Assembly (NCBI RefSeq): GCF_031085375.1 | Contig: NZ_JAVCWF010000001.1 | Coordinates: forward strand, 1 to 64,000 | DNA length: 64,000 nt | Reading direction: 5' to 3' | DNA from: Lactiplantibacillus brownii | GTDB taxonomy: Bacteria; Bacillota; Bacilli; Lactobacillales; Lactobacillaceae | Shown: positions 1 through 64,000 of the stretch, piece after piece | Layout: each line of letters begins with the position of its first letter | Position numbering within the stretch: the stretch's first letter is position 1 | The notes under the pieces: generated by a model | Told to the model about the DNA's origin: nothing | Databases searched by the model: none | The model's input: only the letters and a program-made list of their open reading frames with translations | Position numbers and translations under genes: made by a program

Positions 1-1359
1 CTGGAACGTAATGACTTATGGAATATCATTAAGTTCTCCATGAAGGGTGATCTTTCATCGATCACTTTTCAGACGTTTGTCGAGCCGGCGAAACCACTCC
101 AACTTAATAATCTACAGATGACAATCGAAGTCCCAACAAAATTGCATCGTGATTATTGGGAAAATAACTTGGCAGCAAAATTTACCGATTATGCCTTTCA
201 AGCTACTAATGAGCAGATTACGCCAGTGATGATAACTGAAGAAGAACGTCAGCAGCTTACGAAAAAATCGCAAGCAACTACCGGTAACGTTGCATCCGGT
301 GAAACGACCGCTGCAACTACCCCCACATTTATGCGGGAAACGAAACTCAACCCAAAGTATACATTTGAAAGTTTCGTCATCGGCAAGGGCAACCAAATGG
401 CTCATGCCGCGGCGTTAGTGGTGTCCGAAGAACCGGGCACGATGTATAATCCGTTGTTTTTCTATGGGGGCGTCGGGTTAGGTAAGACCCACTTGATGCA
501 CGCTATTGGTAACAAATTATTAGAGACTGACCCGAGTCGCAAGGTCAAATACGTGACGAGTGAAGCTTTCACCAATGATTTAATTAATGCCATCCAAACT
601 GGGACGCAAGAATCATTTCGTGAAGAGTATCGTAACGTTGATCTCCTGTTGGTCGATGATATTCAATTCTTTGCTAATAAGGAAGCAACGCAAGAAGAGT
701 TCTTCCATACTTTCAATGCTTTATATGAAGATGATAAGCAAATCGTCCTCACTTCTGATCGCTTACCAAACGAGATTCCAAAATTACAAGATCGCTTAGT
801 TTCAAGATTCAAATGGGGCTTATCCGTTGATATTACCCCACCGGACCTCGAAACACGGATTGCTATTTTACGGAACAAGGCTGATTTAGAGAATATCGAT
901 ATTCCCGATGACACGTTAAGTTACATTGCGGGTCAAATCGACTCCAACGTGCGTGAACTTGAGGGCGCCTTAGCGCGAGTTCAAGCTTATTCGCAGCTAA
1001 ACAACTCAAAAATCACGACTAGTTTAGTCGCTGACGCCTTGAAGAGTCTCAATTTAAGTAACAAATTGTCGGAAGTTTCTATTCCGGTCATTCAGGAAAA
1101 GGTGGCTAAATATTACCATGTCACCATGGCCGAACTAAAGGGTAAAAAACGTAATAAACAGATTGTCACTCCGCGGCAAATCGCCATGTATCTATCTCGC
1201 GAACTAACGGATAGCTCATTGCCACGCATCGGGAATGAATTTGGCGGCAAAGATCATACCACCGTCATTCATGCTTATGATAAAATTGCGGCAGCACTAA
1301 AAACTGATCCTGATTTACAACAAGCCATTGGCGATTTGAAAAGTCAGCTCAAAGCCTAG
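1..1359 (+). CDS. dnaA: Chromosomal replication initiator DnaA (5' end missing)
   Basis: DnaA binds 9-mer boxes at oriC and opens the duplex as an ATP-bound oligomer. The reading frame is open from base 1 ([10 protein letters not shown]...), so the true start lies upstream of the window and the ATG at position 40 is internal. Visible are the AAA+ Walker A motif ([10 protein letters not shown]), Walker B (LLVDDIQFF), a sensor-type arginine region and the C-terminal domain IV DNA-binding helix-turn-helix ([16 protein letters not shown]), which reads the DnaA box. The N-terminal domain I and the poorly conserved Thr/Ala-rich linker (domain II) are present except for the first few residues. It is followed by the DnaA-box spacer and dnaN, the usual order in Bacillota. 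Confidence 0.98.
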
Positions 1360-1535
1360 TGTGGATAAAAGCTAATAACTCGAAAAGTTTTCCACAACTT
1401 ATGCACATGTGGAAAACTAATCAGCGCTAGCCTTCAGCGAACTTTTCCACATTACCCACTGCCCTACTATTACTACGATCTTTTAGTACTTAATCTATAT
1501 ATAGACCCGCATCACGAAGAAGAGAGGATTTATCT
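1360..1535. promoter_or_regulatory. oriC-type DnaA-box cluster between dnaA and dnaN
   Basis: Four DnaA boxes lie within 92 bases: TGTGGATAA at 1360-1368 (perfect, minus orientation), TTTTCCACA at 1388-1396, TGTGGAAAA at 1408-1416 and TTTTCCACA at 1443-1451 (each one mismatch from TTATCCACA). The first box overlaps the dnaA stop codon. AT-rich sequence follows up to the dnaN ribosome binding site (GAAGAGAGG). The dnaA-dnaN spacer is one half of the bipartite origin in Bacillota. The other half, upstream of dnaA, is outside the window. The dnaN promoter presumably lies here as well, but no clear hexamers were assigned. Confidence 0.88.
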
Positions 1536-2675
1536 ATGAAGTTCACGATTAACCGATCTGCATTTATTAAAGAATTAAATAACGTGCAACGCGCTATCTC
1601 ATCAAAAACAACAATTCCAATTTTGACTGGGTTAAAGTTGGATGTTGCTACTGAAGGCATTACTTTAACTGGTAGTGATGCTGATATTTCAATTGAAACC
1701 ACGATTCCAGCTGACGATGACAACAATACGTTAGTCGTTGAAGATGCTGGTTCAATCGTTTTACCCGCTCGTTTTTTCAGTGAAATCGTTAAGAAATTAC
1801 CTGAAGATACGATGACCATTGCCGTAACAGATGGTTTTCAAACGCAAATCACTTCTGGCGCGGCTTCGTTTACGATTAATGGCTTAGATCCGGAAAATTA
1901 TCCGCATCTTCCAGAAATCGACACGACCAATACGATCACGCTAGCCGGTGATGTTTTTAAAGAATTGATTGGTCAAACGGTTATTGCGGTTTCTAGCCAA
2001 GAAAGTCGTCCCATTTTGACCGGGGTTCATTTCATCCTTGCAAATGGGGAATTCTTAGCTGTCGCAACGGATTCACACCGTTTGAGTCAACGAAAAATTA
2101 AGTTACCAGAAGCGAATAACGCCGACTATGACGTAATTATTCCTGGGAAAAGTTTAACTGAATTATCACGGATGATTGGTGATGGCAATCCTGACGTTCA
2201 GATGCGATTGTCCGAAAACCAAGTACTCTTCAAGCTTGGTAACACCTCGTTTTACTCACGATTACTAGAAGGAAACTACCCAGATACATCACGTTTGATC
2301 CCTAAAGAATCAAACACCACGGTAGAAATTGAAGCACCAGCATTATCAGCGGCTATTGAACGGGCTTCTTTACTTTCACATGAAAGTCGGAACAATGTGG
2401 TGCGTTTTTCAGTCAATCCAACCGATAAAACGATTACGATTTTTGGGAATTCACCTGATGTTGGGGAAGTTACCGAACAGTTGCAACCCGCTGAGTTAGA
2501 CGGCGACGAACTCGAAATTTCGTTTAACCCTGATTACATGAAAGAAGCGCTCCATTCATTCGGTCAAGCCATGATCAAGATTTCGTTTACGATGGCATTG
2601 CGCCCATTCACCTTAGTTCCAACTGAGGAAGGCGAAAACTTTATCCAATTAATCACGCCAGTTCGAACGTTCTAG
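1536..2675 (+). CDS. dnaN: DNA polymerase III subunit beta (sliding clamp)
   Basis: The 379-residue protein is a standard-length beta clamp. It forms a dimeric ring that tethers the replicative polymerase and recruits partners through a hydrophobic pocket. Three repeated clamp folds are recognisable, starting MKFTINRSAFIKELNNVQRAI and ending with the conserved RPFTLVP...QLITPVRTF tail that lines the partner-binding cleft. A strong AGAGAGG precedes the ATG. An intrinsic terminator follows 30 bases after the stop, which separates dnaA-dnaN from the yaaA-recF-gyrB group. Confidence 0.97.
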   Translation: MKFTINRSAFIKELNNVQRAISSKTTIPILTGLKLDVATEGITLTGSDADISIETTIPADDDNNTLVVEDAGSIVLPARFFSEIVKKLPEDTMTIAVTDGFQTQITSGAASFTINGLDPENYPHLPEIDTTNTITLAGDVFKELIGQTVIAVSSQESRPILTGVHFILANGEFLAVATDSHRLSQRKIKLPEANNADYDVIIPGKSLTELSRMIGDGNPDVQMRLSENQVLFKLGNTSFYSRLLEGNYPDTSRLIPKESNTTVEIEAPALSAAIERASLLSHESRNNVVRFSVNPTDKTITIFGNSPDVGEVTEQLQPAELDGDELEISFNPDYMKEALHSFGQAMIKISFTMALRPFTLVPTEEGENFIQLITPVRTF

Positions 2676-2703
2676 TTAACTGAATAAATATACAATTGCT
2701 AGT

Positions 2704-2743
2704 AAAAGACCGTTGATTCGTTATGAATTGGCGGCCTTTTTTG
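2704..2743 (+). terminator. Intrinsic terminator after dnaN
   Basis: An imperfect stem (AAAGACCG pairing with CGGCCTTT) is followed by a T-rich run. It lies 29 bases past the dnaN stop and would end the dnaA-dnaN transcript. Confidence 0.7.
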
Positions 2744-2921
2744 TTAGCACTAAAGGCGCGCAAAACAGTAATTAATCAGCGTTACAAAATGGTGAAACTT
2801 TTGAAGTTACGAAACATATTTAGTACTCATGCATTTATACATTTAGTTAAAATCAAGCCCTTTTGAACAGAATCGTTGTTGTGTAGTTATCATATTTACT
2901 AAAACAATGCATTAATTGTCC

Positions 2922-3089
2922 GTCTCCGTTGACCAGCTCATTTGCTGTGAGGCAGACCTGCAGCCAAAGAACGGTCTGCAGGGCGCTTTCAAGCCAAAGT
3001 ACACGTCTTAAAAGTCGGCCAGACACTCACCTGGGTAAAACCACCCAGCTAAGTGTCTCGACACGGCAAACGGGCTGGTCAACTCCGAC
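2922..3089 (+). repeat. Family-A structured repeat, copy 1
   Basis: The outer stem pairs 2922-2937 with 3074-3089 (13 of 16 bases). Three hairpins lie inside. P2 (2958-2981) carries CTGCAGCC...CGGTCTGCAG, P3 (2986-3014) carries AAGCC...ACGTCTT, and P4 (3021-3058) is a long GC-rich hairpin followed by the conserved CGACACGGCA. The stem sequences differ from other copies while the loop and bulge motifs are kept, which suggests selection on structure. Confidence 0.8.
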
Positions 3090-3169
3090 GTTAAATAGTG
3101 ATTGTAATCAAAGCATTAGTCATCTTAATATCTCCAAAACTCAATTCATATCATATTGAGATTACTGAT

Positions 3170-3325
3170 TAGTGCAGGGCGGGCTGGATGATGCTCAGTG
3201 GTGAAATTTTCCTTTGCTGGTGAACTTCCAGCTTAGGAAAAGCCCGGCTTGTGAGACCGTACTTTGGCTCACAAACGTGGCCACCACGTTCTAGCATCAG
3301 TCTAGACCAACCGGAACGGCAAGCT
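3170..3325 (-). repeat. Family-A structured repeat, copy 2 (inverted)
   Basis: This is a near-identical reverse-complement of the copy at 30419-30573, including the flank GCCCGCCCTGC and the hairpin CTTGTGAG...CTCACAA with the AGCC/CGGTCT-type bulge motif. The outer stem pairs GGATGATGCT with AGCATCAGTC. It sits 80 bases from copy 1 in the opposite orientation. Confidence 0.8.
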
Positions 3326-3644
3326 AAACGGATACTTAATAGGACAGATATGATAGCTACGATGTTGGCAGCAACCAAAGTTTTTCAGCACGATTGCGTC
3401 AAATTTGATGGTAAGATTGGTATCTAATGGGGATTAGCAACTGTTTGAACGGGAGTAAAAGTTGGGATGGGTCATGCAATCGAACCGATGAAAATGGAAT
3501 CCAAGCGATTTTTGATGTAAAAAAATAAGCAATTTCGCGAAAATCCGTAAATATTTCGAATTCTAGCAAATTTACCCCTAGGCAAGTACCCCGACATTAG
3601 TTTTACTTAAATCGTCTTAAAATGGCTCTGAGCGCGGTTATAAA

Positions 3645-3673
3645 TTGAATTTTCATAGAAAAACAGGTATAAT
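3645..3673 (+). promoter_or_regulatory. Sigma-A promoter of the yaaA-recF-gyrB operon
   Basis: TTGAAT (3645-3650), a 17-base spacer, then a perfect TATAAT (3668-3673). The transcript would start near 3680, about 70 bases before yaaA. Confidence 0.8.
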
Positions 3674-3751
3674 ATAAGCTGTTGAGGAGTGTGCAAAAGC
3701 ACTCGTGCACACGTTTGATAGCTTGTAATTGAAAGTTAGGCAGGTGACATT

Positions 3752-3988
3752 TTGAAACAGCCAGTACAGATTGACACACCCTTTATTACCTTAGGGCAGA
3801 TGTTAAAAGAAGAGGCCATCATTAGTTCCGGTGGTCAAGCTAAGTGGTTTTTGCGTGAAACAAAAGTCTTAGTTAATGGTGAACCCGATGATCGGCGCGG
3901 TCGCAAGCTCTATCCCGGCGACACGATTGAAATTGCGGATAACGGGTCATTTTTTATTCGCTCAAATCGGACAGAAACGACTGATTAG
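3752..3988 (+). CDS. yaaA: S4-domain RNA-binding protein YaaA
   Basis: This 78-residue protein consists of little more than an S4 RNA-binding fold (GQMLKEEAIISSGGQAKWFL...VLVNGEPDDRRGRKLYPGDTI). It belongs to the small S4 protein always found between dnaN and recF in Bacillota. Its role is not well defined; RNA or ribosome binding is inferred from the fold. Translation starts at a TTG preceded by GCAGGTG. The recF ATG follows directly after the yaaA TAG, so the two are translationally coupled. Do not confuse it with the unrelated peroxide-stress YaaA at 61.4 kb. Confidence 0.9.
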   Translation: MKQPVQIDTPFITLGQMLKEEAIISSGGQAKWFLRETKVLVNGEPDDRRGRKLYPGDTIEIADNGSFFIRSNRTETTD

Positions 3989-7056
<3,068 letters not shown>

Positions 7057-7089
7057 CAAATCAGGTCAATGATAACGTTCGCTTTGCCG

Positions 7090-7225
7090 TTCATTAGCCA
7101 CCGTGACGGGCTGGAACGCTGTGAACACGACTTGAAGCCGTAACCCACGTCTTCAAGCTCGGTTTTCCCTAAGTCACTAAATCGTGACTAAGGGAATTCC
7201 ACAGCTGAGCCCCGGTGGCTAGTGA
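7090..7225 (+). repeat. Family-A structured repeat, copy 3, between gyrB and gyrA
   Basis: The outer stem pairs TTCATTAGCCACCG with CGGTGGCTAGTGAA (7090-7225). P3 (7131-7157) has CTTGAAGCC...ACGTCTTCAAG and P4 (about 7165-7197) has TTCCCTAAGTCAC pairing with GTGACTAAGGGAA. The P2 hairpin with CAGCC/CGGTCTG is missing, so this is a shorter variant. It has no T-tract and so does not look like a terminator. It would be part of any gyrB-gyrA transcript. Confidence 0.75.
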
Positions 7226-7354
7226 ACTAATATCCAGTGATGACTTAGGTTGTTGTTCAAAAACCGGTTGGTGAAAGCGACATTCAAAGATAACGACAAA
7301 AAATAACGAATTTAAAAGCGAATTGGCAAACACAGATGAAGGAGGATACAAGAC

Positions 7355-9928
7355 TTGGCTGAATCAGATTTACCAAATCGAATAACCGATGTGAACTTGT
7401 CCAAGACCATGCGGACGTCATTCTTAAGCTACGCAATGAGTGTTATTGTGGCGCGGGCTTTACCTGACGTACGAGATGGCTTGAAACCTGTTCACCGGCG
7501 GATTCTTTACGGTATGAGTGAACTTGGGGTAACTCCCGATAAACCGTACAAGAAATCGGCCAGAATTGTTGGGGACGTCATGGGGAAGTATCATCCTCAT
7601 GGTGACTCAGCGATTTATGAATCCATGGTTCGGATGGCCCAAGACTTTAGTTATCGCTACATGTTAGTGGATGGTCATGGGAACTTCGGCTCAGTCGATG
7701 GTGATGGCGCTGCCGCAATGCGGTATACCGAAGCACGATTGAGTAAAATTGCGGTCGAAATGTTGCGTGATATCAATAAAGATACCGTTAATTGGCAACC
7801 TAACTACGATGATACCGAACGGGAACCAGAAGTCTTACCAGCTCGTTTCCCTAACTTATTAGTTAATGGGGCGACTGGGATTGCTGTTGGGATGACCACT
7901 AATATTCCACCGCATAATTTATCTGAAGTGATCTCGGCAATTCATTTATTGATGAAAAACCCGGATGCGACAACCGCAGATTTGATGGAAGCTGTTCCAG
8001 GGCCTGATTTCCCAACTGGCGGGATCGTCATGGGTAAATCCGGGATTCGAAAAGCTTATGAAACTGGCCGCGGGAATATTATCATTCGCGCCAAGGTGGA
8101 TATTCAAGAACAAAAGAACGGTAAGCAACGGATCATCGTGACTGAATTGCCATATATGGTCAATAAAGCCAAGTTGATTGAACGTATCGCATCGTTAGCT
8201 CGGGACAAAGAAATCGAAGGTATCACGGATATCAACGATGAAAGTGACCGAGAAGGGATGCGGGTCGTCATTGATGTGCGGCGTGATGCCAGTGCATCAG
8301 TTATTCTGAATAATCTTTACAAGATGACGTTGATGCAAACTAATTTTGGCTTTAACATGTTGGCCATCGTTAAGGGCGCACCAAAAGTCTTAAGCTTGAA
8401 GCAAATCTTGATTTATTATTTGGAACATCAAGAAGATGTCATTCGGCGACGGACGCAATTTGACTTGAAGAAGGCTCAAGCGCGGGCACATATTCTAGAA
8501 GGCTTGCGGATTGCGCTGGATCATATTGATGAAATTATCACGATTATTCGCCAATCACAGACGAGTGATATCGCCAAGAATCAGTTAATGGATAACTATG
8601 GGTTATCTGACAAACAAGCTCAAGCAATCTTAGATATGCGACTTGTTCGTTTGACTGGTTTGGAACGCGAAAAGATCGAAAGTGAATATCAAGACTTGCT
8701 GAAATCAATTGCGGATTACAAAGCAATTTTGGCCAGCAAAGAACGGATTAACCAGTTGATTTACGAAGAACTACTTGAGATTCAACGTAAATTTGGTGAT
8801 GCGCGTCGGACTGAATTAATGGTCGGCGAAGTCTTGAGTATTGAAGACGAAGACTTGATCGAAGAAGAAGAAGTTGCCGTTACCTTGACGCATAATGGCT
8901 ACATCAAACGCCTGCCAACGACTGAATTTAAATCACAACATCGTGGTGGTCGTGGGATTCAAGGGATGGACGTTCATGATGATGACTTCATTGAGCATTT
9001 GTTGACGACTTCAACACATGATGTGCTGTTGTTCTTCACCAATGCTGGTAAAGTTTACCGGATGAAGGCTTACGAAATTCCTGAATACGGTCGGACTGCT
9101 AAGGGGATTCCAGTTATTAATTTGCTGGGAGTTAACTCTGGTGAAAAGATCCAGGCCGTCGTCAATGTCTCTGGTGATGCCAGCGATAGCGACAAATTCT
9201 TGTTCTTCACCACGGTCAAAGGGGTCGTTAAACGGACCCCAGTCCAAGAATTCTCGAATATCCGGAGTAATGGTCTCAAGGCTATTACGTTGAAAGATGA
9301 CGATGAATTGATTGGTGTTACCATCACCGATGGCTCACAAAACATGATCATTGGGACGCATAATGGTTATGCCGTTAGCTTCGATGAAACCACGGTTCGC
9401 TCGATGGGTCGGACAGCTGCTGGGGTACGCGGAATTCGATTACGCGATGATGATTTTGTCATTGGGTTCGACATTCTTAAACCTGACAGTAACGTCTTTA
9501 TCATTACTGAAAAAGGTTATGGTAAGCAAACGCCGGCTGCCGAATACCCAATCAAGGGTCGTGGCGGTAAAGGGATTAAGACGGCTAATGTGACTGAAAA
9601 GAATGGTCATTTGGCTGGCTTAACGACTGTCAGTGGGACTGAAGATATTATGGTGATGACTGATCAAGGGGTTATGATTCGCTTTAATATTGCCACTGTT
9701 TCGCAAACTGGACGAGCAACCTTAGGGGTCCGGTTGATTCGCTTAGACGATAAAGGCAAGGTTGCCACTATGGCGAAGGTTGATCCAGAACCTGAAACCG
9801 ATGATGACCAAACTGCAGATAGTCAAGCGGCTGAGACTAGCACCATTGCTGATCCAGCCAGTGAAGCAACTACCGCTGAAGGCGCAACTAATGATTCAGC
9901 AGATCAAACACATCCAGATTCAGAATAG
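7355..9928 (+). CDS. gyrA: DNA gyrase subunit A
   Basis: GyrA cuts and reseals DNA through a covalent tyrosine and wraps DNA on its C-terminal beta-pinwheel. The 857-residue protein has the winged-helix region with the quinolone-resistance segment ([17 protein letters not shown], serine and glutamate as in sensitive strains) and the catalytic tyrosine in [10 protein letters not shown]. Six GyrA blade repeats follow, including the GyrA box QRRGGKG-type segments ([21 protein letters not shown]). The last roughly 45 residues are an acidic, Thr/Ala-rich tail. The start is TTG after GGAGG. A strong terminator follows. Confidence 0.98.
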
Positions 9929-9938
9929 GAACTAACGA

Positions 9939-9980
9939 AAAAGTCGTCACCAGGTTATTTTCACTGGTGACGACTTTTTT
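9939..9980 (+). terminator. Intrinsic terminator after gyrA
   Basis: A perfect stem, AAAGTCGTCACCAG pairing with CTGGTGACGACTTT, has a short loop and a run of seven T. It closes the gyrase transcript. Confidence 0.92.
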
Positions 9981-10069
9981 TCAGAAATAAAAAGATTTTC
10001 CTGAGCAATCGGCGTAAATAATAGGTGTAACGTGATTGGGATTTTTTGTTTTGTCGGCTGCGCCAAACC

Positions 10070-10098
10070 TTGCAACAAACTAAGTTAGATGTTATACT
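10070..10098 (+). promoter_or_regulatory. Promoter of rpsF-ssb-rpsR
   Basis: TTGCAA (10070-10075), 17 bases, TATACT (10093-10098). The predicted 5' leader is about 85 bases and ends in a very strong AAGGAGGTG. The S6:S18 complex is known to autoregulate some rpsF leaders; the sequence alone does not let me confirm that motif here. Confidence 0.8.
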
Positions 10099-10188
10099 TT
10101 TACTTCGTGAGTATCTAAGCTTGATTAGATTACTTTCCTTGCTCTTTCAAAAGAAGGGGCCTGAAGTCCATAAGGAGGTGCAAATTTC

Positions 10189-10488
10189 ATGAGTGAATCA
10201 AAGAAATATGAAATTACTTACATCGTACGTCCAGACATCGATGATGCTGCTAAGACAGCGTTAGTTGATCGTTTTGACAAAATCTTAACCGATAACGGTG
10301 CTGAAGTAATTGATTCAAAAGACTGGTCGAAGCGTCGTTTCGCATACGAAATCGGCGGGTTCAACGAAGGTACTTATCATATCGTTAATGTAACGACAAC
10401 TGATGATGCCCCATTGAACGAATTTGATCGGCTTTCAAAGATCAATGATGACATTTTACGTCACATGATCGTTCGTCGCGAAGACTAA
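10189..10488 (+). CDS. rpsF: 30S ribosomal protein S6
   Basis: The 99-residue protein matches S6 in length and sequence ([13 protein letters not shown]... [22 protein letters not shown]... [12 protein letters not shown]). S6 binds 16S rRNA together with S18 in the platform of the small subunit. The gene is preceded by a near-perfect Shine-Dalgarno and a leader of about 85 bases. It is the first gene of the S6-SSB-S18 operon, which is conserved across Bacillota. Confidence 0.98.
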
Positions 10489-10526
10489 TTAATTCGAAAT
10501 AATTTACGAGAGGAGCACTTCTGTCT

Positions 10527-11144
10527 ATGATTAACCGTTCAGTTCTTGTTGGCCGACTAACAAGAGATCCCGAATTACGATACACTTCTGGTGGTGCCGC
10601 GGTGGCATCGTTCACTTTGGCCGTTAACCGGAGTTTTACTAATCAAAATGGGGAACGTGAAGCTGATTTCATCAATTGCGTCATTTGGCGTAAGGCTGCT
10701 GAAAATTTTGCAAACTTCACCCATAAAGGGTCACTTGTTGGGATTGATGGCCGGATTCAAACCCGGAACTATGAAAACCAACAAGGGCAACGAGTTTATG
10801 TTACAGAAGTGGTCGTTGACAACTTCTCATTATTAGAATCACGCGCAGAATCTGAGCGTCATCAGACTGCAAATGGCGGTAACGGCAGTAGTAATAATGC
10901 TGGTTACAATAATAACAATGGGTACAATCGTCAAGACCAAAATGCAGCTCCTCAACAATCTTCATCGAATAACAATAACAATCCTTTTGGTAATGGTAAT
11001 CCGGCAAGTGCTGCGAGCTCAAATGCGCCAGCTGGTAATGGTAATAATGGTGCCCCAACGAGTGGGTCCAATAATAACCAAGCCGATCCATTTGCCAATA
11101 ATGGGGATCAAATTGATATTTCGGATGATGATTTACCATTCTAG
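10527..11144 (+). CDS. ssb: Single-stranded DNA-binding protein
   Basis: SSB coats single-stranded DNA at forks and recruits repair partners through its acidic tip. The N-terminal OB fold ([19 protein letters not shown], residues 1 to about 110) is followed by a long low-complexity linker rich in Asn, Gly, Ser and Gln, and then the conserved tip DISDDDLPF. At 205 residues it is the long, essential type expected next to rpsF and rpsR rather than a phage SSB. The repetitive codons of the linker create false open frames on other strands. Confidence 0.98.
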
Positions 11145-11179
11145 TAGCTTAGCTACGGATATCGAGGAGGGAAATACCA

Positions 11180-11416
11180 ATGGCACAACAAAGAAGAGGT
11201 GGCCGTCGTCGTCGTAAAGTCGACTTCATCGCCGCTAACCATATCGAATATATCGATTATAAAGATACTGATTTATTACGTCGTTTCGTTTCAGAACGGG
11301 GCAAGATTTTGCCACGTCGTGTAACGGGTACTAGTGCTAAGAACCAACGTTCTTTAACTATTGCAATCAAACGCGCACGGATCATGGGCTTATTACCATT
11401 CGTTTCAGAAGAATAA
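11180..11416 (+). CDS. rpsR: 30S ribosomal protein S18
   Basis: The 78-residue basic protein shows the S18 pattern ([47 protein letters not shown]). S18 pairs with S6 on 16S rRNA. It has a GGAGGG ribosome binding site 35 bases after ssb and is the last gene of the operon, followed by a terminator 14 bases after the stop. Confidence 0.98.
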
Positions 11417-11429
11417 TTCAAGCCAACTA

Positions 11430-11455
11430 AAAACCACAGAATTCTGTGGTTTTTT
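11430..11455 (+). terminator. Intrinsic terminator after rpsR
   Basis: A perfect palindromic stem, AAAACCACAGAATTCTGTGG, is followed by T6. It ends the rpsF operon. Confidence 0.92.
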
Positions 11456-11767
11456 ATTTTGGCCTAAAATTTGAGTAAAAGCCGGTTAACAACGCTATGT
11501 TGCAAGCCAAGTTTGTCTAAAAAATCGTGTGGTAAAAGGAAATTGATTTTACGATCAGGGATAAAGGGTAGTTACGATTGGCTCATGCAGCAGTTGACAC
11601 TGAATCAATAGACTTTGCCTGAGGCTAATCAATGGCGCCTGATCGTATTTAATTGCCAAAAATTATCGGTTAGCGTGGTTGTGGGCCTTTTCGAGGACAA
11701 CGCTGAAACGCTACCCTGGTTTGTGATAAAATATAACTATTACTGAGAATACTTGAGGGAATTTCAA
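11456..11767. other. Intergenic region before gdpP
   Basis: About 310 bases show no gene and no family repeat. A TAAAAT-like -10 near 11727 (TTGTGATAAAATATAAC) could start the gdpP transcript. Otherwise nothing is recognisable. Confidence 0.5.
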
Positions 11768-13780
11768 ATGAAAAAATTTTTTTCGCGCGAAAACATTCCA
11801 TTTTTCTTACAGAATCAACAATTACGCCTGTTAGCTTTAGTTATTTTGGGCTTGTCGTTGATTACTTTGGTGACCGGTTATTTAATGAATTGGATTTTTG
11901 GCACGGTGGTGCTGGTCCTAATTATTATGGCCGGTTTCATGTCGTACAATACGTTAATAGAATTGAGTTCGAGCGCCAATGAGTATATTTCTGACCTGTC
12001 ATATCGAATTAAACGTGGTGAACAAGAAGCCCTGATTCAAATGCCGATCGGGGTGCTCATCTTTAACGCCGACCAGACGATTGAATGGGTCAATCCGTAT
12101 TTACAACGTTATTTTGGGAACCAAGATGTCATTGGTTATCGGTTGGAAGATGTTGACGAAGAGCTCGCAGCGGCCGTGAGTGCCAATTCAGAGACGCCCG
12201 CGACGATTCGTTGGCAAGATTACCAGTTTGATTTACGCGTCCAACAGAGCACGAATACCCTGTATATGATGGACGTGACTAAATACGCCGAGTTAGCCGA
12301 CCAATTTGAAGCTGAAAAACTCGTGATCGGGCAGATTTTCTTGGATAACTATGATGAAATCACGCAATCAATGGCCGACACGGATATTTCAAATTTAAAT
12401 AATTATGTGACCAACGAATTATCTAAATGGACGCAAATGTTTGGGATGTACCTTAAACGATTAGATGATGATCACTTTTTCTTACTTGGCTATGCCAGCA
12501 GTTTGCAACGAGTTGAAGCGAATAAGTTCCGCATTTTGGATCGTATTCGTGAATCGACTTCAAAACAAAACTTCCCGTTAACTTTGAGTATCGGGATTGC
12601 CTATGGTGAGCGTAACATGAATACGTTGGCCGATCTGGCGCAGAGTAATATGGATTTAGCACTTGGACGAGGCGGGGATCAAGTCGTCGTTAAGGCCGAA
12701 GATGAGCCTGCTCGTTTCTATGGTGGTAAAACGAATCCAATGGAGAAACGGACCCGGGTTCGTGCTCGGATGATTAGTCAAACGCTACAAGAGTTGATGA
12801 ATCAATCCGATCAAATCTTCGTGCAAGGTCATCATCAACCTGATATGGATGCGGTCGGAGCCTGTTTAGGGATTCGCCGGATTGCAGAAATGAATGATAA
12901 ACAATGTTGGATCGTCTTAGATGAACAAAATCTACATTCGGATATTCAACGGTTATTAGATCAGTTGAAATCAGATGAAAAGATTGAAGCTTCAATTATT
13001 TCTCCAGCGGAAGCGTTGGAGAAGGCGACGGATCAAAGCTTATTGGTTATGGCGGATCACTCGAAGCCTAGCATTTCAATGTCCAAGGAACTCTATGAAC
13101 GTCTTGAAAATCGTGTGATGATTATTGATCATCATCGACGGGGCGAAGAATTTCCGGAAAACCCAGTTTTGGTTTATATTGAACCATATGCTTCTTCAAC
13201 CTGTGAGTTAATCACTGAAATGTTTGAATATCAATCACATGATGCTGAACCAATCAATAAAATCGAAGCAACCGCTATGTTGACGGGGATTGTCATCGAT
13301 ACGAAGTCCTTCTCGTTACGTTCAGGTTCGCGGACTTTTGATGCCGCCAGTTACCTGCGTTCTGCGGGGGCCGACAGTTTGCTTGTTCAACAGTTCATGA
13401 AGGAAAACGTTGATAGTTATTTACAACGGAATCATTTGATTGAATCGGTTGAATTTGTTAATCAGGATATGGCATTATGTGTTGGTGAAAATGATCAAGT
13501 CTATGATCCGGTCACGGCCGCACAAGCTGCGGATTCGTTACTCTCGATGTCGGGAGTGGACGCGTCCTTCGTGATTACCCGACGTGAAGATGGCCGAATC
13601 GGGATTTCAGCGCGATCTTTAGGTGAAATTAACGTCCAAGTCTACATGGAAAAATTAGGTGGCGGTGGGCATTTGTCGAATGCCGCGACCCAAATTGAAG
13701 GTCAATCGGTCGAAGCGGTCAAACAAACTTTGATTGATTTATTGACAGTACCAGATGATAAAAATCCAGAAGCTAATTAG
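11768..13780 (+). CDS. gdpP: Cyclic-di-AMP phosphodiesterase GdpP
   Basis: GdpP degrades the essential second messenger c-di-AMP, which controls potassium and osmolyte uptake and cell-wall homeostasis. The 670-residue protein has two N-terminal membrane segments, a PAS-like region, a degenerate GGDEF domain (SIGIAYGERNMNTLADLA... no GGDEF signature), a DHH phosphoesterase domain (HHQPDMDAVG, ADHSK, IDHHRRGEE) and a DHHA1 domain (GGGGHLSNAA). The ATG at 11768 (MKKFFSREN) has GAGGG seven bases upstream and is preferred to an upstream in-frame start. The rplI and dnaB genes follow closely and probably share its transcript. Confidence 0.95.
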   Translation: MKKFFSRENIPFFLQNQQLRLLALVILGLSLITLVTGYLMNWIFGTVVLVLIIMAGFMSYNTLIELSSSANEYISDLSYRIKRGEQEALIQMPIGVLIFNADQTIEWVNPYLQRYFGNQDVIGYRLEDVDEELAAAVSANSETPATIRWQDYQFDLRVQQSTNTLYMMDVTKYAELADQFEAEKLVIGQIFLDNYDEITQSMADTDISNLNNYVTNELSKWTQMFGMYLKRLDDDHFFLLGYASSLQRVEANKFRILDRIRESTSKQNFPLTLSIGIAYGERNMNTLADLAQSNMDLALGRGGDQVVVKAEDEPARFYGGKTNPMEKRTRVRARMISQTLQELMNQSDQIFVQGHHQPDMDAVGACLGIRRIAEMNDKQCWIVLDEQNLHSDIQRLLDQLKSDEKIEASIISPAEALEKATDQSLLVMADHSKPSISMSKELYERLENRVMIIDHHRRGEEFPENPVLVYIEPYASSTCELITEMFEYQSHDAEPINKIEATAMLTGIVIDTKSFSLRSGSRTFDAASYLRSAGADSLLVQQFMKENVDSYLQRNHLIESVEFVNQDMALCVGENDQVYDPVTAAQAADSLLSMSGVDASFVITRREDGRIGISARSLGEINVQVYMEKLGGGGHLSNAATQIEGQSVEAVKQTLIDLLTVPDDKNPEAN

Positions 13781-13792
13781 GAGTGAGCACAC

Positions 13793-14245
13793 ATGAAAGT
13801 TATTTTCTTAGATGATGTACGCGGTAAGGGTCAACGAGGCCAGATCAAGAATGTGCCAGATGGCTATGCCACCAACTTTTTGATTAAAAAGGGTTTGGCT
13901 AAAGAAGCCACTAAAACGGCTATTAATACGTTGAAGGCCGAACAAAAATCAGAAGCTGCGCGGGCTGCAGAAGAATTAGCCAACGCGCAGACGACCAAAG
14001 CTGCTTTGGAATCTGACGAAACGGTGGTTGAATTAGCAGCCAAGGCTGGGACCGATGGCCGGTTGTTTGGCTCGATCCCTAGCAAACAAATCGCAACGGC
14101 ATTAGATGATCAATACCAAGTTAAGTTAGATAAACGTAAGATCGAATTACCAGAACCAATTCGGGTTTTAGGTTACAGCAATGTGCCAGTTAAATTGCAC
14201 CCCGAAGTAACGGCGAAGATTCGCGTCCACGTTGTCGAAAAATAA
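13793..14245 (+). CDS. rplI: 50S ribosomal protein L9
   Basis: The 150-residue protein has the L9 signature at its N terminus ([31 protein letters not shown]), then a long central helix rich in Ala and Glu, and a C-terminal rRNA-binding domain. L9 binds domain V of 23S rRNA and helps keep the reading frame. It lies 12 bases after gdpP and 15 bases before dnaB, the normal gdpP-rplI-dnaB order. Confidence 0.98.
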
Positions 14246-14260
14246 AAGGACGGACCGCGC

Positions 14261-15694
14261 ATGAACAATGATGGGCTAGATCAAACCCCACCACAAAATA
14301 TTGAGGCTGAAAAAGCCGTTTTAGGGGCTATTTTCCTAAATAGCGATGCTTTAGTTGAAGCGATGGAATTCGTGGAGTCACAAGACTTTTATCGACGAGC
14401 ACATCAGATCATTTTTGCCAGCATGGTAACGTTAAATGACCGTGATGAAGCCATTGATGCGGTGACTGTTAGTGATTTATTAACGGCTCAGAATCAATTG
14501 GAAGATGTTGGCGGCATGAGCTACATTGCTGAGTTAGCTGGGTCAGTACCCACCGCTGCGAATGCTGGGTATTATGCCAAAATCGTGGCCCAAAAAGCGA
14601 CGGTGCGGCGGCTGATTAAAACTGCCACAGAAATCACGACGAAGGCTTACACCGAAAATGATGATGTTACCACGTTGTTAGATGACGCTGAACGGGACAT
14701 TATGAATGTTTCGGAACAACGTAATCAGAGTGGTTTCAAGTCGATCTCAGATGTTTTAAATGCTTCGATTGAAGAAATCGATCGTTTATATCAAAATGAT
14801 GATGATATTACCGGGCTACCAACTGGGTTTACCGAACTCGATAAGATGACGGCCGGATTGCAACCAGATAACTTGATTATTTTGGCCGCCCGACCAGCCG
14901 TTGGGAAAACGGCTTTTGCCTTGAACATTGCCCAAAATGTGGCAACCAAGACGGATACGACCGTGGCTATTTTTAGTTTGGAAATGGGTGCCGAATCGTT
15001 GGTCAACCGGATGCTTTGTGCAGAAGGTAGCATCGATGCCGGACATTTGCGAACGGGGCAACTCGATGAAGAAGAGTGGGAACACTTGGTGGTGGCCATG
15101 GGGAGTCTCTCTAAAGCCAGCATTTTCATTGACGATACTCCTGGGATCAAAATGTCAGAAATTCGTGCGAAGAGTCGACGATTGGCGAAAGAGCAAGGCA
15201 ACCTGGGCTTGATCGTCGTCGATTATTTACAGCTGATCGAAGGTGGCAACACTGAAAGTCGGCAACAAGAAGTTTCTGAAATCTCGCGACAAATGAAAAA
15301 ACTCGCCAAAGAGCTTGGTATTCCTGTTATTGCGCTATCACAGTTGTCACGTGGTGTGGAACAACGCCAAGATAAACGACCAGTATTATCAGATATCCGT
15401 GAATCTGGATCAATCGAACAAGATGCCGATATCGTTGCGTTCCTTTATCGTGAAGATTACTATCGCGATGAAGACGGTGACGATGATAACGGCGGCGGTA
15501 ATTTTGGTGGCAATAGTGGTGGCGGTGACTTCAACGGCGGTGATCCACGTGATGAGGATGACCAAGATGTTGGTGAAGTCGAAGTCATTATTGAAAAGAA
15601 CCGGGCGGGTGCCCGTGGGACCGTTAAGTTATTATTTGTAAAACCATTTAATAAGTTCTCGTCGGTTTCATATGCCCAAGAGCCACAAGGGTAA
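14261..15694 (+). CDS. dnaB: Replicative DNA helicase DnaB
   Basis: The hexameric helicase unwinds DNA ahead of the replisome. An N-terminal collar domain (QTPPQNIEAEKAVLGAIF) and a RecA-like ATPase with Walker A (ARPAVGKTAFALNIA), Walker B (LIVVDYLQLI), motif H3 (VIALSQLSRGVEQR) and motif H4 (EKNRAGARGTV) are present. An unusual stretch of about 35 Asp- and Gly-rich residues lies between AFLYREDYYR and the H4 strand (roughly residues 404-440), longer than the short acidic loop of many DnaB proteins. A terminator follows. Confidence 0.97.
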   Translation: MNNDGLDQTPPQNIEAEKAVLGAIFLNSDALVEAMEFVESQDFYRRAHQIIFASMVTLNDRDEAIDAVTVSDLLTAQNQLEDVGGMSYIAELAGSVPTAANAGYYAKIVAQKATVRRLIKTATEITTKAYTENDDVTTLLDDAERDIMNVSEQRNQSGFKSISDVLNASIEEIDRLYQNDDDITGLPTGFTELDKMTAGLQPDNLIILAARPAVGKTAFALNIAQNVATKTDTTVAIFSLEMGAESLVNRMLCAEGSIDAGHLRTGQLDEEEWEHLVVAMGSLSKASIFIDDTPGIKMSEIRAKSRRLAKEQGNLGLIVVDYLQLIEGGNTESRQQEVSEISRQMKKLAKELGIPVIALSQLSRGVEQRQDKRPVLSDIRESGSIEQDADIVAFLYREDYYRDEDGDDDNGGGNFGGNSGGGDFNGGDPRDEDDQDVGEVEVIIEKNRAGARGTVKLLFVKPFNKFSSVSYAQEPQG

Positions 15695-15718
15695 GTGTCA
15701 TAATAAGGATTGAATGAT

Positions 15719-15758
15719 AAGCTGAGTTTGGTTTGCTATAGCCATGACTCAGCTTTTT
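15719..15758 (+). terminator. Intrinsic terminator after dnaB
   Basis: AAGCTGAGT pairs with ACTCAGCTT across a 19-base loop, followed by T7. It ends the gdpP-rplI-dnaB transcript. Confidence 0.88.
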
Positions 15759-15859
15759 TTAGTGTTTAACTAAAGGTTGGAAGACTCAAAAGCATCACAA
15801 ATGTTGTCGTACCGGTAACCTATAAGCCTAAAGTAGACTCACCTAAATTTAGCGCTCCG

Positions 15860-16022
15860 TCAGTCAAAATCGGTGTGCTGTGGGGGACGGCGCCAGCCAA
15901 GGTACGGTCTGACGCCTCAATTCCAAGCCGACAAAACACGTCTTTGAATTGCCCCGCGAGATTAGTCAGCAAAGAACGCCGATTAATCTCGCCGACACTG
16001 CACACCGATTTTGATTGACTCC
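15860..16022 (+). repeat. Family-A structured repeat, copy 4
   Basis: The outer stem pairs AGTCAAAATCGGTGTGC (from 15862) with GCACACCGATTTTGATTGAC (to 16019). P2 has GGCGCCAGCC...CGGTCTGACGCC, P3 has CAATTCCAAGCC...ACGTCTTTGAATTG, and P4 pairs GCGAGATTA with TAATCTCGC, followed by CGACACTGCAC. All three conserved hairpins are intact, making this one of the most complete copies. Confidence 0.82.
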
Positions 16023-16048
16023 GCTAAGCGTAAATAACTACTGACTTA

Positions 16049-16233
16049 GCTGGAGGTTGTTGCTGATAGCATCGGACGTGCAGGTAGTGTTTGACCGGCG
16101 TTCTTTTGCCGGCCTTACACCACGGACGGTCCGGGAGATTTGCGGCTTTGGCAAAGCTTCCGGACGAGGTTCAAGACGTTTCTATGGCTTGAACCGGTCC
16201 CTCGTCCGCATGTTATCGGCAACAACCGGAAGC
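16049..16233 (-). repeat. Family-A structured repeat, copy 5 (inverted)
   Basis: The outer stem pairs GGTTGTTGCTGATAGCAT with ATGTTATCGGCAACAACC-type sequence and continues through CGGACG/CGTCCG. P3 in reverse orientation is GGTTCAAGACGT...GGCTTGAACC (16168-16195). P4 is GTAGTGTTTGACCGGC pairing with GCCGGCCTTACACCAC. The P2 position is occupied by a diverged hairpin (TTTGC...GCAAA flanked by TCCGG/CCGGA). Confidence 0.75.
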
Positions 16234-16267
16234 GGCAGTAGTCGACTAGTTTTCATTACCTGATTGT

Positions 16268-16343
16268 TGACGTGGTGGCCACGTTTGTGAGCCAAAAGAC
16301 GGTCTCACAAGCCGGGCTTTTCCTAAGCTGGAAGTTCACCAGC
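16268..16343 (+). repeat. Family-A structured repeat, copy 6 (truncated)
   Basis: The sequence matches the left and central part of the copies at 3170-3325 and 30419-30573 (ACGTGGTGGCCACGTTTGTG, then the CTCACAA hairpin and CTAAGCTGGAA...TTCACCAGC). Both outer-stem arms are lost, so this copy cannot form the closing helix. It is the third element in a row between dnaB and the MFS gene. Confidence 0.7.
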
Positions 16344-16478
16344 AAATGTGCTGATTCACGAAGTCGGGAAATTAAAGACATATTTTAATAAATATGAACG
16401 TTACGGTGCATTAGCAACTGTTATTTTTATTTAATTTTGCTATGATGAAATTAGTGTTTTAAAAAAGGTGGCGATGTA

Positions 16479-17684
16479 ATGGGGCGAAAACAAACGATTG
16501 GCATTCCTTGGTTAATCGTGGGACAGTTTATGAATAACATCGGAATGAGCTTTATTTGGCCGTTGACGACGATCTACATGCATAATGTGTTAGGGAAGTC
16601 GTTGACTGAAACTGGGGTCGTTCTGATGCTCAATTCCATCGCTAATGTCTTGGCTAGTACAATTGGTGGGCGTGTTTTTGATCGTAGTAATCCCTACATA
16701 CTGCTATTGATGGGAATTTTGATCAATGGGGTGGCTAACTTTAGTTTGATCTTCTTGCATGGTTGGCCCATGTATCCGCTGTTGCTAGTCGTGACTGGTT
16801 TTGCAAGCGGCTGGTTAAATACGATGTTTAATGCCCTCGCGGCGAGTGTGCCACATGATAAAGTCCGCCGAACCTTTACTTTTATGTATTTGGCGGCTAA
16901 TTTAGGTGTGGTCTTCGGTACCATGTTTGTTGGGATTGTTTATAGCATGGGGATGGCGTTATTATTCAGTATGGTGACCGGCTTGTATGTGATTTTCCTG
17001 GTCATTGCTTTTCTGGAATATAACGTCGATTCGTCAGGGGTGACGGGGGTCGATCCGCGTCAAGCCCGGCATATTCCCTTACCTAAAGCGAATGCTCGGA
17101 TGGTCTGGACTTTCTTTATTAGTTTATTTGTAATTTGGCTATTATATGAACAATGGGTCAGCAATTTATCCGTTCACATGACTGATTTAGGGATGCCCTT
17201 ACGGAATTACAGTTTCTTGTGGACGATTAATGCCGGGTTACTTGTCATTATTCAAAGCATTCTAAGTTTACTTGGTGATCGGATTAAAAATTTATATTAT
17301 CAATTTTTCTTTGGCATGTTATTTGTAGGGTTATCATTTTTATCACTCGTAAGTGCACACGACTATTTGCATTTCATTTTTGCGATGGTCTTGTTGACGA
17401 TTGGAGAGGCGACTTGGTCGCCGGCGATGCCGACACTGGTTAGTCAACTCTCACCGGTCAGTGCTAAGGGACGTTACCAAGGATTAGTGCAAGCGTTCAG
17501 TGCACTTGGTCGATCATTAGGCCCGCTATTTGGTGGGGTCGTGATTGATCAATGGTCCTATAAGGCCTTGTTCTTACTAGCCTTTGTGGTCCTATTGATT
17601 GTTTTAGTGGTCAACATCGGTGTCGTCCACGTCAACCAACAGCATGCCAAGAATTATTTGAATACTGAAATCAAACAAGAGTGA
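16479..17684 (+). CDS. MFS transporter, substrate unknown
   Basis: The 401-residue protein has about 12 predicted membrane segments and typical major facilitator features, for example the loop GGRVFDRSNPY after helix 2. It looks like a small drug or sugar-efflux type member (single polypeptide, no soluble domains), but the substrate cannot be read from sequence. The ATG has AAGGTGG eight bases upstream. It is followed two bases after the stop by a parS site and then proBA in the same direction. No shared function with proline synthesis is evident. Confidence 0.8.
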   Translation: MGRKQTIGIPWLIVGQFMNNIGMSFIWPLTTIYMHNVLGKSLTETGVVLMLNSIANVLASTIGGRVFDRSNPYILLLMGILINGVANFSLIFLHGWPMYPLLLVVTGFASGWLNTMFNALAASVPHDKVRRTFTFMYLAANLGVVFGTMFVGIVYSMGMALLFSMVTGLYVIFLVIAFLEYNVDSSGVTGVDPRQARHIPLPKANARMVWTFFISLFVIWLLYEQWVSNLSVHMTDLGMPLRNYSFLWTINAGLLVIIQSILSLLGDRIKNLYYQFFFGMLFVGLSFLSLVSAHDYLHFIFAMVLLTIGEATWSPAMPTLVSQLSPVSAKGRYQGLVQAFSALGRSLGPLFGGVVIDQWSYKALFLLAFVVLLIVLVVNIGVVHVNQQHAKNYLNTEIKQE

Positions 17685-17685
17685 T

Positions 17686-17701
17686 TGTTTCACGTGAAAC
17701 A
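17686..17701. promoter_or_regulatory. parS site (perfect palindrome)
   Basis: TGTTTCACGTGAAACA differs at one base from the Bacillus parS consensus TGTTCCACGTGAAACA. parS is bound by ParB (Spo0J), which organises the origin region and loads SMC. No parB lies in the window. Confidence 0.85.
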
Positions 17702-17736
17702 AAATAACGAAAAAGTTGGTGCAAATTTTGAAAGTC

Positions 17737-18525
17737 ATGCGAAAATTGAAGGCTAAGCGAGTCGTCATTAAGGTTGGGACCAGTACCTTGGTTTATCCGG
17801 ATGGCGCCATTAATTTACGAGCTATCGACCAGTTAGCCTTTGTCATTAGTGCGATGCGTCATCGTGGTCGAGAAGTGGTACTCGTTTCTTCAGGAGCCAT
17901 TGGCGTTGGCTTGAATTATATGGGATTGAAGCAGCGCCCTAAAGCTATTCCAGAGCAACAGGCGGTCGCAGCAATTGGTCAGACCGAGTTAATTTCGATT
18001 TACAAAGAACGTTTTGCGGTTTATGAACAAAAGATCGGCCAATTATTATTGACTCGCGATATTTTCGTTTATCCGAAGAGTCATCATAATGTGCTCAACA
18101 CGTTTGAATCGTTGTTGGCGCAAAATATTGTCCCAATCGTAAACGAAAATGATACGGTGGCAGTTGATGAGTTGGATCATGAGACGAAATTTGGGGATAA
18201 CGATCAGTTGTCGGCCATTGTGGCAACGAATATTGGTGCGGACCTATTGATCATGTTGTCAGATATTGATGGCTTTTATGATGGTAATCCGAATGGTGAT
18301 GCGCAAGCGAATTTATTACCTCATATTGCGCAAGTCGATCAACACACGTATGACTTGGCTGGTGGTAGTGGCAGTCGCTTTGGCACTGGTGGCATGGTGA
18401 CCAAGTTGAAAGCTGCGGAACGGATGCTAAACGCTGATGGTCAGATGATTTTAGCGAATGGCGCCGATCCAACAATTATTTTTCAAATTTTAGCAGGCGA
18501 ACCAATTGGCACCCTATTCGGCTAA
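17737..18525 (+). CDS. proB: Glutamate 5-kinase
   Basis: ProB phosphorylates glutamate to gamma-glutamyl phosphate, the first and feedback-controlled step of proline synthesis. The amino-acid-kinase fold is clear (RVVIKVGTSTLVYPDG, VSSGAIGVGL, NDTVAVDELDHETKFGDND, GGSGSRFGTGGMVTKLKAA). At 262 residues it lacks the C-terminal PUA domain found in the roughly 370-residue versions. The start is uncertain: in-frame TTG (17716), GTG (17719), TTG (17728) and ATG (17737) are all possible and none has a strong Shine-Dalgarno; I chose the ATG because MRKLKAKRVVIKVG matches family N termini. proA follows 29 bases later. Confidence 0.93.
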   Translation: MRKLKAKRVVIKVGTSTLVYPDGAINLRAIDQLAFVISAMRHRGREVVLVSSGAIGVGLNYMGLKQRPKAIPEQQAVAAIGQTELISIYKERFAVYEQKIGQLLLTRDIFVYPKSHHNVLNTFESLLAQNIVPIVNENDTVAVDELDHETKFGDNDQLSAIVATNIGADLLIMLSDIDGFYDGNPNGDAQANLLPHIAQVDQHTYDLAGGSGSRFGTGGMVTKLKAAERMLNADGQMILANGADPTIIFQILAGEPIGTLFG

Positions 18526-18554
18526 GACAGTAATCACAACGAGGAGGAAACAAC

Positions 18555-19805
18555 ATGGATGTGGCAAGTACGACGTTACAACAGCTCGGTCAACAAGCCC
18601 AAACGGCGAGTTATGAGCTAGGTTTATTAAGTACAGCAAAGAAGAATGCCGTGTTATTAGCAATGGCTACGGCGTTAATTGACCAGCAGGCTGAAATTTT
18701 AGCCGCAAATGCGGTGGATCTTAAAAATCCGCAGATTGAATCAAAGTTTATTGATCGGTTAACGTTAACGGCCGACCGAATTCAAGCGATGGCGACCGGT
18801 TTGAGACAAGTGGCGGCTTTGCCAGATCCAATTGGTAATGTTGATCGGGCTTGGCGGAATGAGGCCGGATTGATGATTGCCAAACAACGCGTGCCGCTAG
18901 GCGTTATTGGCATGATATTTGAAGCCCGGCCAAATGTGACCGTTGATGCGTCTGCATTATGTTTCAAAACCGGCAACGCTGTGATTTTGCGCGGCGGAAA
19001 AGAAGCTTTACAGTCTAATCAAGCACTGGTTAAGGTGTTACGGACGGCATTAGTTGCGGCTGACGTTGATGAAAATGCGATTCAATTGATTCAGGATACT
19101 TCGCATGAAACTGCGGCTAAATTTATGCAATTGACGGACTATATTGATGTGTTGATTCCAAGGGGAAGTGCGCGTCTGATTCAAACGGTGCTTGCAAAAG
19201 CAACGGTACCAGTTATTGAAACTGGCGCGGGCAATTGTCATGTTTATGTCGATCAAGCAGCGCAATTACCAATGGCGACCGCTATTGTGGTTAATGGGAA
19301 AGTCCAACGTCCCTCGGTCTGCAATGCGACCGAAAAACTGCTGATTCATCGTGCAGTGGCGGCTGATTATTTACCAACCATAATTACTGCGTTGCGTGAT
19401 CAAGGCGTTGAGGTTCGTGGCGATGCCGCTACCCAAGCAATTGTTCCTGATGTGGTGCCCGCAACCGAAGCTGACTGGGGCACGGAATATAATGATTTGA
19501 TCATCGCAGTCAAAGTCGTTGATTCTGAAGCAGCGGCCATTCAGCATATCAATCACTACAACACGCAACACTCAGAAGCAATCGTGACTGATAATTATCA
19601 AGCTGGCAAATTGTTCCAACAACGCGTTAATGCAGCCTGTGTCTACATTAATGCGTCAACGCGATTTACGGATGGTTTTGAATTTGGCTTTGGTGCCGAA
19701 ATTGGGATTTCTACTCAAAAATTACATGCGCGGGGACCAATGGGCTTGGCCGAACTGACCTCATATAAGTATGTCATTGATGGCAATGGTCAAGTGCGAA
19801 AGTAA
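18555..19805 (+). CDS. proA: Glutamate-5-semialdehyde dehydrogenase
   Basis: ProA reduces gamma-glutamyl phosphate with NADPH to glutamate semialdehyde, which cyclises toward proline. The 416-residue protein has the aldehyde-dehydrogenase fold, with the nucleotide-binding segment GVIGMIFEARPNVTVDASAL, the LRGGKEA motif and the catalytic cysteine in RPSVCNATEKLL. GAGGAGG precedes the ATG. It is co-transcribed with proB and closed by a strong terminator. Confidence 0.96.
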   Translation: MDVASTTLQQLGQQAQTASYELGLLSTAKKNAVLLAMATALIDQQAEILAANAVDLKNPQIESKFIDRLTLTADRIQAMATGLRQVAALPDPIGNVDRAWRNEAGLMIAKQRVPLGVIGMIFEARPNVTVDASALCFKTGNAVILRGGKEALQSNQALVKVLRTALVAADVDENAIQLIQDTSHETAAKFMQLTDYIDVLIPRGSARLIQTVLAKATVPVIETGAGNCHVYVDQAAQLPMATAIVVNGKVQRPSVCNATEKLLIHRAVAADYLPTIITALRDQGVEVRGDAATQAIVPDVVPATEADWGTEYNDLIIAVKVVDSEAAAIQHINHYNTQHSEAIVTDNYQAGKLFQQRVNAACVYINASTRFTDGFEFGFGAEIGISTQKLHARGPMGLAELTSYKYVIDGNGQVRK

Positions 19806-19818
19806 TTAAAATAGTTAT

Positions 19819-19867
19819 AAAGTGATCGATAACCGGCAGTGAGCTGCGGTGTTATCGATCACTTTTT
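19819..19867 (+). terminator. Intrinsic terminator after proA
   Basis: A 15-base arm, AAAGTGATCGATAAC, pairs with GTTATCGATCACTTT around a small internal stem, followed by T-rich sequence. This ends the proBA transcript. Confidence 0.92.
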
Positions 19868-20239
19868 TATTCCGGAGCGGCAACGCAAACGAATAGCTGT
19901 AAATGTAAGCGCTACAAAAAGCTAAGCTATCACATTTAACCTTTGTAAGGATATTGAACGAATCACCTCAAAAAAGGCCCTTATAAAGGGTCTTTTTTTG
20001 GTTTAAAGAGATAAGCGTTAAAACCCTTATCAAGACCGAGTTCCTGTGAATAGAGTCCTGGCAACAGTTTGCAGAATTCGGCCCCAAAACCGACAGGAAT
20101 ACTATTAGACCGGCATTCATTCAAAAATTTTGCCTTTAATAAGGCCACCTTATCAAGGATAGTAAAGGGCTGAAACTGGCCGTATACTAAGGTTAAGTTA
20201 TGATTGTTCAATGTATCACATGCAGGAGGTGGGATTATT
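19868..20239. other. Region upstream of the glycogen operon
   Basis: About 370 bases. It contains a cre-like sequence ATGTAAGCGCTACAA at 19903-19917 (one or two mismatches from the catabolite-response consensus), a bidirectional terminator-like hairpin at 19973-19998 (GGCCCTT/AAGGGTC between A and T runs) and a minus-strand open frame described separately. A -10-like TATACT lies at about 20184. Glycogen genes are often under CcpA control, but the hairpin between the cre-like site and glgB makes a direct role uncertain. Confidence 0.4.
19973..19998. terminator. Bidirectional terminator-like hairpin
   Basis: An A-run, GGCCCTT, a short loop, AAGGGTC and a T-run. It can work in both directions and contains the stop codon of the minus-strand frame at 19981-20271 in its loop. 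Confidence 0.7.
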
Positions 20240-20271
20240 TTGGCAGAGACAGAACTAACCACAACTGCCAC
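19981..20271 (-). pseudogene. Possible remnant gene, opposite the glgB start
   Basis: A 96-codon frame on the minus strand overlaps the first bases of glgB. Its C-terminal half (KAKFLNECRSNSIPVGFGAE, then FCKLLPGLYSQ) reads like a genuine folded protein and ends exactly at a terminator hairpin, which favours a real 3' end. The N-terminal part over the glgB leader has no ribosome binding site that I can see and looks like read-through. It may be a gene whose 5' end was lost or a small uncharacterised protein. I do not recognise the family. Confidence 0.35.
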
Positions 20272-22141
20272 GCAAAGTTATTTATTCAATACGGGACAGG
20301 GGTTTCAAAGTCAGGATTATTTAGGCTGTCACGTGGAAGCAGACGGTCGAGTGAGTTTTCGTGTCTGGGCGCCGCAAGCCCAAGCGGTCGGGGTTGTTGG
20401 GACGTTTAATCAGTGGAAGCCAACGGCGTTAACACCGGTTGGTACGACCGGTATCTGGGCCGGGGAGTTAACACAAGTCAAAGTGGGTGAGTTATATAAA
20501 TTTGAAATCACGAGCGCTGACGGGGCCAAGCAACTTAAAGTTGATCCATTCGCACAACAGTTTGAACGTAAACCGGGTGATGCGGCTGTGGTGCTCGCGC
20601 CTATCACGAAGCAATGGCATGACAGCTTATGGCTGGCGCGCCGGAAAAAATCCAATCCAGCCAATCGCCCCATCAATATTTACGAAGTTCATCTGGGATC
20701 TTGGCGACGACATTCAAATGGGGATTATGACACGTATGCCGAATTAGCGGCTGAATTAATTCCGTATGCTCATCAAATGGGTTATACACATTTAGAACTC
20801 ATGCCGGTAATGGAACACTTATTGGACGCCTCTTGGGGCTATCAGCAGTTTGGTTATTTTGCGCCAACGAGTCGTTTTGGCAGTCGCGAGGATTTCTTGA
20901 GTTTCATCGATCAATGTCATCAAGCGAATCTTGGCGTCATTGTGGATTGGGTGCCAGGCCATTTTATTCGCAATTATGATGCCTTATATCACTATGACGG
21001 CACCCCGACTTACGAATATGCAGATCCCGATCAGGCTGACAATCATCGTTGGGGCGCGTGGAATTTTGATCTCGGTAAAACTCAAGTTCAAAGCTTTCTG
21101 ATATCGAGCGCTTTATATTGGCTTGGAACGTGTCATTTGGACGGACTACGCGTCGATGCCGTCTCAAACATGCTGTATTTGGATTACGACGAAGGTCGTG
21201 AAGGCCAAGTCAATCAATATGGCGACAATCGTAATTTAGCCGGCATCGCGTTCTTACAAGCCTTGAATACCGCCGTTTTTGAGCGGCATCCTGATGTTTT
21301 AATGATTGCTGAAGAATCATCCTCGTTTCCACAAGTTACTGGTCCCGTTGCCCAAGGCGGATTGGGCTTTAATTACAAGTGGAATATGGGCTGGATGCAC
21401 GACACTTTGGATTTTTTTGAAATGGATCCCTTATATCGGCATGATCATTACAAATTGCTCACATTTGCGTTTGTTTATATGTTTGACGAGCAATTTATTT
21501 TACCGTTCTCACATGATGAAGTGGTTCATGGCAAAAAATCGTTGATGCACAAAATGCCAGGTGATCGGTATAACCAATTTGCGAATTTACGGACGATGCT
21601 GACTTATATGGCGGCATTTCCAGGCAAACAGTTGAACTTTATGGGATCAGAATGGGGGCAATTTTTAGAATGGCGTGATTGGGATCAATTGGAATGGGTC
21701 GATTTGAAGGACCCGCTCAATCGGCAGATGCAACACTTTACTGCTGCCTTGAATCAAGTCTATACGGCCAATCGACCGTTGTGGGAACTGGATCATGAAC
21801 CGCGTGGCATCGTTTATAGCAATACGGATGACGCGGCGAGTTCGACGCTAGGCTTTATTCGTCAGGCCAAACGGAAGTATAGTTTCGTCATCGCTGCTTT
21901 TAATTTCGTCCCGGTGGAGCGGCGTCGATACCGTATTGGCGTCCCGTATTCTGGGGAGTACGAACTATTGTTAAACACTGAAGCTAAAGCATTTGGTGGG
22001 ACTTGGACCAAGCTGGAGACGACTTTTATTGCAGTTAACCGACCGCATAAAGGTCAGCCGGCCAGCTTCGAAGTGACGCTACCCGCGATGGGCGCTTTGC
22101 TGATTCGGCCACGTCAAGTGAAAAGGGAGTCGAAAAAATGA
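20240..22141 (+). CDS. glgB: 1,4-alpha-glucan branching enzyme GlgB
   Basis: GlgB moves alpha-1,4 chains to create alpha-1,6 branches in glycogen. The protein has an N-terminal carbohydrate-binding module 48 ([17 protein letters not shown]) and a GH13 barrel with the four conserved regions: [18 protein letters not shown] (nucleophile Asp), IAEESS (acid Glu) and [12 protein letters not shown] (transition-state Asp). A C-terminal all-beta domain follows. The TTG at 20240 has AGGAGG 11 bases upstream; the in-frame ATG at 20204 lacks one, so the protein is taken as 633 residues. It is the first gene of the glg operon and overlaps glgC by four bases. Confidence 0.96.
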
Positions 22142-23277
22142 ATGAGGATATGTTAGGCATTATTTTAGCTGGGGGTCAGGGGACTCGTTTAGGTAAACTG
22201 ACAAAGGGCACGGCGAAACCTGCAGTCCCATTTGGTGGCCGTTACCGGATTATTGACTTTACCTTGAGTAACTGCGCCAACTCCGGCGTCAAAACGGTCG
22301 GTGTAATCACCCAGTATCAACCGTTGGAACTCAACGCGCACATTGGTAATGGGTCCAGTTGGGGACTAGATGGTTTAAATGCTGGTGTGACGGTTTTGCA
22401 GCCCTATTCATCAACTGAAGGCGAGAAATTTTTCGCTGGGACTGCGCATGCCATTTATCAAAATATTGAGTATATTGATCAACAAAATCCAAAATATTTA
22501 TTAGTTTTATCTGGTGACCACATTTATAAGATGGACTACGATGCCATGTTGGATTATCACAAAGCTAAAAAAGCGTCGTTGACTGTCGGGGTGATTCCTG
22601 TCACCAAGCAAGAAGCGCAACGGTTTGGGATGATGAATACGGATGAGACCGACCGCATCATCGAATTCGAAGAAAAGCCGGAACATCCTAAGAGCGACAA
22701 GGCCTCCATGGGGATTTACATCTTTAATTGGCCAACCCTTCGGAAATATTTAGTGAATAGCTATGCCACGGACAAATCAATGGAAGACTTCGGTAAGAAT
22801 GTCATTCCAGCTTATTTAGCACACAATGAGTCAGTGTATGCCTACGCATTTAAGGGTTATTGGCGAGATGTGGGGACAATTCAGAGCTTGTGGCAAGCGA
22901 ATATGGAATTCTTGTCACCACATAACCGCTTGAATATTGGCGATAACAGTTGGCGTATCTATTCGAAGGCCCAAGTTTTACCGCCGATGTTTTTGACCGA
23001 GACGAGTCAAGTCAATAATTCGATGATTGTTGACAGCTGTTATGTTGCTGGTGAAGTTGATCATTCAATCTTGTCGCAACGAGTCTCCGTTGGGATGGGT
23101 AGCCGAGTGGTCGATAGCATGGTGATGCCGGGTGCCACGATTGGTAAAAATGTGGTGATCGATCACGCGTTGATCGGTGAAGAAGCGATTATTGGTGATG
23201 ATGCAGTAGTGAAAGGGACCGCGACAGATATTGCGGTCGTTGGCTATGATGAAGTTGTGGGGGTGGAGAAACCATGA
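22138..23277 (+). CDS. glgC: Glucose-1-phosphate adenylyltransferase GlgC
   Basis: GlgC makes ADP-glucose from glucose-1-phosphate and ATP, the committed step of glycogen synthesis. The 379-residue protein starts with the nucleotidyltransferase signature [13 protein letters not shown], continues with [19 protein letters not shown] and [10 protein letters not shown], and ends in a left-handed beta-helix of hexapeptide repeats. It overlaps glgB and glgD by ATGA-type four-base junctions, so translation is coupled. In Bacillota GlgC usually works with GlgD as a hetero-oligomer. Confidence 0.97.
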
Positions 23278-24446
23278 AGCGAGGCAGTGTCAGTGCAATT
23301 ATTAATTTGGTGGAACCTTGGGAAGCATTAGAACCTTTGACGACGAATCGACCCGTGGGGATGTTGCCATTTGGTGGCCGTTATCGGCTATTAGATTTTC
23401 CATTATCGAGTGTGATCAATGCCGGCATTCAAAATGTGATGGTCACGTCGCCGCGGTCTGGGCGTTCTGTTTCCGACCATTTGCGGAGTGGTCGTGACTG
23501 GAATCTCGATACGATTCGGGGTGGCTTGTTCATGTATCCGTACAACGACTTAAAGTTAGTCGCCCCCGAGAAACGTGCAACGTTGATTCATCATTATTAT
23601 GATAATTCGATTTTATTTTTAAAACGCAGCCATAGTGAATATTCCGTCATTATGAGTACGCGAAATGTGGGAAACATTGATTTGAAGGCGTTACTCAGAT
23701 ATCACGAAGAACGTGACAACCCAGTGACGACCGTGTATAAACGGGTGGACCCACAAGTATTGGCACCACAAAATACCGTCTTACAATTGACGGATAAAGG
23801 CATGGCAACCGCAGTGATTCAAAAAGCCCAAGCAAAAGTGCCTAAGACGGCAACGACTGTGGCGAAGAATATGGATATTTATTTAATGAGTACTGTGGAC
23901 TTAATTGAAATTTTACAAGAAGCTAATCGGCGTGGTGACTTGATTGGTTTGGAAGAATTGATGAAACAAGCGGTCATTCAGCATAATGCAAATGCGTTTG
24001 AATATACTGGTTTTCAGGCTAATATTCATGACTTATCCAGTTACTTCGCTGCGAATATGGCAATTTTAGACGAAGCTAAATTCCGGGCACTTTTCTATAG
24101 TTCGCGGCAGATCTATACGAAGGTCAAAAATGAGGTGCCAACATTTTTTGCGGAAGGCTCGCAATTCCGAGCAAGTTTATGTGGGACTGGTGGCTATATT
24201 GAAGGTCAAGTGGCTCATTCCGTCATCTTCCGCAATGTGCTCATTAATCGCGGCAGTCAGATCAAGGATTCAGTGATCATGCAAGGAACTCGTATTGGCG
24301 CCGGCACGAAGGTGGAGAACGCCATCGTGGATAAGAACGTGGTCATTGGCCCTAATCTGATTTTGAAAGGAACCCCAACGGAACCATTAGTGATTGGTAA
24401 GGGGCAACATATCTTTCGCCAAACGGAGGTGGTCGCCAGTGTCTAA
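23274..24446 (+). CDS. glgD: GlgD, second ADP-glucose pyrophosphorylase subunit
   Basis: GlgD is a GlgC paralogue with the same layout ([18 protein letters not shown], then a C-terminal beta-helix), but its N terminus reads [20 protein letters not shown] instead of the catalytic GGxGTRL loop. This fits a regulatory or modulating subunit of the GlgCD complex. The 390-residue gene overlaps glgC by four bases and glgA by eight. Confidence 0.95.
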
Positions 24447-25878
24447 AGTCTTATTTGCTGCTGCGGAAGCCGCCCCATTTTACAAAAGTGGGGGTCTAGG
24501 TGATGTGAGTCTGGCGTTACCACGGGCGTTGAAGGCCGCGAAAACCACGGTGCGAGTCGTCATTCCTTATTATGAAAAATTATTTCCAGCGCAATATCGC
24601 GACCAAGTCAAAGACGTCTTGCACTTTACCGTCCAAGTTGGTGACACCCCGCGCTATTGTGGGATTAAAACGATTAAGCTGGCCGGCCTGACGTATTATC
24701 TGATCGATAACCAAGATTATTTTGGTCGCGAGAACATGTACGGCTATTGGGATGACGGCGAACGGTTTGCCTTTTTCCAAATGGCAATCTGCGAAATGAT
24801 GGAACGGGTGGCCTATATTCCAGATGTGCTGCACCTGAATGACTGGCACACTGCCTTTATTCCAGTTTTACTGAAAGAAAAATATTATTGGATTCAGGCC
24901 TACCGGCAGATCAAAACGTTACTGACGATTCACAATCTACAATTTCAGGGTATCTATGATCCGATTATTTTGGACAGCTTGTTTAAGATCGGGTGGCAAA
25001 CTTTTAACGAAGAAGGCATCGCCTTTTATGGTCAGGTCAACTTTTTAAAGGCTGGGATCAATTTTGCGGATGCGGTCAATACCGTGTCACCCACTTACGC
25101 GCAAGAGATTCAAACGCCACAGTTTGGTGAACGCTTAGACGGGGTGTTACGGGCTAATCAAGGTAAACTGAGCGGAATTATGAATGGTATTGAGACACAA
25201 CTCTATGATCCAGCGACGGATGCTGCCTTAGCGGCGACTTATACGGCTAAAGACTTAGCACCCAAAAAAGTCGATAAAGCCGCACTTCAACAGGCTGTTG
25301 GGTTGCCGACTGCGGATGTGCCAGTATTGGCAGTGGTTTCTCGTCTAACAACGCAAAAAGGCATGGAACTCTTATTGGATGCGTTAGATGACTTCTTGAA
25401 AGTTCAGTCCGCGCAAGTCATCATTCTAGGGACTGGTGATCCAACTTTGGAACAGGCCTTTAGAGTTTATCAATCGGCTTATCCAGATCAAGTAGCCGCG
25501 CAAATTAAATTTGATGTGACATTAGCGCAACAAATCTACGCCGGCAGCGATATCTTTTTGATGCCGTCTGCGTTTGAACCATCTGGCTTGTCACAAATGA
25601 TGGCGATGCGCTATGGAACCTTGCCACTCGTTCATTTAGTGGGTGGTTTGAAAGATACCGTTGTGCCGTATAATCAATACACTGGTGCAGGGACCGGTTT
25701 TGGCTTTGAAGCTTATCAACCAGACGTGTTACGGCAAATCATGACAATGGCCGTGACCCTCTATGACCAGAACCCGGCTGCTTGGCAGCAATTGCAGCAG
25801 CAGGCGATGGCCCCAGATTTTGGTTGGGAGCGGTCAGCCCAAAAATATCAGCAAATTTATACGACGATCACGAGTTAG
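24439..25878 (+). CDS. glgA: Glycogen synthase GlgA
   Basis: GlgA adds glucose from ADP-glucose to the growing alpha-1,4 chain (GT5, GT-B fold). The N-terminal motif [20 protein letters not shown] contains the Lys-X-Gly-Gly ADP-glucose site, and the C-terminal catalytic motif is FEPSGLSQMMAMRYG. The GTG at 24439 follows GGAGGTGG and gives 479 residues, the normal length. An upstream in-frame ATG at 24394 lies inside glgD and would add an unrelated tail. It overlaps glgD by eight bases and lies 19 bases before glgP. Confidence 0.96.
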   Translation: MSKVLFAAAEAAPFYKSGGLGDVSLALPRALKAAKTTVRVVIPYYEKLFPAQYRDQVKDVLHFTVQVGDTPRYCGIKTIKLAGLTYYLIDNQDYFGRENMYGYWDDGERFAFFQMAICEMMERVAYIPDVLHLNDWHTAFIPVLLKEKYYWIQAYRQIKTLLTIHNLQFQGIYDPIILDSLFKIGWQTFNEEGIAFYGQVNFLKAGINFADAVNTVSPTYAQEIQTPQFGERLDGVLRANQGKLSGIMNGIETQLYDPATDAALAATYTAKDLAPKKVDKAALQQAVGLPTADVPVLAVVSRLTTQKGMELLLDALDDFLKVQSAQVIILGTGDPTLEQAFRVYQSAYPDQVAAQIKFDVTLAQQIYAGSDIFLMPSAFEPSGLSQMMAMRYGTLPLVHLVGGLKDTVVPYNQYTGAGTGFGFEAYQPDVLRQIMTMAVTLYDQNPAAWQQLQQQAMAPDFGWERSAQKYQQIYTTITS

Positions 25879-25897
25879 GATTTAGGGGGGACGAGCC

Positions 25898-28303
25898 TTG
25901 AAGTTAACACGGGCACAATTTAAAGAAGATTTTTTAGCGGAAATTAAGACGTTGTATGCGACAGATTTAAGTGATACCTCGGCACTCAATCAGTTCATCG
26001 CACTCGGTCACCTGGTACGCCGCTATGATGGGTCAAATTGGAAGCAAACTGGTGACCGCTATCGGCAACACGATGACAAACAAGTTTATTATTTTTCAAT
26101 TGAATTTTTGCCAGGTCGATTATTAAAATCAAACTTACTCAATTTGGGATTACTAGACACGGTGCGCCAAGGCCTGACTGAACTCGGCTTAGACTTTGCG
26201 GCAATCAGTGCGGCCGAACCCGATCCAGGCTTAGGCAATGGCGGCCTCGGGCGATTAGCAGCCTGTTATATGGACTCGATGGCAAGCTTAGGCATCGCCG
26301 GTAATGGTAACGGGATTCGTTATCGTTACGGTCTCTTCAAGCAAGTATTCATGGATGGCTATCAGGTGGAATTGCCTGACGATTGGTTACGAAACGGGAA
26401 CGTCTGGGAGATCCGGCGAGAAAATAAAGCCTGTCTGGTTCGTTTTGGTGGGAATGTCTGGATGCAACCACAACCGGACGGCAGCTTAAAGGCCATATCT
26501 GAAAATACCGATGACGTCTGGGCGGTTCCTTACGATGTCGGCATGGTCGGCTACCACAACGATGTCACGAATACGTTGCGGTTATGGTCGGCAGAGTTAC
26601 CGCCTAGTGCGGATAATACCACCTTTTCACAAGCACGGCGAGATCGGATTGACGACATTACTAAGGTCCTCTATCCAGATGATTCGAACTCTGAAGGGCA
26701 AGCATTGCGGCTACGGCAAGAGTATTTCTTCTCATCCGCTGGGGTCCAAAGTATCATCCGCCATTTTGGCTTGCATCATCAAGGGGTCAAAGAACTCGCG
26801 AATAAGATCGCCATTCATATCAATGATACACATCCGACGTTAGTCATTCCTGAAATGATGCGGTTGCTGATGGATGAACATCATTGTTCTTGGGAGGTTG
26901 CTTGGGCGTTGACGACGCAAGTCATGAGTTATACGAACCATACGATTATGCAAGAAGCGCTCGAAACATGGCCAATTGAGATGTTCAAAGGATTATTACC
27001 ACGGCTCTATCAAATCGTGGCTGAAATCGACCGTCGTTACCGAGTTGCTAAAACACCGATCTTTGGTGAGGAGCTGGTTAATCGGACGGCGCCACTTGGA
27101 AACGGACAAGTACGGATGGCCTTTTTAGCGGTCATTGGCAGTCATAGCGTCAATGGCGTGGCACCGCTGCACACGGAATTACTCAAAGAAGATGTTTTGC
27201 GCGACTTATATCAAGTTTACCCAGAACGCTTTAACAATAAGACTAATGGGATTGCGACGCGGCGTTGGGTGCAATTGGCTAATGAACCTTTGGCCAATTT
27301 GATCGATTCGAAGATCGGGTCAACTTGGCGCCAGCAACCGAATGAGTTGAAGACGCTAACGGCTTATCAGCACGACGCGAAGTTCTTAAAACAGTTAATG
27401 GCGGTCAAAGTGCAAAATAAGGCCGCACTAGCGGCGTATATCAAGCAGACGCTGGGCATCGACATCAGGACGGATGCGATTTTTGACGTTCAGATCAAGC
27501 GACTCCACGCCTACAAACGGCAACTGTTGCATGTTTTTGAGATTATTCGTGAGTATTTAGCAATCAAAGATCAGCCTGAAGCAGTGGAACCAGCGCGGGT
27601 GCATATTTTTGGCGCTAAAGCCGCTCCCAGCTATCATTACGCGAAGTCGATTATTAAATTGATCAATGCGCTGGCTGATCTCGTCAATCACGATCCAGCC
27701 ATTGGAGACCGGTTGAAGGTAGCGTTTATCCCGAATTACGGCGTTTCCTTAGGTGAGTTGATCATTCCTGCCGCGGACGTCAGCGAACAGATTTCGACGG
27801 CCTCTAAAGAAGCCTCCGGGACGAGCAACATGAAGCTGATGGCTAATGGGGCCGTTTCCCTGGCGACACTTGATGGTGCGAACATTGACATTATTGAGGC
27901 TGCGGGTGAAGCCAACGAATACGCCTTTGGGCTGACGGCTAAGGCGGTCTACGGTTACTATCAGCGCGGTGATTATCAGGCCGCGGACTTTTACAATGCG
28001 GACCCTGAATTGAAACGGATTTTGGACACGCTAATTGATGGCACGATTCCGGGGATCAGTACTGAGGGTCGTGAAATTTACGATTCCTTGTTAAAGTATA
28101 ACGACGAATTTTTCGTACTAGCCGATTATGAAAGCTATGTCCAGCAACAACGGCAGATCGCTCATGATTATGAAGATCAAACGCAGTGGCAAGGTAAAGC
28201 CTTAGCCAATATTGCGGCATCTGGCGTTTTCTCGGCTGATTTAGCGGTGGCTCGCTATAGCGATGATATTTGGCAAGTGCCACACGCTAAATTAGGCCAA
28301 TAA
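25898..28303 (+). CDS. glgP: Glycogen/starch phosphorylase GlgP
   Basis: GlgP releases glucose-1-phosphate from the ends of glycogen with phosphate and pyridoxal phosphate. The 801-residue GT35 protein shows GNGGLGRLAACYMDS near the N terminus and the pyridoxal-phosphate lysine motif EASGTSNMKLMANGAVS near the C terminus. Translation begins at TTG after a GGGGGG run. Placing the degradative phosphorylase in the same transcript as the synthetic genes is common in lactobacilli and suggests glycogen is constantly turned over. Confidence 0.97.
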   Translation: MKLTRAQFKEDFLAEIKTLYATDLSDTSALNQFIALGHLVRRYDGSNWKQTGDRYRQHDDKQVYYFSIEFLPGRLLKSNLLNLGLLDTVRQGLTELGLDFAAISAAEPDPGLGNGGLGRLAACYMDSMASLGIAGNGNGIRYRYGLFKQVFMDGYQVELPDDWLRNGNVWEIRRENKACLVRFGGNVWMQPQPDGSLKAISENTDDVWAVPYDVGMVGYHNDVTNTLRLWSAELPPSADNTTFSQARRDRIDDITKVLYPDDSNSEGQALRLRQEYFFSSAGVQSIIRHFGLHHQGVKELANKIAIHINDTHPTLVIPEMMRLLMDEHHCSWEVAWALTTQVMSYTNHTIMQEALETWPIEMFKGLLPRLYQIVAEIDRRYRVAKTPIFGEELVNRTAPLGNGQVRMAFLAVIGSHSVNGVAPLHTELLKEDVLRDLYQVYPERFNNKTNGIATRRWVQLANEPLANLIDSKIGSTWRQQPNELKTLTAYQHDAKFLKQLMAVKVQNKAALAAYIKQTLGIDIRTDAIFDVQIKRLHAYKRQLLHVFEIIREYLAIKDQPEAVEPARVHIFGAKAAPSYHYAKSIIKLINALADLVNHDPAIGDRLKVAFIPNYGVSLGELIIPAADVSEQISTASKEASGTSNMKLMANGAVSLATLDGANIDIIEAAGEANEYAFGLTAKAVYGYYQRGDYQAADFYNADPELKRILDTLIDGTIPGISTEGREIYDSLLKYNDEFFVLADYESYVQQQRQIAHDYEDQTQWQGKALANIAASGVFSADLAVARYSDDIWQVPHAKLGQ

Positions 28304-28320
28304 AAAAGGGGTGTGGGCAA

Positions 28321-30138
28321 GTGCAACTTGATTATGATTCTTTTCAACATCAATACAAAACCCCCTTTGGTGCGGTAACACAGCACACCCCGGTGCACTT
28401 TTCATTAGCCGTTAAAGCCAATGCGGCGATTCGACAGGTGATCTTGTGCATGGTACAAGACGGGCACTGGGATGAAGAACAACCTTTAACGATGACGCGG
28501 ATTGAACCGACCCGCTATCAAGTGACGTTCAGTCCCACTGACGCCGGACTTTACTTTTACTATTTTTGCGTCGTCACTGATAACGATACAGTCTTTTATG
28601 GCTGTGTAGATGGCGGTTACGGAGGCCCAGGCGTCCAATATGCACGGCGTGAACAAGTCCAAATGTACCAGTTGACGATTCTGGCTGCTGTTGAGAAATT
28701 ACCGCGTTGGTATCGTGAGGGCGTGGCCTATCAGATTTTTGTGGATCGTTTTTATAATGGCAATGCAGATGGGCACGTCAATGCGCCTAAACCGAATAGT
28801 TTTATTTATGGGCGAACGAGTGATCTGCCCATGTATATTCGCGGCGCAGATCAAGCTATTTTACGCTGGGATTTCTATGGTGGTAATTTGCGCGGGATTG
28901 AAGCCAAAATTCCGTATCTGAAAAAGTTAGGCGTCACGATCTTGTATCTAACGCCCATCTTTCAAGCAACGAGCAATCATCGTTATGATACCGGCGATTA
29001 TTTGAAAATTGATCCCATTTTGGGTGATTTAGCTGATTTTGACCATTTAGTCCACGCCTTGCATCATGCGGGCATGCGGCTGATCTTAGACGGCGTCTTT
29101 AACCACGTTGGGGTGGAATCACGGTATTTTAATCGCAGTGGTCACTACGATACGGTGGGGGCCGCACAATCACGGACGAGCCCGTATTATCCTTGGTTCA
29201 CCTTCACTAATTACCCGAGCGACTATGACAGTTGGTGGGGCGTTGGCGATCTACCAACGGTTGATAAAACCAATCAGAGTTATCGTGAGTTTATTTTTGG
29301 CTCCTCAGAGTCAGTGATTGATTATTGGACGGCTCGTGGTGTGGATGGTTGGCGGCTAGATGTCGCGGATGAGTTACCGGATGACTTTATTGCCGGTATT
29401 CGTCAAGCACTGGATCACTATGCGGATAAAGTATTAATCGGTGAAGTCTGGGAAGATGCTTCTCACAAGCTCGCTTATGGTCAACGCCGGCATTATTTAG
29501 AAGGTGGTGGGCTGCAAGCAGTGATGAATTATCCGTTACGGCAGTTAATTATCCATGTTTTAACGGGGACCATGGCGCCGGCTGATTGGTGGCGCGAGTT
29601 GATGACGCTGAAAGAAAACTACCCGCAAACGACGTTCCAGTTTAACTTTAATAATCTTGGTAGTCACGATACGCCGCGAATTTTGACGATGTTGCAGGAC
29701 GACTTGGCGCGGTTACGCCTAGCATTCGGCATGCTACTGACATTGCCCGGCGTGCCTTGTCTCTATTATGGGGATGAAGCGAAGATGACTGGTGGCAAAG
29801 ATCCCGACAATCGGGCGTTTTACCCGTGGGCGCGAGCTGATCAAGCTGAGATTCAAGTCGTTTCGCAATGGACTCATTGGCGACAGAATCATCCGTGGCT
29901 CAATACCGCAAATTTTGCGCCATTCTACTTGGCGGATTACGGCATTGGCTACGTGTATTGGCAAGGCCATGCTCAAGTGTTGGTGGTCATCAATGTCACG
30001 ACGATGACCCAGCAAATGACTGCGGCCGACTGTGAACTTGAAGTGGTACCAGACCAACTCGCCACTGCGATCAAACAGCAGTTAGTTGGAAAAAAGTTGC
30101 CGGGCAGTCAGCTACAAGTTATTGAAAACTTTACTTGA
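28321..30138 (+). CDS. apu: GH13 alpha-amylase/neopullulanase-type enzyme
   Basis: The 605-residue enzyme has an N-terminal starch-binding-like domain (CBM34 type, residues about 1-125) and a GH13 barrel with all four signature regions: DGVFNHVG, GWRLDVADE (nucleophile), LIGEVWED (acid/base) and LGSHDTPR. This layout is typical of intracellular neopullulanase, cyclomaltodextrinase or maltogenic amylase. There is no signal peptide, so it should act in the cytoplasm, trimming glycogen branches and maltodextrins alongside GlgP. The symbol follows common lactobacillus usage (amylopullulanase); true pullulanase activity is not proven. The GTG start follows AAAGGGGTG. Confidence 0.88.
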   Translation: MQLDYDSFQHQYKTPFGAVTQHTPVHFSLAVKANAAIRQVILCMVQDGHWDEEQPLTMTRIEPTRYQVTFSPTDAGLYFYYFCVVTDNDTVFYGCVDGGYGGPGVQYARREQVQMYQLTILAAVEKLPRWYREGVAYQIFVDRFYNGNADGHVNAPKPNSFIYGRTSDLPMYIRGADQAILRWDFYGGNLRGIEAKIPYLKKLGVTILYLTPIFQATSNHRYDTGDYLKIDPILGDLADFDHLVHALHHAGMRLILDGVFNHVGVESRYFNRSGHYDTVGAAQSRTSPYYPWFTFTNYPSDYDSWWGVGDLPTVDKTNQSYREFIFGSSESVIDYWTARGVDGWRLDVADELPDDFIAGIRQALDHYADKVLIGEVWEDASHKLAYGQRRHYLEGGGLQAVMNYPLRQLIIHVLTGTMAPADWWRELMTLKENYPQTTFQFNFNNLGSHDTPRILTMLQDDLARLRLAFGMLLTLPGVPCLYYGDEAKMTGGKDPDNRAFYPWARADQAEIQVVSQWTHWRQNHPWLNTANFAPFYLADYGIGYVYWQGHAQVLVVINVTTMTQQMTAADCELEVVPDQLATAIKQQLVGKKLPGSQLQVIENFT

Positions 30139-30192
30139 AGTTTACATGAATGCGATAGTTCGGTATGACGGGGTTCGCTATATTATAACTGT

Positions 30193-30232
30193 ACTTCTTA
30201 ATCAGCACCCCGCGATTATGTCATTAAGAAGT
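30193..30232. repeat. Ten-base inverted repeat after apu
   Basis: ACTTCTTAAT at 30193 is perfectly repeated inverted as ATTAAGAAGT at 30223, 20 bases apart, just before the operon terminator. A TATTATAAC sequence lies immediately upstream. It may be a processing or stability element of the operon 3' end, or the 5' end of a short RNA ended by the same terminator. Confidence 0.5.
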
Positions 30233-30258
30233 ATCCCCGTCGATCCTTAAGAGACGTA

Positions 30259-30299
30259 GAAAAAGCCATGACTTTCCTTGATTTAGTCATGGCTTTTTT
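30259..30299 (+). terminator. Intrinsic terminator of the glg operon
   Basis: AAAAAGCCATGACT pairs with AGTCATGGCTTTTT, with an 11-base loop and a T-run. It is about 120 bases after the apu stop. Confidence 0.92.
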
Positions 30300-30749
30300 G
30301 AGTTGTCTAGTTTTTCAGAAAACACCCCAATGTTTCAAACCCGATTTTCATGGTTAGTTAAGTTACGCGGTATAATGAGAACAGAGAGAACTAGTGCATT
30401 GTCATGATTTATGCTTAACTTGCCGCTTCGGTTGGTCTGGACTGATGCTGGAACGTGGTGGCCACGTTTGTGAGCCAAAAGGCGGTCTCACAAGCCGGGC
30501 TTTCTCTAAGCTGGAAATTCACCAGCCAAGAGAAATTTCACCACTGAGCATCATCCAGCCCGCCCTGCGCTAAATCAAAAAGTCTAATATCAATTGGCTT
30601 TCATAAAACACTATTTAATGTCGGAGTGGACCAGCGATATTTTTTTGGCGTATGAACACAACAATGTGCTGATGGTTCATGGAGATGAAGCATTGGCCAA
30701 TTTAGTTTAGTGCTTCAGGCAATTTGAATAAGTATTAGGAGGTAATCGA
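30300..30749. other. Intergenic region with one structured repeat
   Basis: About 450 bases between the glg terminator and the Cof-type phosphatase. The structured repeat at 30419-30573 fills the middle. AT-rich sequence without recognised genes makes up the rest; the promoter for the next gene was not identified with confidence. Confidence 0.6.
30419..30573 (+). repeat. Family-A structured repeat, copy 7
   Basis: This is an almost identical inverted partner of the copy at 3170-3325, 27 kb away. The outer stem pairs GACTGATGCT with AGCATCATCC. The inner hairpin TTGTGAGCC...CGGTCTCACAA keeps the CC/GGTC bulge, and a second inner hairpin is formed by TTTCTCTAAGCTGG with CCAGCCAAGAGAAA. Confidence 0.8.
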
Positions 30750-31517
30750 GTGTATCAAGCAGTAGTATTTTTCGACCTTGATGGCACTTTGATGCGTGAT
30801 GACAAAACAGTCGCACCAAGTAGTGTCGCGGCGATTAAACAATTAAAAGCCAATCAAGTTTTACCGGTCATTGCAACGGGTCGTAATGTGTTTGAAGTTG
30901 CCGATATTATGCGGCAAACGGGCATCGATTCGATTGTGAGTGCGAACGGGAGTTACGTGCAATATAAAGGAAAATTTTTAGCAGCACATGAGATGGATAA
31001 GGGCTTACTGGCCGATATTACCCACTATGCGAATCAGCATCAGGATGCGTTGGCATACTATAATAACGCCGGTTTTGCGTTGAGCCATCGCGATGCATTA
31101 ACCGTGGCAAATTATCGTGGGTTACATCAGTATGCGCGTGTTCAACCGGATTTCTATCGGCGTCAACACATTAATTTCCTGCTGACGTTTGATCCGATTA
31201 GCGCCGAGAAGTATCAATGGCGTTATTATGGTCAATTAACGTTTGTCCGCAACAATCCGCGGGCTTTGGACACCATGATCTGGGGTGTTTCTAAAGCAAC
31301 CGGGATTCATGATATTCTAGTCAATGCTGGTTTAACAGGCATTCCAACTTATGCTTTTGGGGATGCGGCTAACGATCTTGAAATGTTTCAGATGGTCGAT
31401 AAGCCGGTTGCGATGGGAAATGGCTTAGCCAGCGTGAAACATTTAGCGGCGTACATTACTGCCGATAACATGCACGATGGTATTAAAAAAGGCTTAGCCC
31501 ATTTTGATTTAATTTAA
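30750..31517 (+). CDS. Cof-type HAD-IIB hydrolase
   Basis: The 255-residue protein has the HAD motifs FFDLDGTLM (motif I with two Asp), a Thr in IATGRNVFE (motif II), a basic residue near the cap and GDAANDLEMFQMVDKPVAMGN (motif IV). Cof-type proteins are cytoplasmic phosphatases acting on sugar phosphates, flavin mononucleotide or similar small molecules. The exact substrate cannot be told from sequence. A perfect AGGAGG lies seven bases before the GTG start. It is a single-gene unit closed by a terminator. Confidence 0.88.
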   Translation: MYQAVVFFDLDGTLMRDDKTVAPSSVAAIKQLKANQVLPVIATGRNVFEVADIMRQTGIDSIVSANGSYVQYKGKFLAAHEMDKGLLADITHYANQHQDALAYYNNAGFALSHRDALTVANYRGLHQYARVQPDFYRRQHINFLLTFDPISAEKYQWRYYGQLTFVRNNPRALDTMIWGVSKATGIHDILVNAGLTGIPTYAFGDAANDLEMFQMVDKPVAMGNGLASVKHLAAYITADNMHDGIKKGLAHFDLI

Positions 31518-31550
31518 GCAAGTAAAAATCAATTTAATTGAAGATTGTAA

Positions 31551-31603
31551 AGCAGTCGCGATGACCTGATCCGAATTTTGGGTTCAGGGCATCGCGGCTT
31601 TTT
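31551..31603 (+). terminator. Intrinsic terminator after the HAD gene
   Basis: A long imperfect stem (GCAGTCGCGATG with CATCGCGGC, inner CCTGA/TCAGG) is followed by T5. Confidence 0.85.
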
Positions 31604-31675
31604 ATAAGACAAAACTTTGAGTGGCAATGTCAAAGTTGGTCACGATTGCTATAATTAAATAAAGGGGATGCCAGC

Positions 31676-32164
31676 ATGAAATTAGTCGTTTTACGTGGAA
31701 ATTCTGGTGCGGGAAAGACGACAACCGCGAAAGCCTTGTTACGAGCTTTAGGGCCGACAACGTTACTGCTCAGTCAGGATACCATTCGACGCGTCATTTT
31801 ACAGGCGCCTGATCATGTGGGGACGCCGGCTATTCCACTCATGCAGGCGTTGATTGTTTGGGGACAAGCGCAACAATTTGAAACGATTCTGTTAGAAGGT
31901 ATTTTGAAGAAGTCGGTTTATGGCCCCATGTTGGCGGATCTCAAACACCACTGGCAGTCACAAATGATCACTTGTTACTTTGAATTACCATTCGAAACGA
32001 CTTTTAACCGCAATCAAACGAAGTCCGGCGCCTTTGATCGAGCGACTTTAGCCAGCTGGTGGCAGGCTGATGACTTGTTGGGGTATGAAGACCTCTGTTT
32101 TGATCAAACGGCTAGCCTTGAAACACAAGTCAATCAAATTACGATAGCCTTGACTAAAGCTTAA
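31676..32164 (+). CDS. P-loop kinase-like protein
   Basis: The 162-residue protein starts with MKLVVLRGNSGAGKTTTAKAL, a Walker A motif like that of small-molecule kinases and zeta-toxin-type phosphotransferases. LLSQDTIRRVIL and LLEGILKK follow, which resemble the substrate-aspartate and Walker B regions. The family is widely annotated as AAA or kinase in lactobacilli, and the substrate is unknown. A TATAAT lies 25 bases upstream of GGGGATG. There is no antitoxin gene beside it, so a toxin role is unlikely. It is convergent with pgmB and shares a bidirectional terminator. Confidence 0.72.
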   Translation: MKLVVLRGNSGAGKTTTAKALLRALGPTTLLLSQDTIRRVILQAPDHVGTPAIPLMQALIVWGQAQQFETILLEGILKKSVYGPMLADLKHHWQSQMITCYFELPFETTFNRNQTKSGAFDRATLASWWQADDLLGYEDLCFDQTASLETQVNQITIALTKA

Positions 32165-32187
32165 GTCTTGGGCGATATCAGCACGAC

Positions 32188-32219
32188 AAAACGGGCCTGG
32201 AAAAATCCAGACCCGTTTT
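32188..32219. terminator. Bidirectional terminator between convergent genes
   Basis: AAAACGGGCCTGGA pairs with TCCAGACCCGTTTT with a four-base loop. A- and T-runs on either side let it serve both the kinase gene and pgmB. Confidence 0.9.
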
Positions 32220-32246
32220 ATCATGCTAATTACTGTAACTGAGCAC

Positions 32247-32918
32247 TTAGTTCAGTGCTTTTTTGATATTGGCTAAGGTCAATTGTGCGGTTTCAGTGAA
32301 GTTGATCGTAGCGGCTGCGAGGACCTTAGGATCACCAATCCCGATTGAAGTTTCGCCCGCGCCATTGATTGATTGAACGCCCGCGGCAGCATCTTCGACC
32401 CCGATACATTGTGCTGGATCTAAGTTGAGAATTTCTGCACCTCGGCGGAAGATTTCTGGATCTGGCTTGCCGTGTTTCAAGCTAGCTGGGTCAACTGACT
32501 TTGTGAAATAGTCGCCGAGACCAAGATGCTTGAGCACTAATGGTGAGTTTTTGGAAGCGGAAGCTAAGGATAACAAGTAACCTTGAGCTTTTAAATCGTC
32601 CAAGAAAGCTTGGATCCCTGGCAAAATGTTAGCTGGGGTCATTTGAGCCACCAACTTTAAATAATTATCGTTTTTTTCGGTTGCTAAAGCTTCTTTTTCA
32701 GCTGTTGTGAAATCATTTTCTTTATGATCTTTGGCTAAAATTAAGTTTAGTGAATCCATCCGGCTAATGCCTTTCAAAGCATCCGCCAAGCTATCATCCC
32801 ATTTAACGCCGACCTTATCGGCAACTTGGTGCCAGGCTTGGCTATGAAAAACGGACGTATCCGTAATGACCCCATCTAAATCAAAAACAAATCCTTTAAT
32901 ATCTGCAAATTTTGCCAT
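32247..32918 (-). CDS. pgmB: Beta-phosphoglucomutase
   Basis: The enzyme interconverts beta-glucose-1-phosphate and glucose-6-phosphate, the step needed after maltose phosphorylase. The HAD motifs are FVFDLDGVITDT (phospho-acceptor Asp and acid/base Asp), LASASKN and GVEDAAAGVQSINGAG. The 223-residue length is typical. The ATG at 32918 has AGGAGG nine bases upstream; longer in-frame starts overlap the upstream gene. It lies 13 bases downstream of the maltose phosphorylase gene in the same operon. Confidence 0.96.
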   Translation of the reverse strand: MAKFADIKGFVFDLDGVITDTSVFHSQAWHQVADKVGVKWDDSLADALKGISRMDSLNLILAKDHKENDFTTAEKEALATEKNDNYLKLVAQMTPANILPGIQAFLDDLKAQGYLLSLASASKNSPLVLKHLGLGDYFTKSVDPASLKHGKPDPEIFRRGAEILNLDPAQCIGVEDAAAGVQSINGAGETSIGIGDPKVLAAATINFTETAQLTLANIKKALN

Positions 32919-32931
32919 TTGTAACGTCCTC

Positions 32932-35655
32932 CTAGTTAGATGCATAGGCCACTGTGAGTGGCTTTTTAGCTTGTAATTGATGTTTCTTACCAGCAATTGT
33001 AATTGACCGTTTTTGGTCAGCCGTGACCGTGATCTTTTCATGATTAATCACAAACGTATATTGGGCGCCGCGGAATGTGTGCTTGAACTTCAGTGACTGC
33101 CAATGCGCTGGTAGCTGTGGGTTGACTTGTAACTGATCGGCTAACGCACTGACTCCACCAAAGTTGCGGGTCTCAAGTAAGAGTGTGGCACACATCACGC
33201 CAAGATGGATCCCTTCGGCGGTCGTTCCACCCTGAATGTCGTAATAGTCTGAAAACAGCGCTTCTGAGAAGAGTGACCAAGCTTGATCGTAGTTTTCATC
33301 CAGTTGATTTAAAACGGCGTACACGATGCGTGACAAGGTTGAGCCGTGGGTCGTCCGTTCCAAATAATACTGGATGTTATGGGTCAAATATTCCTTTGGT
33401 AGCTTATAGCCCAGCTTTTCAATCAGTTTTTGAACGGTAGGGACGTCGAAGTTATAAAAGGCCATCAACGTATCCGCTTGTTTTGCCACTTGATAGGCAT
33501 CCGGCGTTTTACCTTCCGCTTTGAGAATACGATCCATCCGTGAAATATCACCATATTTTTGACGATAAGCTCGGAAATCGAGAGTCGGTAAGTTGAAATA
33601 ACCTTCAAATTGAGCGATAATCCCACTCTGGTTAATGTCCAAGGTCAACTTGTGACTGATATCAACCATTTTATTGGCTAACTCGGTATTGAAATTGGCG
33701 GCCGCCGCGGCTTTTTGATAATCCGCATTAGCCAACTTTTCCCGTAACTGTGCAATGATATCGAATAACCAAGCCACCATCATATTGGTGTAGGCGTTAT
33801 TCTTTAAACCCGGCGTTTTACTATTAGGGTAGTTTTCATGGAACTCATCTGGGCCCATGACCCCGGCGATACTATAGCGGCCAGTTGCTTTATCAAAAGT
33901 GGCCTTACTGATCCAAAATTCGGCAATTGACAGTAACATTTCCATGCCGTATTTTGCTAAGAACTCGCCATCTTGCGTCACGTGGGTGTAAGTCCAAATA
34001 TCATAAGCGATATCCAATGACACGTGGCGTTGCAAGCGACTGTTATCGGGATCCCAAGCTTTGGTGATCGGATTCAAATGGGTAAATTGCGCCTGTTCGT
34101 CACCCTTTTGTGCAGATTGCCAAGGATACATGGCCCCTGCAAAACCAGCCGCCTTCGCGTTGGCCCGGGCCGCTGGTAGGCGACGATACCGATACAGTAA
34201 CAGTTGTTTAGCTAATTCTGGTCGGTGTAGCACGTAGAATGGCAACATAAACATTTCATCCCAAAAAACGTGTCCGCGATAAGCTTCGCCATGTAAACCA
34301 CGTGCCCCAGCAGAAGCGTCTAGTTGACCACTTTCAAGTGCGGCAGCGGAAACCAAGCTATGAAAGATATTCACACGAGTCAGTCGTTGACTTGTTAAGT
34401 CTCCATGAATCTTGATGTCTGCGTCATGCCAAGCCTTTGTCCAATAAGTTTCGCTAGTCTTAACGGTATCTTTGAAGCTGGACTTGGCTAGTTCGGTATC
34501 CACGTGACTCAGTAAGTCATCGTTTTTAACGTTACTCGTGGCAATGACGACATCCTTATCAAAGGTATAAGTTTGACCGGCTTTAACGGCGAGTGAAAGG
34601 GTCTGTTGAACGCCTTGAGGCTGATTCTTCAAGTCAATCAGCTGGCTAGTATCACAATCTGGGCTCGTTAATTTGGCCCCAAACGTATAGTTGATCTTAG
34701 AAGTCTTCGTTTGACCGGAAAGATACATCGCATTCGCACAAGATTCCATGCCCAACGTTTGTAAATGATGCTGGTCAAAAACATTATACCGACTAACGTT
34801 GCCGTTGACAACGCTTCCATCGATTTCGGAGTAGATTTGCAATGAACCAGAAAAGTTAATTGGTGTGACCGTGTAGCGAATGCTGAAGCGATGCCAAGCT
34901 TGCATATTGGCAATTTTTTGGGATTGGACTTGAAGCATATGTCCGGATGGCAATTGAATGAGCATGGTCGTTGTCAGTAGACCAGTTTTTAAATTGAGAC
35001 TTCGATAAACATCTTGAACGTCACGTTCATTGATGCTGAAAGGTTGCTGATGATCCACACCAAAAGTCATGAACTGTGCATTAGGAAGGTTGACTAAATC
35101 TTCGTTAACGACGGCGTGATCTTTAATCGTCGTGGTTTCCTGATCAAAGACGCCAGCGACGTAAGTTCCAGGATAATCGTTTTTATCGGCATGTGATTCA
35201 ACATAGGCGCCACGGATGCCAAAGTAACCATTCCCAACGGTTAACATGGCTTCTTGTCCGTTATTACGGACGCCTTGATATTGACCATAGTAGTCAAGGT
35301 GCCAGTTTAAATAAGCTTTTTTAGCTTTAATGGCGGCAGTGAGGCCATCGCGATCAACGGCTGCGCGACTCACAACCGGAATGTTAAGCAGGTTTGTTAA
35401 CGCGAGCCCCACGTCGATCCGATCATAATTGACCCCCACAATGGTGTCGGAAAACGCGTAGTCTAAACCATTTTCAAGGATGGCGGCATCAAATTTTAAG
35501 CCGGCCAACCTCACTTTAATATTTTCTAGATTATCATTGATCGATTGGTCAGGATTGTAGGCAATCGCGTAATGAGTCGTTGCAGGCTCGTCTGCGACTG
35601 GGTAGTAAGCAATGTCCATGGCATCGTTTTCAATTCGTAATTTAATCAGTTGCAT
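32932..35655 (-). CDS. mapA: Maltose phosphorylase (GH65)
   Basis: It splits maltose with phosphate into glucose and beta-glucose-1-phosphate, saving one ATP. The family-65 (alpha/alpha)6 barrel is clear, with the catalytic acid in IAGVMGPDEFHENYP, substrate-binding segments such as HGEAYRGHVFWDEMF and the C-terminal jelly roll. The protein is 907 residues, about 150 longer than many characterised maltose phosphorylases. The extra part is an N-terminal extension of roughly 110 residues of unknown role. AGGAGTGG lies before the ATG. It forms an operon with pgmB and complements the glycogen operon on the other strand. Confidence 0.93.
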   Translation of the reverse strand: MQLIKLRIENDAMDIAYYPVADEPATTHYAIAYNPDQSINDNLENIKVRLAGLKFDAAILENGLDYAFSDTIVGVNYDRIDVGLALTNLLNIPVVSRAAVDRDGLTAAIKAKKAYLNWHLDYYGQYQGVRNNGQEAMLTVGNGYFGIRGAYVESHADKNDYPGTYVAGVFDQETTTIKDHAVVNEDLVNLPNAQFMTFGVDHQQPFSINERDVQDVYRSLNLKTGLLTTTMLIQLPSGHMLQVQSQKIANMQAWHRFSIRYTVTPINFSGSLQIYSEIDGSVVNGNVSRYNVFDQHHLQTLGMESCANAMYLSGQTKTSKINYTFGAKLTSPDCDTSQLIDLKNQPQGVQQTLSLAVKAGQTYTFDKDVVIATSNVKNDDLLSHVDTELAKSSFKDTVKTSETYWTKAWHDADIKIHGDLTSQRLTRVNIFHSLVSAAALESGQLDASAGARGLHGEAYRGHVFWDEMFMLPFYVLHRPELAKQLLLYRYRRLPAARANAKAAGFAGAMYPWQSAQKGDEQAQFTHLNPITKAWDPDNSRLQRHVSLDIAYDIWTYTHVTQDGEFLAKYGMEMLLSIAEFWISKATFDKATGRYSIAGVMGPDEFHENYPNSKTPGLKNNAYTNMMVAWLFDIIAQLREKLANADYQKAAAAANFNTELANKMVDISHKLTLDINQSGIIAQFEGYFNLPTLDFRAYRQKYGDISRMDRILKAEGKTPDAYQVAKQADTLMAFYNFDVPTVQKLIEKLGYKLPKEYLTHNIQYYLERTTHGSTLSRIVYAVLNQLDENYDQAWSLFSEALFSDYYDIQGGTTAEGIHLGVMCATLLLETRNFGGVSALADQLQVNPQLPAHWQSLKFKHTFRGAQYTFVINHEKITVTADQKRSITIAGKKHQLQAKKPLTVAYASN

Positions 35656-35766
35656 CGAATAACCACTCCTTAGTTAGTTGACTAAAAAAATGTCATAAAT
35701 AGGTAGAAAATACTTATCCCACTTTCAAGCCTAGACCAGATTTTTACGTGATACAAATATTGTCAC

Positions 35767-35780
35767 CGTAAGCGTTGTTA
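35767..35780. promoter_or_regulatory. Possible cre site upstream of mapA
   Basis: CGTAAGCGTTGTTA resembles the TGWAANCGNTNWCA catabolite-response consensus with about three mismatches. It lies about 110 bases upstream of the mapA start. CcpA control of maltose genes is well known; binding here is inference. Confidence 0.35.
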
Positions 35781-35914
35781 TACTTGCGAAAAGATTAAAT
35801 TAATAATTAAGTTGAATAAACTAGTCCTTTTACTTGCTTTTAAGGTAGGTTTTCCGGACAATTTGGTAGCGTGTTAGGCGTGAAAATTAGCACCTTTGGA
35901 TTGTTGAATGCGCC

Positions 35915-36077
35915 GCCAGCCAGGATCAGGGTGCCATGGGGACCGGTCCCAGCCACAATGCGGTCTGGAACCTCGCTTTGAAGCCTAAAAAGCAAGTCTT
36001 CAAAGTCGTCCCGCAAAGTCAGGTGGCAATGGTGCGCCACCTGACTTTGCCGACACGGCACCCTGATCCTGGCTGGC
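35915..36077 (+). repeat. Family-A structured repeat, copy 8
   Basis: This is the most regular copy. A perfect outer stem of about 21 bases (35915-35935 with 36057-36077) encloses P2 (35945-35972, GGTCCCAGCC...CGGTCTGGAACC), P3 (35976-36005, CTTTGAAGCC...GTCTTCAAAG) and a perfect 15-base P4 (36013-36050), then CGACACGGCA. Confidence 0.85.
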
Positions 36078-36290
36078 TCTGCTTGGCCGTATATTCAAAT
36101 GAAGCTAACTATTTAATGAGGACAAGGAATTTTACTTGCTACTGTGATTAATCATTAATAATAGCTTGAAAAGGGTCGTTTCGATGGCTATATTTTTGTG
36201 TTCAGGTTCACTAATCGAAAGCGTTTGGCGTTTTATTTGTTGGCAAGTGATCAACTTAATCTAAGTCTTAGTGGTAGTTTGTTGCGCGGA

Positions 36291-36452
36291 GCCAGTTAGG
36301 TTGAGAGTCCCGTGGCGGTGAGGTTAGCCAGCGTTTTGAGCTGGCTTAGCTCACGGGGCGACCTTAAAGACGTGAAGTTTCGGCTTTGAGGCGAGGCTTC
36401 AGACCGCTTTATGGCTGAAGCCGGTCCCCACAGGACACCCGACCTAACTGGC
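36291..36452 (-). repeat. Family-A structured repeat, copy 9 (inverted)
   Basis: Read on the minus strand: the outer stem GCCAGTTAGGT pairs with ACCTAACTGGC; P2 is GGCTTCAGCC...CGGTCTGAAGCC, P3 is CCTCAAAGCC...ACGTCTTTAAGG, and P4 pairs GTGAGCTAAGCCAGC with GCTGGCTAACCTCAC. The stems differ fully in sequence from copy 8, 210 bases away, while the architecture and bulge motifs are the same. Confidence 0.85.
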
Positions 36453-36477
36453 GGAGCGGAACCCATCTTTAAACAGT

Positions 36478-36508
36478 AAAAAACGCCTGAATATAATCGC
36501 CAGACGTT
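36478..36508 (-). terminator. Terminator of the flavin-type stress gene
   Basis: On the minus strand, AACGTCTG...CAGGCGTT is followed by T6, shortly after the stop codon of the gene to the right. Confidence 0.7.
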
Positions 36509-36518
36509 AATTAGGGGC

Positions 36519-36950
36519 TTATTCACTTGATTCTGGTAAAAGTTCTAAATGATCCATAGCCATCATTTCTCGGATCTTAATGCTGCTGGTTTGAAATTTT
36601 AAGATGACGGGATCGTGATAGTTTAAACGGCGTTGGAAAGGGCTGAGCTCCTTACGCCAATCAGTGGTGAACTCCTCATGACCAACTAAAGTGAGATGTC
36701 CCTTTAACATTAAGGAAGCGTAGTCGGCAAGGTGGTAACAAAACAGCGTTGCGCGGTTGCAACGCTGAATATTTTTTACCGTTGTTGTTTGTCGACTAGT
36801 GTAGAAGAAAAGTTGTTCTAAGTTACGATCTAAAGGCAAGGGGCTTAACGCTACCGTGGTTGGGAAACCACTGGCATCAATCGTGGCAACGGTGAACACC
36901 GCCGTCGTTTGAATCATATGTAGCGCAGCCTGACGCGTTGTGTGTTGCAT
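36519..36950 (-). CDS. Pyridoxamine 5'-phosphate oxidase-like flavin-binding protein
   Basis: The 143-residue protein resembles the small split-barrel FMN-binding family often annotated as pyridoxamine phosphate oxidase-like or general stress protein 26-like: FTVATIDASGFPTTVALSPL, FFYTSRQTTTVKNI and FCYHLADYASLMLKGHLTLV. True pyridoxamine phosphate oxidase activity is unlikely in such short members. The ATG at 36950 is preferred because AAGGTGG lies five bases upstream; the GTG nine bases earlier lies inside that ribosome binding site. Confidence 0.75.
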   Translation of the reverse strand: MQHTTRQAALHMIQTTAVFTVATIDASGFPTTVALSPLPLDRNLEQLFFYTSRQTTTVKNIQRCNRATLFCYHLADYASLMLKGHLTLVGHEEFTTDWRKELSPFQRRLNYHDPVILKFQTSSIKIREMMAMDHLELLPESSE

Positions 36951-37042
36951 GTTAGCCACCTTCTTTTAGGTCTAGTATGCCGGATAAGGAAGGGCCTTGT
37001 CACCTGTTATGCTCAAAAAGGAAATTAGCCGTTTTTTAGATA

Positions 37043-37090
37043 CAAAAAAATCAGCTCTCACGGTGGATTATCACGGCGTGAAAACTGATT
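37043..37090 (-). terminator. Terminator after tRNA-Lys
   Basis: On the minus strand AATCAG...CTGATT encloses TCACG/CGTGA, followed by T7. It sits 18 bases downstream of the tRNA. Confidence 0.8.
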
Positions 37091-37107
37091 AGTGGTTTGG
37101 TTATAGA

Positions 37108-37180
37108 TGGGCAGTCAGGGGATCGAACCCTGGACCCACGGATTAAGAGTCCGTTGCTCTGCCAGCTGAGCTAACTGCCC
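37108..37180 (-). tRNA. tRNA-Lys (anticodon CTT)
   Basis: A 73-base cloverleaf on the minus strand. The acceptor GGGCAGT pairs with ACTGCCC. The D-arm is GCTCAGCTGGCAGAGC, the anticodon loop CTCTTAA gives anticodon CTT, and the T-arm holds GGTTCGATCCC. The discriminator is A and CCA is not encoded. Confidence 0.97.
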
Positions 37181-37497
37181 ATAACTCAACAAAAAATATA
37201 ATATCATGAAACGAAGCCCGTGACAACACTATTTTGCGTTTTTTTTCAAAAAAAGTGACTTTTTCTGTAAAAAGCTTGTTTCATGATGGTTTCAAAACGA
37301 GATTTAGTCGCCGTTAAAACGCGGTGTCATGCGGATTGGCAATCAAAGAAAGCCAAGGTTATTTGTGATATACTAAAAATAGTGCTGAAAAGATTTTTCA
37401 GCCGTCCAGACGCGGGTCAAGCTTCAGCGGACCCGTATTAATCGAAGTTTACTAAAATTGACTGCAACCTGTTTTCCCCTAAGGAGGAAGAAGCGTT
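37181..37497. promoter_or_regulatory. walR promoter and structured leader
   Basis: An extended -10 (TGATATACT, 37366-37374) gives a leader of about 115 bases before walR. Two stable hairpins lie in it: GCTGAAAAGATTTTTCAGC (37384-37402, perfect) and CGGGTC...GGACCCG (37413-37435). Neither has a T-tract, so they are not terminators. The -35 is weak. The region before 37366 belongs to the divergent tRNA promoter and shows nothing else. Confidence 0.6.
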
Positions 37498-38205
37498 ATG
37501 AAAAAAATATTAGTTGTTGATGATGAGAAACCAATCTCAGATATTATGAAGTTTAATTTAACCAAGGAAGGTTACGAAGTCCACGTCGCCGCTGATGGTG
37601 AAGAGGCTTTGCAAAAAGTGGATGAAGTTCATCCAGACCTGATTCTCTTAGACTTAATGTTGCCGAAAATGGATGGGCTTGAAGTTGCCCGCCAAGTTCG
37701 AAAAAATTATGACATGCCAATTATTATGGTTACCGCCAAGGATTCTGAATTGGACAAAGTGCTTGGTTTGGAACTTGGTGCGGATGATTATGTCACTAAG
37801 CCATTTTCAAATCGTGAATTAGTGGCGCGGGTTAAAGCAAACTTACGCCGCCAAGGGACTCCAGCGGCACAACCTGCTGAAGAAGAAACCAATTCAGATA
37901 TTGAAATTGGTGATTTGGTGATCCATCCAGATGCTTATATGGTCTCCAAACGGGGCGATAACATTGAATTGACCCACCGTGAATTTGAATTACTTCATTA
38001 TCTTGCTCAGCATATTGGCCAAGTGATGACTCGTGAACATTTATTGCAAACGGTTTGGGGTTATGACTATTTTGGCGATGTGCGAACCGTTGATGTGACG
38101 GTGCGGCGTTTACGTGAAAAAGTTGAAGATAATCCTAGTCATCCGAAATGGTTAGTGACACGGCGGGGTGTCGGGTATTATCTCCGCAATCCTGAAAATG
38201 AGTAG
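37498..38205 (+). CDS. walR: Essential response regulator WalR
   Basis: WalR controls autolysins and cell-wall metabolism in low-GC Gram-positives and is usually essential. The 235-residue OmpR-type protein has the receiver domain with the phospho-acceptor Asp in [15 protein letters not shown], the conserved Lys in DDYVTKPF and a C-terminal winged helix ([20 protein letters not shown]...[17 protein letters not shown]). AAGGAGGA precedes the ATG. It is the first gene of the walRK-yycHI operon. Confidence 0.97.
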
Positions 38206-38218
38206 AGGTTAAATCGCG

Positions 38219-40090
38219 TTGAAACTTAAGCGAAAGAATTTTTTTAAGTCGATTAATTTTAAAATTGCGCTCGTTTTTGCGTTGCTACTGTTAATTACGC
38301 TGGAAATTGTTGGCGCAATCTTTGTCCGGCAACTGGAAACTGAAAATTTGCAGCAATTTAAAACGCAAGTTCAGATTCCGACTTATATTGATAATTCGTT
38401 GGCAGAACAACTCTCAGGAAGTAACACGACCAAAGCCAATGCCCAAATTAAAACGATGTTATCGGATATCAATAATTCAAATATTGACGAAGTCCGGGTC
38501 ATCGATAGTAAAGGGACGATTCGTGGGACTAATGATGTGAATGATCAAGCCGTAGTTGGTCAAAAAACAACGGATCGTAATGTCAAAAATGCGATATATA
38601 ATAATCGTTCTTATACTAAGAATACGTATGATACGTCGAATAATAGTCAGTACTATATTTCAATCGTGCCATTGTATAGTTCTAACACAACGGGGAACAA
38701 CAGCCAGTTAGTCGGGGTGTTATACGTTCGGGCCAACATGAAGTCGGTCTATAACACGATCAATTCAATTATGAAGATTTTCGCGGTCGCTTCGTTGGTG
38801 GCAATGGCCTTAGGATTAGGGATTGCCATCATCATTGCCCGGGCAATTACGCGACCAATTGAAGAAATGAAACGTCAGACACAACGGATCGCGCGCGGCG
38901 ATTATGCTGGGCAAGTTCGTGTTTATAGTGATGATGAACTGGGTCAATTGGCTGGTGCCATTAATAACTTGTCGATTCGCGTTGAAGAATCACAAGAATC
39001 GACCGAAGCGGAACGCCGTCGGTTAGACAGTGTCCTTGCCCACATGAGTGACGGGGTCATTGCGACGGATCGTCGTGGGAATATCACGATTATTAATGAA
39101 ACAGCTTCAGATTTTGTTGATGTGACCGCTGAAAAGGCGATTGGTAATTCAATTTTGGATATGTTGCAGATTCGTGATGATTATTCCTTACGTGATCTGA
39201 TTGAAAATCAAGATGAACTCACTCTGGATTTCTCATCGAATGAACGAGATTTAATTTTAAATGCGTATTTCTCATTGATCCAACGTGAATCTGGGTTTAT
39301 CAGTGGCTTAGTCTGTGTTTTGCACGATGTCACGGAACAACAAAAGATCGATAATGACCGTAAACAATTCGTTTCCAACGTGTCGCATGAATTGCGGACA
39401 CCGTTGACCAGTCTGCGGAGCTATATTGAAGCCTTGAGTGATGGCGCCTGGAAAGACCCTGAAGTCGCCCCAGGTTTCTTAAAAGTTACGCAAGAAGAAA
39501 CGGACCGGATGATTCGGATGATCAACGAGCTTTTAAGCTTGTCACGAATGGATTCTGGGACGACTCGGGTGGACATGGAGTTGGTCAATATCAACGAAAT
39601 GTTTAACTATGTTTTGAATCGGTTTGATATGATCCTGAAAAAAGATGACAATCCGGCTAAATACTACACGATTAAACGGGAATTTACGAAACGCGACCTT
39701 TGGGTTGAAATTGACACCGATAAATTCACGCAGGTTTTAGATAACATTATGAATAATGCAATCAAGTATTCGCCCGATGGTGGGGTCGTAACTTGTCGCC
39801 TACTAGAAACGCATAACCAAGTCATTATCAGTATTAGTGATCAAGGTCTTGGGATTCCACGGGCTGACTTGACGCACGTTTTTGACCGGTTCTTCCGAGT
39901 CGATAAGGCGCGTTCACGAGCTCAAGGTGGGACTGGCCTTGGTTTAGCGATTTCTAAGGAAGTCGTGCAAATGTTAGGTGGTCGTATCTGGGTCGATAGT
40001 GTTGAGGGTCAGGGCTCGACTTTCTACATCTCGTTGCCATATGAACCTTATGAAGAGGAGGATCTTTGGGATGACGACTCGCAAGCTTAG
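38219..40090 (+). CDS. walK: Sensor histidine kinase WalK
   Basis: WalK senses cell-wall status and phosphorylates WalR. The 623-residue protein has two membrane segments (about 14-34 and 185-205) flanking an extracellular sensor loop, then HAMP, PAS, HisKA (phospho-His in FVSNVSHELRTPLTSL) and HATPase domains (NIMNNAIKYSP, GLGIP, GGTGLGLAIS). It starts at TTG 13 bases after walR and overlaps yycH by 20 bases. Confidence 0.97.
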   Translation: MKLKRKNFFKSINFKIALVFALLLLITLEIVGAIFVRQLETENLQQFKTQVQIPTYIDNSLAEQLSGSNTTKANAQIKTMLSDINNSNIDEVRVIDSKGTIRGTNDVNDQAVVGQKTTDRNVKNAIYNNRSYTKNTYDTSNNSQYYISIVPLYSSNTTGNNSQLVGVLYVRANMKSVYNTINSIMKIFAVASLVAMALGLGIAIIIARAITRPIEEMKRQTQRIARGDYAGQVRVYSDDELGQLAGAINNLSIRVEESQESTEAERRRLDSVLAHMSDGVIATDRRGNITIINETASDFVDVTAEKAIGNSILDMLQIRDDYSLRDLIENQDELTLDFSSNERDLILNAYFSLIQRESGFISGLVCVLHDVTEQQKIDNDRKQFVSNVSHELRTPLTSLRSYIEALSDGAWKDPEVAPGFLKVTQEETDRMIRMINELLSLSRMDSGTTRVDMELVNINEMFNYVLNRFDMILKKDDNPAKYYTIKREFTKRDLWVEIDTDKFTQVLDNIMNNAIKYSPDGGVVTCRLLETHNQVIISISDQGLGIPRADLTHVFDRFFRVDKARSRAQGGTGLGLAISKEVVQMLGGRIWVDSVEGQGSTFYISLPYEPYEEEDLWDDDSQA

Positions 40091-41396
40091 ACACCTCATT
40101 TTACCCATTACCCTGACCCTACTAATCTTCCTCAGTGTGGGCTTGTCCATGTATATCTGGACCAATCCATCACGTTATGAACGGGAAAATAAGGTTAGTA
40201 CCGCTTCTTCAAACTCAACTTTGGCGACGCGCACGATCGATGATATTTATTTGCCAACTCAATTGGTACACACAGATTCGGCTGGCAAACAAACGTTATT
40301 AATTAATAAAAATGTCAGTCTGGTCAGTCAATTTAAAGAACAGATTAGTCGATGGCAGGCGACGAGTATCGTAAAGGTTCGCGTCACCTCAGCTAAAAGC
40401 TACGAGGCCTTGTTGAATGGGCAAGATTCGTACGTGCTGAATTTTCCTGATAGTGTCACAGTAGCGATGTTTAACACAATTTTTAATCAAAATTTGAAGA
40501 ACTATCGCTCCTCTGAATTCAGTCGGATTGTCGTGCCAGTCAATGACGTTGATCACTTATATTTACTCAATGATAGTAAGCATCAGATTTATAGTGTCCG
40601 ACTAAAAAAGAAGTCGTTAAAGTTGATGCGTAAGGTTTTACAGGCTAACAAAGTCACGGCGATTGCGGTGAAAATGACCTATGAAGCAAATGAAACGTAT
40701 CTGGATTACACCCAACCAGTGACGATGCAACATTATAGCTATTTAATGAACGAGCAATCAGCTAGCGAACTCGCGAACCGTTTATTAGATGCGGATGGGA
40801 ATTCGTCCGTGTCCGTCCGAACGCATAATGGTGAACAGATTTACACGACTGGGGCGTTTAAACGGATGACGGTCAACAATAAACTGGGGACGGTTTATTT
40901 TGAAGATTACAGTGATTCTGGTGACACGCGGCAAATTTCATTTACCACGCAGCTGCAGAAGAGCTATAGCCATCTGGTCAGTCTCGGCGTGCCGATGGAT
41001 AATATTCGCTACTATGGCTATGACACGACTAGCAGTAGCGTCATTTACCGCAGTTACGTTGAAGGTTTTCCAATTTTCAATCAAACGGAAAATGGCGATG
41101 TTCGTATTCAGATGACGTCTAATGGACTGGATCGTTACTACTTCTCACTGGATAGTTTACAAGTGCCAGTACCAACGACCGGTAAGCAAACGGCGGTGAC
41201 ACTACCAAGTTCCACTAGTGTCCTCAAGCAGCTTATTGCCGCTGGTTATAAAGATAATAAGATTGGTAGCATCGAACTCGGTTATCAGTGGTCGCAAAAT
41301 AAGTCGTCCAAACTCGTGATTGACTTAACGCCGACATATTACGTCAACTACAATGGCAGTTGGCGGACTTATACGTCGATGCTGAGCGGATCGTAA
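40071..41396 (+). CDS. yycH: Two-component system regulator YycH
   Basis: YycH is a membrane-anchored extracellular protein that, with YycI, modulates WalK through transmembrane contacts. The ATG at 40071 (MTTRKLRHLILPITLTLLIF) has GAGGAGGA upstream and lies inside the end of walK. One N-terminal membrane segment is followed by a roughly 410-residue outside domain. The 441-residue length and its place in the operon fit the family. It modulates WalK activity negatively in Bacillus and positively in Staphylococcus; the direction here is unknown. Confidence 0.9.
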   Translation: MTTRKLRHLILPITLTLLIFLSVGLSMYIWTNPSRYERENKVSTASSNSTLATRTIDDIYLPTQLVHTDSAGKQTLLINKNVSLVSQFKEQISRWQATSIVKVRVTSAKSYEALLNGQDSYVLNFPDSVTVAMFNTIFNQNLKNYRSSEFSRIVVPVNDVDHLYLLNDSKHQIYSVRLKKKSLKLMRKVLQANKVTAIAVKMTYEANETYLDYTQPVTMQHYSYLMNEQSASELANRLLDADGNSSVSVRTHNGEQIYTTGAFKRMTVNNKLGTVYFEDYSDSGDTRQISFTTQLQKSYSHLVSLGVPMDNIRYYGYDTTSSSVIYRSYVEGFPIFNQTENGDVRIQMTSNGLDRYYFSLDSLQVPVPTTGKQTAVTLPSSTSVLKQLIAAGYKDNKIGSIELGYQWSQNKSSKLVIDLTPTYYVNYNGSWRTYTSMLSGS

Positions 41397-41408
41397 GGGG
41401 GCGGCGGA

Positions 41409-42275
41409 ATGAACTTTCGAAGAATTGAATGGATTTTCGTGACGGCCTTCGTGGTGCTCGATATCTTCTTGGTCTACATGTTTGTTCAGACCAGTTCAAG
41501 TGATACGAGCACTAAGTCATCAAGTGATACGGCAACGACGGTTATTCGTGAAATGCGGGATGACAATATTAGTTTCAGCGACCCGAGCAGTAAAGAGGGC
41601 ACCGGCTATTACATTGCTGGCAATAATGACAGTGGTTTGAAACAACATTTAGATCAGTTAACTGAACAGACGGCGCGATTATTGACGAGTAGTAAATTGA
41701 CCAGTACGTTGCATACCACGATGACCATTGATAAAGATCATCCACAAGTTGATCTCGATAGTTTCGTGAAACAATCGGCTAACGTGATCCATGGGGATGA
41801 ATACGTCTATTCTGCCGCTTTGTCGTCTACGGGCGACTATGTATACGTCCAAAAAGTGGCGGATGGTGAAATCCTGACGGCGACTGGTCAATTACATTTG
41901 ATGGTCAACAAGAATCGGCAATTAGTGAGTTACACGCAGTCTTACGTGAATAGCGTGAAAACATTGCGTGAAAAAGCGGTCACGATTAGTGAAAAGAAAG
42001 CTTTAGTGGCTTTGTACCAATATAATCAAGTTTCCAATAATTCCCGTATCGTGTGGGGCAAGTTGGGCTATTCACGGCTATTGAAGTTGAAAGATAGTAG
42101 CGTGTACGTGCCTACTTGGATTTTCGCGGTCAAAAGCAAGAACAGTGCCAATTACAGTGTGCACCGCATCAACGCCTTTACGGGCGCAGCGATGAAGAAC
42201 GGTAGCACGGAAACAACGACGGAAGCTGCGAGTGTGGAAAGTAGCACCGCTGGGATGATTTGGCATGCAGAATAA
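41409..42275 (+). CDS. yycI: Two-component system regulator YycI
   Basis: The 288-residue protein has one N-terminal membrane segment (WIFVTAFVVLDIFLVYMFV) and an extracellular domain with the YycI/PepSY-like pattern. It partners YycH and WalK in the membrane. It lies 12 bases after yycH with a GGGGGCGG ribosome binding site. A terminator and a family-B repeat follow, so walJ has its own start or depends on read-through. Confidence 0.88.
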   Translation: MNFRRIEWIFVTAFVVLDIFLVYMFVQTSSSDTSTKSSSDTATTVIREMRDDNISFSDPSSKEGTGYYIAGNNDSGLKQHLDQLTEQTARLLTSSKLTSTLHTTMTIDKDHPQVDLDSFVKQSANVIHGDEYVYSAALSSTGDYVYVQKVADGEILTATGQLHLMVNKNRQLVSYTQSYVNSVKTLREKAVTISEKKALVALYQYNQVSNNSRIVWGKLGYSRLLKLKDSSVYVPTWIFAVKSKNSANYSVHRINAFTGAAMKNGSTETTTEAASVESSTAGMIWHAE

Positions 42276-42286
42276 GATTGAGTTGA

Positions 42287-42320
42287 AGACGTCGGGAATT
42301 TTGGTTCCGGCGTTTTTTTT
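42287..42320 (+). terminator. Intrinsic terminator after yycI
   Basis: GACGTCGGGAA pairs imperfectly with TTCCGGCGT, followed by T8. It separates walRK-yycHI from walJ. Confidence 0.82.
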
Positions 42321-42334
42321 GATGGCAGTTGGTT

Positions 42335-42469
42335 CTAATATTTATAGTCGAAACGTGCAACTTGCGGCAACGACCTCCGCTTAGCTACGCCAATGACTAA
42401 CTCGGAACAACGCCGAGTGAGCCATTGGCTAGGCTATGCTCGGTAGTTGGGCGCCGCAAGTTGCACTCT
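42335..42469 (+). repeat. Family-B structured repeat, copy 1
   Basis: It begins CTAATATTTATAGTCGAAAC and carries a perfect 14-base outer stem GTGCAACTTGCGGC / GCCGCAAGTTGCAC. Inside are CCAATG/CATTGG, CTCGG/CCGAG and the conserved TAGGCTATGCTCGGTAG. It matches the copy at 59566-59697 in ends and core but not in stem sequence. Both copies lie directly behind a terminator. Confidence 0.75.
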
Positions 42470-42535
42470 AGCCCTAAAAGCGTGTATCATAACTAAGAGT
42501 AGTCACTGAATTCAGAGATGGGAAGAACCTAAATA

Positions 42536-43351
42536 ATGGTATTAAAATTAGCAACAGATCAAATGCAAGTTAGTGTGTTGGCTTCTGGGAGTACTGGGAA
42601 TGTCACTTATATCGAAACGCCAGAACATAAAGTGTTAGTCGACGCTGGTTTGAGTGGGAAAAAGATCGCCAATTTGATGAGTTCGATTGGCCGTGATATT
42701 AATGAAGTCGATAGTTTGTTTGTCACGCACGAACATACCGATCACTGTCATTCAGCGGGCATTTTGGCACGAAAATATGGCCTAGATGTGTACGCTAATC
42801 AGGGGACTTGGGACGCCATGGCGCACAAAATTGGTGAGGTTCCGACTGAGCTTAAACATGTCTTTGATCCCAATACCACCCTTGGTTTGGGAGACTTGGA
42901 TATCGAATCCTTCAGTGTTTCCCACGATGCTGCTGAGCCGCAATTTTATGAATTGCACCACGCCGGCAAATCCTTCGTCATTATCACCGATACGGGTTAC
43001 GTTTCTGAACACGTCGAAGGGGTCATTAGCGATGCCGATGGCTATTTATTTGAATGTAACCACGATTTAGAAATGTTGCGGATGGGCCGCTATCCTTGGC
43101 CACTAAAACAACGAATCCTCGGTGATGAGGGGCATTTATCAAATGAAGATAGTGCGAATGCATTAATGGATGTGATCGGTCAACGGACGAAGCGAATTTA
43201 CTTAGGTCATCGGAGTCAAGATAACAATATGAAGACTTTGGCGCATTTGACGGTTGCCTCGATGATGAAAGCACACGACTTCGGGGTAGAACACGATTTC
43301 CAAATCTATGATACGGATCCTGAAACGGCGACTAAACTAGTGACGCTCTAG
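42536..43351 (+). CDS. walJ: WalJ (YycJ) metallo-beta-lactamase-fold hydrolase
   Basis: The 271-residue protein has the MBL metal-binding motif HEHTDH and the YycJ-type start SVLASGSTGNVTYIETPEH. Members are exonuclease-like nucleases linked to replication and cell-wall homeostasis, and the gene is a normal part of the wal locus. The start at 42536 is kept because GGGAAG lies upstream; an internal ATG at 42563 (MQVSVLASGS) also matches homologues. Confidence 0.92.
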   Translation: MVLKLATDQMQVSVLASGSTGNVTYIETPEHKVLVDAGLSGKKIANLMSSIGRDINEVDSLFVTHEHTDHCHSAGILARKYGLDVYANQGTWDAMAHKIGEVPTELKHVFDPNTTLGLGDLDIESFSVSHDAAEPQFYELHHAGKSFVIITDTGYVSEHVEGVISDADGYLFECNHDLEMLRMGRYPWPLKQRILGDEGHLSNEDSANALMDVIGQRTKRIYLGHRSQDNNMKTLAHLTVASMMKAHDFGVEHDFQIYDTDPETATKLVTL

Positions 43352-43436
43352 TAACGATTTAACAGTTACACAATCATTCAGTCATAGAAAAATCACACTT
43401 TTTAGCTAAAATAAACTTAAAACTTAGTACTAAGTA

Positions 43437-43464
43437 GGGAGGGATCGCGTTTCGACGCGAAATT
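43437..43464 (+). promoter_or_regulatory. Hairpin between Shine-Dalgarno and start of htrA
   Basis: The strong GGGAGGG (43437-43443) lies 21 bases before the ATG, too far for efficient initiation. A perfect 6-bp stem with a TTCG tetraloop (TCGCGT TTCG ACGCGA, 43445-43460) fills the gap. Folding it brings the ribosome binding site within about five bases of the ATG. Confidence 0.7.
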
Positions 43465-44727
43465 ATGACAAACAACTCATTAGTCAAGGTCGCTGTAACT
43501 GCTCTCATTGCCGGCTTGTTAGGTGGCGGGATCGCTTACGGTGGCATCAATTATTTCAGCAATAATAATGTCACAACATCTTCGACCAGTGTTCCAACCG
43601 GGTCCAATAAATCGGGTTCAACGGGTACCACCAATGTGAAAGTTAATGTCAGTTCCCAAGCCACGAAAGTCTTTAAGAATAATAAAGCCGCCGTGGTCTC
43701 CGTAATCAACTTGCAGAAGCAAAGCACTTCGAGTGGTTGGAGTGGGATTTTGGGCGGTACGGATGGTTCGAATAGCGATAGTTCTAGCTCCAGCTCATCT
43801 AGCAGCAGTAAGTTGCAAGAGTACAGTGAAGGCTCTGGGCTGATTTACAAGAAGAGTGGTAATGTGGCTTACATCGTGACGAATAATCACGTGGTGAGCG
43901 GCTCAAACGCCATTCAAGTGATCATGAGTAATGGGACGAAGTTGTCAGCTAAATTGGTTGGGACCGATTCAGTGACCGACTTGGCCGTTTTGAAGATTAA
44001 TTCTGCCAAAGTGACGAAGACGGCTAGTTTCGGTAACTCCGATAATATCGAAGTTGGTGAAAATGCCTTAGCCATTGGGTCACCATTAGGTTCTAACTAT
44101 GCGACGACCTTAACGGAAGGGATTATTTCCGCGAAGAAACGGACGATCGCGACGACGAATACATCTGGTCAACAGACAGGGTATGCGACGGTTATTCAGA
44201 CGGATGCAGCGATTAACCCTGGGAACTCTGGTGGGCCGCTCTTCAATTTAGCGGGCCAAGTCATTGGGATCAACTCAATGAAGTTGTCTTCCGATAGCTC
44301 GGGAACGAGTGTCGAAGGCATGGGCTTCGCGATTCCAAGTAACGAAGTGGTTAAAATAATTAATGAGTTAGTTGAAAATGGTGAAGTTGTTCGGCCAGCG
44401 TTAGGGGTTGCGACATATAATTTGTCTAATATCTCGGCCAGTGATCGGAAGTCAGTCTTGAAGTTGCCAGCCAGCATGACTAAAGGGGTCGTTATCATGA
44501 AGACCTATGCGGGTTCACCGGCAAAAGCAGCTGGATTAACAAAATATGATGTCATTACGGAGTTAGGCGGTAAGAAGATTACCAGTCTAGCAACCTTACG
44601 GACGGCACTGTATGAGCATCAGGTCAATGATACGGTAACTGTGAAGTATTATCATAATGGGTCGTTAAAGACCGCAAATATGAAACTAACAGAAACGACT
44701 AAAACATTAACGAAGCAATCTAATTAA
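43465..44727 (+). CDS. htrA: Trypsin-like serine protease HtrA/DegP
   Basis: HtrA degrades misfolded proteins outside the membrane. The 420-residue protein has an N-terminal membrane anchor (about 7-29), a Ser-rich low-complexity linker (about 100-115), a protease domain with catalytic triad His142 (TNNHVV), Asp172 (DLAVL) and Ser255 (GNSGGP), and one C-terminal PDZ domain. Its place after walJ fits the conserved wal-htrA-rlmH order. The unusual hairpin before the start may affect its translation. A terminator follows. Confidence 0.96.
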   Translation: MTNNSLVKVAVTALIAGLLGGGIAYGGINYFSNNNVTTSSTSVPTGSNKSGSTGTTNVKVNVSSQATKVFKNNKAAVVSVINLQKQSTSSGWSGILGGTDGSNSDSSSSSSSSSSKLQEYSEGSGLIYKKSGNVAYIVTNNHVVSGSNAIQVIMSNGTKLSAKLVGTDSVTDLAVLKINSAKVTKTASFGNSDNIEVGENALAIGSPLGSNYATTLTEGIISAKKRTIATTNTSGQQTGYATVIQTDAAINPGNSGGPLFNLAGQVIGINSMKLSSDSSGTSVEGMGFAIPSNEVVKIINELVENGEVVRPALGVATYNLSNISASDRKSVLKLPASMTKGVVIMKTYAGSPAKAAGLTKYDVITELGGKKITSLATLRTALYEHQVNDTVTVKYYHNGSLKTANMKLTETTKTLTKQSN

Positions 44728-44752
44728 AGATTAAGCTTTCATAAGAGCGTCA

Positions 44753-44782
44753 AGATGCCGATCGCGTCTTGACGCTCTTTTT
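44753..44782 (+). terminator. Intrinsic terminator after htrA
   Basis: A perfect 13-base stem (AAGAGCGTCAAGA with TCTTGACGCTCTT) has a T5 tail. Confidence 0.92.
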
Positions 44783-44926
44783 AGGCTTAAATTGGAAAAA
44801 CCGAAGAAACGTTTTTCAAAACAGCCTGTTAGTGGCGTGTCATGGTCGTTGGTGCAAATAAAGCCGAACGAAATCAGAATTAGGCGTGAAAACCATTTTT
44901 ACCCGGGCAACGGGTTAGACATAAAT

Positions 44927-45240
44927 TGTGCATAACTTCGGGGATAACTTTTGAGTTTGGTTGTGGTAATTTATTAACAAGCGCCAGAACGGCAATGGGG
45001 CTTGTTCAAAAGTTATCCACAGGTGGTGCTTTTGGTTGTGGACTAAATTTTCAAAATTTATTTTAATTTGTTGTGATTGTTGATATAATGGGATTTGTAA
45101 CCGGCGTCTACGAACGAATGTTGCTGTGGAAAACTGTGGATAAGTTCCGGCTAACTTGACAAAACGACCCTAAATAAATGTTGTGGCAAACATACGTTCA
45201 ACACAATATATAGGAAACTGAGTTATACACCTGTGGATAA
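44927..45240. promoter_or_regulatory. Second DnaA-box cluster, between htrA and rlmH
   Basis: Perfect boxes: TTATCCACA at 45013-45021, TGTGGATAA at 45135-45143 and at 45232-45240. One-mismatch boxes: TGTGCATAA at 44927-44935 and TGTGGAAAA at 45125-45133. Further half-sites (TGTGGACTA, GTTGATAA) lie around them in AT-rich sequence. This is richer in perfect boxes than the visible oriC half. The stretch from 44783 to 45273 otherwise holds only the rlmH promoter, not clearly assignable, and no gene. Confidence 0.8.
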
Positions 45241-45273
45241 CTTTGTTGATAACTTGTGCAAAGGTGGTAAATT

Positions 45274-45753
45274 ATGAACATCAAAATTATCTGTGTTGGT
45301 AAATTAAAGGAAAAGTACTTCAAACAGGGGATTGCGGAATATGCGAAACGGATGAGTAAATTTGCAAAATTCCAGATTGTTGAAGTTCCTGATGAAAAGG
45401 CACCAGAGTCATTAAGTAACGCAGAGATGGCTAATGTCATGGAAAAAGAAGGCGATCGGATTTTAGATAAAATCAAGGATCGCGATTACGTGTATGCGTT
45501 GGCTATTCTAGGAAAGGAACGTTCTAGTGAAGAATTTGCTGCTGAAATAGATAAACTAACGACTTATGGACACAGTGATATTGATTTTGTCATCGGTGGC
45601 TCGTTAGGATTGGCTCCGGAAGTCTTAAAACGTGCGGATACGCAAATCTCATTCGGTCGCTTTACGCTGCCTCATCAATTGATGAGGTTGGTGCTGACGG
45701 AACAGGTGTATCGGGCGTTTATGATTAACATTGGGTCACCCTACCATAAGTGA
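45274..45753 (+). CDS. rlmH: 23S rRNA pseudouridine-1915 methyltransferase RlmH
   Basis: RlmH methylates N3 of pseudouridine 1915 in helix 69 of 23S rRNA. The 159-residue SPOUT protein shows [20 protein letters not shown], the knot region [14 protein letters not shown] and the universally conserved end IGSPYHK. The codons for Tyr-His-Lys-stop (TACCATAAGTGA) are the same bases that SCC elements use as attachment site in staphylococci (where the gene is called orfX), and related copies recur downstream here. Confidence 0.97.
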
Positions 45754-45950
45754 CGCTAAAAAAGCGTCTTATAGGCTTGGCGCTTGGGATGCATGAAGTC
45801 GTAAATTAGTTGGTAATTCGGCGTTTATAGCTACTTATATCGTTAGAGAAGTCCTTATCACAAGTGACGCTAAAATGGCGTCCCACAGGTTCAGTGTTTG
45901 AAATTCATGGAGTTGTAAATTGGTTGATATTTCGGTGTCTATAGCTAGTT
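45742..45950 (+). repeat. rlmH-end attachment-like sites A and B in tandem
   Basis: Site A (45742-45770) is the rlmH end, TACCATAAGTGACGCTAAAA, continuing to GCGTC. Site B (45848-45882) reads AGTCCTTATCACAAGTGACG, then CTAAAA and GCGTC. Similarity continues for about 85 bases after each (for example TTCATGGAGTTGTAAATT versus GCATGAAGTCGTAAATT), so the spacing of about 112 bases marks a tandem unit. Nothing else lies between rlmH and the HEPN gene. Confidence 0.75.
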
Positions 45951-46025
45951 GCGGTACCATAATCATAAATAAACAAATTAACATTAATAAAAAGAAGTTA
46001 GATGGTATTGGCGAGGAGAAATATG

Positions 46026-47474
46026 ATGGAAAGTAAAGAATCGTTAGATGTTATACAATTGAATATTCAGAGATTTATTGATTCGAAATTTACAGATCAA
46101 AAAGTTTTGGAAGTAGTGTTGCAGCAATATGGAAATCTTACTGAAGTTCAACAGGGGATGATTGAACCTAAAATGTATGTCATATATAGAGGAAAATATG
46201 ACTATCTTTTTACAGGTGGACAATATAATGATTCATGTGTGTGGATGAATAAAACAATTCAACATACTAGATTTGAAAGGGAATTATCTAATAATAAAGT
46301 ACATTTTTATATAGAAGCAGTAAAGATATTGTTAATGTTATTTCTAGAAAATGGTGATGAAACCAAATTAAAACGAGCAAGAAAGTACTTTCAATTTATT
46401 ACGGATCTTAATGAATATCCAGAGACGTCAGCTTTGAAGGATATCTATAGAGAAGATATTGAAATTTTAAAGGCGGTTAAAGATGGCCAAGGCTTGTGGA
46501 CGGAAACAAAATTTACTGTACCTATTGCAATTAAAAGTATTAGTAATGTTGTTCACGTAGAACTAGAGAAAGAAAACATTATAGCAGAGGTAACTTGTGA
46601 GTCCGGAATGGTTAATAATACGCCAATTCAGACAAATGGTGTATTGATACGCAATCAGGATCGGGAATCCCAGGTTGGCAATTCAACATGGAATATCAAG
46701 ATTAATAGGTATCTTTCGTGTGAGAAAGTGAGTCCAATTGATAAGACGGCATCTGTTATGCAAGAAAAGGTTTGCAAAATTGTTAACTTAGTAATTGACA
46801 GATATAGATTGAAGACTAATGAGTATTGGGTAAAAAAGATATATCCATCAATGGTAGATGGCCATTCGATTAATTACGGTGCAGATGATGTAATATTTCG
46901 AAAGATTTTAATGTATGACAGAGGAGAGTACATTCTGTCAACAGATTCAACATCAGTTGAAATTGGTGATATTAGTGAGGAAAAACCAATTGAATTATAC
47001 AAAAAAATGTTTTTAGGTGCGCAAACATATTTATTAACAGAAGATTTGCGCGAATGTGTTTTATTGTTAAATATTGCATTTGAAAATTTCACTTACAGTG
47101 TAGTTTGCCCCCAAATAGTTTCTTTGAGTGAGGGAAAATATGAAGCGAATTTTTACTTTGGTCTAAAACCATATCAGGACTTCTTTTTACGTGATTATTT
47201 AACGGAAGAGCAATATAAGACGGCTGTACAGCGGAAAGATATAAAGCCCTCGGGAACTTCCATGTATGCAATTTATAAAATCCTCTGGACTGAATCTAAA
47301 ACTTTTTCCGGAAATATTTCAAAAACAGAAATGAATAAACTAATTTCTACTATACGTCATAACCGAAACGAGTTTATACATGGCAGCTTATCAGATAGAA
47401 AGAGAATATCGGTTAATAATGTTAGGGGACAGTTAGATGCATTTGATAAACTAATGTCGTTAATTAGTTCTTGA
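46026..47474 (+). CDS. Uncharacterised protein with C-terminal HEPN-type RX4-6H motif
   Basis: I do not recognise the N-terminal part of this 482-residue protein. The C-terminal segment ISTIRHNRNEFIHGSLSD carries RX4H (Arg447, His452), the catalytic motif of HEPN ribonucleases, with an upstream amphipathic helix (LLNIAFENFTYSVV) as in large HEPN proteins of abortive-infection systems. Its codons are clearly more AT-rich than neighbouring core genes, a sign of acquisition. It stands alone between attachment-like sites B and C. GAGGAG gives best spacing to ATG 46026; ATG 46023 is also possible. An anti-phage or toxin-like RNase role is inference. No partner antitoxin gene is visible. Confidence 0.6.
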   Translation: MESKESLDVIQLNIQRFIDSKFTDQKVLEVVLQQYGNLTEVQQGMIEPKMYVIYRGKYDYLFTGGQYNDSCVWMNKTIQHTRFERELSNNKVHFYIEAVKILLMLFLENGDETKLKRARKYFQFITDLNEYPETSALKDIYREDIEILKAVKDGQGLWTETKFTVPIAIKSISNVVHVELEKENIIAEVTCESGMVNNTPIQTNGVLIRNQDRESQVGNSTWNIKINRYLSCEKVSPIDKTASVMQEKVCKIVNLVIDRYRLKTNEYWVKKIYPSMVDGHSINYGADDVIFRKILMYDRGEYILSTDSTSVEIGDISEEKPIELYKKMFLGAQTYLLTEDLRECVLLLNIAFENFTYSVVCPQIVSLSEGKYEANFYFGLKPYQDFFLRDYLTEEQYKTAVQRKDIKPSGTSMYAIYKILWTESKTFSGNISKTEMNKLISTIRHNRNEFIHGSLSDRKRISVNNVRGQLDAFDKLMSLISS

Positions 47475-47738
47475 TAGGTCTATTATTTATTACTTAGGGT
47501 TCATATCGACTTGTAGAGATAGACTATGCCGATATTATAAGTGCTGTGGTTTTAACCACTAAGTTATTAGTTACCCGATTGTAAACAGCGCCTAGGTATG
47601 ATATGGATCGCCGTATCATAAATGATGCGGTTTTTCCTAGGATTAATCGTTGCTAGGCATATATCGCAAGTGATATGTTGACGATATTCAATCTTGACGA
47701 TGTGTTTTTAAGGTATGATAGGGCTGGAGGTGTCTTTA
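47475..47738. repeat. Cluster of three rlmH-end-like attachment sites (C0, C, D)
   Basis: C0 (47526-47556) reads GCCGATATTATAAGTGCTGT, then GGTTTTAACC. C (47597-47638) reads CCGTATCATAAATGATGCGG, then TTTTTCC, very close to the staphylococcal SCC site as I remember it, and includes a 24-base imperfect dyad (47597-47620). D (47655-47683) reads GCATATATCGCAAGTGATAT. No gene lies in the region; the TetR ribosome binding site follows at its right end. Confidence 0.72.
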
Positions 47739-48278
47739 ATGGCCGATTTGCGTAAGTTTAAGAGTCAACGGGATATTCAAATGGGTTTGATCGCTTGCCT
47801 TAAGAATAAGCGATTCAACGAAGTCACTGTCAATGACATCTGTACGCAAGCATTGGTGGGACGTAGTACGTTTTACCATCACTATGCTGACAAGTATGCG
47901 TTGCTTGAAGAGATGGTGACACAGCGTGTAGACGTATTTGATCGGTTATTAGACCAACGAGTAGCGGGCATTACGGAAGATCAGCCATTGTTGGTATTGT
48001 ATCGACAACTCGAAGGCGATGCAGGGGCCATCACATGCTTACTACAGATACACGAAAAAGATGGCGATCTAAGTGATCGCTATCTTAATAGCCTTGCCCG
48101 TCATGCGCGGACTTTGTTTCCCAAGGTGACTTTAGCAATCCCTCAAGGCTTTGCGTTGGAATTATATTCAACCACTGCTTTGACTGCAATCAGCTGGGCG
48201 TTGCGTCATGGGGAACCTGAAGCCATTTCACATTTTATGAATCAGTTAATGAAATTGGTGCTTAATACGGAAGCGTGA
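47739..48278 (+). CDS. TetR-family transcriptional regulator
   Basis: The 179-residue protein begins with a TetR helix-turn-helix (VTVNDICTQALVGRSTFYHH, then YADKYALLEEM) and has a helical ligand-binding domain. The ATG at 47739 has GGAGGTG six bases upstream, so earlier in-frame starts are not used. It is convergent with the lactonase-type gene, the last 17 bases of the two coding regions overlapping. It probably regulates itself or genes in the same cassette; the ligand is unknown. Confidence 0.85.
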   Translation: MADLRKFKSQRDIQMGLIACLKNKRFNEVTVNDICTQALVGRSTFYHHYADKYALLEEMVTQRVDVFDRLLDQRVAGITEDQPLLVLYRQLEGDAGAITCLLQIHEKDGDLSDRYLNSLARHARTLFPKVTLAIPQGFALELYSTTALTAISWALRHGEPEAISHFMNQLMKLVLNTEA

Positions 48279-49089
48279 TCACATGTTGATCAGTATTGGT
48301 ATCGTGATTGGCAAGTGCTTCAATACAGTTTGGATCATGGGCCATCTCACGCACCCAACCAAGGCTAGTGATGGCAGCTTTACGACTGGTGCAGATGCCG
48401 GGTGTTAGCATCTCTTCCCATGAACGATTAGCGTAACCGACGTCTGCTGCGAGTAAGACGTAACGGCCATCGCAACCGCGGACCAACGTTGCTGACATGC
48501 CAGTCGCGTGACCTGCAGTATGAATTTGTAAGACACTGCCATCACCAAAGATATCATAACTTTCGCCTGTGGGACCAAAGCCGGTGTTTTGGTATTCGTA
48601 AGTTTGAACGTTGACACCGTGCCATTCACTGGGCAGATAGACCATTGGTGTGTGATTGGCAACGCGCCATTCAGGAGCGGATACTAGGATCTTCTTGGCA
48701 TTGGCGACGTGCTTGAGGCCACTGACGTGATCGCAGTGTAAGTGGCTTAACAACACATAGTCGAGGTCCTCAGGACGATGTCCTAAGGCCTTCATGCGCT
48801 CATCGACTGCCCAGCCAGTCGGGAGATAGCCCGTATTGATCTGAACCTGCAAACCTAGTTCTTTCCAGTTGCTGGTGCGGATTTGTTTGTTCCAGCCGGT
48901 ATCAATCAAAATTAGGCCCCGGGGGTGTTCAATCAAGTAACTAGAAACTGGTAATGTGGTTTGATTCTTCTCTGAACGAAATAAACCAGTAAAGGCCAAG
49001 GGATTACGGTATAGACCGTGAAACGGCAAAGCCTTGTCGACCTTAACGAGCCCGGTGTGTAAAACGTGAATTTTTATTTGATCAGTCAT
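48262..49089 (-). CDS. AiiA-like metallo-beta-lactamase-fold lactonase
   Basis: The 275-residue protein shows the two-zinc motif SHLHCDHVSG (HxHxDH), a second His in HTAGHATGMSATL, the bridging Asp in LAADVGYANRSW and a late His in ALANHDTNTDQ. This pattern matches N-acyl-homoserine lactone lactonases and related lactonases. Gram-positive bacteria do not make these signals, so it may degrade signals of neighbours or another lactone. The ATG at 49089 follows GGAGG by 11 bases. It shares a cassette between attachment-like sites with the convergent TetR gene. Confidence 0.8.
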   Translation of the reverse strand: MTDQIKIHVLHTGLVKVDKALPFHGLYRNPLAFTGLFRSEKNQTTLPVSSYLIEHPRGLILIDTGWNKQIRTSNWKELGLQVQINTGYLPTGWAVDERMKALGHRPEDLDYVLLSHLHCDHVSGLKHVANAKKILVSAPEWRVANHTPMVYLPSEWHGVNVQTYEYQNTGFGPTGESYDIFGDGSVLQIHTAGHATGMSATLVRGCDGRYVLLAADVGYANRSWEEMLTPGICTSRKAAITSLGWVREMAHDPNCIEALANHDTNTDQHVITLPY

Positions 49090-49304
49090 GATGTGATGTG
49101 CCTCCAATTCGTATGTCTTTAGCATACGGGGAAGACAAGTGTATGGGTAGAATCACTTTGACGGCAGGTGTGTCAAAAGGGACAATCATACCAGTAAGTG
49201 TCTCGTAAGGCACAAAATTAGATATATTGATTGAGGCATTTCCACAGTGTGTGTCTGCTGTTTAGGAATAATGAATTCATCATTTACCATAGAAACGATT
49301 GATA

Positions 49305-49340
49305 TGGAAGTCCTTACCACAAGTGATGCGATTAAACCTC
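49305..49340 (+). repeat. rlmH-end-like attachment site E
   Basis: GAAGTCCTTACCACAAGTGA followed by TGCGATTAAACC shares its left 20 bases with site B at 45.85 kb (one difference) and keeps the ACAAGTGATGCG core. A partial second copy (TCAAGTGATATA) follows directly. Confidence 0.7.
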
Positions 49341-49504
49341 AAGTGATATATTGGGTTAAAGGGGGTCTGCGTATTTTTTAAATCCTAGTGGGTAATTGCT
49401 GACATATTAGGACCATTCGCGTCAGACTGCAGACGTTTCTACTCCTTACGAAATGAATGTGACCTGTTTATTCCTTAGAACGATGGAATTGAGTTCATTG
49501 TATA

Positions 49505-49531
49505 AAAAATGAGCTAGTAGTTAAACTAGCC
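49505..49531 (-). terminator. Terminator-like hairpin on the minus strand
   Basis: On the minus strand GGGCTAGTTTAACTACTAGC forms a short stem and is followed by TCATTTTTT. It lies about 25 bases after the small peptide frame at 49555-49638. Confidence 0.5.
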
Positions 49532-49554
49532 CAGATCCATTAGCTATGAGTGAT

Positions 49555-49638
49555 TTACAAATTACCCCTGCACCGGATTAAGCATCCTGCTGGCAAGTAA
49601 ACCAGAGACACAGCTAAGATGGAGAGTAAAATATGCAT
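49555..49638 (-). CDS. Possible 27-residue hydrophobic peptide
   Basis: The frame reads MHILLSILAVSLVYLPAGCL followed by IRCRGNL: a single membrane helix with a basic end. AGAGG lies eight bases before the ATG and a hairpin with T-run follows the stop. Small membrane peptides of this shape include type I toxins, but I cannot match it to a known family. Chance is possible at this length. Confidence 0.3.
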   Translation of the reverse strand: MHILLSILAVSLVYLPAGCLIRCRGNL

Positions 49639-49720
49639 ATCCATTACCTCTTTCAAGGAATCGTAGAGACAACTTAAGAATAGAGATTGGAGCGCGGTGC
49701 TTAGAGCCGGTAATATCAGA

Positions 49721-49770
49721 TAGCAGGAGTGGGAATCGAACCCACGAGCTCTAAGGCTGTATGCATAGTT
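49721..49770 (-). pseudogene. tRNA-like 3' fragment
   Basis: On the minus strand the sequence has a perfect T-arm (GTGGG TTCGATT CCCAC) followed by TCCTGCT and A, as in the 3' half of a tRNA. No matching acceptor 5' strand, D-arm or anticodon arm can be found upstream, so it is not a functional tRNA. Such fragments are often left where an element used a tRNA end as integration site. Confidence 0.6.
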
Positions 49771-49829
49771 TACTTTTGAGAATCAGTATACCATACTTAA
49801 ATCAATTGATTGAAATAATTTCAGATTAG

Positions 49830-49925
49830 TATGATACGGATCTCCGTATCATAAGTGACGCTAAAAAAGCATTTCATATACTGGCTCTTGGAATTCATGG
49901 CGTTGAATTATTTACTGCAAATTGC
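49830..49925 (+). repeat. rlmH-end-like attachment site F with perfect dyad
   Basis: A perfect 11-base inverted repeat with a 2-base centre (TATGATACGGA TC TCCGTATCATA, 49830-49853) runs into CATAAGTGACGCTAAAAAAG. The next roughly 60 bases resemble the flanks after sites A and B (TTGGAATTCATGGCGTTGAA). Its left half matches site C. It marks the right edge of the island. Confidence 0.75.
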
Positions 49926-49997
49926 AATCATAATGCGAATTGAATGACGAGGAGATAGATGCTTTTGAGTAGTTGGTTAAAAGTGTACGTAAGTCGT

Positions 49998-51359
49998 CTA
50001 ATCAGTAGTGTTACTTGGTTTGAGCATTAACGCAATCACAAATCGAATGAAGCCAATTATGATAATGCTGGCAAAAAAGGCTCGGGCTCCGGTAAATTGA
50101 GACGTTGTGCTAAAGAAAGCCTGAATGACGACTAATAGGCTGGTTCCAATTGAGCCACCAACTTGTCGGAAAGTGTTGACCATCGCAGTACCATGTTTTA
50201 ATAATGCTGCTGGTAAGACGTTTAGCGCTTCTGTTGTTAAAGGGGTCATCACTAAAGAATTGCCGATCATTTTTAGAATCAAGCAAAAAGTCATCAAGAG
50301 TAATGAAGTATGCGCTGTTAGAAATAGGAATGGTATCATTGAGATGGCTACGGTGAGACTACCGATGATTCCTAGTATTTTACCGCCAACATGATCATAT
50401 AATTTCCCCGCAACCAGCGAAGTTAAGCCACTAGCGAGGGCTCCTGGTAATAAAACGAGCGCTGACGTCAGGGCAGTGTGGTGCATGGCCGATTGTACTA
50501 AAGTTGGAATAATGGCTTGTGGTCCAATCAAGGTAACGAACGATAAAACGACTAGGATTAGTGATAAAGTGAATTGGCGATTTTTAAAAATGTGAAAATC
50601 TAGCATCGGCTTAGTCAGCTTCATTTGACGATAAATGAAGCTGGCAATAACGATTAGGCCGCTGACAATCGCGATGAGCCCAAGCTGTTTATTTTGGCCG
50701 AGGCTACCCGTACCGTAAAGTAATAAGCCAAATCCGACTGTTGAATAAGTGACTGAGCGATAGTCAAGTTTATTGTCAGGACTAGGATGACCAACGTTTT
50801 GCATGCCAAAAATTGTGGCAATGATCAAGCCAACGCCAATAGGGAAAACTAACCAAAACAGAAAACGCCAGGACAGCTTGCTAATGATGAAACCGGCGAT
50901 AGTCGGACCGATCAAAGGGGCAAAGCCAGTTGTTAGGCCAATTATTCCCATAACGGTGCCATGCTGGTCTTTTCTGACGATTGTAAACATCACCACTTGC
51001 ATTAATGGGATGATAATTCCAGCGCCGATCGCTTGGATGAGTCGAGAAATCAGTAGCATACTGAAATTAACGGCTATTGCCGATAGTAAGGTGCCCAGTG
51101 TAAAAGTACCAACTGCAAATAGGGTGAGTTGGCGTGTCGTAAAGCGACTAATCAAAAATGCGGTGACCGGGATCCACACACCATTTACAAGCATGTAGGC
51201 AGTTGTCAGCCATTGAACAGTATTATTGCTGACGCCAAAAGTGGCCATAATGTCAGGAAATGCAGTGAAGAGCAAGGTCTGATTGAGAATCGAAATGAAT
51301 GCGCCTAGCATAAATATGATAAGAATGGTTTTGATGTGATAGCTTTTAGTGTCAGCCAT
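49998..51359 (-). CDS. MFS multidrug transporter, DHA2 (EmrB/QacA) type
   Basis: The 453-residue protein has 12-14 predicted membrane segments and DHA2-type motifs (NQTLLFTAFPDIMATFGVSNNTVQWLTTAYML cut to its core: TVQWLTTAYMLVNGVWIPVT; loop ISRFTTRQL; GAGIIIPLMQVV). It exports unidentified drugs or toxic compounds with proton antiport. It is divergent from a MarR-family gene across a 126-base spacer holding a perfect operator-like palindrome, the usual layout of a repressor and its efflux pump. GAGGAGG precedes the ATG. Confidence 0.85.
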   Translation of the reverse strand: MADTKSYHIKTILIIFMLGAFISILNQTLLFTAFPDIMATFGVSNNTVQWLTTAYMLVNGVWIPVTAFLISRFTTRQLTLFAVGTFTLGTLLSAIAVNFSMLLISRLIQAIGAGIIIPLMQVVMFTIVRKDQHGTVMGIIGLTTGFAPLIGPTIAGFIISKLSWRFLFWLVFPIGVGLIIATIFGMQNVGHPSPDNKLDYRSVTYSTVGFGLLLYGTGSLGQNKQLGLIAIVSGLIVIASFIYRQMKLTKPMLDFHIFKNRQFTLSLILVVLSFVTLIGPQAIIPTLVQSAMHHTALTSALVLLPGALASGLTSLVAGKLYDHVGGKILGIIGSLTVAISMIPFLFLTAHTSLLLMTFCLILKMIGNSLVMTPLTTEALNVLPAALLKHGTAMVNTFRQVGGSIGTSLLVVIQAFFSTTSQFTGARAFFASIIIIGFIRFVIALMLKPSNTTD

Positions 51360-51381
51360 GATGGACCTCCTCGGAGAATTT

Positions 51382-51407
51382 GTTTAAGTTGTAGTTACAA
51401 CTTAAAC
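51382..51407. promoter_or_regulatory. Operator-like perfect palindrome between MFS and marR
   Basis: GTTTAAGTTGTA GT TACAACTTAAAC has two 12-base arms with a 2-base centre, 23 bases before the MFS start and about 80 before marR. It is the size and symmetry of a MarR dimer site. Confidence 0.82.
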
Positions 51408-51485
51408 AACAAAAATGCTACACCACTTAATTTTATAAGTCAATCAAACTATATTTTAATTACAATATGAAGGTGAGATGGTCAG

Positions 51486-51911
51486 ATGTCCTTGCAACAT
51501 CCAGTAACAACGGCAGAACTAATTTATCAAGTTGGTCAATTAGAGGGCCAGATTATTCAACGTCGGTTGGCGGATATTGGGATTCGAATGGATCACGCCC
51601 GACTCCTGCATTATGTGAGTGATGTCGCTGGAACTAATCAAGCTAATTTAGCTGAATATTTAAATGTGCAGCCGGCCACGCTAACTAATATGATCAAAAA
51701 ATTGGAGAAGCAGAATTTAATTATTCGACGCGTTAATCCAATTAACTCACACATGAAGCAGATCTTTTTGCTGCCAGAAGGCGAAAAAGCAGCGCATAAG
51801 ATCAACGAGGTTTTCAACCAATTGAATCGTATTGTTGCGTCTGTGCAGCTAACGGATGTCGCACAATTTCAGCAGTTATTGGCACGATTAGAAGCTAAAT
51901 ATAAGGACTAA
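51486..51911 (+). CDS. MarR-family transcriptional regulator
   Basis: The 141-residue protein has a winged helix-turn-helix (NQANLAEYLNVQPATLTNMI, then KKLEKQNLIIRRVNPINSH) flanked by dimerisation helices, the MarR layout and length. It probably represses the divergent MFS pump and itself through the palindrome at 51382-51407. The ATG follows AAGGTGAGATGG. The inducing compound is unknown. Confidence 0.88.
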   Translation: MSLQHPVTTAELIYQVGQLEGQIIQRRLADIGIRMDHARLLHYVSDVAGTNQANLAEYLNVQPATLTNMIKKLEKQNLIIRRVNPINSHMKQIFLLPEGEKAAHKINEVFNQLNRIVASVQLTDVAQFQQLLARLEAKYKD

Positions 51912-51998
51912 TAGTGGGCTTGAAAGTTTGATTGCGCCCTATTACAATAGGATCGAACGTACCAAATTGAATTTTGAAAAGTGAAAGAACGTGAAAAT

Positions 51999-52541
51999 AT
52001 GCCAGAAAATGCAGCCATGGAAATATTAATTCGGTTAAAAAATGTTGCACCCGCAGTCTCACGAAAGCTGATCGTGCCTGTGACGATCCGTTATGACCAG
52101 TTACATGTGCTGATTCAGCTCGCGTTTGGCTGGACTAATTCTCATTTATATAAATTCGAATTACCGCAACAACCGGATCTTGAATATGTTGGCTATGTGG
52201 ATGATATGAGTCTCGTAGCTGAACAGATTCCAGCGGATCAAGCGTATCTGTTCCCTGATTTACAACAAACTAAGCTGATTTATACTTATGATTTTGGTGA
52301 AAGCTGGGAACATGAGATTATTTTGAAGCGGATGCTAACTTTCGATGAAATTAAGCACGTTCAAGTGCCAAGTTGTACCTGGAGTCGGGGCGCTAATTGT
52401 GCCGAAGATGGGCAGGATCCTAAATATGCCTTGCCATTTAATCGGCAAGACTTGAATAGTCGTTTGAAACTGTGGTCACGTGCGGGCGAGCAACTTATTC
52501 GTGCAGACGATATGGGATTGAATCCTGAAAGTGATTACTAA
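51999..52541 (+). CDS. Plasmid pRiA4b Orf3-like / IS1096 passenger TnpR-like protein
   Basis: The 180-residue protein matches a small family named after a plasmid ORF: LKNVAPAVSRKLIVPVTIRY, HVLIQLAFGWTNSHLYKFEL, and the hallmark YTYDFGESWEHEIILKRML. Despite the IS-derived name there is no recombinase motif, and the biochemical function is unknown. An in-frame GTG at 51981 is an alternative start; neither has a strong ribosome binding site. The family is often found in accessory regions. Confidence 0.8.
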   Translation: MPENAAMEILIRLKNVAPAVSRKLIVPVTIRYDQLHVLIQLAFGWTNSHLYKFELPQQPDLEYVGYVDDMSLVAEQIPADQAYLFPDLQQTKLIYTYDFGESWEHEIILKRMLTFDEIKHVQVPSCTWSRGANCAEDGQDPKYALPFNRQDLNSRLKLWSRAGEQLIRADDMGLNPESDY

Positions 52542-52576
52542 TCGCGCAAATTATTTTTACTTGCGGTATATTATAA

Positions 52577-52726
52577 TTATGTTCCCCAGCTATGGGGGTG
52601 ATCCAATGATTAGGAAGGTAAAGCCTGATTTTTAATAGTATTCCCCACGGATGTAGGGCTGATTTTAATGATACCTTGGTGTTGGGAGTCGACAAGTCGT
52701 ACTTCTCACGTGTGAGGGCATATAAA
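52577..52726 (+). CRISPR. Degenerate type I-E-like CRISPR array (three repeats, two spacers)
   Basis: Three 28-base units start at 52577, 52638 and 52699, an exact 61-base period leaving two 33-base spacers (52605-52637 and 52666-52698). Unit 1 ends GGGGGTGATCC, unit 2 starts GTATTCCCCACG and unit 3 reads GTACTTCTCACGTGTGAGGG. Each keeps different parts of the lactobacillus type I-E repeat (GTATTCCCC ... GGGGTGATCC, recalled from memory). No cas gene is in the window. The repeats have drifted too far for a working array. Confidence 0.68.
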
Positions 52727-52780
52727 AAAGCTGATTTTGTCAAAAGGTTGTGCCATGACCTGACAAAATCAGCTTTTTTT
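52724..52780. terminator. Strong bidirectional terminator after the CRISPR remnant
   Basis: AAAAAAGCTGATTTTGTCA pairs perfectly with TGACAAAATCAGCTTTTTT across an 18-base loop. Confidence 0.9.
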
Positions 52781-52988
52781 AATGATTTTAGCGTATCTTT
52801 GGACGACTTATTTTCAAAATTAAGTCTTACTGAGTGAATAAACTGCGGCGGATTCCAAGCAATAGCAATTTGATTTCAGTGATGGCGAAACTTGTTTTAG
52901 GCTCGTATTCACATTTAAATTCCTAATCTATTCACGAAGCTCAAAAACAGTCAAAAAAACAATCACGGCCAAATTCTATCTACAATTA

Positions 52989-53044
52989 GAAAATCAACCA
53001 AGTGTTTTATCGTCTAACGACTCAAGGTACTTGGTTGATTTTTG
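52989..53044. terminator. Orphan terminator-like hairpin
   Basis: AAATCAACCAAGT pairs with ACTTGGTTGATTT (25-base loop), with T-run on one side and A-rich sequence on the other. No gene ends here, so it may close a lost gene or an unseen RNA. Confidence 0.65.
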
Positions 53045-53201
53045 TGCATATATTTGGCCGTAAAATAATATTCAAGAGTTGCGGCTTATTGATTCAATGA
53101 AGTGTGGGGCACTGATCGTAATGATTCAATCAAAAATCAAGTATCCACGTTGAAACCTAGAACCGCTTTTTTGGTGATTGCTCAATACATGAAAGTATGT
53201 C

Positions 53202-53248
53202 AAAGAGCGTCCAATGGCGTTGTTACCGCACAATTGGACGCTCTTTAG
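53202..53248 (-). terminator. Terminator of the FusB-like gene
   Basis: AAAGAGCGTCCAAT pairs with ATTGGACGCTCTTT 11 bases after the gene's stop codon on the minus strand. Confidence 0.85.
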
Positions 53249-53258
53249 TTACTATTTT

Positions 53259-53918
53259 TTATTTCCGATTTCGACGTTGTGGCTGTACCACAGTCAAAAA
53301 TTCGGTTAAAGTCTCTAGATTAGTCAGTTGTCGATTACATTGGTTGCTATCACGGCAAATATAGTTGCCTTTCTTGGTATAAGTTCCCAAGCCAGATGAT
53401 TTAGTCGTTGAGAGAAACAAGGCGACATTACCGATTGTTTGGCAAATGGCACAGACCCCCTTAATGGTTTGCGGGGAGAATTCACCTTGAATGCCGATTA
53501 AACGGTCTTCAAAGGGTGCCACGAGATATTTCTTTTGGTTACCACCGTCATTCCATCCCAAATAAGTTAATTCATGTAACTGTAAATTGGCCCATTCTGG
53601 CTGCTTCAACTTTTTAACTTTTCGAAAAATCTTGCTCAGTTGTTTAGTTGAGAGTGTTGGAAAAGGTTCTACCAATGGGACTAATAATTCAAGCAATTTT
53701 GTAGCAGCCGTTCGTGAGAGTCGGTCAGTTGCTAAGCCGGTTAAAAATTGTTGCGCATCTAGACTTTCACTAGGAAGCAATGGTGTTATCTGAGCAATCG
53801 TCTTGGCCCGTATGGCGAGTCGAATTTGAGCATCATTGACCGCTAGATAGGCACTAGTCAAATTGTTAACTTGTTGGGTGATATAACTATATTCATAGGT
53901 GGTAATTGTCGTTTTCAT
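53259..53918 (-). CDS. FusB/FusC-family EF-G-binding protein
   Basis: The 219-residue protein has a helical N-terminal domain and a C-terminal treble-clef zinc domain (CAICQTIGNVALF ... YICRDSNQCNRQL, four Cys), the layout of FusB-type proteins, which bind EF-G and free ribosomes stalled by fusidic acid. Older databases may call it fibronectin-binding. The ATG at 53918 follows GAAAGGAAA. A leader peptide and alternative hairpins precede it, pointing to induction by a translation-blocking agent. Whether it gives fusidic acid resistance here is inference. Confidence 0.82.
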   Translation of the reverse strand: MKTTITTYEYSYITQQVNNLTSAYLAVNDAQIRLAIRAKTIAQITPLLPSESLDAQQFLTGLATDRLSRTAATKLLELLVPLVEPFPTLSTKQLSKIFRKVKKLKQPEWANLQLHELTYLGWNDGGNQKKYLVAPFEDRLIGIQGEFSPQTIKGVCAICQTIGNVALFLSTTKSSGLGTYTKKGNYICRDSNQCNRQLTNLETLTEFLTVVQPQRRNRK

Positions 53919-53928
53919 AAATAAATTT

Positions 53929-54001
53929 CCTTTCAGATTCAAACTAGACACTTCTCTGAAAGGTTTTGCAGAAAAGTGTCGCTAACAAGCAGCACTCTTC
54001 T
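53929..54001 (-). promoter_or_regulatory. Four-segment translational attenuator of the FusB-like gene
   Basis: On the minus-strand transcript: segment 1 AGAAGAGTG (54001-53993) pairs with segment 2 CACTTTTCT (53978-53970). Segment 2, as GACACTTTTCT, can instead pair with segment 3 AGAGAAGTGTC (53957-53947). CCTTTCAGA (53963-53955), in the loop between 2 and 3, is perfectly complementary to TCTGAAAGG (53937-53929), which contains the gene's ribosome binding site. With 1:2 formed the site is buried; with 2:3 formed it is free. Confidence 0.75.
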
Positions 54002-54023
54002 GTACTAATAATGACGCCATCAT
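53982..54023 (-). CDS. Leader peptide of the FusB-like gene
   Basis: A 13-codon frame reads MMASLLVQKSAAC and stops at TAG just before attenuator segment 2. AAGGAG lies ten bases before the first ATG. Segment 1 of the attenuator lies inside this frame, so a ribosome on it would break the 1:2 pairing, as in inducible erm and cat leaders. Confidence 0.68.
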   Translation of the reverse strand: MMASLLVQKSAAC

Positions 54024-54098
54024 TGTCAATCATCTCCTTGCTTTACCAATGGGGCGAAGTGATAGTAGTATACAAAAATTCAAGTTGAATAGCAATAT

Positions 54099-54114
54099 TG
54101 TTTCACGTGGAACA
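54099..54114. promoter_or_regulatory. parS site
   Basis: TGTTTCACGTGGAACA is the exact reverse complement of the Bacillus parS TGTTCCACGTGAAACA. It lies between the FusB-like and hpaB genes. Confidence 0.92.
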
Positions 54115-54126
54115 TCGTCTATTAAA

Positions 54127-54180
54127 GAAAAGCCAAACGACAATGCCGTTTTTAATGGGCATCGGGATCGTTTGGCTTTT
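54127..54180 (-). terminator. Terminator of the HpaB-type gene
   Basis: AAAAGCCAAACGA pairs with TCGTTTGGCTTTT directly after the stop codon; an inner ATGCC/GGGCAT pair extends the stem. Confidence 0.88.
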
Positions 54181-54183
54181 ATG

Positions 54184-55599
54184 TTAGTGATTTAATAGTT
54201 GATCCAGCATGGCATTGCCAGCGCTCAAATCTTCATCCAAATAGTGTTTTGAACGAATCCGCATCGGGTCACCACCATGATAATATTCATACATTAGTTG
54301 TCGTTGACCAAAGCCAGAACTCGACAAATCAAAGGCCAGGTTGAGCAATTTTGAACGATCCTGAGCCCCAGCTAAACTGGTTGTCAGGGCTTGCTCTAAA
54401 ATGGCGCCATTTTCACCATCAAATTCACCAAACCCAGGTACGCCAACCATTGAGCCGGCCGCTAATCTTTGTGTTACTTGCAGGGCTTCTTCATAAAACC
54501 CAGGTAAACTGGCTCGGACAGCTAATAGCGCTTGTAAGTCTGGCGTATAGATTCCGAACTCATCTAAATGACCATTATCCTCGGAACGCGTGATTGTCCC
54601 TTTGATCAATTCCAAATTAGCGGTCAAATGGCCTAGCTTTTCTTGTACACCTAGAAAATGATCCAAGCCTAAGGTGTGCGCAACCCGAATCGCCAAGCTG
54701 GTGGCAAATTCAAGCTTCGTAATCCCGCGGACTTCATCTTGATGTGAGGTGTGCGCGAAAATACCAGTCTCAATGAAGAAACGGTTACTCATTTCGTAGT
54801 CATTTTCCACGAAAACTTTGTCCCATGGAATAAAAGCATGGTCAAAGATAATGTAAGCGTCAATCTCATCAAGTGCATTGCTGAGGGGATAGTCATCTTC
54901 AGTATAGCCCGGATGATCGAGTAACTTACGACAAATAATTTTGACACCAGGGGTATTTAATGGCGTGGCAAAGGCAACACCATAACTAGTGTCACCTTTT
55001 TCTAACAATAATTCTGGTGGATTGAAGATCAACAAATCATCGGCAATTGGCGCCATAGTATTCACCATCTTAGCACCGGAAACGACGATGCCATCTGGCC
55101 GGCGTTCAATGGTATGTACCCCAGCGTAGCCATTGGGAATGCCGTTAATCGGTTTGGTCCGATCAAGTTGAGGATTTTGCAAGGCATGACTAATGAAGAT
55201 GTCGTTAGTTTTGACCCACTCAGCGTAGTGTTTGGCGTTAGCCGCAAAATCGGTCCACTGATTATGACCCAAGAAGGCGCTGCGCTCAGCCAAGACTGCC
55301 ATGCCAGTATTCAAAAAGTCTGGCGTTCGACCTAACATCCCATTGTTCGTTTGAGCAATTTCTTGGTAAGCTAAGTGCTTTTGGCGTAGATCGGCGACCG
55401 TGCGGGGAACTTTAAAGGTAATATCATAGCGTTTACCGTCCTCAACATAAGTGTGAACTGCCGGATGAGTTTTTTGGAGTGTGTAGTATTGGTTATTTAA
55501 CGCTAACGTTTTTCGAAAGATTGGAACATCAGAGACTTTAAGTTGTTTCCCATTCAAGTAGACGGCTCGGCCGTCATCGAGTGCTTCAATTGTGTGCAT
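54184..55599 (-). CDS. hpaB: 4-hydroxyphenylacetate 3-monooxygenase-type oxygenase HpaB
   Basis: The 471-residue protein has the acyl-CoA-dehydrogenase-like fold of HpaB flavin-dependent monooxygenases. Recognisable segments are YLNGKQLKVSDVP, RTPDFLNTGMAVLAERSAF, FISHALQNPQLDRTKPINGI, VSGAKMVNTMAPIADDLLIF and the C-terminal GHLDEFGIYTPDL. HpaB hydroxylates phenols ortho to an existing hydroxyl using reduced flavin from a separate reductase (HpaC). No reductase gene is adjacent, so the partner must be elsewhere. The ATG at 55599 follows AAGGAGGA. The physiological substrate in a lactobacillus is not known. Confidence 0.88.
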   Translation of the reverse strand: MHTIEALDDGRAVYLNGKQLKVSDVPIFRKTLALNNQYYTLQKTHPAVHTYVEDGKRYDITFKVPRTVADLRQKHLAYQEIAQTNNGMLGRTPDFLNTGMAVLAERSAFLGHNQWTDFAANAKHYAEWVKTNDIFISHALQNPQLDRTKPINGIPNGYAGVHTIERRPDGIVVSGAKMVNTMAPIADDLLIFNPPELLLEKGDTSYGVAFATPLNTPGVKIICRKLLDHPGYTEDDYPLSNALDEIDAYIIFDHAFIPWDKVFVENDYEMSNRFFIETGIFAHTSHQDEVRGITKLEFATSLAIRVAHTLGLDHFLGVQEKLGHLTANLELIKGTITRSEDNGHLDEFGIYTPDLQALLAVRASLPGFYEEALQVTQRLAAGSMVGVPGFGEFDGENGAILEQALTTSLAGAQDRSKLLNLAFDLSSSGFGQRQLMYEYYHGGDPMRIRSKHYLDEDLSAGNAMLDQLLNH

Positions 55600-55779
55600 T
55601 TTAGTTTTCCTCCTTTTGAGAGCCACATTCAGCATAACAAATTAAGCGCTTTCTTGTCTCTGCATCGCGTAAACGATGAAAATAATGGTTTTTTCGTTGA
55701 AATTAGCTGCATTTAGCGGTTAGAAAGACGAGTTATGGTACGCTATAGATAAAATTATTAAAATTGGGGACGGTTACTC

Positions 55780-56364
55780 ATGACTGCTGATGAATTGTTT
55801 CAAGCGATTCAAGCCGATCCGCAAAACCAAGCGTTCACTGCGGCTGGTGTCCAACCGTTATATCATACTGATCCGGAGGCGGAGATTCTCTTGATTAGTC
55901 AAGCTCCCAGTCGTCAAGCACAGGCTTCCATGACATTTTGGGATGATGCAAGTGGGGATCGACTGCGAGCTTGGTTGGGTGTGACTAAGGATCAATTTTA
56001 TCATTCTGGTAAGTTTGCAGTCTTACCGTTAGATTTTTACTATCCTGGCAAACAGCCCCATGGTGGTGATCTGCCACCGCGGAAAGGCTTTGCCGAAAAA
56101 TGGCATGCGCCGCTGCTAGAGCTGATGCCAAAGATTCAACTGACACTATTGATTGGGGCATACGCCCAGAAGGCTTATCTGCCGTCACGACCAAAAACGT
56201 TGACGGCAACCGTTGAAAATTACGCAGCTTATGAGCCAACTTATTTTCCAGTTGTTCATCCGTCACCATTAAACTATGGTTGGCTGAATCAGCATCCCTG
56301 GTTCATGACCAAAGTAGTGCCAGCGTTACAGCAGCGTGTCGCGACGATTATGACTCAAAACTAA
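55780..56364 (+). CDS. Uracil-DNA glycosylase family protein
   Basis: The 194-residue protein shows family motifs LLISQAPSRQA (active-site loop) and VHPSPLNYG (His-containing loop), like the small uracil-DNA glycosylase-fold proteins (family 4-like group). Members remove uracil or related damaged bases, but many in this subgroup are untested. No iron-sulfur cysteines are visible. It is the first of three same-direction genes with gaps of 18 bases. Confidence 0.82.
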   Translation: MTADELFQAIQADPQNQAFTAAGVQPLYHTDPEAEILLISQAPSRQAQASMTFWDDASGDRLRAWLGVTKDQFYHSGKFAVLPLDFYYPGKQPHGGDLPPRKGFAEKWHAPLLELMPKIQLTLLIGAYAQKAYLPSRPKTLTATVENYAAYEPTYFPVVHPSPLNYGWLNQHPWFMTKVVPALQQRVATIMTQN

Positions 56365-56382
56365 TTTATTCGAGGTGTACTA

Positions 56383-57519
56383 ATGACTAAACAAACTAGA
56401 CTTTCAAAATATTGGTCGGGCTTTCGTCATTCAGCGGAGTACCAAGACTGTTCAGACTATCCCGCTGACATGATTAAGGAAGGCATTGAGGGCGGCTTGC
56501 ACGCTATTCCAACTAGTGTGTCGAAATGGGATTTGCCAGATCTCACTGATTTCTTAGTGGGAATTCGTGATTTAGCGTTCAATGATAAAAGTGCAGGGAA
56601 CGATGAGACTTTTCAAGCGATTTATACCATTGTCACGGCCTTTTGGCGCTATTTAGCACGTGAAAAAATGATTAAAGCGTCGTCGACAGCTTTAGAGGCT
56701 TACTTGAAAGATTTTGAAGCACAGCCGGCCCAATCATTTGATGAACCATCAGATGATGATTGGGCAGCTGGGATTAATGACGATCCTGAGTTGCCTATTT
56801 GGCAAGAACGGACATCACTTGATATTGCCAATTACACTAAGGATTGGTTAACAGCCTATAACCACAGTTCAGCGTGGCGACAACGACCAACGGGAGTCAC
56901 CGAAGCTTTGTTAACCGCTGTTTTCAATGAGCTGGTTGAACGTGGTTACGATTATTATCGAAAAACACCGAAATCTTGGAACAAGCGAGTCTTGACGGCG
57001 ATTCTGCGGTCAACATTGGTAACTGAATATGATTTTACCGCGGCTGAATATAAGCTAATTGTGCCGATGCTCAAGGCTTTCTTGACATTTGTAGCCGATC
57101 AAGGCTGGCTCAATAGCAAACGCGCAACCGATTATCAGCGTTATTTGCAAGCTGGCGAAGCCGAGATGTTAGCTAACGCTAAGAATGGTGCGTTGCAGCC
57201 TAACACGTTGTCACTAATCAATCAGAAAATGACTGCGGCAGGGATTGACCCAGAAGATCCAGACGCAGTGGACAAATTCATGGCTCATGTGGAAAACAGT
57301 GGCGAATTGGATCAGTTGTATGAGCAACTATTTGGTGATGACGATGAGCCATTTGATGACCGTGATGATGAAACTGGTTTGTCTAAAATTAAAACGCTAC
57401 CCGCTAATCGGGATCCTTTTGCGGATACCGCGTCAGCGGCGAAGTCTCAAAAGGGTCCGGGTAAAGTCATCTCGATGAAACAGGCCCGTGAGCTTTTGAA
57501 AAATAAAAAACGACGTTAG
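56383..57519 (+). CDS. Hypothetical protein, acidic, conserved-looking
   Basis: I do not recognise the family of this 378-residue protein. It is helical and acidic with a central WAAGINDDPELPIWQERTSL segment, a low-complexity acidic patch (about 310-325) and a basic end (KQARELLKNKKRR). There are no membrane segments or catalytic motifs. GAGGTG precedes the ATG. It lies 18 bases after the glycosylase and 18 bases before the TetM-like gene, so the three are probably one transcript. Confidence 0.7.
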   Translation: MTKQTRLSKYWSGFRHSAEYQDCSDYPADMIKEGIEGGLHAIPTSVSKWDLPDLTDFLVGIRDLAFNDKSAGNDETFQAIYTIVTAFWRYLAREKMIKASSTALEAYLKDFEAQPAQSFDEPSDDDWAAGINDDPELPIWQERTSLDIANYTKDWLTAYNHSSAWRQRPTGVTEALLTAVFNELVERGYDYYRKTPKSWNKRVLTAILRSTLVTEYDFTAAEYKLIVPMLKAFLTFVADQGWLNSKRATDYQRYLQAGEAEMLANAKNGALQPNTLSLINQKMTAAGIDPEDPDAVDKFMAHVENSGELDQLYEQLFGDDDEPFDDRDDETGLSKIKTLPANRDPFADTASAAKSQKGPGKVISMKQARELLKNKKRR

Positions 57520-57537
57520 AAGGGGGAGGTGTCACTA

Positions 57538-59499
57538 ATGAAAAAGCTGGTTGCTGGGGTCATTGCGCATGTTGATGCTGGAAAAACGACCCTTTCGGAG
57601 GCGCTACTTTATCGAACGGGTGGGTTGCGGCAGCTGGGGCGTGTCGATAATGGTGATGCATTCCTTGATCCCGATGATTTAGAGAAACAGCGCGGTATCA
57701 CGATTTTTTCACACCAAGCTAGATTTAAAACGCCTACTCTGACGATGACGCTTCTTGACACACCGGGACATGTGGATTTTGCTAGCCAGACTGAGCAAGT
57801 GCTAAGTGTGCTAGATTATGCCATCTTGGTCGTTTCAGCAACGGATGGTATTCAGGGCTATACGCGGACACTTTGGCGCTTACTTAAACGTTATCAGGTA
57901 CCGGTGTTCATTTTTGTGAACAAAATGGATGTGGTTGGGACTAATCAAAAACAGGTCTTAACACAATTGCAAACGGCACTTTCTGATCAATGTTTAGCCT
58001 TTGCGGGAGACGAACTCACAAACGAGACTTATGAGGCTATGGCGCTTCAAAATGATGAGCTATTGGATGATTTTTTGACGAACGGTAAGTTGCCTGATAC
58101 AGCGGTTCAGCAATTGATTAAAAATCGCGCAGTCTTTCCATGTTATTTTGGGTCAGCTTTAAAAGCTGACGGTGTAGATCACTTAATCGCGGGCTTAGAT
58201 CGTTGGACGGTTGCCCCCACTTATCCAACGGAATTTGGGGCGCGTGTTTTTAAAATTTCCTATGATGAAACGGGCGAGCGGTTAACTTGGTTACGCCTAA
58301 CTGGTGGTGAGTTAGCGAATAAAGCGGTCATTTTAGGTGAGCAAAAACTCAATCAGATCCGGGTTTACAATGGGGTTAAATTTGAAATCAGACCGAGGAT
58401 TCAGGCGGGCGAAGTCTGTGCGATTCCGGGATTAACTGGGACATATCCGGGACAAGGGCTAGGCAATGTTAGTGATGCGCTGCGGCCAATGATGCAACCG
58501 GTTTTAACGTACCGGCTCGATCCTAACGGCAACGATTTGCATGCATGTTTGACCGCAATGCACCAGTTAGAGGATGAAGATCCACAATTACGAGTGACTT
58601 GGTCTAGTCAGCTACAAGAATTACGCGTACAATTTATGGGGACGATTCAATTGGAAGTGCTCCAGCAGATTTTAAAGGATCGTTTTCAATTAGTCGTTAA
58701 CTTTGTTGAAGGTAGTATTCTATATCAAGAGACTATTACCCAAGCAGTTGAAGGTGTTGGTCATTTTGAACCGTTGCGACACTATTCTGAGGTGCATTTA
58801 TTGTTGCAACCAGCACCACGGGGTAGTGGCTTGACGTTTGCAGCCGACTGTTCATTAGAAGTTTTAGGCCGCAACTGGCAACATCAAGTGTTGTCAAATC
58901 TACAAGCCAAAACGCAACTGGGCGTCTTAACTGGGTCACCGTTGACCGATGTTAAAGTAACTTTGGTCAGTGGTCGTTCCAGTAACGTGCATTCAGTCGG
59001 CGGTGATTTTCGCGAGGCCACTTGGCGAGCCTTACGACAAGGCCTAATGATGCTCAAACAAACCGGTGGCTGCCAATTGTTGGAGCCTTGGTATCGATTC
59101 CAATTAACCGTCGGCGAGTCACAGATTGGTCGTGCGATGACGGATATTCAACGGATGCATGGCCAATTTGAGACACCAGTAACTGATCAGAATGGCCGGA
59201 CAACGTTAACTGGTACGGCACCTGTTTCCGAAATGCAAGCTTACCCACAAGTTGTGCGGGCGTATACGCATGGTCAGGGTCAGTTAACGTGTTTGATTGA
59301 TGGGTATCGTCCTTGCCATGATCAAAAAGCTGTTTTAGCTGATCAGGATTATGATCCAGTGGGTGATTTGGAAAATACACCAGATTCTGTTTTTTGTGCA
59401 CATGGTGCTGGTTACCCTGTGCCGTGGGATCAAGTTCCAACTATGGCACACGTCCCTTATGTTTATAATGCGACACAACTGAAAGCACTAGAAAATTAA
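57538..59499 (+). CDS. TetM-like ribosomal protection GTPase
   Basis: The 653-residue protein is an EF-G-like GTPase of the tetracycline-protection group: G1 AHVDAGKTT, switch region QRGITIFSHQA, G3 DTPGHVDF, G4 NKMD, then EF-G-like domains II-V. EF-G itself is longer and is encoded in the str operon, so this is a paralogue. Such proteins remove tetracycline from the ribosome, but distant chromosomal members like this may instead relieve other stalls. The ATG at 57538 follows GGGGGAGG. A terminator ends the three-gene unit. The exact function is inferred from the family. Confidence 0.82.
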   Translation: MKKLVAGVIAHVDAGKTTLSEALLYRTGGLRQLGRVDNGDAFLDPDDLEKQRGITIFSHQARFKTPTLTMTLLDTPGHVDFASQTEQVLSVLDYAILVVSATDGIQGYTRTLWRLLKRYQVPVFIFVNKMDVVGTNQKQVLTQLQTALSDQCLAFAGDELTNETYEAMALQNDELLDDFLTNGKLPDTAVQQLIKNRAVFPCYFGSALKADGVDHLIAGLDRWTVAPTYPTEFGARVFKISYDETGERLTWLRLTGGELANKAVILGEQKLNQIRVYNGVKFEIRPRIQAGEVCAIPGLTGTYPGQGLGNVSDALRPMMQPVLTYRLDPNGNDLHACLTAMHQLEDEDPQLRVTWSSQLQELRVQFMGTIQLEVLQQILKDRFQLVVNFVEGSILYQETITQAVEGVGHFEPLRHYSEVHLLLQPAPRGSGLTFAADCSLEVLGRNWQHQVLSNLQAKTQLGVLTGSPLTDVKVTLVSGRSSNVHSVGGDFREATWRALRQGLMMLKQTGGCQLLEPWYRFQLTVGESQIGRAMTDIQRMHGQFETPVTDQNGRTTLTGTAPVSEMQAYPQVVRAYTHGQGQLTCLIDGYRPCHDQKAVLADQDYDPVGDLENTPDSVFCAHGAGYPVPWDQVPTMAHVPYVYNATQLKALEN

Positions 59500-59524
59500 A
59501 AAGTAGTGCCCTGATAGCCTCAAT

Positions 59525-59559
59525 AAAAAAATGAGCCTGAAAATTTCAGGCTCATTTTG
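59525..59559 (+). terminator. Terminator after the TetM-like gene
   Basis: AAAATGAGCCTGAAAATTTCAGGCTCATTTT region: perfect stem AATGAGCCTGAAA with TTTCAGGCTCATT. Confidence 0.9.
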
Positions 59560-59565
59560 ATATTC

Positions 59566-59697
59566 CTAATATTTATAGCCGAAACGTGGCACAAAAGGCT
59601 TTGATGCAACCGAGCTACGAAAGTCAAACGATTGAAAATGCCAATCATTCGACTTTCTAGGCTATGCTCGGTAGCAAACCGCTTTTTGTCCCACTCT
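59566..59697 (+). repeat. Family-B structured repeat, copy 2
   Basis: It begins CTAATATTTATAGCCGAAAC like copy 1 at 42335. Its outer stem pairs GTGGCACAAAAGGC-type sequence with GCTTTTTGTCCCAC; inner stems are AAGTC/GACTT and GATTG/CAATC. The conserved TAGGCTATGCTCGGTAG is kept exactly. Again it lies directly behind a terminator, and it runs up to the stop codon of the ASCH gene. Confidence 0.75.
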
Positions 59698-60152
59698 CAT
59701 TTTTTTGAGATTGGATAGACCACGTGAAACTGTTCTAGAACCATTTTTGCGGTGGCCGGATCGAAATTTTGACCGACTGACGCGTATTCTTGCGTGAAAA
59801 AAGTATCGTGAACCTGACGCCAATAAGAATAACTACGGTCACCTTCACCTTCGTGAAAGGCATGGGCTGCATCAACTGCGGTATAGGGTTTGATTGTCAC
59901 GGTATCGGTCTTGGTCACACAAATCGGGTCATCTTTGGCGTTGAGAATGACGTCGTAAGCGCCAACTTGTGGTAATGGTTCATCGGATTCGTAAAGATCA
60001 TAGGCGCTAGTTGTTGCTGTCTTAATACCAGTTAAGACGAGGTTGGCTAAGTCATCAGCGTCAACGCCAAATTGATAGGCACTTTGTAATGGGGTCGTAG
60101 GTGCTAAATCGAGTGTAGCTTTTGCCTGTTCAAAAAAATCTGCTGGCGTCAT
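59697..60152 (-). CDS. ASCH-domain protein
   Basis: The 151-residue protein has the ASCH pattern (LVLTGIKTATTSAYDLYE, VGAYDVILNAKDDPICVTKT, HAFHEGEGDRSYSYWRQVH), a PUA-like fold thought to bind RNA or modified nucleosides. Some bacterial members hydrolyse acetylcytidine. The ATG at 60152 has AGGAGG six bases upstream, so longer in-frame starts, which run across a parS site, are rejected. It is a stand-alone gene. Confidence 0.85.
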   Translation of the reverse strand: MTPADFFEQAKATLDLAPTTPLQSAYQFGVDADDLANLVLTGIKTATTSAYDLYESDEPLPQVGAYDVILNAKDDPICVTKTDTVTIKPYTAVDAAHAFHEGEGDRSYSYWRQVHDTFFTQEYASVGQNFDPATAKMVLEQFHVVYPISKK

Positions 60153-60195
60153 TGTTGGGCCTCCTATCATGTTTGACACTAAGTATACCCTAAAA

Positions 60196-60211
60196 TGTTT
60201 CACGTGGAACA
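60196..60211. promoter_or_regulatory. parS site
   Basis: TGTTTCACGTGGAACA, identical to the site at 54099, in the spacer between the divergent ASCH and dehydrogenase genes. Confidence 0.92.
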
Positions 60212-60307
60212 AACCTAAATGTGTGCTTAAACTTGCCTTAAAGTCCACTTCAAGGGGTAGACTAACCTTGTTACCTTTTATGAAACTTAAATTTGGAGAT
60301 GGTATTG

Positions 60308-61348
60308 ATGAAAGCAGCAGTATTTGTTGAACCTGGAAAACTGGTCGTCCAAGACTTACCTAAGCCACAACTTAAAGAACCGACGGATGCCGTTTTAAAA
60401 ATTGTTCGAGCCTGTGTCTGTGGTTCTGATCTTTGGTGGTACCGTGGTATTTCAAAGCGTCAAGCCAATAGTCCAGTTGGTCATGAAGCCATTGGCATCG
60501 TTGAATCAGTTGGTTCGGCCGTAACGGCTGTGAAGCCAGGTGATTTTGTGATTGCCCCGTTTACACATGGGTGTGGGCATTGTGCCGCTTGTTTAGCTGG
60601 CTTTGATGGGGACTGTTTGACCAAAACGGATGACGAAATCGTCGGCTATCAGGGAGAATATCTCCGCTTCAAGCAAGCTGATTGGGCCTTGGTTAAAATT
60701 CCAGGCCAACCAGCTGATTATACCGATGCCCAATTGAATGATTTATTAACCCTTGCGGATGTCATGGCAACTGGTTATCATGCGGCCACTAGTGCCGAGG
60801 TTAAAGCCGGCGATACGGTTGTTGTGATGGGTGACGGTGCTGTGGGACTTTGCGGCGTGATTGCGGCCAAGTTATTAGGGGCAACTCGGATTATTGCGAT
60901 GAGTCGGCATACGGATCGCCAAGCCTTGGCAAAAGAATTTGGGGCAACCGATATCGTTGCAGAACGTGGTGATGCGGCGATTGAAAAAGTCCGTGAATTG
61001 ACTGCTGGTGCTGGTGCAGATGCCGTATTGGAATGTGTGGGCACGGAATTATCTGTTGATACGGCGGTAAAAGTCGGTCGTCCTGGCGCTGTGGTTGGTC
61101 GCGTCGGGGTGCCACAAAAAGCTGAAATGAATACCAATAACCTATTCTGGCAAAATATCGGTTTAAGAGGCGGCATTGCCTCGGTAACGACCGATGACCG
61201 CAATGTTTTGTTGGCGGCAGTTTTATCTGGAAAGATTCATCCTGGTAAAGTCTTTACCCAACGTTTCAAGTTAGCCGACATTCAAGCTGCCTATGCAGCA
61301 ATGGATCAACGACAAGCCATTAAGTCATTACTGATTATCAACGACTAA
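60308..61348 (+). CDS. Zinc-dependent alcohol dehydrogenase family protein
   Basis: The 346-residue medium-chain dehydrogenase has catalytic-zinc ligands in CVCGSDLWW and GHEAIGIVE, four structural-zinc cysteines in CGHCAACLAGFDGDC and a Rossmann motif VMGDGAVGLCGVIAAKLLGA. The exact alcohol or aldehyde substrate and cofactor cannot be read from sequence. The ATG at 60308 (MKAAVFVEPGKL) follows GGAGATGG; an ATG 15 bases earlier is less likely. It is convergent with the peroxide-stress gene and shares its terminator. Confidence 0.88.
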   Translation: MKAAVFVEPGKLVVQDLPKPQLKEPTDAVLKIVRACVCGSDLWWYRGISKRQANSPVGHEAIGIVESVGSAVTAVKPGDFVIAPFTHGCGHCAACLAGFDGDCLTKTDDEIVGYQGEYLRFKQADWALVKIPGQPADYTDAQLNDLLTLADVMATGYHAATSAEVKAGDTVVVMGDGAVGLCGVIAAKLLGATRIIAMSRHTDRQALAKEFGATDIVAERGDAAIEKVRELTAGAGADAVLECVGTELSVDTAVKVGRPGAVVGRVGVPQKAEMNTNNLFWQNIGLRGGIASVTTDDRNVLLAAVLSGKIHPGKVFTQRFKLADIQAAYAAMDQRQAIKSLLIIND

Positions 61349-61387
61349 ATCAAAAAGAGCTGGCTCAGGCCGGCTTTTTTGATTTAG
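61347..61387. terminator. Bidirectional terminator
   Basis: CTAAATCAAAAAGAGCTGGC with GCCGGCTTTTTTGATTTAG: a long stem with internal A/T arms, overlapping the stop codons of both converging genes. Confidence 0.88.
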
Positions 61388-62130
61388 TCAATGTGGCTAA
61401 AAATAAATTCTGTGGGTGTCGAACGTTCAGCATCAAAGCGATAGTGTGGATGATCAAACTTTTGAATGTCTGCTAATTCAGTAATCTGATTTTCAGCTAA
61501 AAAGCGGACCATTTCTCCACGAGCCATTTTAGCTAAGGTCGCTTTAGTTTTAAACTGACCATTGACCCAGCTACCAAAAACAATTGTGATAAAAGGCTGA
61601 TTAGGCTTTAAATAAGGCCGAATACTTTTGGCATACTCCTGTGAGGCTAAGTTGATGATAGGTTCCGGTTGTGGTGTTAAGGCTTGATAAAGTTGCGATC
61701 CCCAGAAGTCGTACAAGTTAGTGCTTGAATTTACTTTAAGTTTAGCTTGCATCTCTAAGCGGTAGGGGACGACACCATCAAATGGGCGTAAAATACCGTA
61801 AAAGCCTGAAAGAATCCGTAAATTATTTTGAACGTATTTTAACCCGGCGTCCGTAAATAAATCGGGAGCCATGTATTGATATTGAATGCCACTGTAACTC
61901 AAAATTGCGGGTGTAAGTTGGCGGGTCAAGTTGAGTTCTTGCAACCAACTGTAGTTGGCCTGGGCCAATTTATCACTACAATGCCAAAGACTTTTAGCTT
62001 CAGCATAGGAAAGTTGTCGAAGTTGGGCAAGGAGCTGCTTGGTCTGGCTGAGGTATTGTGGGAGTGCGTGGTAATTAAAGGTATCCGTATCAACGACCAT
62101 TTTTTTAGCGGGAGCGATAATAATTTTCAT
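61384..62130 (-). CDS. yaaA: Peroxide stress protein YaaA (DUF328)
   Basis: The 248-residue protein matches the YaaA/DUF328 family (MKIIIAPAKKM, SGFYGILRPFDGVVPYRLEM, IINLASQEYAKSI), which lowers free iron and protects DNA during hydrogen peroxide stress in Escherichia coli and binds DNA. The start at 62130 is the family N terminus; an in-frame start nine bases upstream adds MCL. It is unrelated to the S4-domain yaaA at 3.75 kb despite the same name. Confidence 0.9.
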   Translation of the reverse strand: MKIIIAPAKKMVVDTDTFNYHALPQYLSQTKQLLAQLRQLSYAEAKSLWHCSDKLAQANYSWLQELNLTRQLTPAILSYSGIQYQYMAPDLFTDAGLKYVQNNLRILSGFYGILRPFDGVVPYRLEMQAKLKVNSSTNLYDFWGSQLYQALTPQPEPIINLASQEYAKSIRPYLKPNQPFITIVFGSWVNGQFKTKATLAKMARGEMVRFLAENQITELADIQKFDHPHYRFDAERSTPTEFIFSHID

Positions 62131-62234
62131 TAGACACAACTTCTTTCGGCTGAAATAATTAAATTTAGCTTAGCATATCTGGCGTAATTGTTATAAGGTA
62201 GTTTTTAGACGAGTGGTTGAGGAGGATTGATAGA

Positions 62235-63122
62235 ATGCAAATTAAAACTGGATACATGCCGTTTCGAGGCTATCAGACTTATTACCGGATTGTTGGCGAC
62301 TTAACGAGTGACCAAACGCCGTTATTATTGCTACATGGTGGTCCAGGGTCAACCCATAATTATTTTGAAAGTTTTGATCAGCTCACCACTCAAACTGGGC
62401 GCCCAGTGGTGATGTATGACCAGTTAGGTTGTGGTTTATCAAGCATGCCAACGGATTCAAACTTATGGCAAGCATCAACCTGGGTCGCGGAATTAAAAGC
62501 GTTGCGGGAGTATTTAGGCTTGTCACGAATCCATTTATTAGGGCAATCTTGGGGCGGCATGTTGGCCATTATTTATCTGTGTGAAGCGCACCCCCAGGGG
62601 ATTCAGAGCTTGATTTTGGCGAGCACGTTGTCATCCGCACAGTTATGGGCACAAGAACAACATCGCTTGATTAAACTGATGACACCAGCGGAACAAGCCG
62701 CCATTGCGCAAGCTGAAACAACAGGGAATTTTACGACCCCAGATTATTTAGCGGCCAATGACCATTTTATGTTGTTACATGCCGCGGGACCAGTCACTTC
62801 GGTTTCACCTGAATTCTTACGTCGACCTAAGAAAACAGGCACCACGGCTTACACGACCGCTTGGGGCCCCAATGAATATTGCCCAACAGGAACCTTGCGT
62901 CACTATAACTATACGGAAAAGATGGCCGATATGGTTACACCAACGTTGGTGACCAGCGGGGTGGACGATCTATGTACGCCATTGATCGCGAAAACAATGG
63001 TCGATCAACTACCAAATGGTCACTGGACTTTATTTGCGCATAGCCGTCACATGGCTTTTATAGATGAGCCAGTAGCGTATTTTAAACGGCTAACGACATG
63101 GCTGGCACAACAAGACGAATAA
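62235..63122 (+). CDS. pip: Proline iminopeptidase
   Basis: It removes N-terminal proline from peptides, important for use of casein- or plant-derived peptides. The alpha/beta hydrolase has the oxyanion motif LLHGGPGSTHNYFE, the nucleophile Ser in LLGQSWGGMLA, a catalytic Asp region (TSGVDDLCTP) and His in HSRHMAF. The ATG at 62235 follows GAGGAGG and gives 295 residues, the usual length. It has no signal peptide, so it acts in the cytoplasm on imported peptides. Confidence 0.92.
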   Translation: MQIKTGYMPFRGYQTYYRIVGDLTSDQTPLLLLHGGPGSTHNYFESFDQLTTQTGRPVVMYDQLGCGLSSMPTDSNLWQASTWVAELKALREYLGLSRIHLLGQSWGGMLAIIYLCEAHPQGIQSLILASTLSSAQLWAQEQHRLIKLMTPAEQAAIAQAETTGNFTTPDYLAANDHFMLLHAAGPVTSVSPEFLRRPKKTGTTAYTTAWGPNEYCPTGTLRHYNYTEKMADMVTPTLVTSGVDDLCTPLIAKTMVDQLPNGHWTLFAHSRHMAFIDEPVAYFKRLTTWLAQQDE

Positions 63123-63195
63123 GGTTGAGATGAGGCTAACAAACTTTATCTGCGTAAGTTAATGAGTGGCAACCTAATTTTGAAAAGTGGCTATA

Positions 63196-63301
63196 AAAAA
63201 GACCGGCCGACGCAGTTACGTCAGACGGTCTTCTTGATGAGGTGCGGCGACCTTCTGAACGCTTGCGCGCCGATCGCGTACCCCCATCATGGTTTGGCAC
63301 C
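63196..63301 (-). ncRNA. Predicted small RNA of about 105 nt
   Basis: On the minus strand a full promoter (63308-63336) is followed by a GC-rich, hairpin-forming stretch in which GGTGC near the 5' end pairs with GCACC 50 bases later, and then a strong terminator (AAGACCGTCTGACG ... CGTCGGCCGGTCTT, T6). No coding frame with a ribosome binding site fits inside. It does not show the conserved loop of SRP RNA, the tmRNA tag or RNase P segments. I cannot name a family. Confidence 0.65.
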
Positions 63302-63307
63302 GTGAGT

Positions 63308-63336
63308 ATTATCGCATGGTGGCATAGTCGCGTCAA
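63308..63336 (-). promoter_or_regulatory. Promoter of the predicted small RNA
   Basis: Reading the minus strand: TTGACG (63336-63331), a 17-base spacer, GATAAT (63313-63308). This is one of the best sigma-A matches in the window. Confidence 0.78.
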
Positions 63337-63385
63337 TTGAAAGTTTTGAATTTCCGATTATTTTTTAGAAAGCAGGTGGACACGT

Positions 63386-64000
63386 TTGAAAAAAGTTGCG
63401 CCATTTTTTGTGGCTCTGGGAGCCATTAGTTATGGCATTCCAGCTTCACTATTTAAGTTGGCTGGTCGTGCCGGCGTGGCTAACGGGCCGTTACTTTTTT
63501 GGTCGTTTTTGGGATCTGCAATTATTTTAACCTTAGTACAATTAGGGCATGGACGACGGCTTCGACAGCAACCAGTGACTCGACGGCAAATTTTGGCCGT
63601 GTTACTGGCTGGCACCGCTTCTGGTTTTACAAATACTTTTTATATTAATGCTTTGAAGTTTATTCCGGTCGCCGCAGCTGCGGTAATGTTGATGCAATCG
63701 GTATGGCTATCCGTTTTGTTAGGCGCGCTGATCCAGCATCGGCGGCCGACACGTTTACAAGTGATCAGTATTGGGCTGGTTTTGGCGGGGACCATTTTAG
63801 CAGCGGGATTATTGCCGATGACACAGTCGTTGTCACTCTGGGGCTTGTGCCTAGGTTTTTTGGCCGCAGTGGCATACGCCTGTACGTTGCAGTTTACGGC
63901 TAGTTTAGGCAATCAGCTCACACCACTAAGCAAAACGTGGCTACTTTGTGTGGGGGCATTTTTGATGATCGTCATCAGTTGGGGACCACAATTAGTGACT
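63386..64000 (+). CDS. EamA/DMT-family transporter (3' end cut off)
   Basis: The frame is open from the TTG at 63386 to the window end (205 codons, no stop). The product starts MKKVAPFFVALGAISYGIPA and has at least six hydrophobic segments with short basic loops (HGRRLRQQPVTRRQ, QHRRPTRLQ), the pattern of ten-helix drug/metabolite transporters. Its substrate is unknown. AGCAGGTGG lies seven bases before the TTG. Confidence 0.82.
   Translation, partial: MKKVAPFFVALGAISYGIPASLFKLAGRAGVANGPLLFWSFLGSAIILTLVQLGHGRRLRQQPVTRRQILAVLLAGTASGFTNTFYINALKFIPVAAAAVMLMQSVWLSVLLGALIQHRRPTRLQVISIGLVLAGTILAAGLLPMTQSLSLWGLCLGFLAAVAYACTLQFTASLGNQLTPLSKTWLLCVGAFLMIVISWGPQLVT

Follow-up and report, generated by a model that had tools for sequence, protein, structure and literature searches.

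What kind of process placed the DNA that directly follows rlmH in Lactiplantibacillus brownii, and how is this DNA related to SCC elements? An SCC element lies at the 3' end of rlmH, is flanked by direct repeats, has dyad ends, carries one or more ccr genes, and is excised as a circle that can re-integrate. SCC-like elements are known from Staphylococcus, Enterococcus and other Bacillota. None from lactobacilli were found in the literature searched. The stretch analysed, here called the window, comprises 64,000 nt (GCF_031085375.1, NZ_JAVCWF010000001.1, positions 1–64,000, forward strand). The 4.1 kb 3' of rlmH are very probably a composite, ccr-less array of SCC-like cassettes, which Ccr recombinases would have moved in trans. 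Repeated insertion by Ccr-like recombinases, proposed in the initial annotation of this DNA, is supported by sites far above chance and by the existence of empty versions of the locus.

Attachment-like sites and cargo of the window array

The target gene rlmH (45274–45753, + strand; PF02590, E 1.4e-57) encodes the SPOUT methyltransferase RlmH, and its 3' end constitutes site 1 (45733–45756, +), with the central dinucleotide TC at 45736–45737 in the serine codon TCA. Downstream, this end recurs as four strong copies and one decayed copy, all attachment-like and on the + strand. Site 2 (45846–45870; AG at 45850–45851) and site 1 are of opposite type and pair across a 114-bp spacer unit (45751–45864, +), and DNA similar to this unit adjoins rlmH in L032 and L036. 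The decayed copy (47529–47553) precedes site 3 (47597–47628; TC at 47608–47609), a dyad at the distal end of cassette 1, which is followed by site 4 (49297–49329; AG at 49309–49310) and by site 5 (49830–49861; TC at 49841–49842), a dyad at the distal end of the array. The 98 nt starting from the last rlmH codons (45739) are repeated at 45853 with 76% identity.

With up to two mismatches allowed, CCNTAYCAYAARTRAYGC matches six times in the 64-kb window against 0.24 matches expected, and the copies are clearly better than random sequence. Five of these matches are perfect and on the + strand (45739, 45853, 47611, 49312, and 49844); the sixth, at 10678 on the minus strand, has two mismatches. In a gapped scan with the half-site consensus, the decayed copy scores 31 against a maximum of 24 in single-base shuffles of the island (n = 60). 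Sites 45739 and 45853 reach just 24 in that scan, and they rest therefore on the CCNTAYCAYAARTRAYGC pattern test. Seven sites had been proposed originally, the rlmH end and six others. Five of them hold up as strong and one as a decayed copy, and the one near 47665 was rejected, its score of 18 in the gapped scan lying inside the chance range.

The cassettes measure 1.9 and 2.2 kb. Cassette 1 encodes a HEPN-like protein (46023–47474, +; PF18731, E 0.0012, not reaching the Pfam cut-off) with an R-x4-H motif that is invariant in seven of seven sequences, including the window's own. A relative with 44% identity lies directly 3' of rlmH in L027, and no PADLOC model corresponds to the window's protein. 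Cassette 2 encodes a TetR-family regulator (47715–48278, +; PF00440, E 2.3e-7) and a metallo-beta-lactamase-fold hydrolase (48262–49125, −; PF00753, E 1.1e-15), a pair also present 3' of rlmH in L022 and L104.

The last part of the array (49356–49861), ending at site 5, is what remains of a ccrAB-bearing element's far end, as judged by identity to Levilactobacillus elements. This similarity to ccrAB-element far ends occupies the final 0.5 kb before 49855, and over its last 374 nt the remnant shows 86.6% identity to L. brevis CD0817 and 88.0% to L. huananensis. Inside the remnant lies a candidate structured RNA (49500–49800, −; fold z −4.0), for which a six-sequence alignment gives compensatory change in 4 of 104 predicted pairs and a search of 44000–52000 against Rfam gives nothing at E up to 1. 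A promoter-like start, a T-arm-like segment and a terminator-like hairpin were assigned to it by eye. The cargo first described between the site copies is correct for the HEPN-like, TetR and metallo-beta-lactamase-fold proteins, and what was called a tRNA fragment is a T-arm-like stretch in which ARAGORN calls no tRNA. The idea that it was copied from the 3' end of a host tRNA was rejected: a 23-base pattern taken from it occurs nowhere else in the genome with up to two mismatches allowed, and the segment is common to element ends of other species.

Like an SCC element, the array is inserted at the rlmH 3' end, has direct repeats of the insertion site as flanks (sites 1, 3, and 5), and has a dyad or inverted repeat at element ends (47597–47620 and 49830–49853). 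The ccr genes carried by its relatives are absent from the ORFs of 42000–54000, and the genome-wide recombinase search, a profile search with the large-serine-recombinase domain PF07508, found no match anywhere in the window's genome, in agreement with the initial reading that no recombinase gene remains in the window. Strictly speaking, the array, lacking ccr, is not an SCC element but an SCC-like remnant or passenger array.

Complete elements and empty versions in relatives

CcrA/CcrB-type pairs lie 3' of rlmH in seven Lactobacillaceae genomes (G162, G260, G245, G159, G172, G237, and G184), a Cch-type helicase (DUF927/Cch-HTH) was found in the six tested for it (all but G237), and a far-end repeat in six. 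Both ccr genes together with the helicase are enclosed by rlmH-end repeats in G162, G260, G245, G159, and G172, the helicase being split over two frames in G159. G237 combines the pair with a far site, and G184 has all three genes on a contig that stops before any far site. In the four pairs scored with NCBIfam models (G162, G260, G245, and G159), CcrB-like proteins reach 278–536 bits against SCCmet_CcrB and CcrA-like proteins 153–172 bits against SCCmet_CcrA, and all eight, like the one Cch-like protein scored, fall under the equivalog cut-offs. The pairs of G184, G237, and G172 were assigned by PF07508, size and CcrB identity to the G162 CcrB (85, 94, and 51%, respectively). In the comparisons made, CcrB-like proteins of Lactobacillaceae are about 36–46% identical to staphylococcal CcrB. 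One CcrB of the Lactobacillaceae clade, P0039, carries the species name Lactiplantibacillus plantarum in its record.

Versions with ccr or cch genes at rlmH, which the initial annotation proposed to look for, occur in related genera, mostly between rlmH-end repeats, and sites of this type bound other cassettes there as well. Within the window's genus, and counting against the preferred reading, the rlmH contig has no PF07508 recombinase in any of 21 genomes, the contigs of G004 and G005 ending less than 0.4 kb from rlmH. Complete versions with recombinase genes exist in related lactobacilli, so gene reshuffling in food bacteria appears to use this cassette machinery too. The cargo in one relative includes a Gabija defence gene pair.

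Empty versions were found. The rlmH end of L024 directly abuts the flank that lies beyond the distal site in L032 (86% over 255 nt), and that of L036 abuts the flank beyond the distal site in L030 (88% over 253 nt). The DNA 3' of rlmH differs among other species of the window's genus, and the initial concern that all close relatives might share the same 4 kb does not hold in this comparison of one genome per species.

Large serine recombinases occur in three genomes of the genus, never on the rlmH contig; from translations, one lies on a phage-like contig and two adjoin competence-type genes. At up to two mismatches, no sites were found near them in L046 with L047 or in L049, and two sites with two mismatches in L048. 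They were rejected as the source of the array, being off the rlmH contig and having no exact site nearby.

No such element turned up in viral contigs, where query A1 retrieved two remote relatives (24–31% identity) and P0039 and DNA-pattern scans gave no match. Among plasmid records, only two from Listeria match island DNA, at rlmH, and phage records are about 30% identical to P0039 in the six matches listed.

The central dinucleotide, a proposed mechanism and its alternatives

Sites were compared across 95 rlmH loci, chosen rather than random, with one genome per species and related genomes not independent. L113 (near-duplicate of L112), L059 (superseded by L089), and the stretches without rlmH (L056, L068, and L069) lie outside this set. 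Among the 74 non-genus loci, 19 came from 22 genomes picked for several sites and three were picked for recombinases; the remainder were taken from among the matches listed for a selection pattern that permitted only AC, AG, TC or TG at the rlmH dinucleotide. In multi-site genomes the pattern covered the dinucleotides of both sites and did not force agreement between them. An extra site is present in 29 of the 95 loci (6 of 21 within the window's genus), a proportion that is not a prevalence because the loci were partly picked for multiple sites or recombinases.

Distal copies are dyads with a dinucleotide, DD, at their centre: TGATACGG-n-DD-n-CCGTATCA. Such an arrangement is expected of large-serine-recombinase attachment sites. 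Counting strong sites and leaving out decayed copies, 46 extra sites lie on the rlmH strand and none on the other downstream of rlmH (1.2 Mb, 95 genomes), and none lies upstream (173 kb). The dyad is completed by a TGWTACGG-like left half, which was outside the scan's pattern. DD, either TC or AG, corresponds to the first two bases of an RlmH serine codon. Of the 25 isolated distal sites, 21 have the same DD as rlmH (permutation p 4e-5), the exceptions being 49323 in the window (AG), L030 (AC), L035 (TC, rlmH AG), and L096 (CG). It also agrees at the L. senioris far site (L056), outside the 25. In all 16 pairs of strong sites that lie close together, the two members are of opposite type, with one more such pair in L069, outside the 16; contrary to this rule, a decayed copy 114 nt 3' of rlmH in L036 looks same-type (AG/AG). 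Of ten loci from outside Lactobacillaceae, three include rlmH (Heyndrickxia, Lysinibacillus, and a Lachnospiraceae bacterium), and in these GA is found at rlmH and at all six distal sites. The identity of DD with the serine-codon start, its agreement between ends, and the opposite-type close pairs are new here.

In the proposed mechanism, CcrA/CcrB-type large serine recombinases would be supplied by a full element, now or earlier, and an attP-like junction on a circular cassette would recombine with the rlmH 3' end. Strand exchange would take place at the central dinucleotide, so that the cassette provides the new last codons of rlmH and leaves the protein unchanged, and the displaced old end would become the distal repeat. 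Repeated rounds would enlarge the array, and later decay and ccr loss may have left the passengers immobile unless a helper enters. The dinucleotide would have to match between partners, giving two compatibility classes. A wider and more tentative proposal, perhaps one chance in three by our own judgement, is that Lactobacillaceae possess an integron-like system at rlmH, in which a helper-borne Ccr pair moves numerous small cassettes in trans, all of them ccr-less and often with a defence role, with two mutually non-reacting tandem docking sites told apart only by DD (TC/AG), as set by RlmH serine codon choice.

The array may instead be a frozen, inherited fossil of ancient insertions with no present mobility, which is compatible with the preferred origin and seems rather unlikely. 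The missing PF07508 recombinase and the decayed site at 47529 agree with it; differences among genus genomes at the locus (one genome per species) and the left half TGATAYGG, kept at three of the four strong downstream sites of the window, argue against it. It is much less probable that the repeats remain from ordinary duplication or from homologous exchange around rlmH, with turnover through transformation and homologous recombination between repeats and flanks. Repeat units of 98–114 nt could serve such exchange, and a PF07508 recombinase is present in 37 of the 397 genomes examined, most lacking one. However, left of DD the distal copies depart from the rlmH coding sequence and complete the dyad (mean 6.2 of 9 positions matched at the 46 distal sites versus 2.8 at the rlmH end), the strand bias is strict, and the same sites bound complete ccrAB elements. 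Least credible is placement by a different integrase (phage large serine or tyrosine) sharing the rlmH target. The search covered large serine integrases, which do occur in phage-like or other islands of three genus genomes, but those lie off rlmH contigs with no exact site nearby and score lower (113–199 bits against SCCmet_CcrB and 79–120 against SCCmet_CcrA, four recombinases). The family's large serine recombinases that sit between rlmH-end repeats are, where scored, CcrA/B-like.

Comparison with known rlmH elements

Movement of ccr-less cassettes by Ccr recombinases would extend the SCC family, through which methicillin resistance is known to spread, to lactobacilli as a gene-exchange route. 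The TC and AG classes with opposite-type tandem sites form a natural system in which orthogonality of attachment sites through the central dinucleotide can be tested directly. The array also shows genome annotators how to read the hypervariable DNA 3' of rlmH.

In other Bacillota, islands 3' of rlmH with large serine recombinases form tandem composites, and their ends were located via the last ~12 bp of rlmH (PMC10061031). The position, the matching to the rlmH end and the tandem composites are shared with the present array; those islands were studied for PolA-SSB primases, and "Lactobac" is absent from the main text (PMC10061031).

The ECC of Enterococcus, as described in the accessible portion of its report, is a ccrAB-type element at rlmH with ~50-bp att sites, a TATCATAA core, an inverted repeat and multiple attR (PMC6222049). 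The rlmH site, core, inverted repeat and multiple sites recur here. ECC elements belong to another genus and are 42 kb on average with ccrABEnt, in contrast to the ccr-less ~2-kb cassettes of the window, whose genome has no PF07508 match and so no ccrABEnt-type recombinase, and dinucleotide classes were not found in that portion of the ECC description (PMC6222049).

Staphylococcal SCC, including ccr-less pseudo-SCC composites, shares with the array insertion at the rlmH 3' end, direct repeats with TATCATAA and tandem composites, and shares ccrA, ccrB and cch modules with the complete lactobacillus relatives. Staphylococcal RlmH has a Glu codon at this position, from which a central dinucleotide GA is expected. 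The window differs in its lack of ccr, its cassettes of just 1.9 and 2.2 kb, its central dinucleotides TC or AG in place of GA, and its tandem sites of opposite type.

Sites and Central Dinucleotides of the Array

In the window, rlmH (45274-45753, by profile match) is followed by four strong repeats of its last codons, each oriented as rlmH. A pattern scan gives five perfect matches including the rlmH end itself (45739, 45853, 47611, 49312, and 49844; chance expectation 0.24 matches with at most two mismatches), and a decayed sixth site lies at 47529-47553. The initial annotation counted seven copies; the one at 47665 scores within chance and is rejected. Its description of cargo between the copies holds for a HEPN-like gene and a TetR/metallo-hydrolase pair, and the third segment has no recognised gene. 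It also found no recombinase left in the window, and a search with PF07508 (large-serine-recombinase domain) likewise gives zero matches in the whole genome.

The sites were compared at 95 Lactobacillaceae rlmH loci, one genome per species: 21 lie in the window's genus and 74 outside it, and 22 of those outside were chosen for having several sites or recombinases. The motif CCNTAYCAYAARTRR occurs 46 extra times on the rlmH strand downstream of rlmH (1.2 Mb), with zero matches on the opposite strand there and zero on either strand upstream (173 kb). Extra sites are present at 29/95 loci in this partly picked sample, and at 6/21 within the genus. Distal copies, i.e., those downstream of rlmH, carry TGWTACGG to the left of CCNTAYCAYAARTRR, at bases unconstrained by the search pattern, and thereby complete a dyad with a two-base centre (DD), TGATACGG-n-DD-n-CCGTATCA. 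Of nine dyad positions, 6.2 agree on average in the 46 distal copies and 2.8 at the 95 rlmH ends, where the left half is coding sequence. Such anatomy would be expected if a mobile element supplied the left half of a distal site and the former rlmH end its right half.

Strand exchange by serine integrases requires central dinucleotides that match and point alike. PMC3783163 states this requirement with respect to orientation. RlmH ends in G-S-P-Y-H-K at 93/95 loci, and DD, either TC or AG, corresponds to bases 1-2 of its Ser codon; the remaining two loci have an Arg codon and keep AG. Isolated distal sites have the DD of their own rlmH in 21/25 cases (11.5 on average when the classes of rlmH are permuted across genomes, p 4e-5, with related species not being independent; the pattern selecting non-genus genomes admitted solely AC, AG, TC, or TG at DD of rlmH). 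The mismatches are window 49323 and one site each in loci L030, L035, and L096. Three of 10 non-Lactobacillaceae loci include rlmH (Heyndrickxia, Lysinibacillus, and a Lachnospiraceae bacterium), and in these DD is GA at rlmH and at 6/6 distal sites. Site anatomy, strand bias, and dinucleotide agreement are established. The RlmH serine codon is TCG in L030 vs. AGT in L036, the rest of rlmH being 95% identical; since a TCN/AGY switch takes at least two changes, the gene's end may be swapped by something.

Strong sites less than 130 bp apart form 16 pairs at the 95 loci and are of opposite type in 16/16. Most spacers are variants of a single unit of ~55-62 bp, so that perhaps five cases are independent (by eye), and a counterexample, a decayed site 114 nt past rlmH in L036, looks same-type. 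DNA between like-type sites would be deletable and that between unlike-type sites would not; unlike pairs may be maintained for use or may simply be survivors.

Empty Loci, Recombinase-Bearing Relatives, and Cargo

Empty versions, which the initial annotation suggested looking for, occur in L024 and L036, where the rlmH end directly abuts DNA found past the distal site in the occupied loci L032 and L030 (86% identity over 255 nt, 88% over 253 nt). The L024 flank also matches DNA past the distal site of the Levilactobacillus-type L. huananensis ccrAB element (L052; 81%, 258 nt). In genomes of the window's genus and of Levilactobacillus type (L024, L030, L031, L032, L036, L052, and L063), two divergent genes of ~153 and 239 aa, MerR-type and SDR as judged from their translations, lie immediately past either the distal site or rlmH itself, with conserved flanking DNA. 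Gene content after rlmH varies among the genus genomes compared. The TetR/hydrolase pair recurs downstream of rlmH in L022 and, in another genus, ~3 kb from rlmH (L104), and a HEPN gene 44% identical to that of the window sits immediately after rlmH in L027.

Versions with ccr-like genes, which the initial annotation likewise suggested looking for, also exist. PF07508 is present in 37/397 family genomes, and seven of these encode two recombinases of CcrA and CcrB size downstream of rlmH: Liquorilactobacillus capillatus (G162), L. aquaticus (G184), L. uvarum (G237), Levilactobacillus brevis CD0817 (G245), L. huananensis (G260), Latilactobacillus graminis (G159), and Lentilactobacillus senioris (G172). 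All have a distal site except L. aquaticus, whose contig ends before one; another genome (G265) has a recombinase fragment alone between two sites. Best NCBIfam matches of the pairs in G162, G260, G245, and G159 are SCCmet_CcrA (153-172 bits) and SCCmet_CcrB (278-536 bits), under the equivalog cut-offs. CcrB is also the best match of four recombinases taken from other islands in the window's genus, but their scores are weak (113-199 bits; CcrA 79-120). CcrB identity to that of G162 is 85% (G184), 94% (G237), and 51% (G172). A Cch-type helicase (DUF927 and Cch HTH) lies upstream of the pair in 6/6 genomes searched, those other than G237 (L050, L052, L053, L056, and L057; in L054 split over two adjacent frames). 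The L050 protein scores 289 bits against SCCmet_Cch1 (cut-off 700), and DUF1643 is found in L053. In a quick tree, a CcrB recorded in protein collections as Lactiplantibacillus plantarum (P0039) falls into one group with those of Liquorilactobacillus and L. senioris; it shares 37% identity with one S. aureus CcrB, so staphylococcal contamination looks unlikely. A CcrB recorded as Listeria monocytogenes (P0066) is of staphylococcal type, falling inside the Staphylococcus clade beside S. aureus (quick tree). On a phage-like contig (L047, G005:C95), separate from that of rlmH, large serine recombinases of 553 and 525 aa lie side by side.

PADLOC, run on 20 chosen island proteins, matched nine; the 11 without a match include the window's HEPN protein. 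In L089 (from G110) a ccr-less cassette downstream of rlmH, bounded by AG sites, measures 5.4 kb, of which a Gabija pair (GajA E 2.4e-180, GajB E 1.3e-87) occupies ~3.2 kb. The other matches, not all of them complete or specific, resemble PD-T4-6-type kinases (L066), PDC-S06 and pAgo (L063), DdmD and an IrrE-type peptidase (L032), a DEDDh exonuclease (L030), and PDC-M68B (L050).

Element Terminus and Candidate RNA

Window 49489-49861 aligns with the end of the ccrAB element, at its distal TC site, in both L. brevis CD0817 (86.6% identity) and L. huananensis (88.0%); 49356-49493 aligns with further parts of that end. Judged by these alignments, the window retains the terminus of a ccrAB-type element. 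Close, near full-length matches occur in 6/397 genomes, the window's own counted. Empty and occupied loci, recombinase-bearing relatives, and this shared terminus are established.

On the minus strand, 49500-49800 folds more stably than 100/100 shuffles (z -4.0). Compensatory change affects 4/104 predicted pairs in six sequences, a thin covariation, and Rfam gives no match at E up to 1. The candidate has a promoter-like start, a segment like a T-arm and acceptor 3' strand, and a terminator-like hairpin, and looks like a permuted tRNA-like RNA. A later AGCAGGA stretch could pair with the T-arm/acceptor-like segment, with changes in L052 preserving the pairing (by eye); this pairing is absent from the computed consensus fold.

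Proposed Mechanism and Known SCC-Like Elements

Successive insertions probably built the window array, with Ccr proteins as the likely agents, acting on its sites and in trans; any mobility at present is hypothetical. Among the literature matches listed (titles and abstract openings; subscription journals and preprints thinly covered), none describes SCC-like elements in lactobacilli, and with such partial coverage this absence is weak evidence. SCC-like elements at rlmH are described in Enterococcus (PMC6222049) and other Bacillota (PMC10061031), and enterococcal ccrAB genes have been known since 2010 (PMC3068701).
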